The position numbers and the translations under genes are program-made. Below are positions 1 through 64,000 of a stretch of 64,000 nucleotides of DNA, piece after piece (position 1 is the first letter of the stretch; each line of letters begins with the position of its first letter). Below the pieces are notes generated by a model, which did no database searches, was not told the origin of the DNA, and saw nothing but the letters and a program-made list of their open reading frames with translations. This DNA is from Lachnospiraceae bacterium (lineage in GTDB: Bacteria > Bacillota > Clostridia > Lachnospirales > Lachnospiraceae), in NCBI GenBank assembly GCA_017520425.1, contig JAFXFO010000017.1, forward strand, positions 62,001-126,000, in the 5' to 3' direction.

Positions 1-111
1 CTTGGATGATTTTTCACCGGCTGCCTTTCCCAAGAAGAACGCCAGCAAGAGTACCAATAACAGCAACACAACCACAAAAGAAATAATTAATATCCGTTTT
101 TTATTTTTCAT
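1..111 (-). CDS. Membrane-anchored or secreted protein, N-terminal part only
   Basis: The reverse strand opens with ATG at 111-109, preceded by a good GGAGG ribosome site about 9 bases upstream. The 37 visible codons give a basic start (MKNKKR), a hydrophobic stretch rich in Val and Leu over residues 7-28, then a polar segment (GKAAGEKSSK). This is an uncleaved signal anchor or signal peptide. The rest of the gene lies outside the window, so its function cannot be told. Confidence 0.7.
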   Translation of the reverse strand, partial: MKNKKRILIISFVVVLLLLVLLLAFFLGKAAGEKSSK

Positions 112-176
112 GTTACGATTGTTACCTCCGTTTGTAATTATATAGAGTGTACCACAAAAGTTTATGTAAATACTAG

Positions 177-205
177 TCGGATTTTTAGAGAAAATGTGAT
201 ATAAT
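177..205 (+). promoter_or_regulatory. Probable promoter for the gene at 258
   Basis: A perfect TATAAT lies at 200-205. The matching -35 position (about 177-182) is poor. An in-frame ATG at 204 overlaps this -10 box, so it cannot be the start of a message made here; this supports the start at 258. The rest of 112-199 is A/T-rich and should also hold the promoter of the leftward gene. Confidence 0.5.
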
Positions 206-257
206 GGAAAAGTGGGGCTTAAGGCTTCTATGGAATAATGGAAAGAGAGATACCAAG

Positions 258-1769
258 ATGGAAAATAGACCGATTTACAGACGAATTGAGGAAATCATAC
301 AGAGGGAAGGAAGACTACCGGAGGACTTCCAGCCGGAAGAAAGAGAGTATAAGGAAGGGGAGCTTTTGTTTGCCCCCGGCGCCCTGGAAGGAATCCTGGG
401 TCATCATTCTTCCGGGAAGGGAGAGAAAACCTCATTTATTCCTGTATTGAAACAGTACGTAAAGATGTCCCTGGGAGAGGCACTTCAGGAGTTTGAAAGC
501 ACAAAGGCGGACAGTTTCCAGACAGCTACCCTGCGGGGAAGTCTCTTACAGGAAATCATTGACCACCAGGTGGAGCTGGATGCAGGCAAGGTAGCTAATC
601 TGGCCTATTGTTTTGCAGCCAACGGTCGCAAGGCAGAGACCGTAAAGCTGGGATTGACCATGCTGGCATTATTTAACTTCTCAGACAATCCCCAGGTGAG
701 TCATATGTTAAAGACCCTGGGTTACTGTGAGGATTTTACGGATTATGTACTTATGAGTGTGGAGGAGTGGCCTGAGCAACAGAAGCAGGATTGCTATTTT
801 GAACTGGCGAAAAACCTCCATGGTTGGGGCAAAATCAATGTGGTGGAAATGCTGGAAGCGGATACGGAGGAGAAGAAGCAGTGGATTCTCTGCCATGGCT
901 GTATGAATTCCGTATTGAATGCATATTTGGGTCTGATTTGTGCTGAGAAATGTGACTTGTTCGGCCGCCTGCAGAAGGGCGCTTTATCGGCAGAGGAGTT
1001 GGCAGGAGTTACGGATATTATGGAGGGACTTCTGGATGAAGGTCCCTGTTTGGGTATGTCTGCCCTGGACAAGCCTATAGAGCTTACACTGATGTATCTG
1101 AAGGAAGTGGAGCAGTTTTTGAAGGCAGATTCTTTAGAAGATTCGGTTATCTATGTGGCTGAGTTAAGCAGAATCAATGATTATTTTGCGGATGGCGAAA
1201 TAGAAGATTCTGCTAAGGTATGTGAGAGGATTCAGGCAATTATTGATACCCTGGATGTGGACAAATTGTTAGCAGAAGGTTTAAGGAACCATACCTGGGA
1301 AAGTCTGCAGGTAGCGAATATGTGCAACAAGGATGTATGGCAGCCCTTATTGCAGTTAATCAAGGAAGATTTCCCTAAATATTTCAGATATTGCCACTAT
1401 TTCCTGCAGAAAGGGCTTCTGGTAGAAGAATTTGTGGCACTCTGTGAAGAGAGAATAGATGCAGACTTGTATGATAAGGGTATGGGCAATCACATGGGTC
1501 TGAAGCTGAAGGAAGGTCAGGTACCCGTAGATATGGTAGTCCAGTATCTGGACCGCTATCCTTTGCTGGGCCGGAAGCTTATCGAAATCTGTATGGATTC
1601 CCCGGTCAGCCGTTGGAGACTGGTAGCCGGCAAAGCTTTGTTGGGCTGGGTGGAGAAGCTGAACAAGCCCCTTTCCGAGATTGCGCCGGATTTGTATAGT
1701 AAGGTAATGACCCTGCACATTATAGAAAGCAATGCAAATGCCAAGGAACAGTGGAGCAAGCTGATTTAA
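258..1769 (+). CDS. Conserved-looking hypothetical cytoplasmic protein, 503 aa
   Basis: I do not recognise this protein. It is about 503 residues, acidic, and predicted to be almost all helical, with many Leu/Glu-rich amphipathic stretches and no signal peptide or membrane segment. The helical repeats could form an alpha-solenoid, which is inference only. The start at 258 is chosen because the longer frame begins inside the -10 box and because a purine-rich ribosome site (gaaagaga) precedes 258. The next gene starts 24 bases after its stop and has its own GGAGG, so the two are probably cotranscribed. Confidence 0.75.
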   Translation: MENRPIYRRIEEIIQREGRLPEDFQPEEREYKEGELLFAPGALEGILGHHSSGKGEKTSFIPVLKQYVKMSLGEALQEFESTKADSFQTATLRGSLLQEIIDHQVELDAGKVANLAYCFAANGRKAETVKLGLTMLALFNFSDNPQVSHMLKTLGYCEDFTDYVLMSVEEWPEQQKQDCYFELAKNLHGWGKINVVEMLEADTEEKKQWILCHGCMNSVLNAYLGLICAEKCDLFGRLQKGALSAEELAGVTDIMEGLLDEGPCLGMSALDKPIELTLMYLKEVEQFLKADSLEDSVIYVAELSRINDYFADGEIEDSAKVCERIQAIIDTLDVDKLLAEGLRNHTWESLQVANMCNKDVWQPLLQLIKEDFPKYFRYCHYFLQKGLLVEEFVALCEERIDADLYDKGMGNHMGLKLKEGQVPVDMVVQYLDRYPLLGRKLIEICMDSPVSRWRLVAGKALLGWVEKLNKPLSEIAPDLYSKVMTLHIIESNANAKEQWSKLI

Positions 1770-1793
1770 AGGCAGGAAGGTTGTGGAGGAACC

Positions 1794-2561
1794 ATGGCTA
1801 AGAAAAAAACAGGGAAAGACCGATTGGCAGCCTTAGTGCCCCGTTACATACCCAATCGCCTGGTGGCGGGTGTAATGGGGCTTTTGCAAATGATGCGAAA
1901 GACTTCCAAGGAAAAGGTAGAAGAAAATTGCATACAGAACCGCAGTATTTTAGAGGAGCAGGCCAATGTGGCAGAGAGAAAGGTGTTTTTCCGTCCTTCG
2001 GTCTTTATCGAAAACCAGCGAAAGTGGGGGAAGGTGAACTTTGGAAGAGGCTATACCATGGCCTATGGTGGCTGTGAAATCATAGCGGTGTACAATGCCC
2101 TGCTAAGCCTGGGCAAAGAGCTGTCCGGCAGTGAACTGGCAGAGCTAATCAGCCGCTTCGAGCGCAAAGGCGCTGTATGGGGCGGTATGTGGGGCGTAAC
2201 ACCCCAGTCCCTGAAGCCCTATTTTAAGAAGCTGGGCTATGCGGTGAAAAAGACCTGGTCCCGTAAGGAGAAGCCCATCAACCGACTGGGGGAGGAAAGC
2301 GATACCCTGATTGTGACCTTCTATAATAATGGGCAGGACGTGTTTGACGGAATCCATACGGTGAACATTTCCAAGGATGAAGCGGGCAGGTTCCACGTGC
2401 ATAACGATTACTGCTACTACCGGGACGCCAAGGGAAGTCACATCTATGTAAGCCATGGTCCCTATGATTCCCTTTATGAGGCCGTCACCAAGCTTTCCGG
2501 AGGGACTGCCGCAACCTTGTGCGTGATGGGCGTGAAGAAGGATCTCGAAACGCAGGTTTAA
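1794..2561 (+). CDS. Hypothetical protein, possible C39-like cysteine peptidase fold
   Basis: This is a 255-residue protein with a basic N-terminus and no clear membrane segment. The sequence YGGCEIIAVYNAL (Cys 94) followed by GIHTVNI (His 188) and HVHNDY (residues 201-206) resembles the Cys...His...Asn/Asp order of papain-like C39 peptidases, where the Cys sits at the head of a helix. That assignment is inference from motif shape. Ribosome site GGAGG at about 1785. It probably forms an operon with the gene before it and the acetyltransferase after it. Confidence 0.55.
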   Translation: MAKKKTGKDRLAALVPRYIPNRLVAGVMGLLQMMRKTSKEKVEENCIQNRSILEEQANVAERKVFFRPSVFIENQRKWGKVNFGRGYTMAYGGCEIIAVYNALLSLGKELSGSELAELISRFERKGAVWGGMWGVTPQSLKPYFKKLGYAVKKTWSRKEKPINRLGEESDTLIVTFYNNGQDVFDGIHTVNISKDEAGRFHVHNDYCYYRDAKGSHIYVSHGPYDSLYEAVTKLSGGTAATLCVMGVKKDLETQV

Positions 2562-2595
2562 GAAACGAAAGTTTACAGGCAGAAGAGGTGTACCG

Positions 2596-3072
2596 ATGAG
2601 TATAGTATTTAGCGAAGCAACAAAGGTTGATATTCCCGAATTGGTTCGATTAAGAATTGCATACATGATGGATGATTTTGGTGGCGTAAGTGACCATGAA
2701 AGGGAGTGCATGGAAAAGCAGCTGCCGGATTATTTTGACAGAAAGCTGGGCGATGAACTGATTGCCTTCGTAGCAAAGGACGGTGAGCGCATGGTCTCCG
2801 TGGCCTATTTGCATATTATCGAGATGCCGGCCAATTCCATATTGCTGAATGGATTGTACGGGGAAGTGTTGAGTGTGTATACGGAGCCGGAGTACAGAGG
2901 GCAGGGCCTGTGCACCAAACTCATCCAGAATCTCATAGATTACGGCAGGGAAAGAGGTCTGGGCAGAGTGGATCTAAGTGCCACCAAGGAAGGCTATCCC
3001 ATCTATGCCAAATTAGGTTTTCAGGACAAGGAACATCGGTACACGGACATGAGATACCGGTATGAAGTGTAG
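2596..3072 (+). CDS. GNAT family N-acetyltransferase
   Basis: This 158-residue protein has the GNAT fold signature. Motif A is seen as VYTEPEYRGQGLCTKLIQNL (the R-G-x-G-L acetyl-CoA pyrophosphate loop). The C-terminal strand-helix unit reads ATKEGYPIYAKLGF, typical of the family. It would transfer an acetyl group from acetyl-CoA to an amine; the substrate cannot be inferred. The start at 2596 follows AGAAGAGG. It is the last gene before a large palindrome. Confidence 0.85.
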   Translation: MSIVFSEATKVDIPELVRLRIAYMMDDFGGVSDHERECMEKQLPDYFDRKLGDELIAFVAKDGERMVSVAYLHIIEMPANSILLNGLYGEVLSVYTEPEYRGQGLCTKLIQNLIDYGRERGLGRVDLSATKEGYPIYAKLGFQDKEHRYTDMRYRYEV

Positions 3073-3096
3073 TGGAAGCAAAGCCAAGTGAGGGAA

Positions 3097-3347
3097 TTGG
3101 ACATATACTCAAAAAGTCGATGGAAATATCCAAAAACATCTCATTTTAGCGCGGATTTGCCTATTATAGAGAGATGTTTGGGCATATAGAAAATAATTGA
3201 CTGAAAATGTCCACGAAACGAGGCTATCTTTGGACATATGAGGAAGATTATTTTGTATATATCCAAAACACCGGGAATAATGGCCGAAACCACCAAGAAA
3301 TGACATTTTTTTGGATATTTCTTGTGAGAAAATTTGTATATGTCCAA
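3097..3347. repeat. 251-bp imperfect palindrome built from TTTGGACATAT words
   Basis: The gap 3073-3383 is filled by nested inverted repeats. The outer arms are TTGGACATATAC (3097-3108) and its exact complement (3336-3347). A second perfect 14-bp pair lies at 3123-3136 / 3308-3321. A 21-bp pair with few mismatches lies at 3177-3197 / 3247-3267, and the apex stem ATGTCCA/TGGACAT at 3207-3213 / 3231-3237. As a side effect the word TTTGGACATAT occurs about eight times in alternating orientation. The right arm ends about 25 bases before the ribosome site of the next gene. The centre differs from the other palindromes in the window. Confidence 0.8.
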
Positions 3348-3383
3348 AGCAAGGCAAGGATATAGAAAAGTAGGTGATACATA

Positions 3384-3977
3384 TTGGGACAGGGTTTTCC
3401 GCAGGAATTGCAGAAGAAATTTTATAACGTACTGGGCGTGATAAGTAAGCAAACATACAACAACGTATCTTGTGGGATGGGGGATGAGTATGAGACCTAC
3501 TTATTATTGGATGATAGTACAGTGACGTTTCCCGTCAGAATCTATTTCATAGATGATGAAAAGGCATATGATACACTGGAAGATAAAGAAGAGAAATTAA
3601 TATACGATTGTATTTTTACCAGAAGCTGTGACGGATATGTGAGGCAAAGGCATCTAAGGAATATACTGGCGGAGGACTTTCCGGAATGGTGCATGCCCTA
3701 TATATTAAAGCTGTCTGCGGAATATGTGATGGAAATCTTAGACGATATTTATAAGGGTTTGAGAACAAGAGACAATACGCAGTTTCGTGCTTTCTGCGCA
3801 AACAATCCCCATATGTTCCGACGTTCCTATACAAGAATGGTAAGCTATTGGAATGAGTATTATAGGTATGAATGCTACCGGTTTCATGATTATGTGGGGT
3901 ATCGGTTGTACAAGGAATGTTTCGGATATAGCAGGAAATATGAGAGGTTAACGTTGAAGGAGGGAGAACAACTATGA
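3384..3977 (+). CDS. Hypothetical protein of the immunity-like island
   Basis: This is a 197-residue protein I do not recognise. It is rich in Tyr, Arg and acidic residues, without signal peptide or membrane segment, and looks helical. The start is TTG at 3384 with AGGTG 7 bases upstream; an in-frame ATG near 3477 would be a shorter alternative. Its stop overlaps the next start by four bases (ATGA), so it is translationally coupled to the SUFU gene. That context makes an immunity role possible, but nothing in the sequence proves it. Confidence 0.6.
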   Translation: MGQGFPQELQKKFYNVLGVISKQTYNNVSCGMGDEYETYLLLDDSTVTFPVRIYFIDDEKAYDTLEDKEEKLIYDCIFTRSCDGYVRQRHLRNILAEDFPEWCMPYILKLSAEYVMEILDDIYKGLRTRDNTQFRAFCANNPHMFRRSYTRMVSYWNEYYRYECYRFHDYVGYRLYKECFGYSRKYERLTLKEGEQL

Positions 3978-5038
3978 GTAATGAGGAGATTTACGAAACA
4001 ACAGGATTTGATGCAATTTCGGAGCATCTGGCATTGCTGTATCCAAATCAGAAGGAAAGGCACTACGGTACAGTTATTAAGTATGCACTAGGCGGTAAGG
4101 ACCCGTTGGATGGAATTAGTGTGTATAAAAGTGAAAAAGGAATGCCGCACTGGCATTATATCAGCTATGGTTTTACAGAGCTGTATGAAAAAGAAAGTGA
4201 GGATAAGGAAGTAAGCGGCTGGGGTTTTGAGCTGACCTTCCGACTAAAATGCGGTGCAGAGGAAGAGCCACCTGTGTGGCCTATGAATCTGCTTCAGAAT
4301 CTGGCCCGTTACGTATTTAATAGTGGTAATGTGTTTGGAAACGGTCATCATATGAGCTGTAATGGCCCCATTGCGTTAGCAGAAAAGACCAAGCTGACGG
4401 CGCTTGGATTTCGTATAGACCCTGAACTTGGTGAGATGGATACAGAAAACGGACATATGGAATTCCTGCAGGCTGTGGGTATTACAGAGGATGAAATGCA
4501 TGCCATGATGTGCTGGAATGGTGATAATTTTATGGCTTTAATGGAACAGACGTTGCCATATTGCGTTACCGACCTTTCCAGAAACTCCATTATGGAAGAT
4601 GCGACTGTGAAAGAAAAGTGGAGCGAAGGAGTGGAGCGTGATGGCTCTTCCACCGCTTTTTTGTACATGGATGAAGTGGGTTTTGAAACGGTAGAAATTG
4701 CACCAAATGTCCGTGCGTGGGTTCTGCGTGTGGGCGCCGGACATACGGAAACCTTGTCTACCATGTTAAAAGCCCGTTTGCGCAAAGGAAATGAATTGTA
4801 CCTTGAAACAAAAGATTTAGCTATTGTGTTTAAGCATAGTGAGGATAAGCCGGGCCTAGGAATGGACGAACCGGATTTTGGTGTTATTGAGCTGAATGAA
4901 GCGGCTTTGAATGAATTATGTGAAGCGTTGCAGCCCCATGCCGGATTCGTTTGCTTAAAGAGTATGCCTTTGGCGCTGGAGCTTGTACCCACATATATTA
5001 AAGATCACGAAGGAAATGTGATACAGGTAATTGAGTGA
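3974..5038 (+). CDS. Suppressor-of-fused (SUFU) family protein
   Basis: This 354-residue protein carries a bacterial SUFU domain in its first half: HWHYISYGFTELY, then GWGFELTFRLK and WPMNLLQNLARYVF with NGHH, the usual conserved blocks. The second half is a less conserved extension. Bacterial SUFU proteins are one of the recognised immunity superfamilies of polymorphic toxin systems, where they bind and neutralise a cognate toxin domain. No toxin gene is visible here. It overlaps the preceding gene by ATGA and is followed closely by another small unknown gene. Confidence 0.85.
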   Translation: MSNEEIYETTGFDAISEHLALLYPNQKERHYGTVIKYALGGKDPLDGISVYKSEKGMPHWHYISYGFTELYEKESEDKEVSGWGFELTFRLKCGAEEEPPVWPMNLLQNLARYVFNSGNVFGNGHHMSCNGPIALAEKTKLTALGFRIDPELGEMDTENGHMEFLQAVGITEDEMHAMMCWNGDNFMALMEQTLPYCVTDLSRNSIMEDATVKEKWSEGVERDGSSTAFLYMDEVGFETVEIAPNVRAWVLRVGAGHTETLSTMLKARLRKGNELYLETKDLAIVFKHSEDKPGLGMDEPDFGVIELNEAALNELCEALQPHAGFVCLKSMPLALELVPTYIKDHEGNVIQVIE

Positions 5039-5073
5039 TAGAGAGGAAACATGTTATTCAAGGGAGCACAACA

Positions 5074-5427
5074 ATGGATATAAATGCATTATACAATTTA
5101 GTAGAAAATTTTTTTGGGTATAAAGCGAAAATGAGAGAACTTCATTCGGTGAAAAAGGAAGTTACATGTTTGCTGTATGATTCTTTCCTGCTGGTTTGCA
5201 GTTTAGATGACCGATATGGAATGTTTGGCGCAGGACTTGTGATAGGAAAGGACGAAGTAATAACAGAGTTTTTAGGAAAATCCTGTTCCTTAAATAGCGA
5301 TGAAGAGTCCATAAAGCAGAGCTTACAGATGATTGATGATTATTGCCGTTTGCGTTTACCGGATAAGTTTTTAGAGGCATATTATCAAGCCTATGTATTA
5401 AAACAGTACGAAGACTGCGATATTTAG
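5074..5427 (+). CDS. Small hypothetical protein, immunity-island member
   Basis: This is a 117-residue soluble acidic protein (MDINALYNLVENFF...) that I do not recognise. A longer frame reaches back to a GTG at 5035 inside the SUFU stop region, but GGGAG at 5062-5066 is well placed for the ATG at 5074, so that start is preferred. Size, composition and position directly after the SUFU gene are typical of small immunity proteins; this is inference from context only. Confidence 0.6.
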   Translation: MDINALYNLVENFFGYKAKMRELHSVKKEVTCLLYDSFLLVCSLDDRYGMFGAGLVIGKDEVITEFLGKSCSLNSDEESIKQSLQMIDDYCRLRLPDKFLEAYYQAYVLKQYEDCDI

Positions 5428-5457
5428 AATACACTTTCAGATTGACGGAGGACAAAG

Positions 5458-6051
5458 ATGATACTCGCACTACAGGGCTGTATGGCTGTAGGAAAGACAA
5501 CCGCCATACAATATTTACGGGAAAAGGCACCCTATGTAAATATCAGCTATGAAACGAATGCGCACATTGTGGAGGAAGTAAAGAGGCGTAAATTAGATAA
5601 AAATGTATATGAGGACTATCTGGAAATCCAAAGATTGTGGCTGAATAATGAAGTCCTTCGGTATCATAAAGCAAAAGAATTTGCATGCAGTATCATGGAT
5701 TTCGGAGCAGAAGAAATCGAGTTTTATACACTGAATTATCCTAAATCCATCGGACAAGATTGGGATATCGAAAATGCTTTGAAAAAGGAATTGGAACAGG
5801 TTCGAAAATGCATGCCTGCCAGAACCCTCTTTCTGGATGCTTCCGAAGAAGTGCTGTTAAGACACAAGGAAAATGACCACACACGTTCCAGAAACTTTTT
5901 TGAACACTACTTGAAATATTTGTTGCCCCTGAAAAGAGATTGGTTCATCGGGCGGGAAAATGTGGATGTTCTGAAAGTAGATGATTTGAGTGCTGAAGAA
6001 GTTGGGAAGAAAGTAAAAGAGTGGGTGGATTTTTGGAGGGAGCGCTATTAA
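5458..6051 (+). CDS. P-loop nucleoside/nucleotide kinase-like ATPase
   Basis: This 197-residue protein begins with a Walker A motif, LQGCMAVGKTTA (residues 4-15). DFGAEEIEFYTLNYP follows, and a later RTLFLDASEEVLLRHKEND segment resembles the lid and Asp region of deoxynucleoside-kinase-like small P-loop enzymes. It likely phosphorylates a small substrate; which one is unknown. GGAGG at 5448 gives the start. It lies about 30 bases after the preceding gene in the same direction. Confidence 0.7.
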   Translation: MILALQGCMAVGKTTAIQYLREKAPYVNISYETNAHIVEEVKRRKLDKNVYEDYLEIQRLWLNNEVLRYHKAKEFACSIMDFGAEEIEFYTLNYPKSIGQDWDIENALKKELEQVRKCMPARTLFLDASEEVLLRHKENDHTRSRNFFEHYLKYLLPLKRDWFIGRENVDVLKVDDLSAEEVGKKVKEWVDFWRERY

Positions 6052-6089
6052 GCGGATTTACAGGTTTGTATCGTTAGAGGGGAACCGAA

Positions 6090-6311
6090 ATGAATAAATC
6101 TGAATTAGTTGAGCAATTGGATTCTGTTTTGACTTCAGGAAATAGAAAATTACTGACTGATTCCGGTCAGATTAGTCACGATAAAGCAATGAAAAAAGCA
6201 AAAGAAGAATATAAGAAATATCAGGCAATTACGTTGTCCCCTGTGGAGCGGGCATATATGGAAACGATTAAAGATGCAGGAAAATCTGCTAAAAAAGGAG
6301 TAAGAAAATAA
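6090..6311 (+). pseudogene. C-terminal fragment of a RhuM-like protein
   Basis: This 73-codon frame has an ATG and a ribosome site (GAGGGGAACC). Its content (LTDSGQISHDKAMKKAKEEY, then LSPVERAYMETIK) matches from memory the C-terminal tail of RhuM-family proteins, which are usually about 330 residues. The N-terminal DNA-binding part is missing and not visible upstream. It is probably a gene remnant, possibly still translated as a short basic peptide. The neighbouring acetyltransferase remnant supports decay in this stretch. Confidence 0.5.
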
Positions 6312-6341
6312 TGTATATATCCGGAGGAGCAAGAAACGAAC

Positions 6342-6600
6342 ATGCCTGATATTAATTACAAACGACTGGAACCTTGCGATGTCATGAATATAGTGATTGA
6401 CTATCCCCAAAAGGAACTGGAAAATTTCTGAGAGAAAGAAGCTCATTATCTATTTGTGGGAATGAAAGAGCATGAGATCATTGCTAATGTATACGGATAA
6501 TGTAAAAGCGTGCAAATTATACCAAAAGTACTCAAAACGTGCTGAGCAGGTACTGTTTAGTAACGAAATAAATTATGAAAAAGGAAATCAGAAATGCTAA
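6342..6600 (+). pseudogene. Decayed GNAT acetyltransferase remnant
   Basis: After GGAGGAGC an ATG at 6342 opens 29 codons (MPDINYKRLEP...) ending in TGA at 6429. Reading on in the same frame gives the protein-like EKEAHYLFVGMKEHEIIANVYG and then TAA. A shift of +1 at 6487 gives YTDNVKACKLYQKY, a typical C-terminal GNAT motif, ending at 6600. The pattern suggests one acetyltransferase gene broken by nonsense changes, a frameshift and an internal deletion, since it is too short for a full domain. It overlaps the start of the next gene. Confidence 0.5.
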
Positions 6601-7448
6601 GCTACGGAGATAAAATAGGAATCGTATGTTGTTCCAACGGACAAAAAGTCACTTATAAGGACAAGCTTCAACGGCTGGAGGAAACCCTGAAGGAAATGGG
6701 GCTGCAGCCGGTGTTCAGCGACTATATCTATGAGAAAGAGGGTCCTTCCTGCGGGACGGCTAAGGAGCGGGCAGAAGCCCTGATGGATTTTTACAGGGAT
6801 GATGAAATAAAGGGGATTTTTGATATTTCCGGCGGAGACCTTGCCAATGGGGTGTTGCCCTATCTGGATTATGAGGTTATCGCAGGCAGTTCCAAGCTGT
6901 TTTGGGGCTATAGTGATCTGACCACTCTTATCAATGCCATATATCATAAGACGGGAAGGCCTTCTGTTTTGTACCAGATCCGCAATCTCATATATGACCA
7001 TAAGGAAGTGCAAATAGCGGATTTTAAGAACACGGTTCTGGAGAATGGGACGGCTTTGTTTCGACCGGAGTATAAGTTTATTCAGAAAAACAGAATGCAG
7101 GGAATCCTGGTAGGCGGTAATATCCGGTGCTTCCTGAAACTGGCAGGGACGGAATATATGCCGGACCTTAAGGGGAAGATACTTCTTTTGGAAGGCTTGT
7201 CAGGAACGGTTGACAAGATGGAGACTTATCTGTGTCAGCTACAGCAATTAGGTGCCTTTGAAAGCACAGCAGGTATCCTGCTGGGTACCTTTACGGAGAT
7301 GGAGAGAGAACATTGCATTCCAACCATAGAAACATTGGTGAAGACGAAGGCAGGCAAGGATTTGCCCATAGCGGTAACCAAGGAAATCGGCCACGGAACC
7401 GATTCCAGGGGGATTGTAATCGGGAAGGAAATATGTTTGGAGGAGTAA
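6594..7448 (+). CDS. S66 family LD-carboxypeptidase homologue
   Basis: This 284-residue protein matches the LdcA/MccF (S66) family. It has an N-terminal nucleophile-elbow region (FDISGGDLANGVLPYLDYE, residues 77-95), a glycine-rich GILVGGNIRCFLKLAGT, LLLEGLSGTVDKME and a C-terminal EIGHGTDSRG with the expected His. Family enzymes cleave L,D bonds in murein tetrapeptide or inactivate microcin-like nucleotides. In the usual GGYGS-type motif the nucleophile Ser would align with Ala 84 here, so activity is uncertain. Two bases separate its stop from the ankyrin gene. Confidence 0.8.
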   Translation: MLSYGDKIGIVCCSNGQKVTYKDKLQRLEETLKEMGLQPVFSDYIYEKEGPSCGTAKERAEALMDFYRDDEIKGIFDISGGDLANGVLPYLDYEVIAGSSKLFWGYSDLTTLINAIYHKTGRPSVLYQIRNLIYDHKEVQIADFKNTVLENGTALFRPEYKFIQKNRMQGILVGGNIRCFLKLAGTEYMPDLKGKILLLEGLSGTVDKMETYLCQLQQLGAFESTAGILLGTFTEMEREHCIPTIETLVKTKAGKDLPIAVTKEIGHGTDSRGIVIGKEICLEE

Positions 7449-7449
7449 G

Positions 7450-8508
7450 ATGGCGAAGAGAAAGAAATTAGTGGAAAACTTTCAAGAAATCATCGACAGC
7501 GGAGATTTCCAGGCATTTAAAAGTGTATTTGATAAATGTGAAATAACGGCGACCAATAGGGGAAAGACAACCAGTAATGCCTTTTCCTATGGAAATTTAA
7601 CTCCCAAACATATTCAGTTTTTGGTGGATAATGGATTGGAAGTGAATGGAGATTGCGGATTTGGCATGCCACCGGTTGCGTTTCATGCAGACAATAAGGA
7701 GAATTTGAAATGTCTGTTGGATAATGGTGCAGATGTAAATTACGTGGCAGTTTTTTATAGGGGAACTGCATTAGCCCATGCCTGCTCTACAATAAATGCA
7801 GAAGCGGTGGGTAATTTATTAGAAGCCGGTGCATCCATTGATGTTCCGGGAGATGTTACTGGAAAAACTTTGCTGGACGTAACTCTGGCACATTGTGATA
7901 ATATATATATACCAAGGGCAGTTTCTATCGCTAAAATGTTGTTGGATGCGGGAGCCGTAGAAACGGATCAAACCAAGGGATATGTGCAGAAAATCGGGGA
8001 GCGTTTCGAGTTTTTTCGAGAGAATATCAGTAAGGATATTGTGGACGACCTAAGTAGGGCTTTAGATGAGCTGTATGAATTGTTCCAAGTCCCTGCGGTA
8101 CCGAGAAGAATACAGTATGACGGAACTACCCACATAGCCGTCAAAGGGACAAGATGGCAGGAGCAGTATGATGAACTGTGGAATATGCTGGTGCCCGGCA
8201 GCGGAAAGGCGAAAACCATGCAGGGCGAGATGATTCGTATCGTGGGCAGGGTTACCCATGAAGTGCTGGATAACGGCGGTATCAATTGGGATTCAGACTT
8301 CAGAGAGATGCTGGGTGCCTTGCGGGAATTTTTGAAGAAGAATCAGTCCTTGGAGACGGAGCTTGTGGAAGAGGCTGTAGGTATTGCCAATCAGGTTACG
8401 GCATCTACGGAGAAAAAGGCACTGTACCGTTTGACGGAAATCACGGTGAAATGGGTCTTGGCAAATTCGGAACCGATTCCGCTGGGAGAAGTGAAGTATA
8501 GAAGATAG
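7450..8508 (+). CDS. Ankyrin-repeat protein with C-terminal helical domain
   Basis: This is a 352-residue soluble protein. Residues of about 40-180 hold four or so ankyrin-type repeats, seen in LTPKHIQFLVDNGLEVNG, NKENLKCLLDNGADVNY, NAEAVGNLLEAGASIDV and VSIAKMLLDAGAVE. Residues 230-350 form a separate helical domain without a recognised name. Ankyrin proteins mediate protein binding and occur among bacterial immunity proteins, which fits the island. The start lies one base after the TAA of the S66 gene, so the two are coupled. Confidence 0.8.
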   Translation: MAKRKKLVENFQEIIDSGDFQAFKSVFDKCEITATNRGKTTSNAFSYGNLTPKHIQFLVDNGLEVNGDCGFGMPPVAFHADNKENLKCLLDNGADVNYVAVFYRGTALAHACSTINAEAVGNLLEAGASIDVPGDVTGKTLLDVTLAHCDNIYIPRAVSIAKMLLDAGAVETDQTKGYVQKIGERFEFFRENISKDIVDDLSRALDELYELFQVPAVPRRIQYDGTTHIAVKGTRWQEQYDELWNMLVPGSGKAKTMQGEMIRIVGRVTHEVLDNGGINWDSDFREMLGALREFLKKNQSLETELVEEAVGIANQVTASTEKKALYRLTEITVKWVLANSEPIPLGEVKYRR

Positions 8509-8567
8509 ATAAACTCTGTACTTTCGTACATACTATAAACAAGTTTTGAAAGGAGATTCAAAAGAAG

Positions 8568-9731
8568 ATGAAGGTTGAGATTACAGAAAAAATTAAGTAC
8601 ATTGGTGTGGATGACACCACCATCGATTTGTTTGAAAGTCAGTATGTGGTGCCGGAAGGTATTTCCTACAACTCATATGTGATTCTGGATGATGTGGTGG
8701 CCGTGATGGATACCGTGGACAAGCGGGGACAGAAGGAATGGGAGGAAAATCTGATGGCTGCCCTTGATGGCCGTAAGGTGGATTACCTGGTGATTCAGCA
8801 TCTGGAGCCGGACCACGCAGGAAGCATTGCACGTATGCGAGAGCTGTTTCCGGAGGTGGTACTGGTGGGCAATGCCAAGACCTTTGCCATGTTGCCCCAG
8901 TTTTTTGAGCTGCCTCCCAATGTAGGCACTCTTACCGTAAAAGAAGGCGATACCTTAAGTCTGGGCGAGCACACATTAAGCTTCTTTATGGCACCCATGG
9001 TGCATTGGCCGGAGGTTATGGTGACCTATGAAGCCAAGGAAAAGGTACTCTTTTCCGCAGACGGATTTGGTAAGTTCGGTGCGTTGAGCCTGACAGAAGA
9101 GGATGGTTGGGCATGCGAGGCCAGAAGATATTATTTCAATATTGTGGGCAAATACGGTGCTCCCGTGCAAACCCTTTTGAAGAAGGCAGCAGGCCTGGAG
9201 ATTCAGTGCATTTGTCCTTTACACGGTCCTGTTTTGAAGGAGGATTTGTGGTATTACATCAGCCTTTATGATACCTGGAGCAGCTATCAGCCGGAAAACG
9301 AAGGTGTGGTTATTGCTTATGCATCCATCCACGGCAACACCGCACAGGTGGCGAAGAAGCTGGGTGAAATGCTGGAGGAAAAGGGTGAGAAGGTTTGTCT
9401 TCATGATTTGGCAAGAGCAGATATGGCAGAGGTTATCGAGGATGCTTTCCGTTATGACCGTCTGGTATTGGCGGCTGCCAGCTACGATGGCGGCGTATTC
9501 CCCTGCATGCAGGACTTCTTACATCATCTGCAGAGCAAGGCCTTCCAGAAGCGTAAGGTGGCTCTGATTGAAAACGGCTCCTGGGGACCTACCGCAGCCA
9601 GAACCATGCGCGGTATCCTGGAAACCATGAAGGAAGTGGAAATATTAGAGCCGGTAGTGACTATCCGTTCTACCATGAAGGAAGCAGATGTACCGGCTCT
9701 GGAGAAGCTGGCAGAGGTGCTGGCGGGTTAA
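8568..9731 (+). CDS. fprA: FprA family A-type flavodiiron protein
   Basis: This 387-residue protein has a metallo-beta-lactamase-like diiron domain with HLEPDH (His 78, Glu 80, Asp 82, His 83) and a later conserved His in APMVHWPE. A C-terminal flavodoxin domain starts near residue 245 (VIAYASIHGNTAQVA, the FMN phosphate loop). These enzymes reduce O2 or NO to water or N2O using electrons from rubredoxin and protect strict anaerobes. The length is normal. AAAGGAGA precedes the start. Its stop overlaps that of the convergent gene by three bases. The short gap before it (8509-8567) holds only a small hairpin, TGTAC/GTACA. Confidence 0.95.
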   Translation: MKVEITEKIKYIGVDDTTIDLFESQYVVPEGISYNSYVILDDVVAVMDTVDKRGQKEWEENLMAALDGRKVDYLVIQHLEPDHAGSIARMRELFPEVVLVGNAKTFAMLPQFFELPPNVGTLTVKEGDTLSLGEHTLSFFMAPMVHWPEVMVTYEAKEKVLFSADGFGKFGALSLTEEDGWACEARRYYFNIVGKYGAPVQTLLKKAAGLEIQCICPLHGPVLKEDLWYYISLYDTWSSYQPENEGVVIAYASIHGNTAQVAKKLGEMLEEKGEKVCLHDLARADMAEVIEDAFRYDRLVLAAASYDGGVFPCMQDFLHHLQSKAFQKRKVALIENGSWGPTAARTMRGILETMKEVEILEPVVTIRSTMKEADVPALEKLAEVLAG

Positions 9732-10288
9732 GCCTTCAAAGATTCTCGCTCTTCCAAAGCCAGACAGATGCAAAGCAGTATCTCCACGCACAGCATTGTG
9801 CCGGCCAATACAACCGGTGGATAGGATATCCCCAGATACAGATTCAGGATTGGGATGCAAATAGCAAAGACATAATAAACCTTGGATTGATAAAGCCAAC
9901 CATAGGGAAGCAGGTGTGCTCCGAATATTATGGCGTAAATCATCAGCATATGGGTGGGCTTATCATATAGGGCCCACATGGCTATCAATATATATAGTAT
10001 TTGATTCAGAGAAAAGAGGATTCCCAGATTCGTCAGGGGATTCTCTTTATTTTGGAAATCTATCTTCAGTAGTTTGGACATTACTAAGGCCAGTGGTACA
10101 AGGGGTGCAGAACAAAAGAAGGTGAATACGCCCTTGGTCTGCAGGGGAAGCGTAGTGCTTTGGATAATCAGTATGGCAAGCCATATGGGCATCGAGGCCA
10201 TGATAAAATGTAAGCCACGTTTCTGTTTATGGGCCGCGTCTTCCCGTAATTGGTTCATGATGCTAAATAATTCTGCTTTATTCTTCAA
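9728..10288 (-). CDS. Multi-pass membrane protein, DUF7010-like
   Basis: This is a 186-residue protein with about six hydrophobic segments. The N-terminal QLREDAAHKQKRGLHFIMASMPIWLAI resembles the DUF7010 family from memory. The start is a TTG at 10288, seven bases after a perfect AGGAGG; no ATG fits as well. It overlaps the 3' end of the DUF3021 gene by 11 bases, so it is the third gene of a LytTR-DUF3021 operon. Its stop overlaps the fprA stop on the other strand. The function is unknown. Confidence 0.65.
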   Translation of the reverse strand: MKNKAELFSIMNQLREDAAHKQKRGLHFIMASMPIWLAILIIQSTTLPLQTKGVFTFFCSAPLVPLALVMSKLLKIDFQNKENPLTNLGILFSLNQILYILIAMWALYDKPTHMLMIYAIIFGAHLLPYGWLYQSKVYYVFAICIPILNLYLGISYPPVVLAGTMLCVEILLCICLALEERESLKA

Positions 10289-10736
10289 TGGTAAGCCTCC
10301 TTTTTTTCTGATAAGTCTGTAAAGCCTGTGTGTAAAGTTCGCCCTTCTTTTTGCTGTACTGATGGTAGATAGCAATGCAGATAAAGTATAGGCACAGAAC
10401 AATTGCCATAAAAATGCCCCATTGTCCCAGGGAGCCCTTTGTAGAGAAGATTCCCAGCCAGTAGAAGCCGATGCATTCGTAAATAGTAATGCAAATCATA
10501 AAGCAGGTTAGTCTGGTAACAAAAAGCCATTTTTTAAAAACTAAGCTTGTAAACAGCAGGCAGAAAAGTAATACACCACCGAAGGAGAGCATAAACAGCT
10601 TTAACAGGCCCATGGTAGAGATGGCGTCCTTGCCATAATAAAGATAAAGTAGTGTCAATAACAGCAGGAACCAGGTGAAGCAAAAACAGGTTCCGTTTCG
10701 TAGCCAGGTGAAAAATTGTGATATTTGTTGTTTCAT
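10278..10736 (-). CDS. DUF3021 family membrane protein
   Basis: This is a 152-residue protein with four predicted membrane helices (residues of about 15-35, 45-67, 75-97 and 103-125) and a charged C-terminal tail (QYSKKKGELYTQALQTYQKKRR). DUF3021 proteins are encoded next to LytTR regulators and probably modulate them at the membrane. The ATG at 10736 follows GGAGG by seven bases; a longer frame reaches back to 10829 but would run into the LytTR gene. Order on the reverse strand: LytTR, DUF3021, DUF7010-like. Confidence 0.8.
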   Translation of the reverse strand: MKQQISQFFTWLRNGTCFCFTWFLLLLTLLYLYYGKDAISTMGLLKLFMLSFGGVLLFCLLFTSLVFKKWLFVTRLTCFMICITIYECIGFYWLGIFSTKGSLGQWGIFMAIVLCLYFICIAIYHQYSKKKGELYTQALQTYQKKRRLTIEE

Positions 10737-10761
10737 AGTAAGCCTCCGATTTCGAATAAAT

Positions 10762-11199
10762 TTATTTAATGGAAAGTAATTTTTTAAGTTCCGGGACGTA
10801 TCTGCGGGAAACAGATAACCGCTCGCCATTACACATAGTGGCTAAAATGGTACGATTCAGCTCCGGATGTAAGAGTTTTACATGATTCACATTCATAATC
10901 TGGGATTTGGAAATACGGATAAAATCCTGCTCTGAAAGAATCTGTTCCAGTTCATACAATCGGTGTGCGGTTTCCATAACGGCATCCTTGGTATAAAGGA
11001 AGGTGCGGTCGTCCACGGTTTCAAAGTAGAGGATATCCAGTATGTTTACAAGACAGGTGTCACCCTGATATTTTCCCTGAATTTGTGTGTCAAATAATTC
11101 AATATGATTTTTCAACCGATGAATTCTCTCGGTGACTTTCCGGCATTTTATGGTAACTTCCAGAGGACTTGCCTGTTCCTCTATGATTGTGATATTCAT
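10762..11199 (-). CDS. LytTR family DNA-binding transcriptional regulator
   Basis: This 145-residue protein has no receiver domain. Residues 45-145 are a LytTR domain: ILYFETVDDRTFLYT, LEQILSEQDFIRISKSQIMN and LNRTILATMCNGERLSVSRRY are its usual blocks. It probably autoregulates its operon with the downstream DUF3021 protein. The ATG at 11199 follows GGGAGGTATCCT; an upstream in-frame start at 11262 has no ribosome site. A -10-like TATACT lies upstream on the reverse strand near 11245. Confidence 0.85.
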   Translation of the reverse strand: MNITIIEEQASPLEVTIKCRKVTERIHRLKNHIELFDTQIQGKYQGDTCLVNILDILYFETVDDRTFLYTKDAVMETAHRLYELEQILSEQDFIRISKSQIMNVNHVKLLHPELNRTILATMCNGERLSVSRRYVPELKKLLSIK

Positions 11200-11319
11200 A
11201 GGATACCTCCCAAATATAGTTTGTGTAGCGGCTACAAGCATAGTATAGGTGTTTCTGCTCATGCCTGCAAGGGGGTAGCGGGTAAGCGGTACAAAAAGAG
11301 GCGGTAAGATGGCAAAGGG

Positions 11320-11348
11320 TTGAATTTAAAGGGGGTTCGTTATATGAT
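11320..11348 (+). promoter_or_regulatory. Promoter for the CinA-like gene
   Basis: TTGAAT (11320-11325), a 17-base spacer and TATGAT (11343-11348) make a plausible sigma-A promoter 24 bases before the ATG of the CinA-like gene and its AAGGAGG site. Confidence 0.5.
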
Positions 11349-11371
11349 GAATATGAGGGAAGGAGGTCCTT

Positions 11372-11875
11372 ATGGAAAAGAAATACAACGAAAAGGAAAC
11401 CCGTAGAATGTACGAGCGGATTACGCAGGCATTGATTCGAAAAGGACTGACCATTACCACCATGGAAAGTGCCACCTCGGGGCAGATCGCGTCCCTGATT
11501 ACGGATACGCAAGGGTCTTCGGCTGTGTTGAAAGGAGCCTTTGTGACCTACTGTAATGAGGCGAAAATCATGCAGGGAGTTGAGGCAGATATATTGGAGC
11601 AATATACTGTGTATTCCCTGGAGACGGCAGCAGCCATGGCGAAAGCCTGTCGTAAGACTTACGGTGCAGATATCGGCATCGGTGTGACCGGTACCATGGG
11701 CAATACGGATCCGGCTAATCCGGGTGCATCCGTGCCGGGACAGGTGTATTTTGCCATAGATTTTCAGGGAAATACGGAATCCTTTTTTGTAGAGTTGCCG
11801 ATTCAGCCTACCCGACTGGCTTATAAGCTGGCAGTGGCATGGGAGATTGGGGAAGTATTGGAGAAACGGTTGTAG
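11372..11875 (+). CDS. pncC: CinA C-terminal domain protein, nicotinamide-nucleotide amidase
   Basis: This 167-residue protein is a stand-alone CinA-C domain, the usual PncC size. It has TTMESATSGQIASLITDTQGSS, GAFVTYCNEAKIMQGV and the conserved IGVTGTMG...PGQVYFAI glycine-rich loops. PncC deamidates nicotinamide mononucleotide to nicotinate mononucleotide in pyridine-nucleotide salvage. The classical motif has ESCTGG where this has ESATSG, so activity should be confirmed. The next gene starts 19 bases downstream, so the two are likely cotranscribed. Confidence 0.8.
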   Translation: MEKKYNEKETRRMYERITQALIRKGLTITTMESATSGQIASLITDTQGSSAVLKGAFVTYCNEAKIMQGVEADILEQYTVYSLETAAAMAKACRKTYGADIGIGVTGTMGNTDPANPGASVPGQVYFAIDFQGNTESFFVELPIQPTRLAYKLAVAWEIGEVLEKRL

Positions 11876-11894
11876 CAGAAAGGGAGGGTTACTT

Positions 11895-12500
11895 ATGGAT
11901 GAAAAGATGGTAGTAAAGCTTCGCAGAGATTTGTTATGGACACGTATTTTTTGCGTCATTACCTGGCTGTTGATGGGGGTAGTGCTGGTAGGAGGCTTTC
12001 TGTATTACCGGAAGACTCAGGAGTATGAGCAGCAACTGAAAAAATACGTCAACGAAGTAAAGGAGCATTCAGAAGAGATAGAGATTGCCCTGGATCAGGT
12101 GGCACAGCTGGATATGGAGGTGCTGAATGATACCATAAAGGAGACGCTGAAGGTGATTCGGGCTGTTGACTGGGAGATGCTTAATGAAAACATTGACAGC
12201 GTGGATTGGGCCACACTGTCCAAGCAACTGAGTGAGCTGGATGTAGCTGCGATTAATGATGCGGTTAATAGTCTGGACATTGATGCCATCAATGAGATAA
12301 TCAATAGTCTGGACATTGATGCCATCAATGAGATAATTAATGGTCTGGATGTAGTTGCTATCAGTGAAGCGATTGAGAATCTGGATACGGAAGAGCTTAC
12401 CCAGACCTTGGAGAACTTAAACAATGGTATTGATAAACTGAAGAAGGTAGTGGATACTTTAACTGCCTTGGGGGATAAAATCGGAGGGATTTTTAAGTAA
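11895..12500 (+). CDS. Membrane-anchored protein with 12-residue repeats
   Basis: This is a 201-residue protein. One membrane helix (residues of about 16-37) is followed by a helical segment and then five or six tandem 12-residue repeats (LDIDAINEIINS and variants) over residues of about 113-185. The C-terminus is Gly/Ile-rich. I do not recognise a family. The 12-residue period is neither heptad nor hendecad, so a simple coiled coil is unlikely and a small solenoid is possible. The start at 11895 follows GGGAGGG. Its TAA shares its last base with the next ATG. Confidence 0.7.
   Translation: MDEKMVVKLRRDLLWTRIFCVITWLLMGVVLVGGFLYYRKTQEYEQQLKKYVNEVKEHSEEIEIALDQVAQLDMEVLNDTIKETLKVIRAVDWEMLNENIDSVDWATLSKQLSELDVAAINDAVNSLDIDAINEIINSLDIDAINEIINGLDVVAISEAIENLDTEELTQTLENLNNGIDKLKKVVDTLTALGDKIGGIFK
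12267..12338 (+). repeat. Two tandem 36-bp direct repeats inside the 12-residue-repeat gene
   Basis: Positions 12267-12302 and 12303-12338 are identical except for the last base, and each encodes one 12-residue unit. Less similar units flank them on both sides. The identity at silent positions points to a recent unit duplication by slippage. Confidence 0.85.
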
Positions 12501-13348
12501 TGTGGAAAAATAGTGAGCTTCGCATCACTACACTCATCGAGAATATGCCGGATGATGAGGGGAAGCTTTTGGCGGAGCATGGATTATCTTTACATATTGA
12601 GTTTGACGGCAAGAGGATTTTGTTTGATACGGGTCAAACAGGAGATTTTGTAAAAAATGCGGAAGTCTTGGGAATAGATTTGAAGGCTTTGGATGATATT
12701 ATTATCAGTCACGGTCATTATGACCATAGTGGCGGCGTGATGACACTTCTTTCCGAAATAGAGAAGCCACTTCCCTTCTATGTGGGGGAGGGCTTCTTTG
12801 CACCCAAATATAAGCATCTTTCGGACGGCACCTATCGTTATAACGGAAATCCGTTTACCCGACAGGAGCTGTCGGCAGAAAAGGTGGATTTATGCATGGT
12901 GACGGAGGATGTGACCATGCTTTCAAAAAAGATTTTGCTTTTTAGAAATTTCCCCGCTGTTTCGGGATTTGAGCGTAAAAACGAGAAATTTGTATTGGCG
13001 GACGGGGACGCTTATATGGTGGATGCTTTCAAGGAAGAAATAGCCCTGGGCCTTCGCACAAGCAAGGGTCTGGTACTTATCGTAGGCTGCTCCCATGTGG
13101 GAATCTGCAATATTTTGCAGGCAGTGACAGCGCGTGTGGATGAGCCCATATATGCCGTGCTTGGCGGAACCCACCTGATGGAAGCGGATGAAGAACGACT
13201 GGAAAAAACCATGGAGATCTTCCGTAAGTTCGGAGTACAATGCGTGGCCGTGTCCCACTGTACCGGCGAACAAGGCATAGCCCTGGCGAAGGAAACCTTC
13301 GGAGAGCAGTTTGTCTTAAATAATACGGGAAATCGGTTTGTGATTTAG
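12500..13348 (+). CDS. MBL fold metallo-hydrolase
   Basis: This 282-residue protein has the metal-binding motif HGHYDHSGG (His 71, His 73, Asp 75, His 76), with FDTGQTGDF before it, GCSHVGICNILQA in the middle and VAVSHCTG at the end. This arrangement fits the subfamily annotated near the dihydropterin ribofuranosyl-aminobenzene phosphate synthase homologues; the substrate is not known. The ATG at 12500 overlaps the previous stop by one base, so it is coupled. It is followed by the CcdA gene after 19 bases. Confidence 0.85.
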   Translation: MWKNSELRITTLIENMPDDEGKLLAEHGLSLHIEFDGKRILFDTGQTGDFVKNAEVLGIDLKALDDIIISHGHYDHSGGVMTLLSEIEKPLPFYVGEGFFAPKYKHLSDGTYRYNGNPFTRQELSAEKVDLCMVTEDVTMLSKKILLFRNFPAVSGFERKNEKFVLADGDAYMVDAFKEEIALGLRTSKGLVLIVGCSHVGICNILQAVTARVDEPIYAVLGGTHLMEADEERLEKTMEIFRKFGVQCVAVSHCTGEQGIALAKETFGEQFVLNNTGNRFVI

Positions 13349-13367
13349 TGTTAATAGGAGTTCTTGA

Positions 13368-14033
13368 ATGAGTTATTTTGTGGCATTTTTAGAGGGAATC
13401 ATTACTTTTATTTCCCCTTGTATACTACCCATGCTACCGCTGTACATTTCCTATTTTGCCAATGGAGAAAATGACAAAAAGAAAACAGCATTCAATGCAC
13501 TGGGTTTTATCTTGGGTTTTACCATTGTCTTTGTACTGTTGGGAGCCTTTGCGGGAGCATTAGGAGGATTACTGCAAAAGTATCAGACCGCAGTGAATAT
13601 CATAACAGGTGGTATCGTGGTCATCTTAGGTCTGAATTTTACAGGCATCATCCGTATCGGCTTTTTAAATGGTACCAAGAAGCTGCAAGTGCAGATTCAG
13701 AAGGTGCATTTTACCACATCGGTACTGTTTGGTATGGTTTTTGCCATCGGCTATACCCCCTGTGTAGGGGCGTTCCTTGGGTCTGCTTTGATGATGGCCT
13801 CCCAGCGTGGAACCATGGCAGCCGGAATCCTGATGCTGGTACTCTATTCGGCGGGCTTGGGCATTCCCTTTTTCATAAGCGCCCTGCTCATCGACCGTCT
13901 GAAAGCCACCTTTCAGGTTATCAAAAGCCACTACCGGGTCATCAACCTGGGATGCGGCATTTTCCTCATAGCGATGGGAATACTTATGATGACAGGCACT
14001 TTCGGATATTTGATGAGACTGTTGAGTGTGTGA
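13368..14033 (+). CDS. ccdA: Cytochrome c biogenesis / thiol-reductant transporter CcdA
   Basis: This is a 221-residue membrane protein with six hydrophobic segments and the paired Cys of the family: SPCILPMLP (Cys 18) and GYTPCVGAFLG (Cys 132). CcdA passes reducing equivalents from cytoplasmic thioredoxin across the membrane to extracytoplasmic thiol proteins. The thioredoxin-like gene after the 14042-14277 palindrome is its likely partner. No cytochrome c genes are visible, so a general redox role outside the cell is more likely. Confidence 0.9.
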   Translation: MSYFVAFLEGIITFISPCILPMLPLYISYFANGENDKKKTAFNALGFILGFTIVFVLLGAFAGALGGLLQKYQTAVNIITGGIVVILGLNFTGIIRIGFLNGTKKLQVQIQKVHFTTSVLFGMVFAIGYTPCVGAFLGSALMMASQRGTMAAGILMLVLYSAGLGIPFFISALLIDRLKATFQVIKSHYRVINLGCGIFLIAMGILMMTGTFGYLMRLLSV

Positions 14034-14041
14034 TGAAATAC

Positions 14042-14277
14042 GCCCATTTACTTGGTTGTACCTTGTAGTATTTGGTAAAGGCAAGCAGGAACATAACATC
14101 CTACCGCAGGGCGCTCTCGCTTCGTGCCAAACGTAGCGGCACTAAGCTCGTGACGAAACAAGTTTCGTCTTAAAACCTCGCTAAGGGCCGACGTTTGGCA
14201 AGACCTGCTTGTAGGAAATTATGTCCCCACTTGCCGAAGTTCTGCTTAATTCATTTGGCACATCCAAGCAAATGGGC
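14042..14277 (+). repeat. 236-bp palindrome with conserved core (copy A of a structured repeat family)
   Basis: The gap between ccdA and the thioredoxin-like gene folds almost end to end. The outer arms are GCCCATTTaCTTGG (14042-14055) and its near-exact complement (14264-14277), with GGCAAG/CTTGCC (14080-14085 / 14230-14235) inside. Within them lies a 134-bp unit, 14091-14224, with ends ACATAA/TTATGT, CCTAC/GTAGG and GCAGG/CCTGC, and stem GCCAAACGT/ACGTTTGGC (14126-14134 / 14191-14199). The apex is GACGAAAC-AA-GTTTCGTC (14152-14169). The unpaired words CGCTCTCGCTT, CTAAGCTCG and CCTCGCTAAG recur in the other copies. Here the core reads in the plus direction. Confidence 0.9.
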
Positions 14278-14302
14278 ATTAAAATAGTAATGGAGAACGA
14301 TT

Positions 14303-14977
14303 ATGAAAAAGTATGTGAAGTTAGTCTTAAGCATTGTCCTCTTTGTGAGCTTTATGGTAGGTGTAATGATTTTGTACAGAAAGCTGGCAGAGGATCATAA
14401 ACCGGGGCAGAATCTGGTGGTGGAAAACCGGGAAAATGGCATTATTTCAGCAGATAAGGGAACCGACTCGAAAGATGAAGCATCCGGGCAGAACGATGCA
14501 CCGGCACCCCACACTTCCAATGCACCGGAAGAAACCAAGCAGGAAGCAGAGGTTTCCATGGCAGAGGATTTTGCCATGACCAATGAAGCCGGAGAAGAAG
14601 TTCGTTTGCTGGATTTTAAGGGAAAGCCTATCATCCTAAACTTCTGGGCCAGCTGGTGCGGTCCCTGCAAGGCGGAGCTGCCGGATTTTCAGGCGGCTTA
14701 CGAAAAGTATGGGGAGGATGTACAGTTTGTCCTGCTGAATATGACTGACGGACGTCAGGAGACGGTGGATACGGCTCGTAAATTTATGGAGAAAGAAGGA
14801 TATTCCATGCCGCTGTATTTTGATACGGTGGAGATGCAGGGTGCCTATACCTATGGAGTCAGTGCGATACCCACTACCTTTTTTATCAGTGCAGAAGGCG
14901 AAATGATTGCCTATGCCGCGGGTATGCTGGACGCAGAAACCTTGGAATACGGGATATCTATGATTCTTTCAAAGTAA
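14303..14977 (+). CDS. TlpA/ResA-like membrane-anchored thioredoxin
   Basis: This 224-residue protein has an N-terminal signal anchor (residues 5-25) and a low-complexity linker rich in Asp, Ala and Pro (30-85). The thioredoxin fold carries WASWCGPCK (Cys 119, Cys 122) and the cis-Pro loop SAIPTTFF. It acts outside the membrane as a thiol-disulfide oxidoreductase, probably kept reduced by CcdA, whose gene lies upstream of the palindrome. The ATG follows ATGGAGAACG. Confidence 0.9.
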   Translation: MKKYVKLVLSIVLFVSFMVGVMILYRKLAEDHKPGQNLVVENRENGIISADKGTDSKDEASGQNDAPAPHTSNAPEETKQEAEVSMAEDFAMTNEAGEEVRLLDFKGKPIILNFWASWCGPCKAELPDFQAAYEKYGEDVQFVLLNMTDGRQETVDTARKFMEKEGYSMPLYFDTVEMQGAYTYGVSAIPTTFFISAEGEMIAYAAGMLDAETLEYGISMILSK

Positions 14978-14980
14978 AAT

Positions 14981-15023
14981 AAAGGCTTATGGAATACCTT
15001 TGAAAAGTGTTCCATAAGCCTTT
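14981..15023. terminator. Bidirectional rho-independent terminator
   Basis: A perfect 14-bp stem, AAAGGCTTATGGAA (14981-14994) with its complement (15010-15023), lies between the convergent thioredoxin-like and permease genes. The A and T ends of the arms serve both strands. Confidence 0.85.
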
Positions 15024-15056
15024 CTATGTTTTGATACATTAAGTTATCAAAATGAA

Positions 15057-16400
15057 TTATTTGTTATCCTTCCGGATGCCGGTGCCGAATTCATAATCAT
15101 TACCCGGCAGAATTGCGTTCAGGATGATACCTGCCAAAGCCGCGATAGCCAGACCGGTAAGGGTGATAGAGGTACCGAATACGTTGAAGGTAAGTCCACC
15201 GGAGAAGCCCAGGCCACTTACCAGAACCACTGCTGCGATAATCAGGTTTCTGGACTTGGTGAAGTCCACTTTATTTTCAACTACGTTTCTGACACCGATT
15301 GCAGAAATCATACCGTAAAGCATGAAGCTGACACCGCCGATAATTGCACTGGGTACGGAACCGATGACCTCAGCCATTTTCGGGATAAAGCTGAGTGCGA
15401 TGGCATAAACCGCTGCCAGACGGATTACCTTAGGGTCATAAACCTTACTTAATTCCAAAACGCCGGTATTTTCGCCGTAGGTGGTGTTTGCAGGACCGCC
15501 AAACATAGCGGAGAAGGAGGTCGCCAGACCGTCACCGATTAAGGTTCTGTGAAGACCGGGATCTTCAATATAGTTTTCGCCAACGGTTGCAGAAATAGCG
15601 GACATATCGCCGATATGCTCCATCATGGTAGCCAAAGCGATAGGAGCCATTACCAGGATGGCGGTAATATCAAATTTGCAAAGCTGGAAAGGAGGCAGAC
15701 CGATCCAGTCAGCTGCAGCCACGCCGCCAAAGTTTAATATAGCACTGCCGTCTGCGTTGGTTACTCCACAAGCATTTAATATAAGAGCTACTACATAAGA
15801 AATAACAACACCCATAAGGATAGGGATGATTTTGAACATGCCCTTGCCCCAGATGTTAAATATGATGATGGTACCCAGAGCGATGATTGCCAGCAACCAG
15901 TTAGTAGAAGCATTGGAAACCGCTGAAGGTGCCAAAGAAAGACCGATACAGATAATCATGGGACCGGTCACTACCGGAGGAAGGAAACGCATAACCTTCT
16001 TCACACCGATGAGCTTAATCAATAAAGCAAGAACCAGATACAAAGCACCTGCTACTACAATGCCGCCGCAGGCATAGGGAAGCTTTTCACCCATGGTCAT
16101 GTTTGCATACATACCGGAATCTAATTTTGCTACGGATTCATAACCGCCTAAAAATGCGAAAGAACTACCTAAAAATGCAGGTACCTTCAGCTTAGCGCAG
16201 AGATGGAAAAATAATGTACCCAAACCTGCACAAATCAAAGTAACCTGAATGGAGAGACCTTCTCCCCCGAAATAACCATCTACCAAAATCGGCACCAGAA
16301 TGGTGGCTCCGAACATGGCAAACATGTGCTGCAAACCCAAAATTAACATTTTGGGAACTCCCAGAGTTTTTGCGTCGCGTATTGCCTCTTGCTGCTTCAT
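15057..16400 (-). CDS. uraA: Uracil permease (NCS2 family)
   Basis: This 447-residue polytopic protein has about 12-14 membrane segments. GLQHMFAMFGATILVP is the N-terminal NCS2 block, and MAPIALATMMEHIGDMSAI plus GGPANTTYGENTGVL carry the Glu and the NCS2 signature that bind the pyrimidine ring. It imports uracil with protons. The ATG at 16400 is chosen over one at 16421 because AGGAGG sits seven bases before it. It is divergent from upp, which salvages the imported uracil. Confidence 0.9.
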   Translation of the reverse strand: MKQQEAIRDAKTLGVPKMLILGLQHMFAMFGATILVPILVDGYFGGEGLSIQVTLICAGLGTLFFHLCAKLKVPAFLGSSFAFLGGYESVAKLDSGMYANMTMGEKLPYACGGIVVAGALYLVLALLIKLIGVKKVMRFLPPVVTGPMIICIGLSLAPSAVSNASTNWLLAIIALGTIIIFNIWGKGMFKIIPILMGVVISYVVALILNACGVTNADGSAILNFGGVAAADWIGLPPFQLCKFDITAILVMAPIALATMMEHIGDMSAISATVGENYIEDPGLHRTLIGDGLATSFSAMFGGPANTTYGENTGVLELSKVYDPKVIRLAAVYAIALSFIPKMAEVIGSVPSAIIGGVSFMLYGMISAIGVRNVVENKVDFTKSRNLIIAAVVLVSGLGFSGGLTFNVFGTSITLTGLAIAALAGIILNAILPGNDYEFGTGIRKDNK

Positions 16401-16518
16401 CTTCTTTCCTCCTGTATTCATTTGTGTCGTAGGATACCCTACCTTTTTCAGTATAAAATCAACTTCTTATATATACAAGAGTTTTTTGACGAATTTGATA
16501 AAATTTTTTTCTTATTCC

Positions 16519-16547
16519 TTGACTTCATGGGCATGTTGCACTAAAAT
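16519..16547 (+). promoter_or_regulatory. Promoter for upp
   Basis: TTGACT (16519-16524), a 17-base spacer and TAAAAT (16542-16547) lie 31 bases before the upp start. I saw no PyrR-type leader in the 16401-16578 gap. Confidence 0.65.
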
Positions 16548-16578
16548 TTTAAGTAGTTAGTGACAAAGGAGGACTCAC

Positions 16579-17226
16579 ATGGAAAACTTAAATAATATGG
16601 AAAATGTATTTGTACTTAATCATCCCCTGATTCAGCATAAAATTTCACTGCTTCGAGATGAGAACACCGGAACCAGCGAATTTCGTAAGTTAATTGAGGA
16701 GATTGCCATGCTTATGGGCTATGAAGCGCTGAGTGATTTGCCCATGGAAGATGTGGAGGTTAAGACTCCTATCGAGACCTGCATGACTCCCATGATTGCC
16801 GGCAAGAAGCTGGCTATCGTACCTATTTTGCGTGCCGGACTGGGTATGGTAAGCGGTATTCAGGCTTTGGTACCCACCGCAAAGATCGGACATATCGGTC
16901 TTTACAGAGATCCTGTGACCCATGAGCCTCATGAGTACTACTGTAAACTCCCTGAGCCCATTGAGCAGCGTACCATCGTGGTAGTAGATCCTATGTTAGC
17001 TACCGGTGGTTCCGCAGCAGAAGCAGTGGATTTCATCAAGCAGCGCGGTGGCGTAAATATCAAGTTTATGTGTATCATCGCAGCACCGGAAGGCGTGAAG
17101 AGACTTCGCGAAGCACATCCTGACATCCAGATTTACATCGGCCATCTGGACAGATGCTTAAATGACCATGCTTACATCTGCCCCGGCTTGGGAGATGCAG
17201 GGGATAGAATTTTTGGTACGAAGTAG
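16579..17226 (+). CDS. upp: Uracil phosphoribosyltransferase
   Basis: This 215-residue enzyme joins uracil and PRPP to form [15 protein letters not shown] and the PRPP loop [13 protein letters not shown] are clear. C-terminal [17 protein letters not shown] closes over the uracil. The length is normal for the family. AAAGGAGGACTCAC precedes the start. It is divergent from the uracil permease gene, forming an uptake and salvage pair. Confidence 0.97.
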
Positions 17227-17255
17227 TCAGAAGATTTTTGAATAGAATAAACTAT

Positions 17256-17293
17256 GGCAGCAGTATTACCCAAGGGTAGTATTGCTGCCTTTT
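17256..17293 (+). terminator. Terminator of upp
   Basis: A 16-bp near-perfect stem (17256-17271 with 17274-17289), GGCAGCAG...CTGCTGCC-like, is followed by TTTTT about 30 bases after the upp stop. Confidence 0.85.
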
Positions 17294-17340
17294 TGATGTG
17301 GAGAATGATTCGTTTGAGGTGGATCATGCTTTTCTGTTTT

Positions 17341-17684
17341 GGGGAGAGGGATAAACTAAGCCAAAAAATGAAAAAAGGAGAAAGTGGCTTAGATTTAAGG
17401 TGGTGTGAAGGGGGAATCGGGGAAAAAACTAAGCCAAAAAATGAAAAAAGGAGAAAGTGGCTTAGATTTAAGGTGGTGTGAAGGGGGAATCGGGGAAAAA
17501 ATTAAGCCAAAAATGTGAAAAAGGAGAATTTGGCTTAGTTTTAAGGCGATGTGGAGAGGGAATCGGAGGAAAAATTAAGCCAAAAACATGAAAACAGAAA
17601 AAGTGGCTTAGTTTTGAGGCGATGTGGAGAGGAAACCAGAGAAAAAACTAAGCTAAAATTAGGAAAAGTAGAAATATGGCTTAA
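17341..17684. repeat. Five tandem 73-bp units, each with a CTAAGCCA hairpin
   Basis: The left arms CTAAGCCA or a close variant start at 17356, 17429, 17502, 17575 and 17648, exactly 73 bases apart. Each is matched by TGGCTTAG 21-22 bases further on, with an A-rich loop containing a GGAGA-like word. Units 1 and 2 are nearly identical and later units drift. Because 73 is not a multiple of three, the array cannot be a coding repeat. It sits between two convergent genes. Confidence 0.85.
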
Positions 17685-17724
17685 ATATGTGCAGAAAACC
17701 TATAATGAGACTTCCTGCACATAT
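17685..17724 (-). terminator. Hairpin at the end of the leftward methyltransferase gene
   Basis: A perfect 10-bp stem, ATATGTGCAG (17685-17694) with CTGCACATAT (17715-17724), lies 22 bases past the methyltransferase stop. It has no strong T-run, so its role as terminator is likely but unproven. Confidence 0.5.
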
Positions 17725-17746
17725 CAAATAGTGTTCCATGTCTAAT

Positions 17747-18541
17747 TTACTTCTTACCAACAATGATTACATGATTGCTGGCACCAAGTAAAGAAGACTC
17801 TCTGCATACACTATAGTGATAATCACACCAGATTTTGAACTCTTCTTCGGTCCAATGGTCCACAGTAGCGGCAAAGGTAGGAGTTAAGCCATCCTGGGCG
17901 AAATGGTCCGTAATCTCCAAACCATATTCCTTATAGAGATGTTCCATTTCTTCCTTGGTGGCGTAGTAAGTGTCCGTCCAGAAGCATTTTTCATCGTCGT
18001 GATGGAGTACACCGGTGGTTACCAGCTGTTTCGCCAGTCCGGCATCTAAAAAGTTTTTATCACTGAGAGCCACATACTGGAACACATAGAATCGGGGAAT
18101 ATAAGCTGTAAGAAGCAGGCCACCCTTCTTCAAAACACGAAGACATTCTGCCATACATTTCTGACGTTGGTCTTCGTCAATCAAGTGATAAAAAGGTCCC
18201 ATATTCAGTACCACATCAAAACTTTCGTCTGCAAATCGGCTCATGTCCGTGGCATCCATAACACCGGTGGTCATGTCATAAGATTTTGACGCCAAAGTCT
18301 GATTCATAACCTCTACATGTCTGGGAGTGATATCTGTGGCAGTAACATCGTGTCCTTTATCTGCCAGATGAAAGGCATAGATACCTGTACCTGCAGCACA
18401 GTCCAATATTTTTTGATTTTCGCCCAACAATTCATCCAGTATTCGAGTAGTATTTAAGAATTCAATCCTGCGGGCATTGTTGCTGGTCAAGCGGGTCTCT
18501 TCCCGATAGTTCTCATAGCTGTTGATAATATGTTCTTTCAT
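17747..18541 (-). CDS. Class I SAM-dependent methyltransferase
   Basis: This 264-residue protein has the Rossmann SAM site ILDCAAGTGIYAFHLADKG (residues of about 43-61), the acidic ribose-binding end of strand 2 (VTATDITPRHVE), DATDM and VVLNMGPFYHL. It is a paralogue of the methyltransferase at 20336, with the same NxGRxE-like start and the GPFYHL motif. The substrate is unknown. AAAGGAG precedes the ATG. It lies 19 bases after the P-loop gene in the same operon. Confidence 0.85.
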   Translation of the reverse strand: MKEHIINSYENYREETRLTSNNARRIEFLNTTRILDELLGENQKILDCAAGTGIYAFHLADKGHDVTATDITPRHVEVMNQTLASKSYDMTTGVMDATDMSRFADESFDVVLNMGPFYHLIDEDQRQKCMAECLRVLKKGGLLLTAYIPRFYVFQYVALSDKNFLDAGLAKQLVTTGVLHHDDEKCFWTDTYYATKEEMEHLYKEYGLEITDHFAQDGLTPTFAATVDHWTEEEFKIWCDYHYSVCRESSLLGASNHVIIVGKK

Positions 18542-18560
18542 GGAAATACTCCTTTATATT

Positions 18561-19163
18561 TTATACTCCAAAACGATATTCCTGTTCTTCCTTTTCATTA
18601 GCGTTCAGGTGGAAATGTTCGATGACCATATCCGCCACCTGGTCCGGTTCCAAATTGGTATTGTCTATTTTTAAATGATTCTTAAACCAATATTCGCCTT
18701 CCGCAGAGTTGAGCCGGTGGTTGGTGTTGTCTTTGAGAAGATTCGACTTACTCCAAGCCACATCCCGCTTAGAGGGCTTGCGTTCCATGCGATGGGGTGT
18801 TTCGTTACGTGCGAGTCGGGTTTCCAAATCCGCACTTAGCTCTACGAAATAGAAATTGCCGCCGTCCGCTTCAAATTGCGTAGCCAGTCCGTTGAGATAC
18901 TCCCTTTCTTCGGGCATTTCAAAGGCACAGACATAGGTAAACAGTAAGTCCACATTGTGTGTTACTGCCAGTTCGAAGACTTTTGCACGAAAGGAGCGAC
19001 TAAACTCCTTTTGGGCAGGAGTGGCAAAGCCGAATATCCTGTCCGATACTTCAATACTGTCATGATTCATCATTAAATTATATTTTAGTTTGTCTCTTAA
19101 GTTCTCAGCCACAGTCATTTTGCCCACTGCCTGAGGGCCGCATACGATGAGTAGATTTGCCAT
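18561..19163 (-). CDS. Small P-loop ATPase / kinase-like protein
   Basis: This 200-residue protein has Walker A GPQAVGKMT (residues 9-17). Further blocks are MMNHDSIEVSD, the DLLFTYVC strand and ELSADLETRLARNETPHRMERK, which resemble the lid regions of shikimate- or gluconate-kinase-type enzymes. It probably phosphorylates a small molecule. GCGAGG precedes the ATG. It is the first gene of a two-gene reverse-strand operon with the methyltransferase. Confidence 0.75.
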   Translation of the reverse strand: MANLLIVCGPQAVGKMTVAENLRDKLKYNLMMNHDSIEVSDRIFGFATPAQKEFSRSFRAKVFELAVTHNVDLLFTYVCAFEMPEEREYLNGLATQFEADGGNFYFVELSADLETRLARNETPHRMERKPSKRDVAWSKSNLLKDNTNHRLNSAEGEYWFKNHLKIDNTNLEPDQVADMVIEHFHLNANEKEEQEYRFGV

Positions 19164-19410
19164 AGTGATGTCCTCGCTTTTCTGGAAGATGTTTTGTTAG
19201 GTTTGTTGGGTTGTAAATTAGGGAGAAGTATCTATTTACTTCAAGTTAGCAAAAAAGTATCTTCTATTTGTAAAAAAGTGGTACCAATCATGGAGAAAAC
19301 CTCTAATAGATACATAAGTCCCTTAAAAATGTCTATATTTCTTAGTTTTTATAGTAAAAATGGATACCAAATCAGTAAAAAACTTTATATAGATACGCGG
19401 AGTATTTTCA
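19164..19410. other. A/T-rich gap without a supported gene
   Basis: This gap holds the promoter region of the reverse-strand operon at 18541-19163. The word GTATCTA or its complement TAGATAC recurs (about 19227, 19257, 19307 and 19392) in both orientations, with no clean long stem. A forward frame across it has atypical composition and no ribosome site, so I do not call it. A weak TTGAAG / TAATTT pair on the reverse strand could be the operon promoter. Confidence 0.4.
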
Positions 19411-19962
19411 TCAGCTTAAATGATACTTTTTATCCTTCTTTAGCTCCAGCAATTCCGGCGTAATATATTCTTTATGCGTCCATTCGCGAATACTGCCGTA
19501 ATCATCGGTTTTCGTACTGAAAATATTGTCTGTGATTTCAGTGTAAGGGGCTATCTTTTTGACAGCGCGTGCCAGCTTGTCATAAAGCTTTTTCATACAA
19601 TCCGGTCGTTCGACCCACTCACCGCCTTTTTCATAATAACCACTTATGGAAAAAAGTCTTGCACGACTGATTGCCTTTCCGGAATGGTTTATGCGGGAAA
19701 ATCCGGCTTCTATCAGTACATTTCCGGAGGAATGGTATCCGCCAATGGATTCCTGACCGTTACGGATTTGGATATCCAGGGGGCCGGCTTCCGGTAGGTA
19801 AAAATAGTAGTTATGCCTGTCAGGGGTGACGATGGAAATATCGTTGCTACGCATGAGCTTGCCCGGTTCCCGGGTGAGTATTTCACAACCGCTGTCCAGC
19901 GCCTTTTGGGCAATCTGCAGGAAATCATGATATCCCATGTAATAATTTATTTGTTTTCCCAT
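19411..19962 (-). CDS. Hypothetical protein, 183 aa
   Basis: This is a soluble protein starting MGKQINYYMGYHDFLQIAQKALD, with mixed strands and helices and no signal peptide. I do not recognise a family. The ATG at 19962 is chosen since the stretch back to 19998 has no ribosome site; a weak GGGAAAG lies before 19962. It stands alone, leftward, divergent from the attenuated methyltransferase gene at 20336. Confidence 0.65.
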   Translation of the reverse strand: MGKQINYYMGYHDFLQIAQKALDSGCEILTREPGKLMRSNDISIVTPDRHNYYFYLPEAGPLDIQIRNGQESIGGYHSSGNVLIEAGFSRINHSGKAISRARLFSISGYYEKGGEWVERPDCMKKLYDKLARAVKKIAPYTEITDNIFSTKTDDYGSIREWTHKEYITPELLELKKDKKYHLS

Positions 19963-20054
19963 TGTGTCGCTTTCCCTTATTTTACATAATGCTATCAAAT
20001 GATTAGTTGGTACTATTTTATTCGTTCATAAAAGTATTGTAAAGAAAAATTTTC

Positions 20055-20083
20055 TTGACAGACAGAGGGAACAGTGATAGATT
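20055..20083 (+). promoter_or_regulatory. Promoter of the attenuated methyltransferase gene
   Basis: A perfect TTGACA (20055-20060), a 17-base spacer and TAGATT (20078-20083) drive a 250-base leader before the gene at 20336. Confidence 0.7.
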
Positions 20084-20125
20084 TACACTAATCTTGAAAG
20101 ATTAAAATGAAAAGGAGTAAACGAT

Positions 20126-20176
20126 ATGATAAAAAGCTTACAGTTAACTTTATGCTTATCTCTGTTATGGACGTAG
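20126..20176 (+). CDS. Leader peptide MIKSLQLTLCLSLLWT
   Basis: This is a 16-residue frame with ATG at 20126, stop TAG at 20174-20176 and an AAGGAG site eight bases upstream. It is rich in Leu, mostly as TTA codons. It has the features of a ribosome-stalling regulatory peptide in front of a terminator and a methyltransferase gene. The inducer cannot be read from sequence. Confidence 0.7.
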   Translation: MIKSLQLTLCLSLLWT

Positions 20177-20283
20177 AGGCAAAGGACGAAGCGCATTGAT
20201 GCACTGGTCTGAGCCGATAGGTCTCTTAATTCGGTGCATAAATGTGAGAATGTAAGCTTATCTTTATATTTTCGTTTATATTT

Positions 20284-20315
20284 CGCACCGGGTTTTGGAC
20301 CGGTGCGTTTTGTTT
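20284..20315 (+). terminator. Attenuator terminator
   Basis: A perfect 8-bp GC-rich stem, CGCACCGG (20284-20291) with CCGGTGCG (20300-20307), is followed by TTTTGTTT, 20 bases before the gene start. Confidence 0.85.
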
Positions 20316-20335
20316 ATAGTAAAGGAGATTAGATT

Positions 20336-21151
20336 ATGACAGATTTTGAAAAGGTAAAAGGATATTATAGTGTATTTGATGAGAAAAACAGACTTGCCCG
20401 GGATAATAGCGGACGTATGGAATACGAGATGACCATGCAGATTTTGAAGAAATACTTGCCGGGGAAAGGAAAGGTATTGGACATCGGCGGCGGTGCCGGG
20501 GTGTATGCATTCCCTTTGGCTGAGGCAGGATATCAGGTGTATTTGGGGGATTTGTCAGAGCGCTTGATCGAGCAGGCCAGAGAAAGAAAAGATGCGGAAC
20601 ATGCAGAAAACATGATATCTATTGATGTGGTAAACGCTACAGACATGAGTCAGTATGAGGATGGTTTCTTTGATGTGGTCATTGCATTGGGGCCCTTTTA
20701 TCATTTGACGGAAAGCACAGAGAGAGAAGCCTGTGCATCGGAGATTCACAGAGTTTTGAAGCCGGGTGGAATGGTGATAGCCGGATTTATCCCAAGATTG
20801 GCGGGAAGTATTGCCGTGGTGGACCGGTACTGTTGGGATTCTAATCAGGTGAGTGCCCATACCATCGGGGAAGTCTTTGCCACAGGTAAATTCCACAACA
20901 TGGCTTCCAGAGGCTTTCAGGAGGGATACTATGCTACTTCTTCCGAGATGGAGGAGATGTTTGGGGCATGTCACTTTAAACCGGAGTGTATACGGTCTAT
21001 TCGAGGCTTTGCGTATGAGAAAGAAGATAAGATATACGCCATTGAGGATGAGGCGGTGCGTGCAGAAGTCATGAAATGTATCGAGGAGACCGCAGAGGAT
21101 AGGGCTATTGTGGAGATGTGCGGGCATGCGGTGTACATCGGCAGGAAGTAG
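20336..21151 (+). CDS. Class I SAM-dependent methyltransferase under attenuation
   Basis: This 271-residue protein has SAM site VLDIGGGAGVYAFPLAEAGY, VYLGDLSERLIEQA, NATDMSQYEDGFFDVVIALGPFYHL and VLKPGGMVIAGFIPR. It is paralogous to the gene at 17747. The leader-peptide attenuator upstream suggests that expression responds to impaired translation. Known genes with such leaders include ribosome-modifying resistance methyltransferases, so a resistance or detoxification role is possible, but this protein is not of the Erm or Cfr families. AAAGGAG precedes the ATG. Confidence 0.85.
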   Translation: MTDFEKVKGYYSVFDEKNRLARDNSGRMEYEMTMQILKKYLPGKGKVLDIGGGAGVYAFPLAEAGYQVYLGDLSERLIEQARERKDAEHAENMISIDVVNATDMSQYEDGFFDVVIALGPFYHLTESTEREACASEIHRVLKPGGMVIAGFIPRLAGSIAVVDRYCWDSNQVSAHTIGEVFATGKFHNMASRGFQEGYYATSSEMEEMFGACHFKPECIRSIRGFAYEKEDKIYAIEDEAVRAEVMKCIEETAEDRAIVEMCGHAVYIGRK

Positions 21152-21165
21152 ACTATAAAAATAGG

Positions 21166-21194
21166 TTGACAAATGACAACCCAAATGCTATTTT
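21166..21194 (+). promoter_or_regulatory. Promoter of the lipoprotein gene
   Basis: A perfect TTGACA (21166-21171), a 17-base spacer and TATTTT (21189-21194) lie 65 bases before the lipoprotein start. Confidence 0.65.
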
Positions 21195-21259
21195 AAGAAT
21201 ATACAGAATCCATTCAAAAGATTTAGATATATTTTTAAGAGATTTGGGGGGCAGAATAA

Positions 21260-23308
21260 ATGAGAAAGAGATTATTTGTATTCCTATTAGTCGGTGTCCT
21301 GTTGGTGCTTAGTGCCTGCGGAAACACAGATACGGAAGAATCAAATGAAGCAGGAGGTATAGCTACCGAAGAGGCTCAAGACGAGGAGACTGCATCCACG
21401 GAGTCTAAGGCGGAAGAAGCAAAGGAAGCGGAAACAGATTCTACAGAGCAAACGCAAGTCAATCAGGAATCAGAAGCAGTGGATTCTTCTGAGGAAGCAG
21501 ATGAAGATTATGTACAGCTTATGTTTGACTGGTCGGATGAAACAAAGGATTTCCGGGTGGATTTGTATGAAGACGGAAAGGAAGACACCATTAAATTGGC
21601 AATAGATGACGCATACCAATATGCCGTATCCGTAAATGGCCGGAAATATGTCTTAGAACAATATGCAACCTATTTTAGCAAAGCATTTCTGGTGAAGAAG
21701 GACGGAAACTATTATATATACATGCAGCTTAAGTGGAATGCATTTCCGCTTGTTCGAGACATTGAGGTATTTCAGATAAAAAAGGGTTTGGTCTATTATG
21801 TGGGTTCCTTTAATGGTCAGTTAATGGAATTCGAAGATCCGGATAGCTTTATCATCCGTAGATTTACGGAGGAAGGCTTATTGGAAGCGGAATGTTTTGT
21901 TGGTTACGACGGAATGCCGGTTATGGTTAATGAAAGATATGAGCAGATACCGGACAAGGAAGATATTACTCCGGAAGATTTGTTTGGAGAGTCTATGGAG
22001 GAGGCTTATCAGGAGAAATTCAGCCAGCTTTTGCCCTATGTATCACCGGATGATGAGCAAGCGTGTCAATTAGAGGGTGAGATTGTACAATGCAGTGTGA
22101 ACAGGCAAAAGATAACCAGTCAGTGGATTAGCCAAGGGGAAGTGGAATTCGTGGTGGAAAGTGCAGCGGAGCCCTTTCATCATGGTAATTTGGAGGTTTC
22201 CGCAGAAATCGTGGAGGTGAATATAAAGCAGGCTCTTGGAAAAGAAGTGGGTGAGGACTTTGTACTGCATCATTACTGGAGAGACCGGTATGATGATACC
22301 TATCGATACACTATTTTAGACATTGAGAAGAATAAAAGATTAGGCAATCATAAGGAAACGGTGGAATACGGGGATACCATCCGGGCTATTTGCTATAAAG
22401 CAAAAGATAGAAACTATAATTCAGAGTTTGTGGGTTCCTTTATGTTGCAGGTGGATCAGGGTGTGGCAACGTTTTTAGAAAGCGATTATTCATTTTCTGA
22501 ACGACTGATATGGAAAATAGAAAAAGCAGGCCGGACACTGCCTCTGAGTAGTGGAATGAGTTACTCAGACTTAGTTACGGTAGGGTTTGACATATATGAT
22601 GAGGAATATATTTACACAGTTAATGTTACGGCAGTAACAAGAGAAGGGGCCATTCAGACATTTGAGATTCCGGAAGGCTGGGAATATCAGTTTGGTGTGC
22701 CGAAAATCGGTAGTTTTAAGGATTATGATTGGGACATATCTGCATCTGCAATCGATATGGAAGGCGGAACGGTATTTGGTTACGAGGACAGGCTTTCGGC
22801 TGGTTGCTCTACCTGGTGTGGTTGCTATAGCTATTATTGTGAAGCATCAGCATCCTCTTCATTGGCCCCTCAGGGAAATGAAACCTATGGCGTAGAGAAT
22901 CTGAATGATGCTTATCGTATGGATGCCTGGGCAGAAGGAGTACCCGGTGACGGAATCGGAGAAACCATTGAGATAAGGGAAATGTATCATGGCGGAGGTG
23001 ATGATGTATTCCGATATAATGAAATGTGCATTGTAAACGGCTATGCAAAGGATGAAAAAACCTGGAAGGAAAATAACCGTGTGAAGAGTATGAAGCTGTA
23101 TTTCATGGATGAATATATGGGTACTATTACATTAGAGGATACCATGTTGCCACAGTATGTTGATTTGTCCCCGGTGAGCATAAGGGTATCCAATGGTTGC
23201 GAAGCAAAATTCCGATTTGAAATTACGGATGTATATAAGGGAACAAAGTACGATGATACCTGTATTTCCGGGATAGTGGTGGAGTTTGAAGGAAGACGAG
23301 CACATTAA
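21260..23308 (+). CDS. Lipoprotein with NADase-type glycan-binding domain
   Basis: This 682-residue protein has a lipoprotein signal (LLVLSACGN, Cys 20), an acidic Ser/Thr/Glu-rich linker (25-85), a VRP-like beta-rich region repeated in the neighbour gene (about 86-235) and a middle region of unknown type. The C-terminal discoidin-like domain reads SSLAPQGNETYGVENL, AWAEGVPGDGIGETIEI and VNGYAKDEKTWKENNRVK, the pattern of NADase-type glycan-binding domains. It should be anchored outside the membrane and bind surface glycans. The start follows TTTGGGGGGCAG, an imperfect ribosome site. Confidence 0.85.
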   Translation: MRKRLFVFLLVGVLLVLSACGNTDTEESNEAGGIATEEAQDEETASTESKAEEAKEAETDSTEQTQVNQESEAVDSSEEADEDYVQLMFDWSDETKDFRVDLYEDGKEDTIKLAIDDAYQYAVSVNGRKYVLEQYATYFSKAFLVKKDGNYYIYMQLKWNAFPLVRDIEVFQIKKGLVYYVGSFNGQLMEFEDPDSFIIRRFTEEGLLEAECFVGYDGMPVMVNERYEQIPDKEDITPEDLFGESMEEAYQEKFSQLLPYVSPDDEQACQLEGEIVQCSVNRQKITSQWISQGEVEFVVESAAEPFHHGNLEVSAEIVEVNIKQALGKEVGEDFVLHHYWRDRYDDTYRYTILDIEKNKRLGNHKETVEYGDTIRAICYKAKDRNYNSEFVGSFMLQVDQGVATFLESDYSFSERLIWKIEKAGRTLPLSSGMSYSDLVTVGFDIYDEEYIYTVNVTAVTREGAIQTFEIPEGWEYQFGVPKIGSFKDYDWDISASAIDMEGGTVFGYEDRLSAGCSTWCGCYSYYCEASASSSLAPQGNETYGVENLNDAYRMDAWAEGVPGDGIGETIEIREMYHGGGDDVFRYNEMCIVNGYAKDEKTWKENNRVKSMKLYFMDEYMGTITLEDTMLPQYVDLSPVSIRVSNGCEAKFRFEITDVYKGTKYDDTCISGIVVEFEGRRAH

Positions 23309-23425
23309 GTGAAACCTTTGTCCTGTTTCAGGTGTATTATAATATATGAGCTTATCTGAATGGACAAGGCTCATGGAATTATGCTATATTTGGTTTGATA
23401 AAGATACTTATAGAGGGTGGAGAGT

Positions 23426-25130
23426 ATGAGAAAACGATTATTAGCATTAGTATTAACAGGTGTACTGTTGGGCCTTAGTGCCTGCGGAAACACTGATACG
23501 GAAGAAAGCAAGGAAGCGGGTGGTATTGCTACAGAAGAGACAAAAGAGACGACTATTTCCACCCGGGAGACGATAGAGGATTCTCAAGAGGCAAGCATTG
23601 GTACGGAGGAATCCGGGGAGGAGACTGCTTCAACAGAGATGACACCGGAGGAATCGAAAGAGGAAATATCGGAAGAAATACCGGTACAGATTCCCGATGT
23701 ACCTTTGGCGGTTATGATGGAAAATGTATTTGAATATTATTACGAACCGGGAACCTACAATTTATTAATGGTGGGAGACTATGACGGCATAGTAATAAAT
23801 GACGGGGTCTATTCAACATTAACAGATGTGGTATCAGCCTTTCAGTTAAAGCAGACAGAGCGGTATGAAAAGCTTCAGGAACAAGCAAGTGCTGATTTTC
23901 AGGAATATGGTAAGGGGCATTTTGCAATACCCTATAAATATGAGAGTGATTTGATTCTTTTCCGTGCTGATGAATTGGTGTTGTCGGTGCTAAAAAGCGA
24001 GTATATTTATGAAGGGGAAGGAAGCGAGAGATACTGTTTTGAATCTATCAATCTGGATGTAAAAAGCGGAAAAGAAATACCACTATCCGATGTTATCACC
24101 GATGTAAGCCAATTGAGCGGAATCCTGGAAAACGAGTTGGAAGATACCTATTTGAATGTTGAGTATGATTCAGAAGCCTTGAACAAGCTTATACAAGCAA
24201 CTGTCCAGCTCTCCGGAAAGGAGGGGAAAAAGGACTTGCATGGACCCTGGGTTACAAAGGACTTTCTGTGAACTTTACAGGTGAAGACATAGGATGGACT
24301 GAGAAGGATACTTTACAGATAACCATCCCTTATAGCGAATATCCGGATTTTTTTGTAAGTGACTATGTGGACTATTTGCCTGAGGAAATCTTCGCGGAGC
24401 CGGAAGGAGATTATGTTCACTTATTAACAGATAGTATGGATTTTAAGAACGTATCCGTAGTTGATTTGTATGATGACGGTACAGAAGATTATTTTGTGAT
24501 AACACCCTATGGTGAGTTTGAATACAGAATAAGTGTGAATGACCAATCTTTTCTTTTGGATTCCATGTATTTCAGAAAAGCATTTTTGGTAAAAATGATG
24601 ATAGCTATTATCTGTATTTGCAGATGTCTTTTGATAATGATATCAGGGCTATAGAGATGTTTGCGATATCATTGGATGCTATATGGTATCTTGGTAACCG
24701 TGGAGGAGAATTAAAGGACTTTACAGATCCTAAGCATTTTGTAATAAGAGATTATGTGAATATGCTGATGTCCAGGCATGTGGTGGCAGATTGCCATATA
24801 GGAGCAGATGGAGAACCTGTTCTGAGTAAGGGCGTATATACCATTAAACCTCGCGAAGATGGAATCTGCTACGATTATGTATCCCTTGTAGAGATTCCTG
24901 CAGAGCTGGTGGATGAGCAGGGTAATCTGTTGGGAACCACCTATACCTTCCCGGTAGGAACGGAGTTTACGCTGATCCGAACCGACGGTGAGACCTATGT
25001 AGATGCAAAGACAGGAGATGGTAAATGTTGCAGACTGTACACCGAACCGGCAGAGGAATGTGATTATCGCCCTACTGTAAATGGATTGGATGCTGAAACC
25101 TGCTTTGGTAATTTGGGATTTGCAGGGTAA
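23426..25130 (+). pseudogene. Frameshifted lipoprotein with RsiV-like domain, paralogue of the previous gene
   Basis: Three consecutive frames make one protein. Frame one (23426-24271) has lipobox LGLSACGN, then an acidic linker and the start of a DUF3298/RsiV-like domain (residues of about 95-280). Frame two (to 24654) continues as LSVNFTGEDIGWTEKD and enters the region shared with the gene at 21260. Frame three (to 25130) carries on from LQMSFDNDIRAIEMF. Each switch equals loss of one base in a homopolymer: GGGGAAAAA at 24223-24231 and AAAAA at 24591-24595. The C-terminal glycan-binding domain of the paralogue is absent. A sequencing error or phase variation could explain it. Confidence 0.8.
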
Positions 25131-25151
25131 ACAGCTATATAAAGAATAGGA

Positions 25152-25182
25152 AAGCCTCGGGTGGTTTGCCCGAGGCTTTTGT
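25152..25182 (+). terminator. Terminator after the frameshifted lipoprotein gene
   Basis: A perfect 10-bp stem, AAGCCTCGGG (25152-25161) with CCCGAGGCTT (25169-25178), is followed by T residues. Confidence 0.85.
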
Positions 25183-25203
25183 AGTAGCTTGATTTATGTT
25201 CGC

Positions 25204-25869
25204 TTACTTAAAATACGCTGTTTCAAATATGTCCAGCAGATTACCGACTGCGCATACACCCTCCGGAACCTCTCTGTTGCTGCGGTTTACCCAGATGGTA
25301 TCGATGCCCAGGGAAGAAGCGCCTTTTACATCGCTGCTTAAGGAATCGCCAATGTGTACCACATCCTCTGGATGTAAGCCGGTAAGCTTCAAGGCGTACT
25401 CAAACAATTCCTTGCGTGGCTTATAGACCAAAGCATCCTCGCTGGTAAATACTCCCGCCGGGGTCAGCCCATGATAAGCGATTGCTGCTTCAATATCGCA
25501 GGTATCAATGTTGGACACGATGTAAACAGGCACCGGACATTCTGCTAAAAACTGCTTGGATTCCGGGAAAATGGGGGCTTTTTGCCAGTATTCAAACATT
25601 TCGTTGCTCAGCTCCGTTGCATTGGCAGTGGATTTAAAATATTCGATGGTTTTCGCCAGGGATTCCTGCTCAATGTCCCGCTGGGTGCGGAAGGTTTCCC
25701 CGTAGGAATCCACAAAGGAGCGATAGAACACATCCCACCAATAGCCGCCGATGGCGGATGGATCGGAACCATCTCCGGTTTCGGATATGATTTTTGTGAT
25801 TTTGCTGATGTTTTCTCCGTCCTCAAATACTACAGTTCCGTAGAAATCCAGAAATATTGCTTTTTTCAT
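25204..25869 (-). CDS. HAD family hydrolase
   Basis: This 221-residue protein has haloacid-dehalogenase motifs: I is LDFYGTV (Asp 8), II is VYIVSNID, III is the Lys in YKPRKELFEY, and IV is HIGDSLSSDVKGA. Motif I has Tyr where the general acid Asp is usual (DxDxT), a variant seen in several HAD subfamilies. It probably dephosphorylates a small metabolite. GGAGGCGCC precedes the ATG. It is divergent from the copper operon. Confidence 0.9.
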   Translation of the reverse strand: MKKAIFLDFYGTVVFEDGENISKITKIISETGDGSDPSAIGGYWWDVFYRSFVDSYGETFRTQRDIEQESLAKTIEYFKSTANATELSNEMFEYWQKAPIFPESKQFLAECPVPVYIVSNIDTCDIEAAIAYHGLTPAGVFTSEDALVYKPRKELFEYALKLTGLHPEDVVHIGDSLSSDVKGASSLGIDTIWVNRSNREVPEGVCAVGNLLDIFETAYFK

Positions 25870-25936
25870 AGTGGCGCCTCCGGTTAGTAATTAGGTTCAT
25901 TATATTTCACCTATTTGGATTTGTAAAGATTCCCAC

Positions 25937-25965
25937 TTGTAAAGTCACATAAAAAGGCTTACAAT
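25937..25965 (+). promoter_or_regulatory. Copper operon promoter
   Basis: TTGTAA (25937-25942), a 17-base spacer and TACAAT (25960-25965) lie just before the CsoR-type operator and 43 bases before the csoR start. Confidence 0.7.
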
Positions 25966-25967
25966 AT

Positions 25968-25988
25968 ATATACCCCCATGGGGTATAT
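25968..25988 (+). promoter_or_regulatory. CsoR-type operator
   Basis: ATATACCCCCATGGGGTATAT is a pseudo-palindrome with C and G runs around a central CATG, the form of known CsoR operators. It begins three bases after the -10 box, covering the transcription start, so apo-CsoR bound here would block the operon until Cu(I) releases it. Confidence 0.8.
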
Positions 25989-26007
25989 TGAGAAGGAAGT
26001 GAAAACC

Positions 26008-26316
26008 ATGAATGAAGATAAAAGGACTTGCTGCTGCGAGAAAACAACCAAGCGTGCCCCCCAGGAGCAGAGGCAGTTAATCAATCGTCTAAACCGTATC
26101 GAGGGGCAGATTCGCGGTATCCGTAATATGCTGGAGAAGGATGCTTACTGTGCGGATATTCTGGTACAGTCGGCAGCCGTAAATGCGGCAGTCAATGCTT
26201 TCAACAAGGAGCTGCTGGCCAGTCATATCAAGGGCTGCGTGGCCAGAGACATCCGGAAGGGCAATGATGAAGTTATCGACGAGCTGGTTATTACTTTGCA
26301 GAAACTGATGAAGTAA
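26008..26316 (+). CDS. csoR: Copper-sensing transcriptional repressor CsoR
   Basis: This 102-residue protein is all helical, with the CsoR/FrmR fold. The NRLNRIEGQIRGIRNM helix and metal ligands Cys 48 (AYCADIL), His 73 and Cys 77 (SHIKGC) match the Cu(I) C-H-C set. The N-terminal CCC triplet is an extra feature. The ATG at 26008 is chosen with AAGGAAG; an in-frame ATG at 25978 lies inside the operator and cannot be the start. It is cotranscribed with copA across the 26322-26605 palindrome. Confidence 0.92.
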   Translation: MNEDKRTCCCEKTTKRAPQEQRQLINRLNRIEGQIRGIRNMLEKDAYCADILVQSAAVNAAVNAFNKELLASHIKGCVARDIRKGNDEVIDELVITLQKLMK

Positions 26317-26321
26317 TGGTA

Positions 26322-26605
26322 CCCGGACAACAACGGCACAAATAGGAGATGAATTGCTGATTTGTACCTGATTATGGATTTATTACAGGCAGTTGGGAAC
26401 ATAATTTCCTACAAGCAGGTCTTGCAAAACGTCAGCCCTTAGCGAGGTTTTAAGACGAAGCTTGCTTCGTCACGAGCTTAGTGCTGCTATGTTTTGCACG
26501 AAGCGAGAGCGCCCTGCGGTAGGATGTTATGTTTCTGACTGCCCTTAAGATTGGTACCCGGACAAATCAGCAATTCAAAGCCAAGACATTCTCTTGTTGT
26601 CCGGG
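26322..26605 (-). repeat. 284-bp palindrome with conserved core (copy B) between csoR and copA
   Basis: The outer arms CCCGGACAACAA (26322-26333) and its exact complement (26594-26605) enclose a perfect 15-bp pair, GAATTGCTGATTTGT (26351-26365 with 26562-26576), and GGCAGT/ACTGCC. Inside is the same 134-bp unit as at 14091, in reverse orientation (26399-26532), with stem TGCAAAAC/GTTTTGCA (26423-26430 / 26491-26498) and apex GACGAAGC-TT-GCTTCGTC (26454-26471). GGTACCCGGACAA also occurs twice as a direct repeat (about 26318 and 26553). It ends a few bases before the copA ribosome site. Confidence 0.9.
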
Positions 26606-26622
26606 CGAAGAAAGGATAGTGT

Positions 26623-29196
26623 ATGGAACAATATACAGTGACCGGCATGAGCTGTGCGGCCTGCAGTGCCAGGGTGGAAAAGGCTGTGAAGCAGGTGCCC
26701 GGTGTAATGGTTTGTAGCGTGAATTTGCTGACCGGCGATATGGGTGTGGAAGGAACGGCTACACCGGAGGAAATCGTAGCTGCTGTGGAAAAGGCGGGGT
26801 ATGGTGCCTCAGTAAAAAAGCAAAAGAAAAGTGGAGCAGGTGTGTCCGATGAGAGAACCGGAGCGAGTCAGGAAGACCTTTTGGCAGATAGGGAAACACC
26901 GAAACTGAAAAAAAGATTGATAGCCTCCCTTGGCTTTCTGGTAGTACTTATGTATGTGTCCATGGGACATGTGATGTGGGGCTGGCCGATGCCCGGATTT
27001 TTCGAAGACAATCCGGTGGCAATCGCCTTGGTGCAGTTACTGCTGACCATAGCAGTGATGGTAATCAATCAGAAGTTTTTTGTTAGCGGCTTCAAAGGCT
27101 TACTTCACAGAGCACCGAATATGGATACATTGGTGGCGTTAGGGTCGGGGGCGTCCTTTGTGTACAGTGCGGTGGTGCTATTTCTGATGACAGGAGCCCG
27201 GGCAAGGGGTGACCTGCAAGGAGCAGAGCACTATTTGCATGAGCTGTATTTTGAGTCGGCCGCCATGATTTTGACATTGATTACCGTGGGGAAGATGCTG
27301 GAGGCCCGCTCCAAAGGCAAAACCACGGATGCATTAAAGGGGCTGATGAAGCTGGCACCGAAGACAGCTACCCTGCTTGTGGACGGTCAGGAGCAGGAGG
27401 TGCCCATAGAGCAGGTGAAAAAGGGTGATGTGTTTGTAGTGCGCCCCGGTGAAAATATCCCCGTAGATGGAAAAGTACTGGAAGGTAGCAGTGCCGTAAA
27501 TGAGTCTTCCCTGACCGGAGAAAGCATTCCGGTGGATAAGGGAGTCGGTGACAGGGTTTCCGCAGGTACCATAAATCAGTCGGGGTATCTGCGTTGCGAA
27601 GCCATTCGGGTGGGTGAGGATACTACTTTGGCCCGGATTATACAAATGGTCAGCGACGGGGCAGCTACCAAGGCACCTATTGCCAAGGTGGCAGACAAGG
27701 TATCCGGTATCTTCGTGCCGGCGGTACTGTTGATTGCTTTGGTCACGTTGGGAGGATGGTTGATAGCCGGAGAATCCATGGGATTCGCCCTGGCCCGAAG
27801 CATCTCCGTGCTGGTCATCAGTTGTCCCTGTGCCCTGGGACTGGCCACCCCGGTGGCTATTATGGTAGGAAGCGGCGTAGGTGCCCGTCACGGCATCCTG
27901 TTTAAGACAGCGGCTTCTTTGGAGGAGACCGGAAAGGCGAAAATCGTGGTGCTGGACAAAACCGGTACCATTACGGCAGGAGTTCCTCGGGTTACCGATA
28001 TATTACCTGCAGAGAGAGTTGCCGGAGAAGAATTGCTTCGGTTGGCGGCTCTTTTGGAGGAAAAGAGTGAACATCCCTTGGCAAAGGCCATTATGGAGGA
28101 AGCCAAGAAGCAATTGAGGTCGGACATCGAGCAAGCAGAGGTGACGGATTTTCAAGCCTTGCCGGGCAACGGATTGACCGGCTTATACACAGGAAAAGTG
28201 CTTTGCGGTGGTAATGCGTCCTTTATAGAAAGCCGGATGCCCATACCGAAACACTTATCCGAACAAGCAAAAGACTTGGCACAGACAGGCAAGACGCCCT
28301 TATACTTTGCGTATGACGGAAGACTTCTGGGGATTATTGCAGTAGCAGATACCCTGAAGGAAGACAGCACTCAGGCGGTGCAGGAGTTGAAGGATATGGG
28401 CCTGCAGGTGGTGATGCTGACCGGAGACAATGAACAGACAGCAGAGGCCATTGCAAAAAAGGCCGGTGTGGACAAGGTCATAGCCGGTGTGCTTCCGGAG
28501 GGCAAAGAAAGAGCCATTCGTGAGCTGCAGAAACAGGGAAAGGTGATTATGGTAGGTGACGGAATTAACGATGCACCGGCCTTGGTGGCGGCAGATATGG
28601 GTATGGCTATCGGTGCCGGCACGGATGTGGCTGTGGATGCGGCGGAGGTGGTGCTGATGAAGAATAGCCTGCGGGACGTGGCAGCAGCCATCCGTTTAAG
28701 TCGCAGCACCTTACGAAACATTCATCAGAACCTGTTTTGGGCATTCTTTTACAATAGTATCGGAATCCCCTTGGCAGCAGGAGTATTCATCCCCATCCTG
28801 GGGTGGCAGCTAAATCCCATGTTTGGGGCAGCGGCCATGAGCTTATCCAGCTTTTGTGTGGTGAGTAACGCTTTGAGGTTAAACCTATGCAAAATATATG
28901 GACCGAAGATGCAAACGGAAAGTACGGAAGAAACCATTTTGTCGGAAACGGTTTCGAATCAACAAATAGAAAGTGAGGAAAAAACAATGAAGAAAACCAT
29001 GAAAATCGAAGGTATGATGTGTGGTCACTGTGAGGCCAGAGTGAAAAAGGTGCTGGAGGCACTGGAGCAGGTGGAGATGGCAGAGGTGAGCTATCAGGAG
29101 GGAACTGCAATAGTAACGCTGAAAACACCTATTGCCGATGAGGATTTAAAGAAGATTATAGAGGATCAGGATTATAAAGTTTTAGAGATTTTTTAA
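26623..29196 (+). CDS. copA: Copper-exporting P1B-type ATPase with N- and C-terminal HMA domains
   Basis: This is an 857-residue protein. The N-terminal HMA domain has GMSCAACS (Cys 11, Cys 14). The P-type core has CPC at 401-403, DKTGT at 445-449, SEHPLAKAI and [10 protein letters not shown], with about eight membrane helices. The core is followed by a short Ser/Glu linker and a second HMA domain, [14 protein letters not shown], from residue 789. The CPC motif marks Cu(I) export. A separate CopZ chaperone gene is absent; the C-terminal HMA looks like a fused CopZ. Ribosome site AAAGGATAG. Confidence 0.95.
28975..28989 (+). promoter_or_regulatory. Possible internal translation start for a CopZ-like domain
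   Basis: GAGG at 28975-28978 lies eight bases before an in-frame ATG at 28987 that begins [15 protein letters not shown]. Starting here would give a free 69-residue copper chaperone identical to the C-terminal HMA domain of CopA. Confidence 0.4.
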
Positions 29197-29224
29197 TATT
29201 TCTGGCGGTTGTCAGATTTTTTGG

Positions 29225-29262
29225 GGATTCGCAGTCGATTTGCTAGACGGAATCCTCTTTTT
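29225..29262 (+). terminator. Terminator of the copper operon
   Basis: GGATTC (29225-29230) pairs with GAATCC (29250-29255) over an 18-base loop, followed by TCTTTTT. It is a modest stem about 30 bases after the copA stop. Confidence 0.6.
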
Positions 29263-29263
29263 A

Positions 29264-29272
29264 TGGTATAAT
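29264..29272 (+). promoter_or_regulatory. Extended -10 promoter before the permease leader
   Basis: TGG followed by TATAAT (29267-29272) is an extended -10 element; there is no good -35 box. The start point would fall near 29279, just before the structured leader at 29284. Confidence 0.5.
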
Positions 29273-29283
29273 TTGAATAATAA

Positions 29284-29442
29284 TTTGTAACTATTCAGAG
29301 CCATGCAAATTTTCATAAATGGGGGCATCATGCTTGCATGGATGAACGCATTTTGGAAAATTTATATGGCGAGATAACCTCATGAGCAAAAGGAAAGCCT
29401 CGTAGAGGCGATTTTGCGAATAGAGGTCTGAATAGTTACAAA
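29284..29442 (+). ncRNA. Structured 159-nt leader or palindrome before the permease gene
   Basis: A perfect 16-bp closing stem, TTTGTAACTATTCAGA (29284-29299) with its complement (29427-29442), encloses two sub-structures. One is CCATGCAA/TTGCATGG (29301-29308 / 29334-29341). The other is an arm with ACCTC/GAGGT (29377-29381 / 29423-29427), GCAAAA/TTTTGC (29386-29391 / 29412-29417) and GCCTC/GAGGC (29397-29401 / 29405-29409). It starts at the predicted transcript start and ends six bases before the ribosome site, so it may be a cis-regulatory RNA. I do not recognise a riboswitch class. Confidence 0.55.
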
Positions 29443-29462
29443 AATTTAAAGGAAGTTTAACC

Positions 29463-30614
29463 ATGCAAAAGCTTATTGATTTTGTAAAAAAAGAAGTGGT
29501 TCTGGTGGTGGCTGTGGTACTGGCTGTAGTGTCCATGTTTTTCGTCACCCCGGATGCCGCATACATAGATTATATTGATTTTCGTACCCTTAGTATCCTG
29601 TTTTGTCTCATGGCTGTCATGGCAGGATTACAGCAGATGGGAGTATTTCGGGAGATTGCGGAGGCTCTGTTAAATAAGGTGCAAAAGATTTGGCAGCTGG
29701 TACTGATTTTGGTGATGCTGTGTTTCTTTTTCAGTATGCTGATTACCAACGATGTGGCGCTGATTACCTTTGTGCCTTTTACCTTTATCATCCTGGAGCT
29801 TTTGGGCGAGGATGTTTCTAAGAAACTGATGATTCCGGTGGTGGTGATGCAGACCATTGCAGCCAATCTGGGCAGTATGTTTACTCCTATTGGCAATCCA
29901 CAGAATATCTATCTTCATGGTATTTCCGGCATGAATATCGGCAGCTTTCTGCTATTGATGCTGCCTTATACATTGGTTTCCTTTATCCTGTTGGCAGTGT
30001 ATTGTATGTATCTTGGAAAGAAGTGTGAAAAGGGAGATACCGGTGCCTCTCTCCAGTCCTTCCGGAATATGACTACACGTACTCACTTGCAGGGAGGCAG
30101 TAGGGATATTATAAGGTATTTGCTGTTATTTGTTTTAAGTCTCATGACAGTAGCAGGACGGATTCCCTATCTGGTTACTTTAGGGATTGTGTTAGTGGTA
30201 CTGGTTCTGTTTGACAGGAAGCTTTTTGCCAAGATTGATTATGCCTTGCTTGTGACCTTCGTGGGATTTTTCGTGTTTATCGGCAATATGGGAAGAGTGA
30301 CTGTATTCCGTGACTTTTTGCAGGGGATGATGGAAGGTAATGAAGTAATGACGGCAGTGGTGTCCAGTCAGGTCATCAGTAATGTGCCGGCGGCACTGCT
30401 TTTGTCCGGCTTTACAGATAATATCGAAGCATTGATTGTAGGAACCAATCTGGGGGGATTGGGTACGTTGATAGCCTCTATGGCCAGTCTGATTTCCTAT
30501 AAATATGTGGTGAAAGAGAATAAATGCAGCAAGGGTGCTTATTTTGGCTTCTTTACCGTAGCCAATGTGGTATTTCTGGTTATCTTGTTGCTAATATATA
30601 AAATGGAGGTATAG
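29463..30614 (+). CDS. SLC13/ArsB-type anion permease
   Basis: This 383-residue membrane protein has about ten to eleven hydrophobic segments. ITNDVALITFVPFTFIIL and the hairpin-loop motif LGSMFTPIGNPQNIYL, then VISNVPAALLLSGFTDN in the second half, are the paired signatures of the ion-transporter superfamily that holds SLC13, CitM and ArsB proteins. It probably imports or exports a carboxylate or other anion with Na+ or H+. It has AAAGGAAG and a structured leader. The DUF3237 gene follows after three bases. Confidence 0.85.
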   Translation: MQKLIDFVKKEVVLVVAVVLAVVSMFFVTPDAAYIDYIDFRTLSILFCLMAVMAGLQQMGVFREIAEALLNKVQKIWQLVLILVMLCFFFSMLITNDVALITFVPFTFIILELLGEDVSKKLMIPVVVMQTIAANLGSMFTPIGNPQNIYLHGISGMNIGSFLLLMLPYTLVSFILLAVYCMYLGKKCEKGDTGASLQSFRNMTTRTHLQGGSRDIIRYLLLFVLSLMTVAGRIPYLVTLGIVLVVLVLFDRKLFAKIDYALLVTFVGFFVFIGNMGRVTVFRDFLQGMMEGNEVMTAVVSSQVISNVPAALLLSGFTDNIEALIVGTNLGGLGTLIASMASLISYKYVVKENKCSKGAYFGFFTVANVVFLVILLLIYKMEV

Positions 30615-30617
30615 CTT

Positions 30618-31013
30618 ATGGAGGTATTGCGTATTTTGATTAAACCTACCGGCTCCAATCAGGTAAACTCCGGCAAAGGCTTCTTTAATATGGTGCTTTT
30701 TGACGGAGAGTGTGATTGCGAGAATTTCAAGGGAAAGGTAATGCCGGGTGGCGTGGATACCCAGCATTATTATGCGGAAGGTAAGGGAAGGATTTCCGCA
30801 CGCTATATGCTGGAAGGCGTGGACAAGGACGGAAAGGCCTGCAAGATTTTTATCCAGAATGATGGGGAACATGACAATGGATTCTTACCTACCACACCCA
30901 AGGTGTACACGGACAGTGAGGCCTTAAGATGGCTGGAGGATGCGGACCTGATAGGTCACTTGATTTTTGAAGGCGATAAGCTGATTATCAGTATTTGCAC
31001 AAAAGAAGAATAA
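30618..31013 (+). CDS. DUF3237 family protein
   Basis: This is a 131-residue soluble protein. ISARYMLEGVDKDGKACKIFIQNDG and the C-terminal WLEDADLIGHLIFEGDKLIIS match the DUF3237 beta-barrel family from memory. The family has no settled biochemical function. GGAGGT lies within the end of the permease gene, so they form an operon with the deacetylase-like gene 16 bases downstream. Confidence 0.8.
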   Translation: MEVLRILIKPTGSNQVNSGKGFFNMVLFDGECDCENFKGKVMPGGVDTQHYYAEGKGRISARYMLEGVDKDGKACKIFIQNDGEHDNGFLPTTPKVYTDSEALRWLEDADLIGHLIFEGDKLIISICTKEE

Positions 31014-31029
31014 ACAGGAGGAAAAGAGT

Positions 31030-31824
31030 ATGAGATTTGTATATCCACAGGGAAAGGCAAAGGCCTTAACATTCAGTTATGACGACGCACAGAATTTTGA
31101 CCGTGAATTGGTACCCATCTTTAATAAGTATGGTATGAAGGCTACCTTCCACTTGAATTCCGGTACCTTGGATGGCGGTATTTTCATTCAGAAGGCTGAA
31201 GTGGCAGAACTTTACAAAGGCCACGAAATTGCGGCACATGGTGTGCAGCATAAAAATCCTACAATGTTAAACAAGCACCAGCTTGTGTTGGAATTCGGCG
31301 AAGACCGTAAGGAGCTGGAAAAGCTTACCGGATATATGGTACAGGGTCTGTCCTATGCCTTTGGAGCATATTCCGGCGATGTAAAGGAAGCAGCCAAGAG
31401 TGTGGGTCTGAAATATGCCAGAACCGTAAACAGTACCAATGGATTCCATACTCCCGGAGACTTCATGGAATGGAATCCTACCTGTCATCATGATGGAGGT
31501 ATCATGGACTTGGGTAAGAATTTCTTAAATGTGCCTGATTATATCGAACTTCCTTTGATGTATGTATGGGGTCACAGTTTCGAGTTTGGTTGGAAAAATG
31601 ATTATAGCGTGATTGAAGAGTTCTGTGAGATGATGTCCGGCAAAGAGGATATCTGGTATGCTACCAATCTGGAAATCTGCGATTATCTGACCGCTACCCG
31701 TAGTCTGGAGTGGTCTGCGGACGGCAAGACCATGAAGAATCCTACCGCTATCAGTGTATGGTTTACCGATAACGATGGTAAGCTTTGCGAGTTGAAGCCC
31801 GGCGAGATGAAGAACCTGGCATAA
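31030..31824 (+). CDS. Polysaccharide deacetylase family protein
   Basis: This 264-residue protein carries a NodB-like fold: LTFSYDDAQ holds the catalytic and metal-binding Asp pair, EIAAHGVQHKN the two metal His, and a later WGHSFEF near residue 180. No signal peptide is present, so it likely acts in the cytoplasm on a sugar or amide substrate. AGGAGGAAAAGAG precedes the ATG. It follows the DUF3237 gene in the same operon. Confidence 0.85.
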   Translation: MRFVYPQGKAKALTFSYDDAQNFDRELVPIFNKYGMKATFHLNSGTLDGGIFIQKAEVAELYKGHEIAAHGVQHKNPTMLNKHQLVLEFGEDRKELEKLTGYMVQGLSYAFGAYSGDVKEAAKSVGLKYARTVNSTNGFHTPGDFMEWNPTCHHDGGIMDLGKNFLNVPDYIELPLMYVWGHSFEFGWKNDYSVIEEFCEMMSGKEDIWYATNLEICDYLTATRSLEWSADGKTMKNPTAISVWFTDNDGKLCELKPGEMKNLA

Positions 31825-31854
31825 TACAAATAAGAAACGAAGGAGAAAAAGGAA

Positions 31855-32535
31855 ATGGACGTTACACCTAAGAAATGGTCTACCCAGAAAATAGTGGCTA
31901 TTGCATTGATGGCACTGGCTTTCCTGATGCTGAATGTAAGCTGGATTAAGATTGACAGTGATGCATTGGAAGCCGTAGATGAAATGCGAGACGACTTGGA
32001 AGAAGAGTTGGAGTGGATTGAAGAAGAATATGATGATTTCGAGGAATATCTGGATGATGTCGGCTTTTCCAAAAAAGAGATAAAGACTGCAAAGAAGGCA
32101 CTGGAGGCCACCGAGGATATGGTTGATACTCTGGGAGAAGGAAAGTATTCTGTATGGTCAGCAGTTTCCATCATGTCATTCTGCGGAAAAGCAAAAATCT
32201 TATTCGAAGAAGAGGATAGTTTCTGGTATGATGAAGAGGCACTCGAAGTAATCGGTTATCTTCAGCTGATTTTCGGTATTATTATTGGTGTTTTTGCATT
32301 GGCGGGACTTTTGATGATATTAGCCATTGTTTCCCATATCGGGGATAAGAGAGGCCTTGGTATATCGGCTGTTATCTTCTCATTATTGTTACTGCTTGCA
32401 TTCGGATTCCTGCATTTGGCTCTCAATGTGGACGGTTCCATGGGCGGTATTACCCTTGCTCCTGTTTTAACATCTGTATTTGCCATAGCTTCTTGTGTGG
32501 CTTGGGCAGGTGCAAGAAAACAGATTGCAAAGTAA
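31855..32535 (+). CDS. Membrane protein with acidic extracytoplasmic segment
   Basis: This is a 226-residue protein. One hydrophobic helix (residues 11-27) is followed by a strongly acidic helical stretch (LEEELEWIEEEYDDFEEYL, about 40-62) and then three membrane helices (138-165, 172-192, 198-216). I do not recognise a family. AAGGAGAAAAAGG precedes the ATG. It is probably the last gene of the permease operon and ends at a strong terminator. Confidence 0.65.
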   Translation: MDVTPKKWSTQKIVAIALMALAFLMLNVSWIKIDSDALEAVDEMRDDLEEELEWIEEEYDDFEEYLDDVGFSKKEIKTAKKALEATEDMVDTLGEGKYSVWSAVSIMSFCGKAKILFEEEDSFWYDEEALEVIGYLQLIFGIIIGVFALAGLLMILAIVSHIGDKRGLGISAVIFSLLLLLAFGFLHLALNVDGSMGGITLAPVLTSVFAIASCVAWAGARKQIAK

Positions 32536-32552
32536 GATTAAAATATATAATA

Positions 32553-32589
32553 AAAAGCCACAAATTGAGTATTTCAGCTTGTGGCTTTT
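32553..32589. terminator. Bidirectional terminator
   Basis: An 11-bp perfect stem, AAAAGCCACAA (32553-32563) with TTGTGGCTTTT (32579-32589), with A and T runs on either side, lies between convergent genes. Confidence 0.85.
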
Positions 32590-32614
32590 CTGTTTAAATG
32601 TGGTAAAGAAACAG

Positions 32615-33820
32615 TTATGCAATAGTGGGTGATACTTCAATTATAATGTCACTTAATGGGAAGGAGCAACAGGGATGAATGTAACCGAAAACGGAATCAG
32701 CTTCTCGGCGGCCGTCCAAAGCTTTCGGAGTATAGATTTCTCCTTCTACCAATTTGGAGTGACACCATCCGCATTCACCGCTTCGACAGTGGGAAGGACA
32801 AGCAATCCCCTGTTCTTCCAATGAACGTAAGATGGAAGTATTGATATTTGCCTTAAAGGATTGTTCCTTGCCCTGTTGACGGACGGTAATGGTAACGGTC
32901 TCGGTTTCGGGAGCAGAATAATCGGCCTCCTTAGAAGGATTAAAGTATTCACCGAATAATTCATGTCGAACGTATTTGGGCTTTATATTAAGGGTTTTAA
33001 TTTGTTCATCTGCGAATTCATACATTGCCTGAGGTCCGCAAAGGAAAATACTGTAAGGTCCTTCGGGAGCATATTTCTTTATTAATTCAGCTGTAATAAA
33101 GCCCTTTTCATAACCTTCTTTAGACTCGTCACTTAATACATTTACCAAACGGAAATTAGGGCAGTCAGTAGCTAATTTCTGTAATTCTTCCGTAAAAAGA
33201 GCATCCTCTAAAGTGCGGCTTCCGTAAAGAAGAATTAAGTTTGCATCTTCCAGACCGTTTGCAATAGCATATGCAAGACTTCTGAAAGGGGTGATGCCGC
33301 TACCGCCGGCGATACCGATAATGGTCTTTGCGTCCCTTAAAGGTTCATATGTAAAGCTGCCGAGAGGAGCAGAGGCGGTAACTAATGTTCCGATTTTCCA
33401 TTGATCTAAAATGTATTCGGATGCAAGTCCTCCGGTCACTCTTTTGACGGTAATCATATAGTTCCCTTTGTGAACATCTGCAGGGTTAGAGGAGAGTGAG
33501 TAGGGACGAGTAAGTACATGTTGTCCAATGGTAAGAGAAAGGGATAAATATTGGCCGGCATTGAACCAGGCTAAAGAATCGGTTCCTTTTTCCTTGTTGG
33601 GGGACAATACATAACTTTTTGTATCCTTATTGTGTTCGATAATATTTGTAACAATTAAATGTTGCTTTTCCGGATGAAGAGCCAGGGCCAGAGCATTCGC
33701 TTTATAGGAAAGAAGTTCAGGAAGCTTTTCAGAGGAAGCTGCATGAATTTGCTCTTCTCTGGTAGGTGTCATTTGTGTAAAAGCCATGGGGCTTAGAGAC
33801 TTCAGATTTGGTTTTGCCAT
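32615..33820 (-). CDS. Flavin reductase fused to a 2Fe-2S ferredoxin domain
   Basis: This 401-residue protein has a ferredoxin-NADP reductase module (RPYSLSSNPADVHKG for flavin, GIAGGSGITPFRSLAY and FLCGPQAMYEFAD for NAD(P)H) and a C-terminal plant-type ferredoxin domain with HCRSGECGWC and a distant HPCC. It moves electrons from NAD(P)H via flavin to the iron-sulfur cluster. Only two bases separate it from the upstream desaturase-like flavoprotein, which is probably its redox partner. Confidence 0.88.
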   Translation of the reverse strand: MAKPNLKSLSPMAFTQMTPTREEQIHAASSEKLPELLSYKANALALALHPEKQHLIVTNIIEHNKDTKSYVLSPNKEKGTDSLAWFNAGQYLSLSLTIGQHVLTRPYSLSSNPADVHKGNYMITVKRVTGGLASEYILDQWKIGTLVTASAPLGSFTYEPLRDAKTIIGIAGGSGITPFRSLAYAIANGLEDANLILLYGSRTLEDALFTEELQKLATDCPNFRLVNVLSDESKEGYEKGFITAELIKKYAPEGPYSIFLCGPQAMYEFADEQIKTLNIKPKYVRHELFGEYFNPSKEADYSAPETETVTITVRQQGKEQSFKANINTSILRSLEEQGIACPSHCRSGECGWCHSKLVEGEIYTPKALDGRREADSVFGYIHPCCSFPLSDIIIEVSPTIA

Positions 33821-33822
33821 GT

Positions 33823-35340
33823 CTACATTCCTCCTTTCAGTTTATTAACAATCTTTTTGCCGGCTGCACTTCCGGTATTATAAGCACTGCTGAAACCGTC
33901 ACCGCGGGTATGATGCCCACCGCAGAAAGTGAGTCCCTGGATTTGAAAATCATCTTTCTCAGCGGAAATTCGGGACATTAAGTTGTCCCAGCGGTTCAGG
34001 GAATATCCGTAAGCCGTACCGCCCGGAGTATCCAGATATCTGGCAAAGGTAGCCGGAGTTGCAATGCTGATTTCTTCAATATGCTCAGAAACAGAGATAC
34101 CCAATGTTTTTTCCATATCGGTAATGAATTTTTCTGCAATATTATTTTTGTACTTTTTATAGTCGCAAGGCTGCAGGTCAGCAGGAAGATTATCGGCATG
34201 CATGGGTATGGTTACAAACAGTGTGCAGCTTCCTTCGGGAGAACTGTCTTTTACTACATTATTCAAGCAATTTACGATATAGAAACCGCCATCATTCATG
34301 GTTTCATATTGCCTGCGGGGAGTGGGATCATCCTGAATAAAGATGGTATAATCGCTTATTCCCAACTCTTGGGGGGTGCAATCCAAACCTATATACATGG
34401 TGACAAAGGACATGCCCATACCTCTGGCATTGGCCAGCTTCAGAGAACGTTCGGAAACTACATGTTCACTACTCATGTTATACACATTGTGAGGAATAAT
34501 ATTTGAAATAATTTCCTTGGCATATAATTTTTGACCGTTGGCAATGACACCGATACAACGTCCTTCTTCATTGTACAGGAATTCCGTTACTTTGCTGTTG
34601 TATCGGATTTCACCGCCATTTTTGGTAATGACGTCCGCAATAGATAGTGACAATTCATGAGAACGATAATGGGGCATGGCTGCACCGAATTTTACATAAC
34701 CGTAGAGTAGATTTAAGAAATGCATTCCGCTCAGTTCGTCGGTAGGAATGCCTAAATAGCACCAGTAAGTATTTAAAATATTTTGGATTTTTTGAGGAAT
34801 TTCCAAAGCGGTCATTACTTCCTCGGCAGAATGAGAGGCCACCCGCATGAAATCCGCATGTTTTAGTATCATAACAAGTTTATTCGGATGTCCCTTTTTT
34901 GCATAAATATAATTTATGGCAGAATCAACCTTGGACTTTAGATTTAAAAAGGCCTTTACCTTAGGACCGCTTCCGGGTTCGATCTCATCCAAACAATTAC
35001 AGAGACCATCTACACTACCTTTTAATGTAACATCATATCCATTCTTTCCTTTGGCAATGACGCGAAACAGATTGTGTTCATAGTGCCAGTCTACTTTTGC
35101 TCCAAGTTCTTCAAATAAATTGTAAATTTCATAGGGGTTTTCCTTGGAACCTACACTACACAGTTCATGAAGTGACGGTTCAAACTCAAAACGTCCCCTG
35201 CGAAAGCTACTTGCACATCCGCCGGGAATATTGTGTTTTTCTAACAGTAATGTTCGTAATCCGGCTTTGGCAGTTGTGGCAGCTGCTGTTAAACCGCCGT
35301 TTCCGGCGCCAACAACAATAACATCATAATTGTTTTCCAT
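33823..35340 (-). CDS. Phytoene desaturase / RetSat-like FAD oxidoreductase
   Basis: This 505-residue protein has an N-terminal FAD dinucleotide fold, VVVGAGNGGLTAAATTAKAG with the downstream LLLEKHNIPGG, and C-terminal GLTFCGGHHTRGDGFSSAYNTG. This is the CrtI/retinol-saturase layout. Family members desaturate, saturate or isomerise polyenes and fatty acids. The adjacent ferredoxin reductase suggests a reductive direction, for example saturating a C=C bond as an electron sink; this is inference. AAAGGAGGAAGGT precedes the ATG. It is divergent from a GntR regulator. Confidence 0.85.
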   Translation of the reverse strand: MENNYDVIVVGAGNGGLTAAATTAKAGLRTLLLEKHNIPGGCASSFRRGRFEFEPSLHELCSVGSKENPYEIYNLFEELGAKVDWHYEHNLFRVIAKGKNGYDVTLKGSVDGLCNCLDEIEPGSGPKVKAFLNLKSKVDSAINYIYAKKGHPNKLVMILKHADFMRVASHSAEEVMTALEIPQKIQNILNTYWCYLGIPTDELSGMHFLNLLYGYVKFGAAMPHYRSHELSLSIADVITKNGGEIRYNSKVTEFLYNEEGRCIGVIANGQKLYAKEIISNIIPHNVYNMSSEHVVSERSLKLANARGMGMSFVTMYIGLDCTPQELGISDYTIFIQDDPTPRRQYETMNDGGFYIVNCLNNVVKDSSPEGSCTLFVTIPMHADNLPADLQPCDYKKYKNNIAEKFITDMEKTLGISVSEHIEEISIATPATFARYLDTPGGTAYGYSLNRWDNLMSRISAEKDDFQIQGLTFCGGHHTRGDGFSSAYNTGSAAGKKIVNKLKGGM

Positions 35341-35459
35341 ACCTTCCTCCTTTTAGCAGATAATATCGTAATGTTATATGGTATTAACAAAATGGTATAC
35401 GATATATTAATTAACAAAAATGTCCTATTTATTATAACATATTTCTTATATATAAAGTA

Positions 35460-35516
35460 TTGATGAAAATGTAGAAAAAGATGTATAATCAAGGGGAAGT
35501 GCATGTGGTATTACCA
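35460..35516 (+). promoter_or_regulatory. gntR promoter and FadR-type operator
   Basis: TTGATG (35460-35465), an 18-base spacer and TATAAT (35484-35489) form a promoter. The perfect palindrome TGGTATTACCA at 35506-35516 has the TGGTnnnACCA form bound by FadR-subfamily GntR regulators and lies just downstream of the start point. Two further TGGTAT words (about 35380 and 35395) lie nearer the divergent flavoprotein gene, so both genes may be controlled. Confidence 0.65.
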
Positions 35517-35531
35517 GATGGGAGGGCAAAA

Positions 35532-36233
35532 ATGGGTTTTACGAAAATAAGCAATCAATCATTAACCAATCAGGTAGTGGTTCAAGTGGAAGACTTGATT
35601 TTGTCAGGTGAATTAAAGGTAGGTGAAAAGCTTCCTTCGGCAAGAGACCTTTGTGAAATGTTAGGTGTGAGCAGACCGGTAATCTCTGCTGCCATGATAG
35701 AGCTGTCTAAATTAGGTTTTGTGAGAATCTCTCCAAGGCAGGGAATCTATGTGGAAGATTACATGAGAAAGGGAACTATAGAAACCATGACAGCAGCTAT
35801 GGGGCATCATAAGGGCGCTATAAAAAAGGAAGGAATCATCTCTTTGCTTCAGGTACGTTCAGCCATAGAGAGCCTTTGTGTAAAACTGGTAATAGAGGTA
35901 GCAACAGAGGAACAATTGAGAGCAATGGTGCCTTTGTTGGAGGCAATAGATGTGGAAGATTCTAAAGCAGCGGCAGAAGCTATGTTTGCTTTCCATCACG
36001 AATTGGCAGTGATTAGTGGCAATATGTTGCTTCCTCTTATGTATTATTCCTTTAAAACGCAAAGCACTTTGTTGTGGGAACAATCCTGCCGACAGATAGG
36101 GATAAAGGAGCATTACGAGCAAAAAAGGCAATTGTATCAAGCCTTATTAAAGCGGGATAAAAGAGAGGCAGAGAGCCTTGTGAGCGAAAGTATTGCCTAT
36201 GCCGTAAAGCAATTATCATATATGATGCAGTAG
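35532..36233 (+). CDS. GntR family regulator, FadR (FCD) subfamily
   Basis: This 233-residue protein has an N-terminal winged helix (LILSGELKVGEKLPSARDLCEMLGVSRPVISAAM, about 20-55) and an all-helical FCD ligand domain with SLLQVRSAIE and FHHELAVISGN. FadR-type regulators sense organic or fatty acids. The start at 35532 follows a perfect GGGAGG; a frame back to 35481 would run through the operator. It probably controls itself and the divergent flavoprotein pair. Confidence 0.9.
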   Translation: MGFTKISNQSLTNQVVVQVEDLILSGELKVGEKLPSARDLCEMLGVSRPVISAAMIELSKLGFVRISPRQGIYVEDYMRKGTIETMTAAMGHHKGAIKKEGIISLLQVRSAIESLCVKLVIEVATEEQLRAMVPLLEAIDVEDSKAAAEAMFAFHHELAVISGNMLLPLMYYSFKTQSTLLWEQSCRQIGIKEHYEQKRQLYQALLKRDKREAESLVSESIAYAVKQLSYMMQ

Positions 36234-36247
36234 AATTTAAAATAGAG

Positions 36248-36284
36248 CCGGGTGTTGCAAGGGTTAATGCAACACCCGGGTTAT
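36248..36284. terminator. Terminator between gntR and murG
   Basis: A perfect 11-bp stem, CCGGGTGTTGC (36248-36258) with GCAACACCCGG (36269-36279), is followed on the plus strand by a T-rich stretch; it can serve both convergent genes. Confidence 0.8.
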
Positions 36285-36304
36285 TATATTCTCTAGGTTT
36301 TCAT

Positions 36305-37372
36305 TTATATTCCGGCTTCTTTCTGAATCAGCTCCATAATAGTAGGTATGGAGTCCATTTGTCCGCTTTGTTCCATGGCATCAAAGTAATTCTGACGGTT
36401 TTCATACAGCTCATTTACCTTATCCACTAAGAGGGCGGTAGTCAAATCATCCTCATGCAGGACGATGGAGAAACCTTGACTTTCAAAGGATGCAGCATTC
36501 AGAAGCTGGTCTCCGCGGCTACTGGAAGCAGGCAGAGGAATCAGGATATTGGGCTTGCGAAGAGCTAAGAGCTCGCAAATAGCATTAGCACCTGCACGGG
36601 AAATCACGATATCCGCCATGGCGAAGATATCCTTCAGTTCCGTCTTTAAGTATTCAAACTGCTTGTATCCGGGAGTGGTCAGCAGGAGATTATCCAGCTT
36701 ATCCTTGCCACAAAGGTGTACCACCTGATACTTTTCCAAAAGCTGGGGGAGTGCATCCCTTACCGCTTTGTTTACGTTCATGGCGCCTAAGCTGCCGCCG
36801 ATGACCATGATGACAGGCTTGTTGGCAGTAAAACCACACATTTCCAGTCCTGCCAGCTTGTTGCCCTGTGCCAGTTCTTTACGGATAGGAGTACCGGTGA
36901 GTACTGCTTTTTCTTCCGGAAGCATCTTGTAGGTCTCCGGGAAATTGCAGCAGATTTTCTTGGCTACCGGGAAGCAAAGCTTGTTAGCAAGTCCCGGTGT
37001 CATGTCCGATTCGTGGATAATGCAGGGAATTTTTAAAGAAGCTGCAGCACGTACCACGGGCACGCTTACAAAGCCGCCCTTGGAAAAGACCACATCCGGG
37101 CGATATTCTTTTAAAAACTTACGGGCTTCCGAATAACCCTTAATGACACGGAAGGGGTCTGTCAGGTTTTTCACATCTAAGTAGCGGCGGAATTTGCCGG
37201 TAGCAATCCCTACATAAGGGATACCGAAATCCTCCACCAGTCGCTTTTCAATACCATCATAGGAGCCCATATAGGTAATTAAGAATCCGGCTTCCTGTAA
37301 AGAGGGTAATAAGGCCAGGTTGGGAGTCACATGTCCAGCAGTGCCGCCTCCGGTTAATACGATTTTTTTCAT
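36305..37372 (-). CDS. murG: MurG, UDP-GlcNAc : lipid I N-acetylglucosaminyltransferase
   Basis: This 355-residue GT-B enzyme makes lipid II at the inner face of the membrane. The N-terminal GGGTAGHVTPNLAL, VVFSKGGFVSVPV, GGSLGAMNVN, the donor loop SRAGANAICELLALRKPNILIPLP and GDQLLNA are standard MurG blocks. The length is normal. GGAGGAATATT precedes the ATG. It lies outside a cell-wall cluster here; the small TSCPD gene is upstream in the same direction with a 21-base gap. Confidence 0.93.
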   Translation of the reverse strand: MKKIVLTGGGTAGHVTPNLALLPSLQEAGFLITYMGSYDGIEKRLVEDFGIPYVGIATGKFRRYLDVKNLTDPFRVIKGYSEARKFLKEYRPDVVFSKGGFVSVPVVRAAASLKIPCIIHESDMTPGLANKLCFPVAKKICCNFPETYKMLPEEKAVLTGTPIRKELAQGNKLAGLEMCGFTANKPVIMVIGGSLGAMNVNKAVRDALPQLLEKYQVVHLCGKDKLDNLLLTTPGYKQFEYLKTELKDIFAMADIVISRAGANAICELLALRKPNILIPLPASSSRGDQLLNAASFESQGFSIVLHEDDLTTALLVDKVNELYENRQNYFDAMEQSGQMDSIPTIMELIQKEAGI

Positions 37373-37393
37373 AATATTCCTCCAAATATGAGA

Positions 37394-37633
37394 TTATTCA
37401 GTCATGGATTCCAGGGCTTTTGCCAGTTGATCCGGGCAGGAAGTACTTTTAAAACCGCAGCGGATACCCTTTAAGCGGGAAATGGCTTCTTCTACCGTCA
37501 TACCCTTTACCAGGGCACTGATGCCCTGCAGATTGCCGTTACAGCCTCCCGTAAATTTCACGGACTCGATTCGGCCGTCCTTTACTTCAACATCTATCGC
37601 AGTGGAACAGGTCCCTTTTGTCTGATATCTCAT
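37394..37633 (-). CDS. TIGR03905 family TSCPD domain protein
   Basis: This 79-residue protein matches the TIGR03905 family: GTCSTAIDVEVKDGRIESVKFTGGCNGNLQGI and CGFKSTSCPDQLAKAL, the final TSCPD box being the domain name. The Cys positions suggest metal binding, as in the domain found at the end of class II ribonucleotide reductases. The role is unknown. GGAGGTAAAAT precedes the ATG. Confidence 0.88.
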   Translation of the reverse strand: MRYQTKGTCSTAIDVEVKDGRIESVKFTGGCNGNLQGISALVKGMTVEEAISRLKGIRCGFKSTSCPDQLAKALESMTE

Positions 37634-37896
37634 ATTTTACCTCCAAATACAATTCTTATCTTTATTATATCAGAGTCTGAGATAGGAAACAATTGCTAAA
37701 AATCAATTTCGGGGAAAGATTAAGGGAGGATTCGACGCAGGGCTTGTCGTCAGCTGTCGTTATGTAGAGGGCGATGTCTTAACCATTACGAATATAGCGG
37801 AATTCATCGGGGAAAGACGGTCGGGAGGATATTGTAAAAAAAGGGCGGAAAAACTATACTTATGATACAAAATCCAAGGACAGGAAGGGGAAGGAC
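37634..37896. other. Gap without a supported gene
   Basis: The first 50 bases hold the promoter region of the leftward TSCPD gene. From about 37690 to 37863 a forward frame reads through without stop (ending EKLYL) with protein-like composition, but it lacks a start codon with a ribosome site. It may be a gene remnant. No strong hairpin is visible. The promoter of the gene at 37897 must lie in its last part. Confidence 0.35.
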
Positions 37897-38667
37897 ATGT
37901 TTTCAATATTTGAACAGGAAAAGGTAGCAGCTTACGGTATGATAATCAGCTTTGTATTAAGTTTGAGTGTACGAATGTTTTTAGGAATGTTATACAGCAG
38001 GATGATTATGGAAACGGATAATATGGCGACTACCGGCAACCGCCTTCTGAAACAATGTAAGTTGAAATTCACCCATTGTTATCAGCTAAATAACGGGGTG
38101 GCAAATGTGCCTGTTTTTGTGGAGAAATTTCTGACCAGACTCAGCTGGGGGCCGATTTCCTTTGGTGTGCTTTACCATATTTCCGGTCAAATGCTGATGC
38201 TATCGGTGATATTTGCCGGAGTAGGTGCCTGTCGGGCCATCGTGGCAGGAAATATGTTTGGAGAAATCCTTCCGTTTTATTTATGTACTCTTTGCAATGT
38301 TTATATCTACTTTTCGTTGGCAGCCATCGTGGATGTGAAGCAGAAACGTAAAAACTTAAAAATAAACTTAATTGATTATTTGGAGAACCATCTTTCCAAT
38401 CGGATGGAGGTAACCCGTGAGGATATCTGCATGCTGTATGGAGAAGGGGAAATGTCAAACAGCCGCAAAATCATTAAAAGCTTGGATATAATGCCCATTG
38501 CCGGCTGGCTGGCAGACAAAAACGGAAGAACCTTGCCGGAAGAAGCGGAGGTGCCCCAGCTTCAAAGCCGGGAAAGAGTCTGTGAAATCCGTCCTGCAGT
38601 AGGATTGGAAGAGGAAGAGGCGGAAGCCTTGGAAGAATTGTTAAAAGAATTTTTGAGTTTAACTTGA
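37897..38667 (+). CDS. Hypothetical membrane protein, 256 aa
   Basis: I do not recognise this protein. It has an N-terminal hydrophobic helix (residues 12-34), two further membrane segments (about 98-150) and a charged cytoplasmic C-terminal part ending in an acidic coiled stretch (EEEEAEALEELLKEFL). GGAAGGGGAAGGAC precedes the ATG. It is alone in its direction before the pgi gene; the 132-base gap after it carries the pgi promoter region. Confidence 0.65.
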   Translation: MFSIFEQEKVAAYGMIISFVLSLSVRMFLGMLYSRMIMETDNMATTGNRLLKQCKLKFTHCYQLNNGVANVPVFVEKFLTRLSWGPISFGVLYHISGQMLMLSVIFAGVGACRAIVAGNMFGEILPFYLCTLCNVYIYFSLAAIVDVKQKRKNLKINLIDYLENHLSNRMEVTREDICMLYGEGEMSNSRKIIKSLDIMPIAGWLADKNGRTLPEEAEVPQLQSRERVCEIRPAVGLEEEEAEALEELLKEFLSLT

Positions 38668-38799
38668 ATATTTCCCTGCACTTTGATACACTTATAGCAG
38701 TTGGTTCAGAAAACGTTTAAGTGCCTTATTTTAAGGAGCCTCGTGAATGGCTGATAAGGCAGAAAGATAAAATTATTTAGAAAAAGAGAGGTATGTATC

Positions 38800-40149
38800 A
38801 TGAGTGCAAAGGTAACATTTGATTATTCCAAAACAGGTGCATTTATTTCAGCAGATGAAGTGGCTTTCATGAAGAAGCTGACTTTGGATGCGAAGGATCT
38901 TTTGGTATCCAAAACAGGTGCAGGCAATGATTTCTTAGGATGGATTGATTTGCCCGTAGATTATGACAAGGAAGAGTTTGCACGTATTAAGAAGGCAGCT
39001 GCTAAGATTCAGAGCGATTCAGAGGTACTGCTTGTAATCGGTATCGGCGGCTCTTACTTAGGTGCCAGAGCGGCTATGGAATTCCTGGGACACAGCTTTG
39101 CCAATGTAGTGGACAAGAGCGTTCGTAAGGCTCCGGAAATTTATTTCTGCGGTAATTCCATCAGCTCTACTTATTTGAAGCATTTGATGGATGTAATCGG
39201 GGACAGAGATTTCTCCATCAATATGATTTCCAAGTCAGGTACCACTACCGAGCCTGCTATTGCATTCCGCGTATTTAAGGCACTTCTGGAGAAGAAGTAC
39301 GGCAAGGAAGAGGCTGCAAAGAGAATTTATGCGACCACCGACAAGGCAAGAGGATCCTTAAAGAACCTGGCTACTGCAGAGGGCTATGAAAGCTTCGTAG
39401 TACCGGATGATGTAGGCGGACGTTTCTCCGTACTCACTGCAGTAGGTTTACTTCCCATCGCAGTCAGCGGTGCAGATATTGATAAATTGATGGAAGGTGC
39501 AGCAAGCGGACGTAAGCGTGCTTTGGAAGCAGCTTTTGAAGAAAACGACGCATTACAGTATGCAGCACTTCGTAATATCTTACTCCGTAAGGGTAAGACC
39601 ATTGAAATCCTGGCAAACTATGAACCTGCTGTTCACTATGTTTCTGAGTGGTGGAAGCAGCTTTACGGCGAAAGCGAAGGTAAGGACCAGAAGGGTATCT
39701 TCCCTGCAAGCGTGGATTTGACCACCGACTTACATTCTATGGGTCAGTATATCCAGGACGGAGCCAGAATTATTTTTGAAACCGTTATTAACATCGAAAA
39801 GTCCAGAGAAGAGATTATCATCGGTGAGGAACCTGTGGATTTGGACGGCTTGAATTATCTGGCAGGTCAGACTGTGGACTTCGTAAACAAGAGTGCTATG
39901 AACGGAACCATCCTGGCTCATACCGACGGACAGGTACCCAACTTTGTAATCAATATCCCTGAAGTAAATGAATTCTACTTAGGCGAATTGTTCTACTTCT
40001 TCGAGTTTGCCTGCGGTGTCAGCGGCTACTTACTGGGCGTGAATCCTTTCAACCAGCCCGGCGTAGAAAGCTACAAGAAGAACATGTTTGCACTTCTCGG
40101 CAAGCCCGGCTATGAAGCACAGAGAGAAGAATTGCTTAAGCGTTTATAG
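38800..40149 (+). CDS. pgi: Glucose-6-phosphate isomerase
   Basis: This 449-residue enzyme interconverts glucose 6-phosphate and fructose 6-phosphate. [18 protein letters not shown] and [17 protein letters not shown] are the two SIS phosphate-binding blocks, [15 protein letters not shown] carries the catalytic Glu region, and [16 protein letters not shown] is the C-terminal signature. The length matches the short bacterial form. AGAGAGGTATGT precedes the ATG. It is monocistronic and ends at a terminator. Confidence 0.97.
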
Positions 40150-40161
40150 TTATGATTTTAG

Positions 40162-40200
40162 GAAGTGCCTTGGCAGGGAAGCTGCCAAAGCACTTCTATT
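40162..40200 (+). terminator. Terminator of pgi
   Basis: GAAGTGCCTTGGCAG pairs with CTGCCAAAGCACTTC with one bulge (40162-40196), followed by a T-rich stretch. Confidence 0.85.
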
Positions 40201-40263
40201 CTATTAAATATGAGGCGATTTTCATACAATCGTCGTAATCTGTTGCATTTTACAACTAAGTAA

Positions 40264-40422
40264 GGCTTTGAGGTGTTACCTATTATGTAATGCACTGTAT
40301 AAAAGCACAGATTTTCATACTTTGTATGTCATAGGCGGACATACCTGTCCGACAAATGACATACAAAGCAGGGAAAGATGTGTTTTATCCAGTGTGTGAA
40401 TAATAGGTAACATTTCGAAGCC
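40264..40422. repeat. 159-bp palindrome with a different core, before the dehydrogenase gene
   Basis: A 22-base outer arm (40264-40285) pairs with 40401-40422 with three mismatches and shares TGTTACCTATTA exactly. CACTGtATAAAAgCACA pairs with 40380-40396. A perfect 13-bp stem, CTTTGTATGTCAT (40320-40332) with 40356-40368, leads to an apex CGGACA-TACC-TGTCCG (40336-40351). The centre is unrelated to copies A-D. It ends 16 bases before the ribosome site of the next gene. Confidence 0.8.
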
Positions 40423-40452
40423 GTAAATAGGCATTGAAGGAGGAGAAACAGG

Positions 40453-41415
40453 ATGAAAATCGTTTCGCTGGAGCGTAACAGTGCAGGCACAGACATTTCC
40501 ATGGAGTGCTTTCAGGATTTCGGGGAAGTGATATATTATGGCAATACTACTACTAAGGAGCAGGTGAAGGAGAGGGTGAAAGAGGCAGAGATTATCATCG
40601 CCAACAAGTCGCCCCTGAATGAAGAGACCTTGAAGGACGCGCCTAATGTAAAGCTCATCTGCGAGCTGGCTACCGGCTATGACAATGTAGATTTGGCTTA
40701 CTGCAAGAGCCGCGGTATTACCGTTTGCAATGTGCGGGACTACTGTACCGGTATGGTGGCACAGCACACCATGACCCTGGCACTTTGCTTAAGCCAGAAG
40801 CTCTTTCACTATGATGATTACGTGAAGTCCGGAGCTTACAGCGCCCAGGACCGTTTTTCTAATTTTGATGTGCCTTTCTATGAGATGGAAGGCAAGACCT
40901 GGGGTATTGTAGGCATGGGTAATATCGGTAAGAAGGTGGCTCAGCTGGCCACTGCTTTTGGCTGTAAAGTGATTTTCCACTCCGTAACCGGCAAGAGCAC
41001 CTGCACGGATTATCCGCAGGTGGATAAGGACACCCTACTTAAAGAAAGTGACTTTTTGTCCCTGCATTGTCCTTTGAGCGATTTGTCCAGAGGATTTATT
41101 GATGCAGGAGCTTTGAAAAAGATGAAAAAGGCCGCCATTCTTATCAATGTAGCAAGAGGCCCTGTGGTAAATAACGCAGATTTGGCAGAAGCTTTGAAGA
41201 ATGGCGAAATCCTGGCAGCAGGCTTGGATGTCATCGAGGGGGAACCTTTGGAATTAACCAATCCCTTAAGTGAACTGAAGGACAGCAACCAGCTGATTAT
41301 CACCCCCCATCTTGCTTGGGCCAGCGTGGAAGCCCGCACAAGGTGCGTGGAAGGCGTGTACAAAAATATACAGGCATTCCTGGCCGGCACCCCCACCAAT
41401 GTGGTGAATCCTTGA
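40453..41415 (+). CDS. D-2-hydroxyacid dehydrogenase, NAD-dependent
   Basis: This 320-residue protein has the family layout: NAD fold WGIVGMGNIGKKVAQLATAFG, substrate Arg in NVARGPVV, the Glu in LDVIEGEPL and catalytic His in TPHLAWAS. It could be a glycerate- or lactate-type dehydrogenase; sequence alone does not settle the substrate. AAGGAGGAGAAACAGG precedes the ATG. It stands after a long palindrome and 81 bases before the GtrA gene. Confidence 0.9.
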   Translation: MKIVSLERNSAGTDISMECFQDFGEVIYYGNTTTKEQVKERVKEAEIIIANKSPLNEETLKDAPNVKLICELATGYDNVDLAYCKSRGITVCNVRDYCTGMVAQHTMTLALCLSQKLFHYDDYVKSGAYSAQDRFSNFDVPFYEMEGKTWGIVGMGNIGKKVAQLATAFGCKVIFHSVTGKSTCTDYPQVDKDTLLKESDFLSLHCPLSDLSRGFIDAGALKKMKKAAILINVARGPVVNNADLAEALKNGEILAAGLDVIEGEPLELTNPLSELKDSNQLIITPHLAWASVEARTRCVEGVYKNIQAFLAGTPTNVVNP

Positions 41416-41496
41416 CAGATGAGTGCTTTGTGGGTAAAGTAGTGGTGTGTGGATTTGTCCGCATATTGCGAGGAAGCTAAAGAAAGAGGATTTGAA

Positions 41497-41925
41497 ATGA
41501 TTGAGAAGATAAAAGAGCTTTGGAAGAAATATGAGGAGATTATTGTATACTTGATTGTGGGTGGTATTACTACGGTTATTTCCTGGACAGTTATGTTTTT
41601 GGTGAGTTATCTGGCTTTTGGGAATCCGCTGCATCCTACCGCAGCACAAAATCTGGTACTTAGTACTGTGAATTGGACTGCCGGAGTAGCCTCTGCATAC
41701 CCCATGAATCGTATCTGGGTATTCAAAAGTAAGGAAGCTAATTGGGTGAAAGAAGCCATCAAGTTTGTAGGTTCCCGTATTTCTACTTATGTACTGGATT
41801 TAGTAGTTCGTCAGATATTTGGATTTTTAGGAGTCAATGTATATGTAACCACGGTAGTGTCAGCTATATTAGTGATTGTCGGAAATTATGTATTAAGCAA
41901 ATTACTGGTATTTCGGAAGAAATAA
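41497..41925 (+). CDS. GtrA family membrane protein
   Basis: This 142-residue protein has four membrane helices. The GtrA signatures are EEIIVYLIVGGITTVISW at the start and YPMNRIWVFKSKE before the third helix, with the C-terminal NYVLSKLLVFRKK. GtrA proteins are thought to flip or present polyprenyl-linked sugars for cell-surface glycosylation. The ATG at 41497 follows AAAGAGG; a frame back to 41449 has no ribosome site. Confidence 0.88.
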   Translation: MIEKIKELWKKYEEIIVYLIVGGITTVISWTVMFLVSYLAFGNPLHPTAAQNLVLSTVNWTAGVASAYPMNRIWVFKSKEANWVKEAIKFVGSRISTYVLDLVVRQIFGFLGVNVYVTTVVSAILVIVGNYVLSKLLVFRKK

Positions 41926-41940
41926 ATGGAGAGTACTAAT

Positions 41941-42156
41941 ATGTTTCGTAAAATTCAAAAGCAAAAATCTTATGACAAGGAAAACTTAAGACCTGTTATA
42001 CGAGCCAGCATATGCAACGGCGAGCAGGTAGCAGGATTTAAGGATGTGAATACCGGGAAGTTTACGGAAGTGATGCTGATTCGGGATCATAAGGATTTGT
42101 ATGAGTTTAAAGAGATGTATGGGATAAGGGATGAAGAGATTTCGAAAGAATGGTAG
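41941..42156 (+). CDS. Small conserved hypothetical protein, 71 aa
   Basis: This short basic protein (MFRKIQKQKSYDKENLRPVI...) has RASICNGEQVAGFKDVNTGKF and a C-terminal acidic helix. From memory, close relatives occur widely in Lachnospiraceae next to varied genes. The function is unknown. The ATG at 41941 follows GGAG; an ATG at 41926 directly after the GtrA stop is an alternative start. It ends at a terminator. Confidence 0.75.
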   Translation: MFRKIQKQKSYDKENLRPVIRASICNGEQVAGFKDVNTGKFTEVMLIRDHKDLYEFKEMYGIRDEEISKEW

Positions 42157-42164
42157 TAGAGATT

Positions 42165-42200
42165 GAGTGGCGGCAGGGAGTAATCCTTGCCGCTCTTTTA
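42165..42200 (+). terminator. Terminator of the gtrA region
   Basis: GAGTGGCGGCAGGGA pairs with TCCTTGCCGCTC (42165-42195) with minor bulges, followed by TTTTA. Confidence 0.8.
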
Positions 42201-42277
42201 TAAAAAAATATTTTTTCAAATTTTTTGTCACCAAATAGATTCTTGCCACACTATATGTGTGAAGGGAGACGAAAGGC

Positions 42278-43945
42278 ATGGATGAAACAAAGAAAATGCA
42301 GGAAAAATTGATACAGGAATTTGCGAAGGAATACATGGAGCCGTTGTTTTACTTTTGTTTGAAGAAAACAGGGGACAGTGAGGAGGCGCAGGATTTAACG
42401 CAGGATATTGCACTGAATATTCTGACGGCCTTAAACGGCAAGACCGTTCCGGCTAATTTTTCCGCATGGGTTTGGAAAATCGCACGCAACAGGTACAGCG
42501 TATGGGCGGACAGGAAGCATAGGAGAGCGGAGTCGGTAACCGGTGCCGATATCGCAGATTATGAAATCGAGGATAAAAATGCAGACATTCTTGAAAGCGT
42601 AATTCACAGTGAGCAGCTGGCACTGTTACGGGAAGGACTGGCATTTATCTCCGGAGATTACAGAGATATTGTGGTTGCCTTTTACATTGAAGACCGAAGT
42701 GTGCGTGATATTGCCGAAAAATTGTCCCTTTCACAGGATACGGTGAAGCAGAGACTGCACCGTGCGAGAAAAATATTGAAAGAAGGTATGAATATGGCAA
42801 GAGAATTTGGAAGATTATCCTTTAAGCCGGAGAATATAACATTTAGCAATAGCGGAAAATTCGGCATGATGAATGAACCATGGGTTTTTTTGAACAGAAT
42901 ACTTTGTAAGAACATTTTATTGGCAGCTTACAGAACACCGTCCACTGCAGAAGAGCTGGCTATTGAGGTGGGCGTGGCTTTACCTTATATGGAAGCGGAA
43001 TTAAAGGATTTGACAGATGCCACACTACTACGCAAGGTGGGAAATAAATACGAAGCCAATATTATGATAGTCAGTGCTGACGCTCAGGAAAAGATGAATG
43101 CACATTTGCAGGGATTGGTACATGAATTGACGGAGCATATCACAAAGTTCATGTCAATATATGCATGGAGAGATGAGTATCAACCCGGATGGCATGGAGG
43201 ATATCAGTCCGCAGAGGATATGAAATGGACACTACTGCTGCAGGCAGTGGATGATGTGAATAAAGAGATTGGAGCACGTTATAGACAGGAAGAAGGTAAT
43301 AATCCTCAGATTGGGCCCTGGGGCTATACGATTCGTCCCAATGGTGGAGAGTGGGATGTAGTCGGTATGGAGGAGTGTCCTTGTGAATTACCATCTTACA
43401 TAGGTCTTCATGGTTGCATGCATGCACAGGATGGTGAAATGCCTAATATACCTTTTGGTGCATATCAGATTTACTATAAAGGAATTGCAGGTAAGAAATC
43501 AGATATCATTACATACAATGAAGGCTATGCTTTACAGCAGGTGGTAAATGGCGAAGCAGAAAAAGTAGAAAGTGCACTGCTGGTACGTTTGGAGGAACAG
43601 GGTTATCTTGTAAAGAAGGAAGAGAAATATGAACCCACCTTCTTGGTATTATATCCGGACGTACCACCTATCATGGAAGAACATCGGGAGAGCTTGATGA
43701 ACTTTTATGAATCATATATGAAGGCGGTGGAAGTGGTGGATAGACATTATCAGTACTGCCTGAAGCAGATTTTGGCAGAGATTCCTGAGTTCCTAAAAGA
43801 GAACAAGCATCAGCTCAATCATATTGTTAGCAGCTTCTTATCTACGATAAGAGGTGCCGTCCTGGAGGAGGCGATCCGTCAGGGATACCTTACTTATGAC
43901 GAAGCGAAAGATAATCGTATGTTGGGTGTGTATTTGTATGTTTAA
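42278..43945 (+). CDS. Sigma-70 family (ECF-like) factor with 370-residue C-terminal extension
   Basis: This is a 555-residue protein. Sigma region 2 covers residues 20-85 (EEAQDLTQDIALNIL, WVWKIARNRYSVWADR) and region 4 residues 115-170 (RDIVVAFYIEDRSVRDIAEKLSLSQDTVKQRLHRARK). Then follow about 370 residues of unknown fold, starting with a winged-helix-like stretch (AYRTPSTAEELAIEVGVALPYME). Ordinary ECF factors are under 200 residues, so the extension is likely a sensor or regulatory domain replacing an anti-sigma factor. AAGGGAGACG precedes the ATG. No anti-sigma gene follows. Confidence 0.85.
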   Translation: MDETKKMQEKLIQEFAKEYMEPLFYFCLKKTGDSEEAQDLTQDIALNILTALNGKTVPANFSAWVWKIARNRYSVWADRKHRRAESVTGADIADYEIEDKNADILESVIHSEQLALLREGLAFISGDYRDIVVAFYIEDRSVRDIAEKLSLSQDTVKQRLHRARKILKEGMNMAREFGRLSFKPENITFSNSGKFGMMNEPWVFLNRILCKNILLAAYRTPSTAEELAIEVGVALPYMEAELKDLTDATLLRKVGNKYEANIMIVSADAQEKMNAHLQGLVHELTEHITKFMSIYAWRDEYQPGWHGGYQSAEDMKWTLLLQAVDDVNKEIGARYRQEEGNNPQIGPWGYTIRPNGGEWDVVGMEECPCELPSYIGLHGCMHAQDGEMPNIPFGAYQIYYKGIAGKKSDIITYNEGYALQQVVNGEAEKVESALLVRLEEQGYLVKKEEKYEPTFLVLYPDVPPIMEEHRESLMNFYESYMKAVEVVDRHYQYCLKQILAEIPEFLKENKHQLNHIVSSFLSTIRGAVLEEAIRQGYLTYDEAKDNRMLGVYLYV

Positions 43946-43967
43946 TAAGTGAAATTAGTGTTAAAGG

Positions 43968-44003
43968 GCCGTCCTTCTCAAGGGTATGAGAAGGGCGGCT
44001 TTA
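43968..44003 (+). terminator. Terminator of the long sigma factor gene
   Basis: A 13-bp stem with one mismatch, GCCGTCCTTCTCA (43968-43980) with TGAGAAGGGCGGC (43987-43999), is followed by TTTATTATTTTT. Confidence 0.85.
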
Positions 44004-44031
44004 TTATTTTTATAATTTCGTAAAAAACCTC

Positions 44032-44062
44032 TTGACCTGCTCCTTGGGAGCAGGTTTACAAT
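44032..44062 (+). promoter_or_regulatory. MerR-type promoter with 19-bp spacer and operator
   Basis: TTGACC (44032-44037) and TACAAT (44057-44062) are 19 bases apart. The perfect palindrome ACCTGCTCC-TTG-GGAGCAGGT (44035-44055) fills the spacer. The over-long spacer with a central dyad is the hallmark of MerR-activated promoters, where the regulator twists the DNA. The likely regulator is encoded 107 bases downstream. Confidence 0.85.
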
Positions 44063-44168
44063 ATGCTTGTAACAAAGAAAGTACTGCTAACTGCGATTGT
44101 CGCGGCCGGACAGAGCAGGTTTGCAGGAGGAAATGTTAAGATTTATTGTGAGTATGGAGGATTAAGAT

Positions 44169-45044
44169 ATGAACCAAGCGGTAGAGCAGAAATTATATAA
44201 AATCAGTGAAGTGGCAAAGATTACAGGGGCATCGCGTAAGGCCCTGCAGGAGTATGATAAGATGGATATGATACATCCTACCACAAAAACGGAGGGGGGA
44301 TATTGGCTGTATAATGATGATGCGTTAATGGCAGTCAGCGTCATACAGATGTTTTCCATGGTTGGATATTCTCGTAAGGAAATTAAGGAATTTCTTCCTA
44401 CCGTAACCGGCTTTGACCATTTGGAGGAGCGAAAGGAGAAGCTGGAAGAGGCAATCAAACGCTTAGAAGAAAAGAGGGATAAGATAGAGGGCTTAATCAT
44501 GATGGCAAATACCATGAAAAACCTAACTTTCCTTCCCAAAGAAGAACTGAAAATGATGTATGATTATAAAGAGGATCGTCGTTTGGGAAAAGAATCCGAT
44601 AAGGAAAGAATGGAAAAGATTATGGATAACTATACCAAAATGGACGAAGATTTACAGGAGAAAATAAATGAGGTGATGCCGTTAATGACTCCTTTTGTGG
44701 GAAAGTTGATGTTACTGGCCTGTTATCAGGAGGAAACACCTGATTCTAGTGTGATACAGGAAAAGGTGGAGGAGGCATTTGTAGAGTGGAAGAAGGGATA
44801 TACACCATTCATGCGGGCGTTTGGAGAGTTTTCTGAGACGGAAAGCATAGAGGATAAGCCGATTTTCGAGCAATTGCAAGCGTTTCGGGGATATAGTGAA
44901 GTGACTTTGGGTGGGCAGGAGCCTTGCCCGCTGGGAGATACTATGGAGACGCAGATCAATCAGAGATACGGTGAAGGTACCGGAGACCGCATCCGTGCAA
45001 TGCTGGATGCATTTGTGGCGTTAAAAAGCGAGTCCGCGCAATAA
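44169..45044 (+). CDS. MerR family transcriptional regulator
   Basis: This 291-residue protein has a winged helix at residues 8-75 (YKISEVAKITGASRKALQEYDK, EGGYWLYNDDAL), a long dimerisation helix (HLEERKEKLEEAIKRLEEKRDKIEG) and a C-terminal domain of about 170 residues that resembles the effector-binding TipA-like type (HMM-level match not tested). It probably activates its own promoter at 44032. A second GAGCAGGT half-site lies in the leader near 44114. The transglutaminase-like gene follows after 24 bases. Confidence 0.88.
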   Translation: MNQAVEQKLYKISEVAKITGASRKALQEYDKMDMIHPTTKTEGGYWLYNDDALMAVSVIQMFSMVGYSRKEIKEFLPTVTGFDHLEERKEKLEEAIKRLEEKRDKIEGLIMMANTMKNLTFLPKEELKMMYDYKEDRRLGKESDKERMEKIMDNYTKMDEDLQEKINEVMPLMTPFVGKLMLLACYQEETPDSSVIQEKVEEAFVEWKKGYTPFMRAFGEFSETESIEDKPIFEQLQAFRGYSEVTLGGQEPCPLGDTMETQINQRYGEGTGDRIRAMLDAFVALKSESAQ

Positions 45045-45068
45045 AATATACAATGAGGAGAAAAAATC

Positions 45069-46067
45069 ATGAATATGCGATTCATAAACAGATTAAATAA
45101 AGTGTGCATAGGTGTAATAGTAGCAGCGGTAGCAACGCTTTTGATAAGCAACTCGTGGGGAGGCCCATCAGATACACTACGCAGAATAGTTGGAATATTT
45201 GATTTGATAGCGATGGTCGGTCTGGTTTTCTGTACGGTACGTCTTTATCAATGCGGTATGATGGGCAAAGGAATGTCGCCCGGCAATCTTCCCCTCCCGG
45301 AGAAGTCCCGTTTAGACATTTTGAAGGAGCATGGAGAGTACGACCGAAGCCGTCAGGAAAAGCCCTACACCTATGAGTTTCGTATGGGCGGTAAGGTGCC
45401 GGCTATCCTGGAAAAGTATGATTACAGTAAGTACTTAGAAGGTGTGGAGCCGGGAACGGATGAGGTGGCCTTTCGGATGCTGGACTTCGTGTGCGACCAT
45501 TTTCACCATGGGTCAAATGCATGGGCTGCCAATGGTAAACTAACCAAACAGATAAAGCAGTATGAAAAGACGGAGTATGTGACCAATTGCCGCGGCCTGT
45601 CTAAATTATTGACTTCCCTATTATTATTGAATGGTATCAAGGCTCGATTTGTGACATGCCGTCCTTATGAGGAACCCTTTAATGACTGTCATGTGGTGGT
45701 AGATTGTGTGCTACCTTCCGGAAAACGGATTATGCTGGATCCTACTTACCGGTTATACCTGATGGATAAACAGGGTGAGTATCTGTCCATAGAAGGACTG
45801 CGTAAGGCGTTACTTACTGATGAGGAGATTACGTATAATCCCAATGCAGGATACAACGGTGGAACTTTCGGTCCGAAGGATTTGGCGGATTACAGGGATT
45901 ATATGGCTAAGAATCTGATTCGTATTTCTTCAGGAGTGTTGTTTGCAGACGGTAAGGAAGAGCGGGATGTGCGCCAGGTCATATTGGTACCCAAAGAGTA
46001 TCCTATTGAAAAATTCAAATATACGGGTAATTTTGTATTTAATGATGAAGCATTTTGGAGAATTTAA
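45069..46067 (+). CDS. Transglutaminase-like domain membrane protein
   Basis: This 332-residue protein has two N-terminal membrane helices (residues 10-27, 40-60). A transglutaminase-like core has the triad Cys 174 (TNCRGLSKLL), His 208 (DCHVVVDC) and Asp 224 (IMLDPT). Such domains act as peptidases or cross-linking enzymes. The position right after the MerR gene suggests that it is part of the MerR-controlled operon. GAGGAGAAAAAATC precedes the ATG. Confidence 0.82.
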   Translation: MNMRFINRLNKVCIGVIVAAVATLLISNSWGGPSDTLRRIVGIFDLIAMVGLVFCTVRLYQCGMMGKGMSPGNLPLPEKSRLDILKEHGEYDRSRQEKPYTYEFRMGGKVPAILEKYDYSKYLEGVEPGTDEVAFRMLDFVCDHFHHGSNAWAANGKLTKQIKQYEKTEYVTNCRGLSKLLTSLLLLNGIKARFVTCRPYEEPFNDCHVVVDCVLPSGKRIMLDPTYRLYLMDKQGEYLSIEGLRKALLTDEEITYNPNAGYNGGTFGPKDLADYRDYMAKNLIRISSGVLFADGKEERDVRQVILVPKEYPIEKFKYTGNFVFNDEAFWRI

Positions 46068-46140
46068 AATATGGAAAACCGAATTTGCATCATTTTTTAC
46101 AAGGCACACAAAATCTACAAATATTTATTGAGAGTTAATA

Positions 46141-46728
46141 ATGAAAAATAAGAGAAGAATTGACAAACTTCATACAATTATATATGCAATACTCATTATG
46201 GTTTTGGTTTTTGTTTTTATCAAAACAGATTTGTTAGACATCATTGGTTCCAACACGGACATTCATCTCGGGAAATTCGAGTTTTCCGTTAAATTGAAAA
46301 TTATTTTGTTCATTATCGCTTTTTATGTAAACGCTTTTTTACATGAAGGAATTCATGTGTTGACGGGGAAAATATTCTTGCCGGATGCAAAGTATTCCAT
46401 AACGATCATGGGACCAAAGGCGCATGCTACAAGGCATGGTGGAGATCCGACAAGAATTCAGGACCAAATCATAACAATCATGCCCTTTTTAATCTTAAGC
46501 GTGATGATGTTCTCCCTGGGACTGGCAGTGAAAGATTTTACCGATTTGCCAATGTATTTTGTGATTTTTAATACTGCCGGAAGTATTTCGGACATTGAAT
46601 CTTTTTTATTTATGTTTTGTTTCCCCCAAAACCGGAAGCTGAGCGAGATTCGTAAAATGGATACAATGGAAAAAAGTACTCCGTATCATCGTTTTTGGAA
46701 GAGATGGCGCGAATTCTTTTATGCATAA
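46141..46728 (+). CDS. DUF3267 putative zinc metalloprotease
   Basis: This 195-residue membrane protein has the zincin motif HEGIH (His 68, Glu 69, His 72) in NAFLHEGIHVLTG, and NTAGSISDIESFLFMF near the end, the two marks of DUF3267. About four membrane segments. It could cleave a peptide within or near the membrane. The ribosome site is weak (GAGAG). It may belong to the MerR operon, although a 73-base gap precedes it. Confidence 0.8.
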   Translation: MKNKRRIDKLHTIIYAILIMVLVFVFIKTDLLDIIGSNTDIHLGKFEFSVKLKIILFIIAFYVNAFLHEGIHVLTGKIFLPDAKYSITIMGPKAHATRHGGDPTRIQDQIITIMPFLILSVMMFSLGLAVKDFTDLPMYFVIFNTAGSISDIESFLFMFCFPQNRKLSEIRKMDTMEKSTPYHRFWKRWREFFYA

Positions 46729-46758
46729 AGTATACGTTGTTCAACATTTTTTGTAGTT

Positions 46759-48162
46759 TTATTTGCCAAGCTTCTCAGCGACGGTTTTCATCTGTTCGGT
46801 GGTTAACTGCCAATCCTGTTTGAAATCAATTTCTACGATGCAATCATCATAGCAGAGCAGGAAACGCATTTGCATTTCGTCAGCCAGCATTAGCTGATAA
46901 GCTTCATTGGCACCCCAAGGAGCAGTATCTATAGAGATATGCTTTTCCCATCCGCTAACTTCCGGGACGGGACGACCGTAGTTGTGCGCAAAGTCATTAA
47001 GTAATGCTTTCTTGCACAGATTATAGAGAAAAGGAGCTTTTATTCTGGTAATGGAATAATCCAGCCTTGGCTGGGTAAGAGCATCCCACCTTGGACGCTG
47101 CGTGGCAGCATCTTCTTCTAAAAATATAGATTTATTTTGTGTATGCATTTCATAGGAATATTCGTCATATTCCGTTTCTATCAAATCTTCAATGGTTAGC
47201 GGCAGTGTGTCACCATAGACCTCAAAGGTTTGTCCTTTGAATTCGTAGGTATCCACGGGCACTTTCGCCGATGGGGAAGAAAGGACCGTAGCGATTACGA
47301 AAAAGATTAATGTAATCGAGAATACAAAAGGAACAACAAGCGATAAAACAAACGTGATATTTCGATTTATTTTTGCCGATAATTTCATTCGCTTCATCCA
47401 CTTGGATATTCCTAAAATTACTGCCGAAAGACCCAGGACAACAGCAATTGCCAATACTGCAATTAACGACGTCCTGCTGTCGGCAAAGGATAACAAAAGG
47501 AAGACAAACATCAATATGAGGAAAACAAGGATAACACATTTCGAACGAGGATGTCCCTTGGTAGCAACAAAGCTACCGTCCCGTTTCGCTGCAAGATTCG
47601 CACGCCTGTACCAACTAAAATAGCTTATGATACCGGCAAAAGGTATGGTTAACATCAGAATCCAGCATATTCCCGTGAATAGATTGTTATTGCTGGCAAG
47701 GACGCTGATAGGGTCCAAAGAGAAACGCCAGAAGAAAAGTAGTGCCTGCAAGATTCCGCAACCGACGAAAAGATAATAGCTGGGTAACAGAGATTTCTTA
47801 ACCGAGGTATGGATGGCTTCTACTTCTAAAAGGGCATCCGTTTCAATGGGAGTGGGTTGTTCATCCTCATTATAGAAAATCTGCATTTGGGCATTGGAAG
47901 CGGCCAGATGCCAGCCGGTGTGTTCACAAAAATCCTGAAAGGTCAGCTGGGCTTCGGATGGCTCCGGATCAAAGGCAGATGCCTTGGCAAAGTATACAAC
48001 GGAAAAATGAATTTTCTTCGGTTCGATACGTTTGAATTGCCAACCCAAAGCAGTTATTCTATCCAGCATCCAACCGTTTTCGGCCTGTTTTTCCAAATAG
48101 TTCTCTATTCCTGTGCGGTCATAAAAGGAAAAAAGTACAAAGCATCTTTTAAAATCTTTCAT
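46759..48162 (-). CDS. DUF2812 domain membrane protein
   Basis: This 467-residue protein begins with a DUF2812 domain (YDRTGIENYLEKQAENGWMLDRI, FKRIEPKKIHFSVVYF; residues 1-105). Four membrane helices follow (about 125-150, 165-185, 208-226, 232-255), a fifth near 275-300, then a soluble beta-rich tail. DUF2812 proteins are regularly encoded after a PadR regulator, and that is so here with an ATGA overlap. The function is unknown; control by the PadR operators at 48500 is likely. Confidence 0.85.
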   Translation of the reverse strand: MKDFKRCFVLFSFYDRTGIENYLEKQAENGWMLDRITALGWQFKRIEPKKIHFSVVYFAKASAFDPEPSEAQLTFQDFCEHTGWHLAASNAQMQIFYNEDEQPTPIETDALLEVEAIHTSVKKSLLPSYYLFVGCGILQALLFFWRFSLDPISVLASNNNLFTGICWILMLTIPFAGIISYFSWYRRANLAAKRDGSFVATKGHPRSKCVILVFLILMFVFLLLSFADSRTSLIAVLAIAVVLGLSAVILGISKWMKRMKLSAKINRNITFVLSLVVPFVFSITLIFFVIATVLSSPSAKVPVDTYEFKGQTFEVYGDTLPLTIEDLIETEYDEYSYEMHTQNKSIFLEEDAATQRPRWDALTQPRLDYSITRIKAPFLYNLCKKALLNDFAHNYGRPVPEVSGWEKHISIDTAPWGANEAYQLMLADEMQMRFLLCYDDCIVEIDFKQDWQLTTEQMKTVAEKLGK

Positions 48163-48482
48163 GAGTGTTCCTCCCTGTCGAAAATCCTATGATAATCTGC
48201 CAATTGTGCGTTTAATCTTTCACACTCTTTGGCAAGCATCTCGCTACCTTTCTCTGTAAGGATGTAGCTTCGCCGCCTGCCCTCTATTTTGGTTTCCCGT
48301 ATCATTTCTGCATCCAAAAACTGTTCCAGCAGAGTATAAAGAGTACCGGAGCCCACGTTTACCCGTTGGTTTGTCATAGCCGGAACACGGTCCAGTATAT
48401 CCATGCCGTAGCATTCTTCTTTCAGACAAAGTAATGTATAAAACATTTGCTCGGTTAATGTGTGAAATTTTACTCGTGGCAA
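48159..48482 (-). CDS. PadR family transcriptional regulator
   Basis: This roughly 107-residue protein has a winged helix (LTEQMFYTLLCLKEECYGMDILDRVP, VGSGTLYTLLEQFLDAEMIRE, GRRRSYILTEKG) and a short C-terminal helix. The TTG at 48482 is preferred as start because GGAAGG sits eight bases upstream; a GTG at 48491 lies too close to that site. It represses its own promoter and the coupled DUF2812 gene, inferred from the operators just upstream. Confidence 0.85.
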   Translation of the reverse strand: MPRVKFHTLTEQMFYTLLCLKEECYGMDILDRVPAMTNQRVNVGSGTLYTLLEQFLDAEMIRETKIEGRRRSYILTEKGSEMLAKECERLNAQLADYHRIFDREEHS

Positions 48483-48499
48483 ATGAGTCACCTTCCTTT

Positions 48500-48553
48500 C
48501 TCGATATTCGAGTATTATAGTTGTATTATATTCTCGATAATCGAGAAAGTCAA
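48500..48553 (-). promoter_or_regulatory. PadR operon promoter with two operators
   Basis: On the reverse strand TTGACT (48553-48548), a 17-base spacer and TATAAT (48530-48525) form a strong promoter. Two 13-base palindromes of the form CTCGA-nnn-TCGAG lie at 48533-48545, inside the spacer, and 48500-48512, past the start point. Their centres are 33 bp apart, about three helical turns, suited to binding by two dimers on one face. Confidence 0.8.
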
Positions 48554-48563
48554 GAATAATTTT

Positions 48564-48593
48564 GGAGCTGCCACAGATTTATGTGGTAGCTCC
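48564..48593 (-). terminator. Hairpin after the MTA nucleosidase gene
   Basis: GGAGCTgCCACA (48564-48575) pairs with TGTGGtAGCTCC (48582-48593). It lies just past the nucleosidase stop on the reverse strand, but the following T-run is weak. Confidence 0.5.
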
Positions 48594-48610
48594 ATGTTTG
48601 TATCCGCTTT

Positions 48611-49318
48611 TTATAATTTCTGCACAAACTCTTTGGTCAGCATTGCGCAATGCTTCGCAGCTTCCCTTTCAAAAGTAGGATAGTCCATCTCTGCGCTGTC
48701 ATCGGCCTTGTCGGAGATGGCACGGATGATGACGAAGGGGATCTTATTTAAGTAGCAGGTGTGAGCGATGGAAGCGCCTTCCATTTCCGCACAGTCACCT
48801 TGGAAATTGGCAATCAGGGCATCCTTCACTTCCTTGCTGGAGATGAACTGGTCGCCGCTGACTACACGGCCCACGATGGCCTGACAGTCAGGAATCACTT
48901 CGGTGCAGGTCTCTTTCGCTAAAGCAACCATATATTCGTCTGCGGTGAATTCCCGGGTGCCCAGCTGAGGCACTTCGCCCAATGGATAACCGAAGACACG
49001 CACGTCCACATCATGGTGAATCACATCCTTGGAAATCAGGATGTCACCGATATCCAGCTTGGCATTTAAAGAGCCTGCTACGCCGGTATTAATGACATGG
49101 GTTACCCCATATAAATCTGCCAGAATCTGGGTACAGATGGCAGCGTTTACCTTGCCGATACCGCAGCGGACGATGACTACATCAGCCTCTCCCAGCTTGC
49201 CTTCAAAGAAATCCATATTTGCTCTTGTGGTGGTATTTTCCACGGTCATTTGTGCCTTTAAGCTTTCCACTTCCAGCTCCATGGCACCGATAATTCCGAT
49301 TTTGCTCATAGTATTCAT
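48611..49318 (-). CDS. mtnN: 5'-methylthioadenosine / S-adenosylhomocysteine nucleosidase
   Basis: This 235-residue enzyme splits adenine from MTA and SAH. IGIIGAMELEVESLK at the start, VINTGVAGSLNAKLDIGD, the adenine-site CAEMEGASIAH and catalytic Asp in AISDKADDSAEMDY are all present. Its product S-ribosylhomocysteine is the substrate of LuxS, encoded about 2 kb away on the same strand. The start at 49318 is served by an AAAGGAG that lies 24 bases upstream with a hairpin between; an alternative ATG at 49309 has no site. Confidence 0.93.
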   Translation of the reverse strand: MNTMSKIGIIGAMELEVESLKAQMTVENTTTRANMDFFEGKLGEADVVIVRCGIGKVNAAICTQILADLYGVTHVINTGVAGSLNAKLDIGDILISKDVIHHDVDVRVFGYPLGEVPQLGTREFTADEYMVALAKETCTEVIPDCQAIVGRVVSGDQFISSKEVKDALIANFQGDCAEMEGASIAHTCYLNKIPFVIIRAISDKADDSAEMDYPTFEREAAKHCAMLTKEFVQKL

Positions 49319-49349
49319 TTATGGTGCCGGTCAGGCACCAAACTCCTTT
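49319..49349 (-). promoter_or_regulatory. Ribosome site with intervening hairpin before mtnN
   Basis: Reading the reverse strand: AAAGGAG (49349-49343), TTT, a hairpin GGTGCC-TGACC-GGCACC (49339-49323), ATAA, then ATG. The linear spacing is 24 bases, too long for initiation, but folding the hairpin leaves seven bases. Confidence 0.65.
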
Positions 49350-49429
49350 ACAGCTGATAATGAATTTATTATAGTATTATAGGTAAAGTTTTTCAATGGA
49401 AAAAATTTTTAAAAGTTTTTGTAATTTTC

Positions 49430-49453
49430 TGTAACAAAACGAAACATTACGAC
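49430..49453 (+). promoter_or_regulatory. Possible ECF-type autoregulated promoter
   Basis: TGTAAC (49430-49435) and CGAC (49450-49453), 14 bases apart, resemble the AAC / CGT-like boxes of ECF-controlled promoters, 39 bases before the sigma gene. Tentative. Confidence 0.35.
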
Positions 49454-49491
49454 ATTAACCATATAGAAGCGGCAAGAAAGGAGGCGGTTAA

Positions 49492-49971
49492 ATGAAGGAC
49501 ATGGAACAAATATATCAGGAATATGCCCAAACTGTTTACAAATACCTGTTTAGTAAAACCCATGACCCGGACCTGGCGGAAGAGCTCACCCAGGAAACCT
49601 TTTATCAGGCATTAAAGGGCATTGACCGCTTTGATGAAAGCTGTAAGGTATCCACTTGGCTTTGTGCCATAGCCAAGAATCAGTTGCTTGCTTACCGGCG
49701 TAAGCACCCCAAGCAGGAAAACATTGAGGATACGGATACTGCCACAGATTCTGTGGAGCAGGACGTGCTTTCAGGACTTGCCCGGGTGGAGCTGATGAAA
49801 CAGCTGCACTCCTGCCCGGAGCCCTTCCGTGAGGTCATGTATCTTAGGATTTTCGGTAATCTATCCTTTAAGGAAATCGGCGAAATCATGGGGAAGACGG
49901 AGAACTGGGCCAGAGTAACCTTTTATCGGGGCAAAGAAAATTTGAAGAAAGGATTGGTGGAATATGAGTAA
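49492..49971 (+). CDS. ECF-type sigma factor
   Basis: This 159-residue protein has region 2 (DPDLAEELTQETFYQALKGIDRF, STWLCAIAKNQLLAYRRK) and region 4 (CPEPFREVMYLRIFGNLSFKEIGEIMGKTENWARVTFYRGK). It directs RNA polymerase to a small regulon, usually including its own operon. GAAAGGAGGCG precedes the ATG. Its stop overlaps the start of the anti-sigma gene by eight bases, so sigma and anti-sigma are made in step. Confidence 0.93.
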   Translation: MKDMEQIYQEYAQTVYKYLFSKTHDPDLAEELTQETFYQALKGIDRFDESCKVSTWLCAIAKNQLLAYRRKHPKQENIEDTDTATDSVEQDVLSGLARVELMKQLHSCPEPFREVMYLRIFGNLSFKEIGEIMGKTENWARVTFYRGKENLKKGLVEYE

Positions 49972-51331
49972 ATTACCATGTGAAGTAGTGAAGGATTTGT
50001 TTCCTTCTTATATCGATGAATTAACCGGTGAAGTCACCAACAACTTAATAGAGGAACACACGAACGAGTGCGAGGAATGCAGACAGGCACTGGAGAGTAT
50101 GAGAAGTCCGGAGGGAGAGCCGGAGAAGCAGTCTCAGAAGAAGGAGATTGATTATCTAAAGAAAACCAGGAAGAAATATCGTAGGAATATCTTTATCACT
50201 ATAGTGTTGGTTTTGGCACTGGTATTAGGTGGCCTTGGAGTGAAGCAATACTTTATTGGAACCACTTTGCAGAACGAGTATCTAAGCTGTCAGATACAGG
50301 TAAAGGACAAAGAGATAACGGCATATTGTGTGGCGGCAGATAACAAGAAATTGATTTCAGACATTGAATTTAAGGAAAAGGATGGGGTAATAACCATAGC
50401 CTGCAAGAGCGTGGACAATAATCCTTTCTTTGACAGTGTTTCCAAAGAAACTTATGTGGCTGAGAATGAAATTAAGGAAGTCAGAATGGGGGACTGCATT
50501 CTTTGGGCTGACGGAGAATATATTTCCACTTTGGCTTCTGAATTATTTAAAACCAGACATGCCAATGTAAGAGATACCAAAGCAAATCTGGACACCACCA
50601 CGGCATTGCGCTTGAGTAGCGTATTCCCCGGCTATAAGTGCACAGTACAGAAAAGTGAAGAACCCTATGGTTTGCATTTTCAGAATGGGGAACAACCGGG
50701 CAACATAAAGTCATTAGAGAAAGACGCTTTGGAACCTTGTGCTTATATATTATTGGCGTTGATAGAGGATTTGGGAGAGGTAACCTATGAATTCACCCAT
50801 AGGGGAGAGCCTGTGACATTGACTTATACTTCAGAAATGGCGACAAAGAATGTAGGTAAGGATATCAAGCTTGTAGGAGAAAATATAGCGGAGTTAGAAA
50901 AGCTGGTAAGATATGCTCCAACTGTTGCAAACTATTTCTATTGGGAAAGCATTACTGAAGGGGATGCTGAAATTGAATATGAGACGCCGGAATTCATAGA
51001 TATAGATATCGTCAATAATACTGGTGAGGAACTTTGGGCCATTGGAATGACATATTATTCTGATAGGGGCGAGGAACTTTTTTCAGGAGAGTCATACTTT
51101 TATCCGGATGTTTTTGATGAGTTTGATATTCCCTTTATGATGCATGTGCAGGATCCATATATCAGTTTATATAAAGGTGAGTCCTTTGATTTGAAACTGA
51201 CAATAAATGATTCGGACAATGTGACCTATAGCACCGGGGAAAGATTAACCTTCCCTATGGATTTTGATACAAAGTATGAGCTTGAATTATCAGGTAATGC
51301 AGCGGAAGGATATCATGTAACATTGAAATAA
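49964..51331 (+). CDS. Membrane anti-sigma factor with zinc finger and sensor domain
   Basis: This is a 455-residue protein. The N-terminal zinc-finger motif His-x3-Cys-x2-Cys appears as EEHTNECEECRQALE (residues 29-43). One membrane helix follows (about 75-95) and then a large extracytoplasmic part of about 350 residues, beta-rich, whose end resembles DUF4825-type tails; no catalytic motif is seen. It should hold the coupled sigma factor inactive until a cell-surface signal. It ends at a strong bidirectional terminator. Confidence 0.88.
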   Translation: MSKLPCEVVKDLFPSYIDELTGEVTNNLIEEHTNECEECRQALESMRSPEGEPEKQSQKKEIDYLKKTRKKYRRNIFITIVLVLALVLGGLGVKQYFIGTTLQNEYLSCQIQVKDKEITAYCVAADNKKLISDIEFKEKDGVITIACKSVDNNPFFDSVSKETYVAENEIKEVRMGDCILWADGEYISTLASELFKTRHANVRDTKANLDTTTALRLSSVFPGYKCTVQKSEEPYGLHFQNGEQPGNIKSLEKDALEPCAYILLALIEDLGEVTYEFTHRGEPVTLTYTSEMATKNVGKDIKLVGENIAELEKLVRYAPTVANYFYWESITEGDAEIEYETPEFIDIDIVNNTGEELWAIGMTYYSDRGEELFSGESYFYPDVFDEFDIPFMMHVQDPYISLYKGESFDLKLTINDSDNVTYSTGERLTFPMDFDTKYELELSGNAAEGYHVTLK

Positions 51332-51367
51332 GAGGGGTCGGAGAAAGATTAAATAGATGAAAAATGT

Positions 51368-51405
51368 AACCGCCATTCGCTTTCCAAAGCGAGTGGCGGT
51401 TTTGA
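51368..51405. terminator. Bidirectional terminator between anti-sigma and luxS genes
   Basis: AACCGCCAtTCGCTT pairs with AAAGCGAgTGGCGGTT (51368-51401), with A and T runs outside on both strands. Confidence 0.85.
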
Positions 51406-51410
51406 GTGTT

Positions 51411-51890
51411 TTATTCCGGATAAACCAGTCTGTCCTCTTTGATATCATAAAGTACATTGTTGAGATACTTCTTAGCCAGCCAGTTGGCCATGGGCAGGTT
51501 CATATCTAAATAATTGCCACAATCCTTGGCAGATGCGCCGGGTACTTCATCCTTAAAATCACGGATGAATTCAAACATTTCCACCATCAGGGGTACGATA
51601 TCGGCAGAGCTCAAATCTCCTGCCAGCAGCAGATAAAAGCCGGTACGGCAACCCATGGGACCGAAGTATACGGTTTTCTCCTTGTACTGAGGGTGATTGC
51701 GCAGATAAGTAGCCGCCAGATGCTCGATGGTGTGCATCTCTGCGGTGTTCATCACCGGCTCCTCATTGGGACTGGTCATACGCAAATCAAAGGTGGTGAT
51801 GGTTTCTGCACCGATCTGGTCCTTGCGGGATACATATACTCCCGGCTGTAACTTAATATGGTCAATTGTGAAGCTTGCGATTTTTTCCAT
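51411..51890 (-). CDS. luxS: S-ribosylhomocysteine lyase LuxS
   Basis: This 159-residue enzyme cleaves S-ribosylhomocysteine to homocysteine and the AI-2 precursor DPD. Metal ligands His 53 and His 57 with Glu 56 (HTIEH), catalytic Cys 81 (GPMGCRTG) and the third ligand Cys 124 (KDCGNY) are all in place. The ATG at 51890 with AAAGGA is chosen; a frame back to 52115 runs into the palindrome. It works downstream of MtnN (49318) in methyl-cycle recycling. Confidence 0.96.
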   Translation of the reverse strand: MEKIASFTIDHIKLQPGVYVSRKDQIGAETITTFDLRMTSPNEEPVMNTAEMHTIEHLAATYLRNHPQYKEKTVYFGPMGCRTGFYLLLAGDLSSADIVPLMVEMFEFIRDFKDEVPGASAKDCGNYLDMNLPMANWLAKKYLNNVLYDIKEDRLVYPE

Positions 51891-51925
51891 GGTATTGGGT
51901 CCTTTCTTGGGGGATTTATGAATGA

Positions 51926-52199
51926 TTACGAAAGTGGGAGAGCAGGGGTCGGATAATGTTCCAACGCAAGGCTCTTGCAAAACGTCAGCCCTTAGCGAGG
52001 TATTAGGCGAAACTTGTTTCGCCACGAGCTTAGTGCTGCTACGTTTTGGATGAAGCGAAGAAGAGAACGTCCGGCGACGTTCTCTAAAAGAATTGCTTCG
52101 CAATTCTTTTGGCACACACTACTATGCTCGCACAACCTTAATAACACAAGAAGGGTCTAAGTGGAATATTATCCGACCCCTGCTCTCCCACTTTCGTAA
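51926..52199 (-). repeat. 274-bp palindrome with conserved core and two side hairpins (copy C)
   Basis: The 37-bp terminal arms (51926-51962 and 52163-52199) match with one mismatch. The conserved core reads in reverse: stem CAAAACGT/ACGTTTTG (51978-51985 / 52041-52048) and apex GGCGAAAC-TT-GTTTCGCC (52006-52023). Only this copy carries two extra perfect hairpins on one side: AGAGAACGTC-CGGC-GACGTTCTCT (52062-52085) and AAAAGAATTGC-TTC-GCAATTCTTTT (52086-52110). It fills the gap between the LRR gene and luxS on the reverse strand. Confidence 0.9.
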
Positions 52200-52219
52200 C
52201 CAAGTACAGTATACCACAT

Positions 52220-53071
52220 CTATAGAGAAAAGTGTTCAAAAAAATCGTTTGATCGCTGAGAAGTGGATTGTAAGTTTAGTAAGTAAGCGATGACCTCAGC
52301 GGAAGCATCTTGTAAATGGTCGATTAGGGCAGGGATGTGGGCCGTTTCGAAGGCGCCGGCCTGCTCTAAAATTTGGATGTAGACCGGTTCGTCTTGGCAG
52401 TACCCGGGTAAAAGATCCCATGTGATGGTATGTTCCTCTGCTTTTGCGCCCCAGGGCATATGGTCTGCCAGATAAGCCTGCAAAAGTTCCCTCAAATGTT
52501 CGGTCAGATGCATGGAATAACGCAGGCGCTTAAAAGCCAAAGTCAGCTTGCCGGTGCGTTTCTTTTTTAAGAATAAGGGCAGCTGGGTGCTGTATACGTC
52601 GTCATCATTGAACCAGCCGTAGAAAACCGGTTCGAAGCCGTGATTGTCTTCCAAGGTCAGGAATTCTTCCAAGGCAGTATCGAAATCAGCCAGCCAAGCC
52701 TTGTGGGTATCGCAGCTACCTGCCAAATGGGGCTGCAATAAATCCGTATTCTTTAGGATGGTTACGGCGGCGCCCAGCATCTCCGAAAGTCCTTCTTTGC
52801 CGGAAGTATCATTCATGATGTGAATCCGCTGCAGATTTTCACAATCTAAAAATACCTTTTTGCCTAGAGTGATATTGCGTGCCGGAAGATATAGGTCTGT
52901 CAGATTATGCATATGGGCAAAGGCCCAGTCGCCGATGCTTTCAAGGGTCATGGGCAGTTTCAGGCTTTCAATGGTTTTGCAGCTTAGGAAAGCTTTGGGT
53001 GCTATATGTAAATACGGCTCTTCCGCCAGGGAAACAAAGGCTTCCCGGCCGGTGTATTTTTCGTAGGTCAT
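52220..53071 (-). CDS. Leucine-rich-repeat (BspA-like) protein
   Basis: This is a 283-residue protein without signal peptide. Residues 20-90 hold three LRR_5-type repeats (IAPKAFLSCKTIESLKLPMTLESIGDWAFAHMHNLTDLYLP). Residues 120-283 are a helical domain of unknown type (FKRLRYSMHLTEHLRELLQAYL). The short LRR part and lack of export signal suggest a cytoplasmic role. It precedes palindrome C and luxS on the same strand. No clear promoter was noted in 53072-53253. Confidence 0.75.
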   Translation of the reverse strand: MTYEKYTGREAFVSLAEEPYLHIAPKAFLSCKTIESLKLPMTLESIGDWAFAHMHNLTDLYLPARNITLGKKVFLDCENLQRIHIMNDTSGKEGLSEMLGAAVTILKNTDLLQPHLAGSCDTHKAWLADFDTALEEFLTLEDNHGFEPVFYGWFNDDDVYSTQLPLFLKKKRTGKLTLAFKRLRYSMHLTEHLRELLQAYLADHMPWGAKAEEHTITWDLLPGYCQDEPVYIQILEQAGAFETAHIPALIDHLQDASAEVIAYLLNLQSTSQRSNDFFEHFSL

Positions 53072-53253
53072 AAAGGATACGCTCCTGAATGGTAGTCAAG
53101 ATATTAGTAATAAGCTGATTGTATACAGCGGGTGAATGCTTGTCAATAAAAAGGTGGAAGCGATTTGACAGCTGAAATTAACAATGCTATGATAGGGCAG
53201 AAGCTATGAAAAGAAAGACATAAGCTAAGGAATAGAAGCAAGGGAGCATTAAG

Positions 53254-53805
53254 ATGGAATTAATGAAAGGCAGACCCGCAGATTGTACCGGCAGGCTGGA
53301 AAGAGAAGTGGCAGTATATGATTTGCTGGATGAATTAGGAATCGAATATATGAGAGTGGACCATGAGGAGGCCAATACCATGGAGGCTTGTGAGGCGATA
53401 GATGGTGCACTGGGTACCGCTATGTGCAAAAACCTGTTCCTCTGTAATCGCCAGAAGACCGACTTTTACCTGCTGATGATGCCGGGGGACAAGCCTTTTA
53501 AGACCAAGGATTTGTCACAGCAGATTGGCAGTGCCAGACTGTCCTTTGCAGAGGCGGAGTTTATGGAGGAGTATTTGAATATTCTGCCGGGCTCGGTTTC
53601 GGTTATGGGACTGATGAATGATAAGGAGCACCATGTGCAGCTTCTGGTAGATAAGGAAGTGATGGAAGGAGAGGCCGTGGGTTGTCACCCTTGTGTGAAT
53701 ACCTCCAGCTTACGCTTAAGTATGACGGACTTACGGGAGAAATTTCTGCCTGCCGTGGCACATAAGCCTATTATGGTGGAGTTGCCGAGATACGCAGAAC
53801 AATAA
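53254..53805 (+). CDS. YbaK/EbsC-type prolyl-tRNA deacylase
   Basis: This 183-residue protein fits the PrdX/ProX free-standing editing domain that hydrolyses Ala- or Cys-tRNA(Pro). YMRVDHEEANTMEACEAI, GTAMCKNLFLCNRQKTDFYLLMMPGDK (with the conserved Lys) and SVMGLMNDKEHHVQLLVDKEV are its blocks. AGGGAGCATTAAG precedes the ATG. It stands alone between the divergent LRR gene and the YegP-like gene. Confidence 0.88.
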   Translation: MELMKGRPADCTGRLEREVAVYDLLDELGIEYMRVDHEEANTMEACEAIDGALGTAMCKNLFLCNRQKTDFYLLMMPGDKPFKTKDLSQQIGSARLSFAEAEFMEEYLNILPGSVSVMGLMNDKEHHVQLLVDKEVMEGEAVGCHPCVNTSSLRLSMTDLREKFLPAVAHKPIMVELPRYAEQ

Positions 53806-53840
53806 CCCTGCGAATTCCGTAAGAAACTTGTCGGATAATC

Positions 53841-53869
53841 TTGAAATTTTCAGACAAAAAAGGTATAAT
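53841..53869 (+). promoter_or_regulatory. Strong promoter of the YegP-like gene
   Basis: TTGAAA (53841-53846), a 17-base spacer and perfect TATAAT (53864-53869) lie 52 bases before the start, with GGAGGG as ribosome site. Confidence 0.8.
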
Positions 53870-53921
53870 TATCATAACTTAATTTCGATAAAGTAATATA
53901 TTACATAGGAGGGTTTACGAA

Positions 53922-54293
53922 ATGGGTAAGTTTGTTGTAAAAGAGACAAAGACCGGTATTAAGTTTGATTTAAAGGCAGGCAATGGCGAAGTGATTGCTA
54001 CTTCTGAAGTATATTCTTCTAAGAGCGGTTGCATGAACGGTATCGAATCTGTTAAGAAGAATTCTGTAGCAGCAGCTATCGAAGATCAGACTGTAGAAGG
54101 ATTTGCTACTGAGAAGAATCCTAAGTTTGAAGTTTATACTGACAAGGCTGGCGAATTCAGATTCCGCTTAAAGGCTTCCAATGGTCAGATTATCGCTACC
54201 GGCGAAGGCTACAAGTCAAAGTCAGGCTGCATGAACGGTATTGAATCCGTAAAGAAGAACGCACCTGATGCAGAGGTTGTTGAAGCAGAATAA
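53922..54293 (+). CDS. YegP-type protein with two DUF1508 repeats
   Basis: This 123-residue protein has two tandem DUF1508 units (residues 1-57 and 64-118). Each runs from a KFxxKxxx strand to SKSGCMNGIESVKKN, identical in both repeats. The codons are those of a highly expressed gene, and it has a near-consensus promoter and its own terminator. The function of the family is unknown; it is often abundant or stress-related. Confidence 0.92.
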   Translation: MGKFVVKETKTGIKFDLKAGNGEVIATSEVYSSKSGCMNGIESVKKNSVAAAIEDQTVEGFATEKNPKFEVYTDKAGEFRFRLKASNGQIIATGEGYKSKSGCMNGIESVKKNAPDAEVVEAE

Positions 54294-54305
54294 TAAGTGA
54301 TTATG

Positions 54306-54340
54306 AAGGCTCCTTGCATAAGGCAGGGAGCCTTTTTTTG
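54306..54340 (+). terminator. Terminator of the YegP-like gene
   Basis: AAGGCTCC (54306-54313) pairs with GGAGCCTT (54327-54334), followed by a run of T. Confidence 0.85.
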
Positions 54341-54351
54341 AGGAATGTAAC

Positions 54352-55206
54352 ATGCTTTACTTATCAAGTTTTCAGTTTCCGGATATTGAGGAAGAATATG
54401 ATTTTATGTTTCGTATGAAGCGGACCTGCTATGATACGGTCTACCCATTTCAGATTCTCTCCAAGCATGGACTTAGGAGGTTGGACTTCGAACCGGTGAC
54501 TATTTTGTACGGCGGCAATGGTTCCGGCAAGACCACGGCACTGAATGTTATAGCAGAAAAGTTGGGACTACAAAGGGACAGCTTGTACAATCGCAGCAAC
54601 TTTTTTGAAGATTACACCCGTATGTGCCGGGTTGATACAGAGAATAAAATACCTCGGGAAAGTGCGATTATCACCAGTGATGATGTGTTTGACTTTATGT
54701 TAAATCTGCGTAGTATGAACGAGGGCATCAATCAAAAGCGGGAGGAGCTTTTTGAGGAGTATCAGGAGCTGAAGCATAAGAGCTTCCGGATGAATTCCCT
54801 GGAGGATTATGACCAATTAAAACGGGTCATCAGTGCCCGCAGCAAGACCCAGTCTAAGTTCGTACGTGCGAACCTGGCAGACAATGTGCGGGAGCATTCC
54901 AACGGAGAAAGTGCCTTTTTGTATTTCGGAGAGAAGATAAAGGAGAATGCCCTATATCTGTTGGACGAGCCGGAAAACAGTCTGTCACCGGCAAAACAAC
55001 AGGAGTTACTTAAATTTCTGGAGGATTCGGCCCGGTTTTTCGGATGTCAGTTTGTGATAGCAACCCACTCGCCTTTCTTACTATCCATGCGTGGTGCCAA
55101 GATTTATGATTTGGATGAGGAGCCGGTGGATGTGAAGCGATGGACGGAACTGAAAAATGTGAGGGAATATTATGAATTTTTCATGAGCCATGAGAGCGAG
55201 TTTTAG
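54352..55206 (+). CDS. AAA family ATPase (ABC-ATPase fold)
   Basis: This 284-residue protein has Walker A YGGNGSGKTT (residues 53-62), a signature-like SNGESAFLYF, Walker B ALYLLDEPENSLSP (about 202-215) and the H-loop IATHSPFLLS. It belongs to the short predicted-ATPase branch related to SMC/OLD-type ABC ATPases, without nuclease or membrane domains. The target is unknown. It lies between the YegP terminator and the esterase gene. Confidence 0.85.
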   Translation: MLYLSSFQFPDIEEEYDFMFRMKRTCYDTVYPFQILSKHGLRRLDFEPVTILYGGNGSGKTTALNVIAEKLGLQRDSLYNRSNFFEDYTRMCRVDTENKIPRESAIITSDDVFDFMLNLRSMNEGINQKREELFEEYQELKHKSFRMNSLEDYDQLKRVISARSKTQSKFVRANLADNVREHSNGESAFLYFGEKIKENALYLLDEPENSLSPAKQQELLKFLEDSARFFGCQFVIATHSPFLLSMRGAKIYDLDEEPVDVKRWTELKNVREYYEFFMSHESEF

Positions 55207-55315
55207 TAGACTTATTAGGAGATTTGGTAGTAAAATAGATAGGAAAGCAGTTGGCCGTAAAGGGGTGACGGCAAAGTCATTAATCAGAAATAAGAAAGAT
55301 ATGAGGAGGAACAAC

Positions 55316-56116
55316 ATGTCAACAAATTATGAAGCACCAAAGGGATATGATGAAGTACAGGATGGGGTAAGATACAGTGAAATACAGGTGATTGAATACC
55401 CTTCCAAAACCACAGGAACTGTACGTAAGGCAAATTTACTTTTGCCCTTAGACTATACACCGGAAAAGAAGTACCCGGTTCTTTATCTGCTCCACGGTAT
55501 CGGAGGCGATCACAATGAGTGGTTGGGCGGCGATCCTGCTACCGTAATGAGCAATCTGTGGGCCAAGGGAGAAGCTAAGGACATGATTGTGGTAATCCCC
55601 AATGTTCGTGCCAGAGCCAATGATGAGGGCAATCCGGCGGATATCTTTACCCCCAATCATTTTAAGGCATTTGACAACTTTATTAACGACTTAACAAACG
55701 ATTTGAAACCGTACATAGAAGCAAATTATTCTGTAGCAGAGGGCAGAGAAAATACCGCTATCGCAGGACTTTCCATGGGTGGACGTACCTCTCTGTATAT
55801 CGGCTTCACTTTGCCTGAGACCTATGGTTATATCGGAGCTTTCTGTCCTGCTCCCGGAGTTTTAAGCTACAGCAATATTATGAATGCGGAGGACGGACTC
55901 TTTACCCGTGAAAACTTCACCCTTCCCAAGGAGCTGAAGACCTTGGTAATGATTGTGGAGGGAGCTACCGATGAAGTTGTAAAGATTTGGCCTTCAACCT
56001 ACCATCAGGCATTGGTGGACAATGATGTGGACCATATCTATTATGTAACCGAAGGCGGCCACGATTTCACGGTTTGGAAGCATGGCTTGTACAATTTTGC
56101 AAAGAGGATATTCTAG
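55316..56116 (+). CDS. Alpha/beta hydrolase, esterase D-like
   Basis: This 266-residue protein has the nucleophile elbow GLSMGG (Ser 153), an oxyanion loop YLLHGIGGDHNEW (58-70) and a C-terminal His in EGGHDFTVW. It resembles bacterial feruloyl- or acetyl-xylan esterases without carbohydrate-binding modules. No signal peptide, so probably intracellular. The ATG at 55316 follows GAGGAGGAACAAC; a frame back to 55190 overlaps the ATPase gene. Confidence 0.88.
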   Translation: MSTNYEAPKGYDEVQDGVRYSEIQVIEYPSKTTGTVRKANLLLPLDYTPEKKYPVLYLLHGIGGDHNEWLGGDPATVMSNLWAKGEAKDMIVVIPNVRARANDEGNPADIFTPNHFKAFDNFINDLTNDLKPYIEANYSVAEGRENTAIAGLSMGGRTSLYIGFTLPETYGYIGAFCPAPGVLSYSNIMNAEDGLFTRENFTLPKELKTLVMIVEGATDEVVKIWPSTYHQALVDNDVDHIYYVTEGGHDFTVWKHGLYNFAKRIF

Positions 56117-56156
56117 TGACTTAAGGGATGCAAAGGAGCATGGAGGTGTATAGGGG

Positions 56157-57038
56157 ATGTTACAAAAGAAGGAAAAAGGGGAAATAACAGAAGCAAAAGC
56201 AAAGGTTTTGGCAAAGATATTACTGGCGGTATTTTTCATGGTACTTTCCATTTTTGTGTTGGCATATGAGGTGCCGCGAACCAAGTATGTGCAATCTACG
56301 GTGGAAAGTCTGGAAACCAGCAGGACCAAGATTATGGAGTTTTCCGGTGCAACCATTGCTACTTCTCTGGCGATTACGGCACTACCGGATGATTTTGGTA
56401 CACCTTTGGCTGATACACTGGCGGATATGAATATGTATTTTATATTTATCTTTGCGGTTCTCTTCGTGGAGAAGCTATTGGTAGTGGAAGGGGTGAAATT
56501 CTCCTTTGCGTGGATAATACCCATTGCCTTGGGGCTTTACATATTGGGCACATTGATTACCAAGGATTCCATAAAATTGTTCGCGAAAAAGCTTTTAATC
56601 TTCGGAATGGCGGTAGTTTTTGTGATTCCGGTGAGTACCCATTTTACGGAAAAAGTGTGTGCGGATTATCTGGTTTATGTGGATGATACTATTGCGGAAG
56701 CCAATGACGGAGCTCAAAAGGTCAATGAAATCATGGCTACTGAAGAGGAGGAAACCACCATTTTTGATAAATTATCCGCCGCTTTCAAGACTGCCATGAG
56801 CGGTATGAATGACTTGATGGAATATTTTGAAAATGTAATAAAGAAATTTATCAATTCCATCGCCATTATGCTGGTAACAAGCTTTGTAATGCCGTTATTT
56901 ATATTAATCATTTTCCGATGGTTAATTAAAGAGTTGTTCTCGTTGAATTTATCCCTTCCTCAGGTGAAGATTTTGCTTCCGGGGAAAAACAAAGGAGAGA
57001 AAGCAGCTTCTGACCTGCCGCAAAAGGAGGAAGCGTAA
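56157..57038 (+). CDS. Membrane protein of the signalling operon
   Basis: This is a 293-residue protein. One N-terminal membrane helix (residues 18-38) precedes an extracellular helical part. Then come three helices close together (about 98-115, 119-138, 145-165), an acidic segment and a last helix near 235-260. I do not recognise a family. GGAGGTG precedes the ATG. Its stop overlaps the start of the DUF4230 gene by one base, so they are coupled. Confidence 0.7.
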   Translation: MLQKKEKGEITEAKAKVLAKILLAVFFMVLSIFVLAYEVPRTKYVQSTVESLETSRTKIMEFSGATIATSLAITALPDDFGTPLADTLADMNMYFIFIFAVLFVEKLLVVEGVKFSFAWIIPIALGLYILGTLITKDSIKLFAKKLLIFGMAVVFVIPVSTHFTEKVCADYLVYVDDTIAEANDGAQKVNEIMATEEEETTIFDKLSAAFKTAMSGMNDLMEYFENVIKKFINSIAIMLVTSFVMPLFILIIFRWLIKELFSLNLSLPQVKILLPGKNKGEKAASDLPQKEEA

Positions 57039-57727
57039 TGAAGAAGAAAATATTGATTGGTGCTTCCGCACTTTTGTTACTGGCCAGTCTGGTGATCCTG
57101 ATTTGGGGGATTTGTAATCGTCGTACTTTGTTTCAGGAGCCCTATGATGACGGAGTGACGCAGGTTGATTTGAATACCATTTATCTGGGAGACAGTGGAG
57201 TAGAGGTAAATTTTGCAGAGGTCCTGTTGGGGAAGCAGAACGAGACCAGAAAGCTGATTGTCAGTACCCAGGAAGCCTCCATATCCATAGAGCTTACGGA
57301 TAGCCTGATTAATAAGCTGGACTTTGATTTCCTGAAGAAGACCCAAAAGATCAGCTATACGGGAAAAGGTTATTTTGTGGTGGATTTGGACAACCTGAAT
57401 GCAGGTAGCATCGTACAGGATAATGAAAAGAAGATCGTCACTATTCGAATCAGACATGCCTATTTGCAGGCATTGGAGATTGACCCCAACCAAATCGTAG
57501 TGGGGGATGTGAGAGAAACCTTGCTGGCAAGAGGAGATATCAAGATATCCATGGCTGACTATAAGGAAATCGAAAAGGAAATAGTCAAGCGTATGAGAGC
57601 GAAATTCGATACCTCCGAGCAGGGGCAGATAGCAGATGCTACTGCACTGCAGATGGTGAAGGAGATTTATGAGCCTGTGATTAAGGCCATTGATAATGAT
57701 TTTAGTGTGGTTGTGGAGTTTAGGTAG
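57038..57727 (+). CDS. DUF4230-like membrane-anchored protein
   Basis: This is a 229-residue protein. An N-terminal anchor (residues 5-24) is followed by a strand-rich region with KISYTGKGYFVVDLDNLNAGSI and VTIRIRHAYLQALEIDPNQ, and ends in a helix with a repeated Lys/Glu pattern. The layout resembles DUF4230 proteins from memory. It is exposed outside the membrane. It starts on the last base of the preceding gene's stop and is followed by the receiver gene. Confidence 0.6.
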   Translation: MKKKILIGASALLLLASLVILIWGICNRRTLFQEPYDDGVTQVDLNTIYLGDSGVEVNFAEVLLGKQNETRKLIVSTQEASISIELTDSLINKLDFDFLKKTQKISYTGKGYFVVDLDNLNAGSIVQDNEKKIVTIRIRHAYLQALEIDPNQIVVGDVRETLLARGDIKISMADYKEIEKEIVKRMRAKFDTSEQGQIADATALQMVKEIYEPVIKAIDNDFSVVVEFR

Positions 57728-57750
57728 CATAGGTGTATGGGAGGTTAATC

Positions 57751-58554
57751 ATGAAGTACAAATTATTACTAGCAGGAAAAAATCAGGTGATTATTGATGA
57801 TTTCTTTTATGTTATGAATGAAGAGTTTGAATGTGTTACTACGTCCATTCGAGGAAATGATGTGGTCAATCATATCAGGTATTTTCAGCCGGATGCTTTT
57901 GTGTATTGTATTACACAGGAAAACCGGGAAAGTATAACGAAGCTGATTACGGCATTGGAAAGTGTGGAGCGAAAGAAACTGAATTTGATACTGATTGGGG
58001 ATAGTGCTTCCTGCGGTGAGTTCATACAGATAAAGCCTGAATTGGTTAGTCTTACCCTGTTGAAGCCTATAACAGCCGGCACAATTAAGCAACAGATTAC
58101 CAAGTTTTTAAGTGAGAAAAAAGCAGAGGAAGAAGCACAGGAGTTGTTGAAAAAGGCAGAGGCAGAAAAACTGCAGGCTAATGAGCCGGAACCTTTGAAG
58201 CATGTATTAGTCATTGATGACGACCCCATTATGCTTAGACTGATTAAGGAAGAATTGAAGGAGCATTATAACGTAGCCACGGCTATCAGCGGTAAGATTG
58301 CACTGAATTTCCTGCAGAAAAAGAAAACCGATCTGATTTTACTGGATTACGAAATGCCGGAAGAAAACGGTCCTGCCGTTTTGGAAAAAATACGTAAATC
58401 AGAAGAATTAAGAAATATACCGGTAGTCTTTTTAACCGGAATCAATGATAGAGAAAAAATCAAGCAGGTTTTATCATTGAAGCCCCAGGGATATTTATTG
58501 AAACCGATTGAACATGATAAGCTGATTCAGACCATACAGCAGGTTATCGGATAA
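57751..58554 (+). CDS. Two-receiver response regulator, first receiver degenerate
   Basis: This 267-residue protein has an N-terminal receiver-like domain (residues 1-122) that lacks the acidic pocket and the phospho-Asp. A coiled linker (125-150, rich in Glu, Ala, Lys) follows, then a complete receiver with VLVIDDDP, LILLDYEMPEENG (phospho-Asp) and LLKP. There is no output domain. It is probably a phosphate-receiving partner of the hybrid kinase 15 bases downstream. GGGAGG precedes the ATG at 57751. Confidence 0.88.
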   Translation: MKYKLLLAGKNQVIIDDFFYVMNEEFECVTTSIRGNDVVNHIRYFQPDAFVYCITQENRESITKLITALESVERKKLNLILIGDSASCGEFIQIKPELVSLTLLKPITAGTIKQQITKFLSEKKAEEEAQELLKKAEAEKLQANEPEPLKHVLVIDDDPIMLRLIKEELKEHYNVATAISGKIALNFLQKKKTDLILLDYEMPEENGPAVLEKIRKSEELRNIPVVFLTGINDREKIKQVLSLKPQGYLLKPIEHDKLIQTIQQVIG

Positions 58555-58569
58555 GCGGAGGGAATACAT

Positions 58570-61257
58570 ATGGCAGAGGAAGATTTAAGATTAACAGACC
58601 TGATAAGTGTTGATACATTACAGCTGATTCAAGATACCTTTTGTGATATGTGTAACATTGCTATAGGAATCACGGATGAGAATGGTGTAATGGTTACGGA
58701 AGGAGCCATGGCATCGGACTTCTGTCAGAATTATAATAAAAAATCACCCATTGGCAGGAAACGTTGTGAGCAATGTGACAAGTATGGTGGGGAATTGGCC
58801 TTGGAAAAGGGAATGTCGGTAACCTATCACTGTCATGCAGGATTGGTGGATTTTGCCGCGCCTATTATGGCACATGGCAAGAAAATAGGACATATTAATG
58901 GTGGGCAGGTTCGCACAGAAGAGCTGGATGAAAGGAAATTACGTCAAATAGCGAAAGAGATTGAGGTGGATCCTGATGGTTATGTGGAAGCTGCCAAGAA
59001 GATTCGTTATATAGAGAGGGATGAATTAGAGAAAGTTACAGGCTTTTTATATCAAATGTCCGGAATTATTTCAGAGATGGCATACGATCGGTATTCTCTG
59101 ATTCAGGCCTATGAAGAGGTAGAGCGGGCGGCACAGATGAAGTCGGACTTTCTGGCTAATATGAGTCATGAAATCAGAACGCCCATGAATGCAGTAATCG
59201 GTATGGCTGAGATGGCTCTCAGAGAGGATTTGCCTTCTGCTGCAAGAGGGTATGTGAGTCAGATTATTTCTTCCGGAAAGACGCTGTTAACCATTATCAA
59301 TGATATTCTGGATTTTTCAAAAATAGATGCCGGTAGAATGGATATTGAGGAAGAAGAATACGAGCCCATGTCTTTGGTAAATGACGTGGCGAATATTGTA
59401 AATACCCGAATTGGTGAAAAGGATGTAGAACTGATTCTGGATATTGCACCGAATTTACCGCGCAAGCTACTGGGAGATATTAACCGATTAAAGCAGGTCA
59501 TTATAAATCTGGCAAATAATGCTGTGAAGTTTACACGAAAAGGTCAGGTGGTGCTGAAGGTAGGATTTCGGAAGATATTGAAGGACGAAATCCGACTGGA
59601 AATCTCCGTACAGGATACGGGAATCGGTATCAAAGAGGAAGATATGCAAAGGCTGTTTGAAGCATTTCAGCAGTTAGACAGCAAGCGCAATCGTAATATC
59701 GAAGGCACCGGTTTGGGACTGGCTATATCTCATAGAATCGTTTCTCTTATGGGTGGCGAAATCTGGGTAGAAAGTGAGTATGAAAAGGGTAGTACCTTTT
59801 CGTTCTGGATTCCCCAAAAGATTTTTGATGAGAAGCCTTCTATCGTGGTAAAAGAGAAGGAGAACATATCGGCAGCAGGACTGGTTGCTAACGGATTTTT
59901 AAGAACTCATATAGAGAAAGATATGGGTTATCTGGGAATTCCTTATTTTTCATTGGAGTCAGAGGAGGATTTGGAGATTATTGCAGAGAAAAACATACCA
60001 TACTTCTTTGTGGGACAGGGTATGTTTTCACCTAAGGTAGAAGAGTTTGTAAAGAAGCATCCGGAAATCAAAACCATTTTGATGATTGATTTTAGAAATA
60101 CGGTTAAGCTGAATATCAGCAATCTGATGATTGTAAAGAAGCCGGTGTATGTATTAAATATCGCTTCCATACTGAATGGTGAAGATGTGAATACCGGATT
60201 CGGGTGTTCCGGTAACGATAATTTTGACTTTATAGCGCCGGAAGCAGAAGTATTGATTGTAGATGATAATGCCATCAATCTGACGGTAGCAGAAGGCTTG
60301 CTGGAACCCTTGCGCATGAAGATATCTACGGCCACCAGCGGAAAAGAAGCAGTAGAAATGATTTCAGAGAAGATGTATGATTTGATTTTCATGGATCATA
60401 TGATGCCGGAAATCGATGGTGTGGAAACCACTCATATCATTCGACGGTTCCATAGAGAGTATGATGATGTACCTATCATAGCTTTAACAGCCAATGCCGT
60501 AAGCGGTACCAAGGAAATGTTTATCCGAGAGGGTATGAATGATTTTGTGGCAAAGCCGATTGAAATGCGAACCATACTTTCCAAGCTGAAGACTTGGTTG
60601 CCTAAGCATAAGATTAAGAAGGTTTATGAAGAAGCAAATGAAGAAACCGGTCAGCAGGAAATAAAAGCGGTTTTAATCGATGGTTTAGATACGGAAGCAG
60701 CCATGAGACTTCTTGGAACGGAGAAGCTGTTTTGGGCTGTATTAAAGGACTATTATCAGGTGATTGAAAAGAAAGCAAAGCTGATTAAGCAGCTGGAGGA
60801 GGCTGAGGATTGGCACGGCTATACCATCGAAGTACATGCCCTGAAAAGTGCCTCCAAGCAGATAGGTGCTATGGAGTTGTCTGAAAAAGCCGCTCGTTTG
60901 GAGAAGGCAGGAAACGAAGAGGACGGAGAGCTGATTCATCAAAGTACCGATGAAATGCTTAATCTGTATCTGAGTTATCTGGAAATCCTGAGGCCTTATT
61001 TCCCGGAGGAAAATAAGGAGGTAGAGCCCAGTAAAATCATGTCACATCCGGAGCTTATGGGATACTTTGACAATATCCGTACCGCTATTGAAGAATTGGA
61101 TTTTGATGCCATGGAGTATGTACTGGAGGTTATGTCAGAGTATAAATATGAGGGACAGCACGCAGAGTATTTTGTACAGCTGAAAGAAGCTGTGGCCGAA
61201 TATGATGTGGATAAATGTGAAGAAGTGATGCAGATGTGGGAAAAAGCGAGTTGCTGA
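58570..61257 (+). CDS. PocR-domain hybrid sensor histidine kinase with HPt
   Basis: This 895-residue protein has no membrane segment. The PocR ligand domain covers residues 10-175, with Cys 52, Cys 66, Cys 69 and Cys 88. HisKA has NMSHEIRTPMNAVIGM (His 200). The HATPase has NLANNAVKFTRKGQ, DTGIGIKEED and GTGLGLAIS. A degenerate receiver covers about 440-550, and a full receiver has VLIVDDNAINL and LIFMDHMMPEIDG. A C-terminal HPt has VHALKSASKQIGAM. PocR domains bind small hydrophobic ligands such as 1,2-propanediol, so this is a cytoplasmic chemosensor phosphorelay. Confidence 0.93.
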   Translation: MAEEDLRLTDLISVDTLQLIQDTFCDMCNIAIGITDENGVMVTEGAMASDFCQNYNKKSPIGRKRCEQCDKYGGELALEKGMSVTYHCHAGLVDFAAPIMAHGKKIGHINGGQVRTEELDERKLRQIAKEIEVDPDGYVEAAKKIRYIERDELEKVTGFLYQMSGIISEMAYDRYSLIQAYEEVERAAQMKSDFLANMSHEIRTPMNAVIGMAEMALREDLPSAARGYVSQIISSGKTLLTIINDILDFSKIDAGRMDIEEEEYEPMSLVNDVANIVNTRIGEKDVELILDIAPNLPRKLLGDINRLKQVIINLANNAVKFTRKGQVVLKVGFRKILKDEIRLEISVQDTGIGIKEEDMQRLFEAFQQLDSKRNRNIEGTGLGLAISHRIVSLMGGEIWVESEYEKGSTFSFWIPQKIFDEKPSIVVKEKENISAAGLVANGFLRTHIEKDMGYLGIPYFSLESEEDLEIIAEKNIPYFFVGQGMFSPKVEEFVKKHPEIKTILMIDFRNTVKLNISNLMIVKKPVYVLNIASILNGEDVNTGFGCSGNDNFDFIAPEAEVLIVDDNAINLTVAEGLLEPLRMKISTATSGKEAVEMISEKMYDLIFMDHMMPEIDGVETTHIIRRFHREYDDVPIIALTANAVSGTKEMFIREGMNDFVAKPIEMRTILSKLKTWLPKHKIKKVYEEANEETGQQEIKAVLIDGLDTEAAMRLLGTEKLFWAVLKDYYQVIEKKAKLIKQLEEAEDWHGYTIEVHALKSASKQIGAMELSEKAARLEKAGNEEDGELIHQSTDEMLNLYLSYLEILRPYFPEENKEVEPSKIMSHPELMGYFDNIRTAIEELDFDAMEYVLEVMSEYKYEGQHAEYFVQLKEAVAEYDVDKCEEVMQMWEKASC

Positions 61258-61273
61258 TAGTTCGCTGAAAACA

Positions 61274-61462
61274 ATACAAAGAAACCGGCATGGCTCGGTC
61301 ATATATATCCTATTTGGACACGCTCTCGCTTGGATGAATTACGTAGCGGACACTAAGCTCGTGACGAAGCAAGCTTCGTCTTACTACCTCGCTAAGTGCC
61401 GACGAATTCATACAGTCCTGCATTAGGATATATATCGGCCCGGACCATGCCGGTTTCTGTAT
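61274..61462 (+). repeat. 189-bp palindrome with conserved core (copy D) between convergent genes
   Basis: The outer arms are ATACA plus GAAACCGGCATGG (61281-61293) with CCATGCCGGTTTC plus TGTAT (61445-61462). A perfect 12-bp ATATATATCCTA pair follows (61301-61312 / 61424-61435). The stem ATGAATT/AATTCAT lies at 61334-61340 / 61405-61411 and the apex GACGAAGC-AA-GCTTCGTC at 61363-61380. The core words are those of copies A-C, in plus orientation. It ends one base before the stop codon of the convergent gene and may act as a terminator for both. Confidence 0.9.
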
Positions 61463-61463
61463 A

Positions 61464-63569
61464 TTAATGGACTTGATACAACACCACATCCCCACTCTCG
61501 AACGCCGGTGTGAACATTGCCTGCAGTGCTTCTTCATTCACTGCGTAGGAGCTGCGTTCGAAGCTACTGACCAAGACATAGTCCACAGCATATTCTTCAA
61601 ACAGGTGCAGGCCGGAAACAGGGTATTCATACATTTGGCGGACCTGTTCTTTGCGCTCCGTGGTGTCCACACCATGGTAGTACAGGAAGGTGTCTGCTCC
61701 GCAGACCAGATTGCGGCCGGTCAGGGAGGCAATCTCATTGTTGTGACGGGTGTTGGTCAGAATCACCGCATCCGGTGCAGTGTTTTCTTCGATGTATTTG
61801 GCCAGTTCCACATATTGGGTTCCGTACAGCTGGTACTCGGATACCGCTTCCCTGCCCAGAGTAAGAATGCCGGACAGCAGGGAGAAAAACAACACACACC
61901 CTGCCAACAATCTGGCACCACCTAAATCTTTTACTTTTCTATAGAGTTCCATGCTGTAATCCGCAGCAATCACACATAAGAATAAATAGGCAATATAGAG
62001 TAATTTGTTATTATCGTACACATTGGGCTGGAATACCATCAGCTCTATGACAAACCAGATGACTGCCACAGGCATAGTCAGAGCGGAAGCCACCTTTCGG
62101 CGGGCACAGATGCCGGCCAGTCCTAAGAGCAAGGGCAGTCCTAAATTTTTCAGATAAAACCAAGGGTAGAAGTCCCCCTGATTGCCCCAGTTAAAATGTC
62201 CACGCAGCATATTGGCATTGCCGATCACATGGCCGAAGGTCCAGAACAGCAGCTGGGGAAGGGCCAGTAGCAATACGCATCCCAGATAAATGCCCCAGGT
62301 TTGTAGGATGTGCTTCCAACCGCCAGCGGTGATATGGCATATGAGCAGATAGGCTCCGTAAAAGACGCAGGCGACGATGCCCATTACGCAGAAAATCAGC
62401 AAATCCTTCTCATGAATCTGTCCCTTTTTCAGCCAGCTTTGCAACAGACACATGGCAACAACAAAGGCTAACAGAAGCAAGCCTGTGGGAAGAGGGTGTC
62501 GGGTTTCGCCGGCTTGACTGTTATGAAGATAAGTCAGAAGCCAGGCAGCACTGACCAGTCCCATACCTAAAAAGGAATGGGTGTGTATCATGGGTAAGGC
62601 ACTGACCAGAATGCCTGCGGGCAGGAAATACTCTTTTCTTTCCTGAAAAACTGCCTTGTATAAAAGCCAGATGGCCGGGAACAGTACTGCATAGCCAAAT
62701 AAGGTGGCACGTTGGGGCAGGAACATGTCCGCGATCACATTGACCCAGCGGATATTGTGTTCTACCAGATTGGTGGGTGTGGTATAAAAGCCGGTGAAAA
62801 TATCCTTTAGAGTATAGCCGCCCTCCCGGCTCCAATTGATAAAGTAAAAGAAGCCCAGGCCGCCGTTTAGGAAAAAGAACAGGTAGGTCAGCAGAGCCTT
62901 GGCCCTGGAACGAAGCAGGGTTTGAGCCAGCAGAAAAACACTGCCCAATATCTGTCCAAAGGCTGCAATCATGGGCAAGATATAAGCATAGCGTAAGGAT
63001 GCCCCCATCAAATAAATGCCGGAGGAAATACTGTCGGATAAAAAGGGATAGGACAGTCTGGCACCGGGAAACAGGGAGTATTCCGGTGGGAAAGTCCCCT
63101 GAACCGCGATACTGGTAATAAAGCCCAGATGCATATTCATATCCCCGTAGGTACATTGGCCCGTCAGCATGGCGCCGTTTTCTGCCAAAGGTATGGTATG
63201 AGTATTCAGCAGGTACACCCAAAATAACATGGTAATGCCTGCACCCATGAGAAATACCTTATGGTAGGAAAGCTGTCCAATCAAGGTGCGCAGAGTGGGA
63301 TTACCGGACCTGTCCCCACGCAGGCTCCAAAATAAAAGAGGTAAGCCTGCCACCAATGCCAGCATATGGGCCAGGATGGAAAAGTCAAAGAAAAATGCAA
63401 AAAGCACCGGTATCCATTGCAATAGCACCGAACCGGTCACGCTTCCCAGCAAAGCCTTGGTAAGAGGGCTTTCTTTTTTTAGTATTTTCGACATCACGAA
63501 AATGCCCACTATTTGAAAATATAAAAAATAAAGGGTACCCAACAGATTCCCCAGAGTACTGCCAAACAT
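61464..63569 (-). CDS. Large polytopic membrane protein, GT-C glycosyltransferase-like
   Basis: This 701-residue protein has about 14 hydrophobic segments and a soluble C-terminal domain (about 585-701). The first large loop carries CTYGDMNMHLGFI followed by FPPEYSLFPGARLSYPFLSD, an acidic-His arrangement like the catalytic loop of GT-C enzymes that use polyprenyl-phosphate sugars. This is inference. The ATG at 63569 is chosen with a perfect AGGAGG six bases upstream; the frame continues back to 63722 without a site. Confidence 0.75.
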   Translation of the reverse strand: MFGSTLGNLLGTLYFLYFQIVGIFVMSKILKKESPLTKALLGSVTGSVLLQWIPVLFAFFFDFSILAHMLALVAGLPLLFWSLRGDRSGNPTLRTLIGQLSYHKVFLMGAGITMLFWVYLLNTHTIPLAENGAMLTGQCTYGDMNMHLGFITSIAVQGTFPPEYSLFPGARLSYPFLSDSISSGIYLMGASLRYAYILPMIAAFGQILGSVFLLAQTLLRSRAKALLTYLFFFLNGGLGFFYFINWSREGGYTLKDIFTGFYTTPTNLVEHNIRWVNVIADMFLPQRATLFGYAVLFPAIWLLYKAVFQERKEYFLPAGILVSALPMIHTHSFLGMGLVSAAWLLTYLHNSQAGETRHPLPTGLLLLAFVVAMCLLQSWLKKGQIHEKDLLIFCVMGIVACVFYGAYLLICHITAGGWKHILQTWGIYLGCVLLLALPQLLFWTFGHVIGNANMLRGHFNWGNQGDFYPWFYLKNLGLPLLLGLAGICARRKVASALTMPVAVIWFVIELMVFQPNVYDNNKLLYIAYLFLCVIAADYSMELYRKVKDLGGARLLAGCVLFFSLLSGILTLGREAVSEYQLYGTQYVELAKYIEENTAPDAVILTNTRHNNEIASLTGRNLVCGADTFLYYHGVDTTERKEQVRQMYEYPVSGLHLFEEYAVDYVLVSSFERSSYAVNEEALQAMFTPAFESGDVVLYQVH

Positions 63570-63678
63570 AATATGCCTCCTGTATCGCATGGCAGTATGC
63601 GCCATGCACGTTGAAAAGAATAGGGATAGGCTTAGTATACCACCGGTGAGGGGAAAAAGACAGTGAAAAATAGGGGAG

Positions 63679-63716
63679 CTTAAAAAAGTCTTAAAGAATT
63701 TTAAAGGTATCTTAAA
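63679..63716. promoter_or_regulatory. Four helical-phase CTTAAA direct repeats
   Basis: CTTAAA-type words begin at 63679, 63690, 63700 and 63711, spaced 11, 10 and 11 bases. Such phased direct repeats are typical sites for OmpR/PhoB-family regulators. They lie between the divergent genes at 63569 and 63787. Confidence 0.45.
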
Positions 63717-63786
63717 ACACATTTGAGGAAGAATGCGTTATTATCTTATTTGTAGAGAAAGAACTTTGCAGAAAGGATGAGAAGAA

Positions 63787-64000
63787 GTGATAAGAGGAAA
63801 AAGAATTTACTTATTATGGATAATCGGCTTGCTTTTACTTGGGTTAACAGCATGCGGAAAGAAGGAGAAAACAGATAATCAGGGAGGGGGGCAGCTTACT
63901 TCTGTTCTGAGCGGGGAGTACGTATACGTTCCCAATTTTGCCGCTCTTAAGGATACGGAGGGAAAGACCTTCTTAAGTCATAGCTTAGTAAAGGGGGATA
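63787..64000 (+). CDS. Lipoprotein, N-terminal part only
   Basis: A GTG at 63787, after AAAGGATGAG, opens 71 codons to the window end. The start MIRGKRIYLLWIIGLLLLGL leads to lipobox LTACG (Cys 23), then a Lys/Glu and Gly-rich linker and SGEYVYVPNFAALKD. It will be anchored outside the membrane. Too little is visible to name a family. Confidence 0.75.
   Translation, partial: MIRGKRIYLLWIIGLLLLGLTACGKKEKTDNQGGGQLTSVLSGEYVYVPNFAALKDTEGKTFLSHSLVKGD

Follow-up and report, generated by a model that had tools for sequence, protein, structure and literature searches.

Palindromes between genes are usually taken for terminators or REPs. Among other repeats of this general kind, MITEs have terminal inverted repeats and target duplications as their defining features, and copies of ERIC retain sequence as well as structure. 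REPs are defined in the excerpt available of PMC3733652 as palindromes of 20 to 40 bp with a terminal GTAG or CGTC tag, and those tagged with CGTC are, like the family described here, without a known transposase in that account. ERIC is an intergenic repeat of 127 bp, and the BOX elements of Streptococcus pneumoniae are presented as composite, modular, and structured intergenic repeats in which the number of internal modules varies (PMC3049150, in the sections available). In mitochondria, the double-hairpin elements of Allomyces and the GC clusters of yeast are thought to be mobile, and palindromic units in yeast merge and shuffle at homologous sites (excerpts of PMC4478555 and PMC2800124). 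Palindromic candidate RNAs have also been reported in human microbiomes (PMC8040213, in excerpt).

Here we describe alpha, a family of long intergenic hairpins with four copies in a window of 64,000 nucleotides (the whole stretch of DNA that was analyzed) from a Lachnospiraceae genome. Alpha is a variant of the known non-autonomous intergenic palindromic repeats, unusual in that its centre rather than its ends is conserved and in that it is nested. It resembles REP/BIME elements in being a many-copy, non-autonomous intergenic palindrome, but it measures about 115 to 135 bp (190 to 285 bp including its arms), several times the length of a REP, has a CGTARC bulge that is internal rather than a terminal tag, carries conserved bulges and nested elements, and does not track Y1. 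With MITEs it shares small size, non-autonomy, an intergenic position, and palindromic form, but it lacks conserved terminal inverted repeats; its pattern is the reverse of theirs, as the sequence-only reading of the window had proposed, with a conserved centre and arms that are locus-specific in 27 of 28 copies. Compared by description only, ERIC is similar to alpha in length but is enterobacterial, BOX has boxB in tandem between boxA and boxC whereas alpha is nested in other elements, and the mitochondrial hairpins are organellar and, in the case of the yeast clusters, also shorter. No published description or name of the alpha repeat was found in the literature searched, and the portions available of PMC12306157 (RepRanger) and PMC3733652 contain no text mention of Lachnospir- or Clostridi- names.

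Four palindromes in the window

Direct reading of the sequence confirmed four giant palindromes, and in folding comparisons with 200 shuffles each, none of the shuffles folded as well in any of the four cases. Copy A (positions 14042 to 14277, plus strand; z -6.6) lies between co-directional ORFs at 13368-14033 and 14303-14977, and copy B (26322 to 26605, minus strand; z -9.0) lies between co-directional ORFs at 25978-26316 and 26623-29196, each nearly filling its gap. Copy C (51926 to 52199, minus strand; z -13.5), whose outer arms are long and perfect, likewise nearly fills a co-directional gap if the gene to its left begins at ATG 51890, and copy D (61274 to 61462, plus strand; z -8.0) lies between convergent ORFs at 58570-61257 and 61464-63722. 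The core words are common to all four, as first proposed: CACTAAGCTCGTGNCGAA occurs four times in the window (with up to 3 mismatches) against 0.08 expected, and ACCTCGCTAAG can be read in A, B, C, and D. A, B, and D carry the 5' bulge word CGCTCTCGCTT intact, but in C it is split by another element, delta (about 52058 to 52152, minus strand). The two-base loop described at the apex holds as the centre of a perfect repeat but folds as a four-base loop in A to D.

The genome of the window (G000, 2.9 Mb) is a draft, as are the others used here. A pattern search of G000 returned 19 hits, of which 15 contain the core word and the other four, with 3 mismatches, lack it, and a covariance model, R1, was built on 14 of the 15 core-word copies, L005 being excluded because of its insertion (L-numbers label loci or sequence stretches). 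R1 places the alpha element at 14092 to 14225 in copy A (plus strand, 147 bits; G000:C11:76092-76225), at 26398 to 26531 in copy B (minus strand, 143.7 bits), and at 61301 to 61436 in copy D (plus strand, 138 bits), which is of the TATATCC subtype; the R1 match in copy C runs from 51950 to 52087 (minus strand, 100.3 bits), with its 5' part displaced by delta.

The outer arms had been described as different at every locus, which holds for all but one of the 28 G000 copies tested, the 28th (L042) lying outside the sequence compared. Among the matches listed, arms matched their own partner arm, the delta element, stray 17- to 18-mers, or a single outer-arm word common to L043 and L355, and no donor for arm copying appeared elsewhere in the G000 sequence compared. 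That the arms always pair proved too strong a statement: arm-to-arm scores exceed the 95th percentile of cross-locus pairs in 20 of 28 copies and the 99th percentile in 13, in a test that omits the 6 nt adjoining the element and that, where delta has been inserted (copy C being an example), puts the 5' end in the wrong place.

Anatomy, covariation, and distribution of alpha

From the outside in, alpha consists of the locus-specific arms, a TATATCC-like stem, a GGAC-like stem, the conserved 5' bulge, a further stem, the CGTARC bulge, a covarying stem, a helix (CTARRC/GYYAAG) that contains an A.A mismatch, and an apical loop (TCG...ACCTC) in which an extra hairpin may stand; within alpha subtypes, the only shared end is the short TATATCC-like one. 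In 85 aligned copies, 93.0% of cells are paired and both-sided changes occur in 26 of 31 pairs, in an alignment that was fitted to the model, which favours structure, and that includes related, non-independent copies. Both-sided changes were found in 360 cells, compared with a shuffled mean of 99.8, and sliding the partners by 1 to 3 columns left only 16 to 76 such cells. The stems of alpha covary, as those of structured RNAs do.

The conservation of the centre was also upheld, as a contrast between centre and outside rather than between loops and stems. The bulge has a mean column entropy of 0.62 bits, the apical loop one of 0.69, the inner stem one of 0.71, and the unpaired columns beside the inner stem one of 0.79, compared with 1.27 in the outer stem and 1.29 at the ends; when all unpaired columns are pooled, ends included, they stand at 1.03 versus 0.75 for paired columns. 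A scheme of constant loops and free stems was rejected as too simple: the whole centre is conserved, some inner stem pairs covary, and variability grows outwards. Conservation of the inner stem comes close to that of the loops (0.62 to 0.69 bits), so recognition of the loops only is not demanded. G.T mismatches outnumber A.C mismatches (63 versus 35 of 2270 cells; 35 versus 10 rows, p 0.0007), but one pair gives 24 of the G.T mismatches and the remainder stand at 39 versus 35 of 2185 cells. Because copies occur in both orientations relative to genes, this excess decides little between RNA and DNA.

In G000, R1 detects 35 copies at E <1e-7, a number that rises to 41 when E up to 1 is allowed. 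In a search of 61 genomes at E 0.001 with stricter filters, it matched 23 of the 37 genomes from the genus, a set that includes G000 and has 0 to 55 copies per genome, and none of 24 from other families, so that the further copies expected in this and related genomes are present. In a species-level collection, at least 119 stretches matched a less strict apical pattern. Among the matches listed, three titles fall outside Clostridia by eye (Vulcanisaeta, Obscuribacterales, and Porphyromonas) and most others name Lachnospiraceae or one of its genera, several of them with rumen, colon, or rectum; R1 at E 0.001 matches 61 of the 119 stretches listed (49 of 100 plus 12 of 19), a few of them partially or at a contig end. 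The family has no counterpart in Rfam, which gave no match over the window at the gathering score and, when 15 loci with copies were searched at E up to 5, returned RNase P, tRNA, and one hit far below the gathering score, none of them in the element. Viral carriage was considered and rejected: 26 IMG/VR pattern hits yielded one model match (E 0.58), which we judged to be chance.

In several of 15 loci that were read, the apical unit stands in tandem at a spacing of about 44 to 48 bp or 101 bp. The shorter spacing was seen in other Lachnospiraceae or Clostridia records (L078, L079, L086, L119, L122, L132, L135, and L152), and in L132 and L152 the array lies just upstream of a gene that by eye resembles rplF. 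Three tandem 101-bp units, with the apical hairpin and a second type of hairpin, occupy about 3274 to 3501 of L124, upstream of a gene judged by eye. The tandem occurrence of the apical unit at other loci suggests that alpha may be part of a wider superfamily.

Orthologous sites and nested elements

The nearest relative found among 138 genomes of the genus, G087, is about 74 to 87% identical to G000 in the region of the window, and counterparts were sought with both flanks in 1.87 Mb of G000 and 0.65 Mb of G087. These were present for 17 of 24 G087 hits examined (28 hits in all) and for 13 of 30 G000 copies. One pair, L027/L249, was dropped as probable cross-binning, with 3135 identical bases in G000:C25 and G087:C79 in genomes that elsewhere differ by about 13 to 26%. 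At 19 distinct orthologous sites, compared between two genomes with changes not polarized by an outgroup, the same element was found at nine (L022/L255, which is window copy B, L024/L263, L026/L273, L041/L251, L044/L276, L048/L267, L310/L275, L314/L401, and L346/L402), a different subtype at three (L043/L257, L396/L403, and L034/L399, the last on the opposite strand), a shell without the inner hairpin at one (L381/L274), and an element in one genome only at six (window copy A, window copy C, L036/L364, L253/L331, L261/L317, and L400/L315, the last with flanks about 95% identical). Copy D was left out of the count because only one flank is collinear, and the gene end that matches it in G087 bears a different subtype.

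The nine shared sites indicate that many copies are old. The copy B orthologue in G087 lacks the apical hairpin and shows compensatory stem changes, and at L024/L263 the core is inverted between collinear flanks (score 69 reversed versus 1.5 collinear). Six same-element pairs have usable flanks, and in these identity is 79 to 93% in the core, 50 to 80% in the 40 bases outside it, and 65 to 90% in the flanks; the outer 40 bases are less identical than the core in all six pairs, and the core is more identical than the flanks in four.

The comparison for empty sites that the sequence-only reading had proposed thus gave six sites occupied in one genome only, and some hairpin stands at four of the empty counterparts and none at two, as judged against shuffles that, unlike those used for A to D, preserve single-base content only. 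At copy A the stretch from 14085 to 14247 (plus strand) is missing from G087, which has only a short hairpin there (z -2.8, 2 of 200 shuffles as low) with arms homologous to the outer arms of copy A. The empty site at L331 has a terminator-like hairpin (z -2.0, 6 of 200 shuffles), and those at L364 (z -4.6) and L315 (z -7.4) have other hairpins, whereas folding against shuffles gave no hairpin at the empty sites of copy C (z -0.4) and L317 (z 0.8). No target-site duplication for alpha is evident at copy A.

Nesting is seen most directly in delta, which adds about 90 bp net to the bulge of copy C and there has TTCTT flanking both sides, a single case. It also lies inside the alpha bulge at L314 and L355, and next to the bulge and reversed at L310; it is absent from the G087 orthologues of L314 and L310. 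At the sites compared (copy C, L314, and L310), and judged without an outgroup, a gain of delta is the simpler reading than a loss. Copy C has a further counterpart in L139, a contig of Lachnospiraceae bacterium isolate SIG331, with the same alpha and arms between flanks that are 85 to 90% identical. The two palindromes differ by one base, and the bulge is uninterrupted in L139 and delta-split in G000. Such near-identity of the palindrome between coding flanks of 85 to 90% identity looks like constraint. Stand-alone delta-like elements were observed at L311 16512, L294 13620 and 1728, and L296 8234, built of a GTGCGAGTACAGTAGTGG-like word, a GAATTGCGAAGCAATTC hairpin, and a second hairpin, and some end in a T-run.

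When 1.486 Mb of G000 was scanned for palindromes in which exact 10-mers cover 26 or more bases of arm, 19 were listed. Ten of them contain the alpha core, and copy A, whose arms are interrupted, is absent from the 19. The other nine are L355 (alpha plus delta), L296, L297, and window positions 40216-40462 (beta and gamma nested), two of epsilon (window positions 3097-3347 and L358), L295, and the tandem array L288, which is listed twice. Within the 1.486 Mb scanned, long arms of this sort are thus mostly a property of these elements. The nested giant palindrome at 40216 to 40462 has beta outside and gamma at its centre, TTTGTATGTCA...TGACATACAAA, with relatives at L296 14446-14624 and L297 4371-4723, and the epsilon palindrome at 3097 to 3347 is made of TTGGACATATAC words and has a relative at L358 10956-11208. 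Separately, a partly palindromic intergenic stretch of about 90 bp (L102, about 7322 to 7415, compared with L174) was found in one of two genomes that are 94% identical.

Mobility, selection, and template switching

We consider it somewhat probable that alpha is a non-autonomous mobile hairpin DNA that settles at the 3' ends of genes and hosts other hairpins, with its pairing maintained by template switching and/or selection. Alpha, itself a long imperfect hairpin, would settle intergenically at the 3' ends of genes, often at an existing hairpin or terminator, and its bulge and apical loop would then accept further hairpin elements, giving rise to Russian-doll palindromes. The centre (the CGCTCTCGCTT bulge, the CGTARC bulge, the inner stem, and the apical TCG...ACCTC) may be read by a mobilizing activity on single-stranded or cruciform DNA. 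Stem positions would be free to change while paired, with most change in the outer stem and arms, and pairing could be kept by replication template switching, in which arm is copied onto arm and the core can flip, by structural selection, or by both.

The earlier proposal of a mobile element that inserts into hairpins stands in part. Presence and absence at orthologous sites and differences in subtype argue for mobility, and the plain hairpin in the copy A orthologue and delta within the alpha bulge are consistent with insertion into hairpins, but this is not general, since two of the six empty sites (copy C and L317) have no hairpin. The nine shared sites of 19 and the near-identity of the copy C palindrome in L139 despite flanks of 85 to 90% also weigh against a mobile hairpin, as does the G.T excess that RNA pairing would give (39 versus 35 minus one pair). 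No target-site duplication has been established for alpha, the TTCTT around delta being one case, and neither a mobilizer nor an autonomous copy with an internal gene was found in the sequence searched. A half-element pattern gave 48 paired and 17 unpaired halves, the 17 being by eye complete elements missed by the pattern, and the ORFs between two inverted alpha copies at L074 are short. Our confidence is limited because the assemblies are drafts, there is one main comparison genome, changes are unpolarized, and no mobilizer was found.

It is rather unlikely, judging from sequence and position, that alpha is instead a functional RNA or DNA structure selected at each locus, such as an mRNA 3'-end stabilizer, processing site, or attenuator between the genes of an operon, with old copies sometimes lost. 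The strong covariation (26 of 31 pairs) and the compensatory changes in orthologous copies bear out in part the earlier suggestion of a structural element under selection, and the shared sites, the near-identity of copy C in L139, and the overall excess of G.T over A.C would all fit this explanation, but six sites are occupied in one genome only, three bear different subtypes, delta splits the conserved bulge, two sites have the core inverted (L024/L263) or on the opposite strand, and outside one pair there is no G.T excess. Position also bears on the question. When ORFs are called simply as the longest ones, a procedure that misplaces copy C, 28 of the 35 G000 copies comprise 14 in tandem contexts (between co-directional ORFs), 13 convergent, and 1 divergent, and the claim that orientation is not tied to transcription is only loosely true, with 11 antisense and 3 sense among the 14 tandem sites. 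In Clostridium cellulolyticum, transcript ratios are reported to be set by intergenic stem-loops (excerpt of PMC4423207), and by analogy a strong hairpin between co-directional genes could affect transcript ratios here, in keeping with a functional structure.

It is improbable that alpha is a neutral by-product of replication template switching, in which long hairpins are kept paired, extended, or inverted with no mobility or function of their own. Template switching has been reported to create and maintain hairpins and invert loops (PMC8794818, in excerpt) and to homogenize inverted-repeat arms and invert spacers (PMC8604942, in excerpt). The core inversion at L024/L263 and the locus-specific arms are what it would produce, but one conserved centre at 35 G000 sites and in many other Lachnospiraceae records would be left unexplained. 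As the keeper of arm pairing, template switching could not be separated from selection, and one, the other, or both may act.

Very improbable is a set of REP/BIME elements moved by a Y1 (RAYT) transposase: some of these intergenic palindromes form adjacent inverted pairs (L052 and L056) and the inner hairpin has at its foot a CGTAG similar to the GTAG tag of REPs, but alpha is several times longer than the 20 to 40 bp of REPs, and Y1_Tnp (PF01797; 13 of 38 genus genomes) is absent from five of six genomes with at least 20 copies (G005, G012, G017, G027, and G032, with 20 to 55 copies), is present in some genomes without alpha copies, and does not correlate with copy number (Spearman -0.09, p 0.60, 37 genomes). 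The linked Y1/RAYT transposase suggested earlier is thus unsupported. Reverse transcriptase (Spearman 0.15, p 0.36) and IS110 (Spearman 0.08, p 0.64) were also rejected as mobilizers in the same 37 genomes; in this comparison of three enzyme families, the counts for these two take in hits under the curated cut-off, and the copy numbers were obtained under stricter filters with a model derived from G000 copies, so that zeros may conceal divergent copies.

Extending the reading of alpha as a mobile hairpin, it is possible, and we put it forward tentatively, that Lachnospiraceae harbour a class of mobile DNA that would recognize the unpaired parts of extruded hairpins and insert hairpins there. 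The families alpha, beta, gamma, and delta would stack in this way, centre and pairing would be inherited, and a mobilizer acting in trans would lie outside the three enzyme families tested. Alpha combines a constant centre with outer stems that change yet pair, differs between genomes at orthologous sites, fills operon gaps, and is nested by other families. It offers a natural setting in which to test which of the two, selection or replication template switching, gives rise to compensatory stem changes, and it points to a mobilizing activity in Lachnospiraceae, which are common in gut and rumen.
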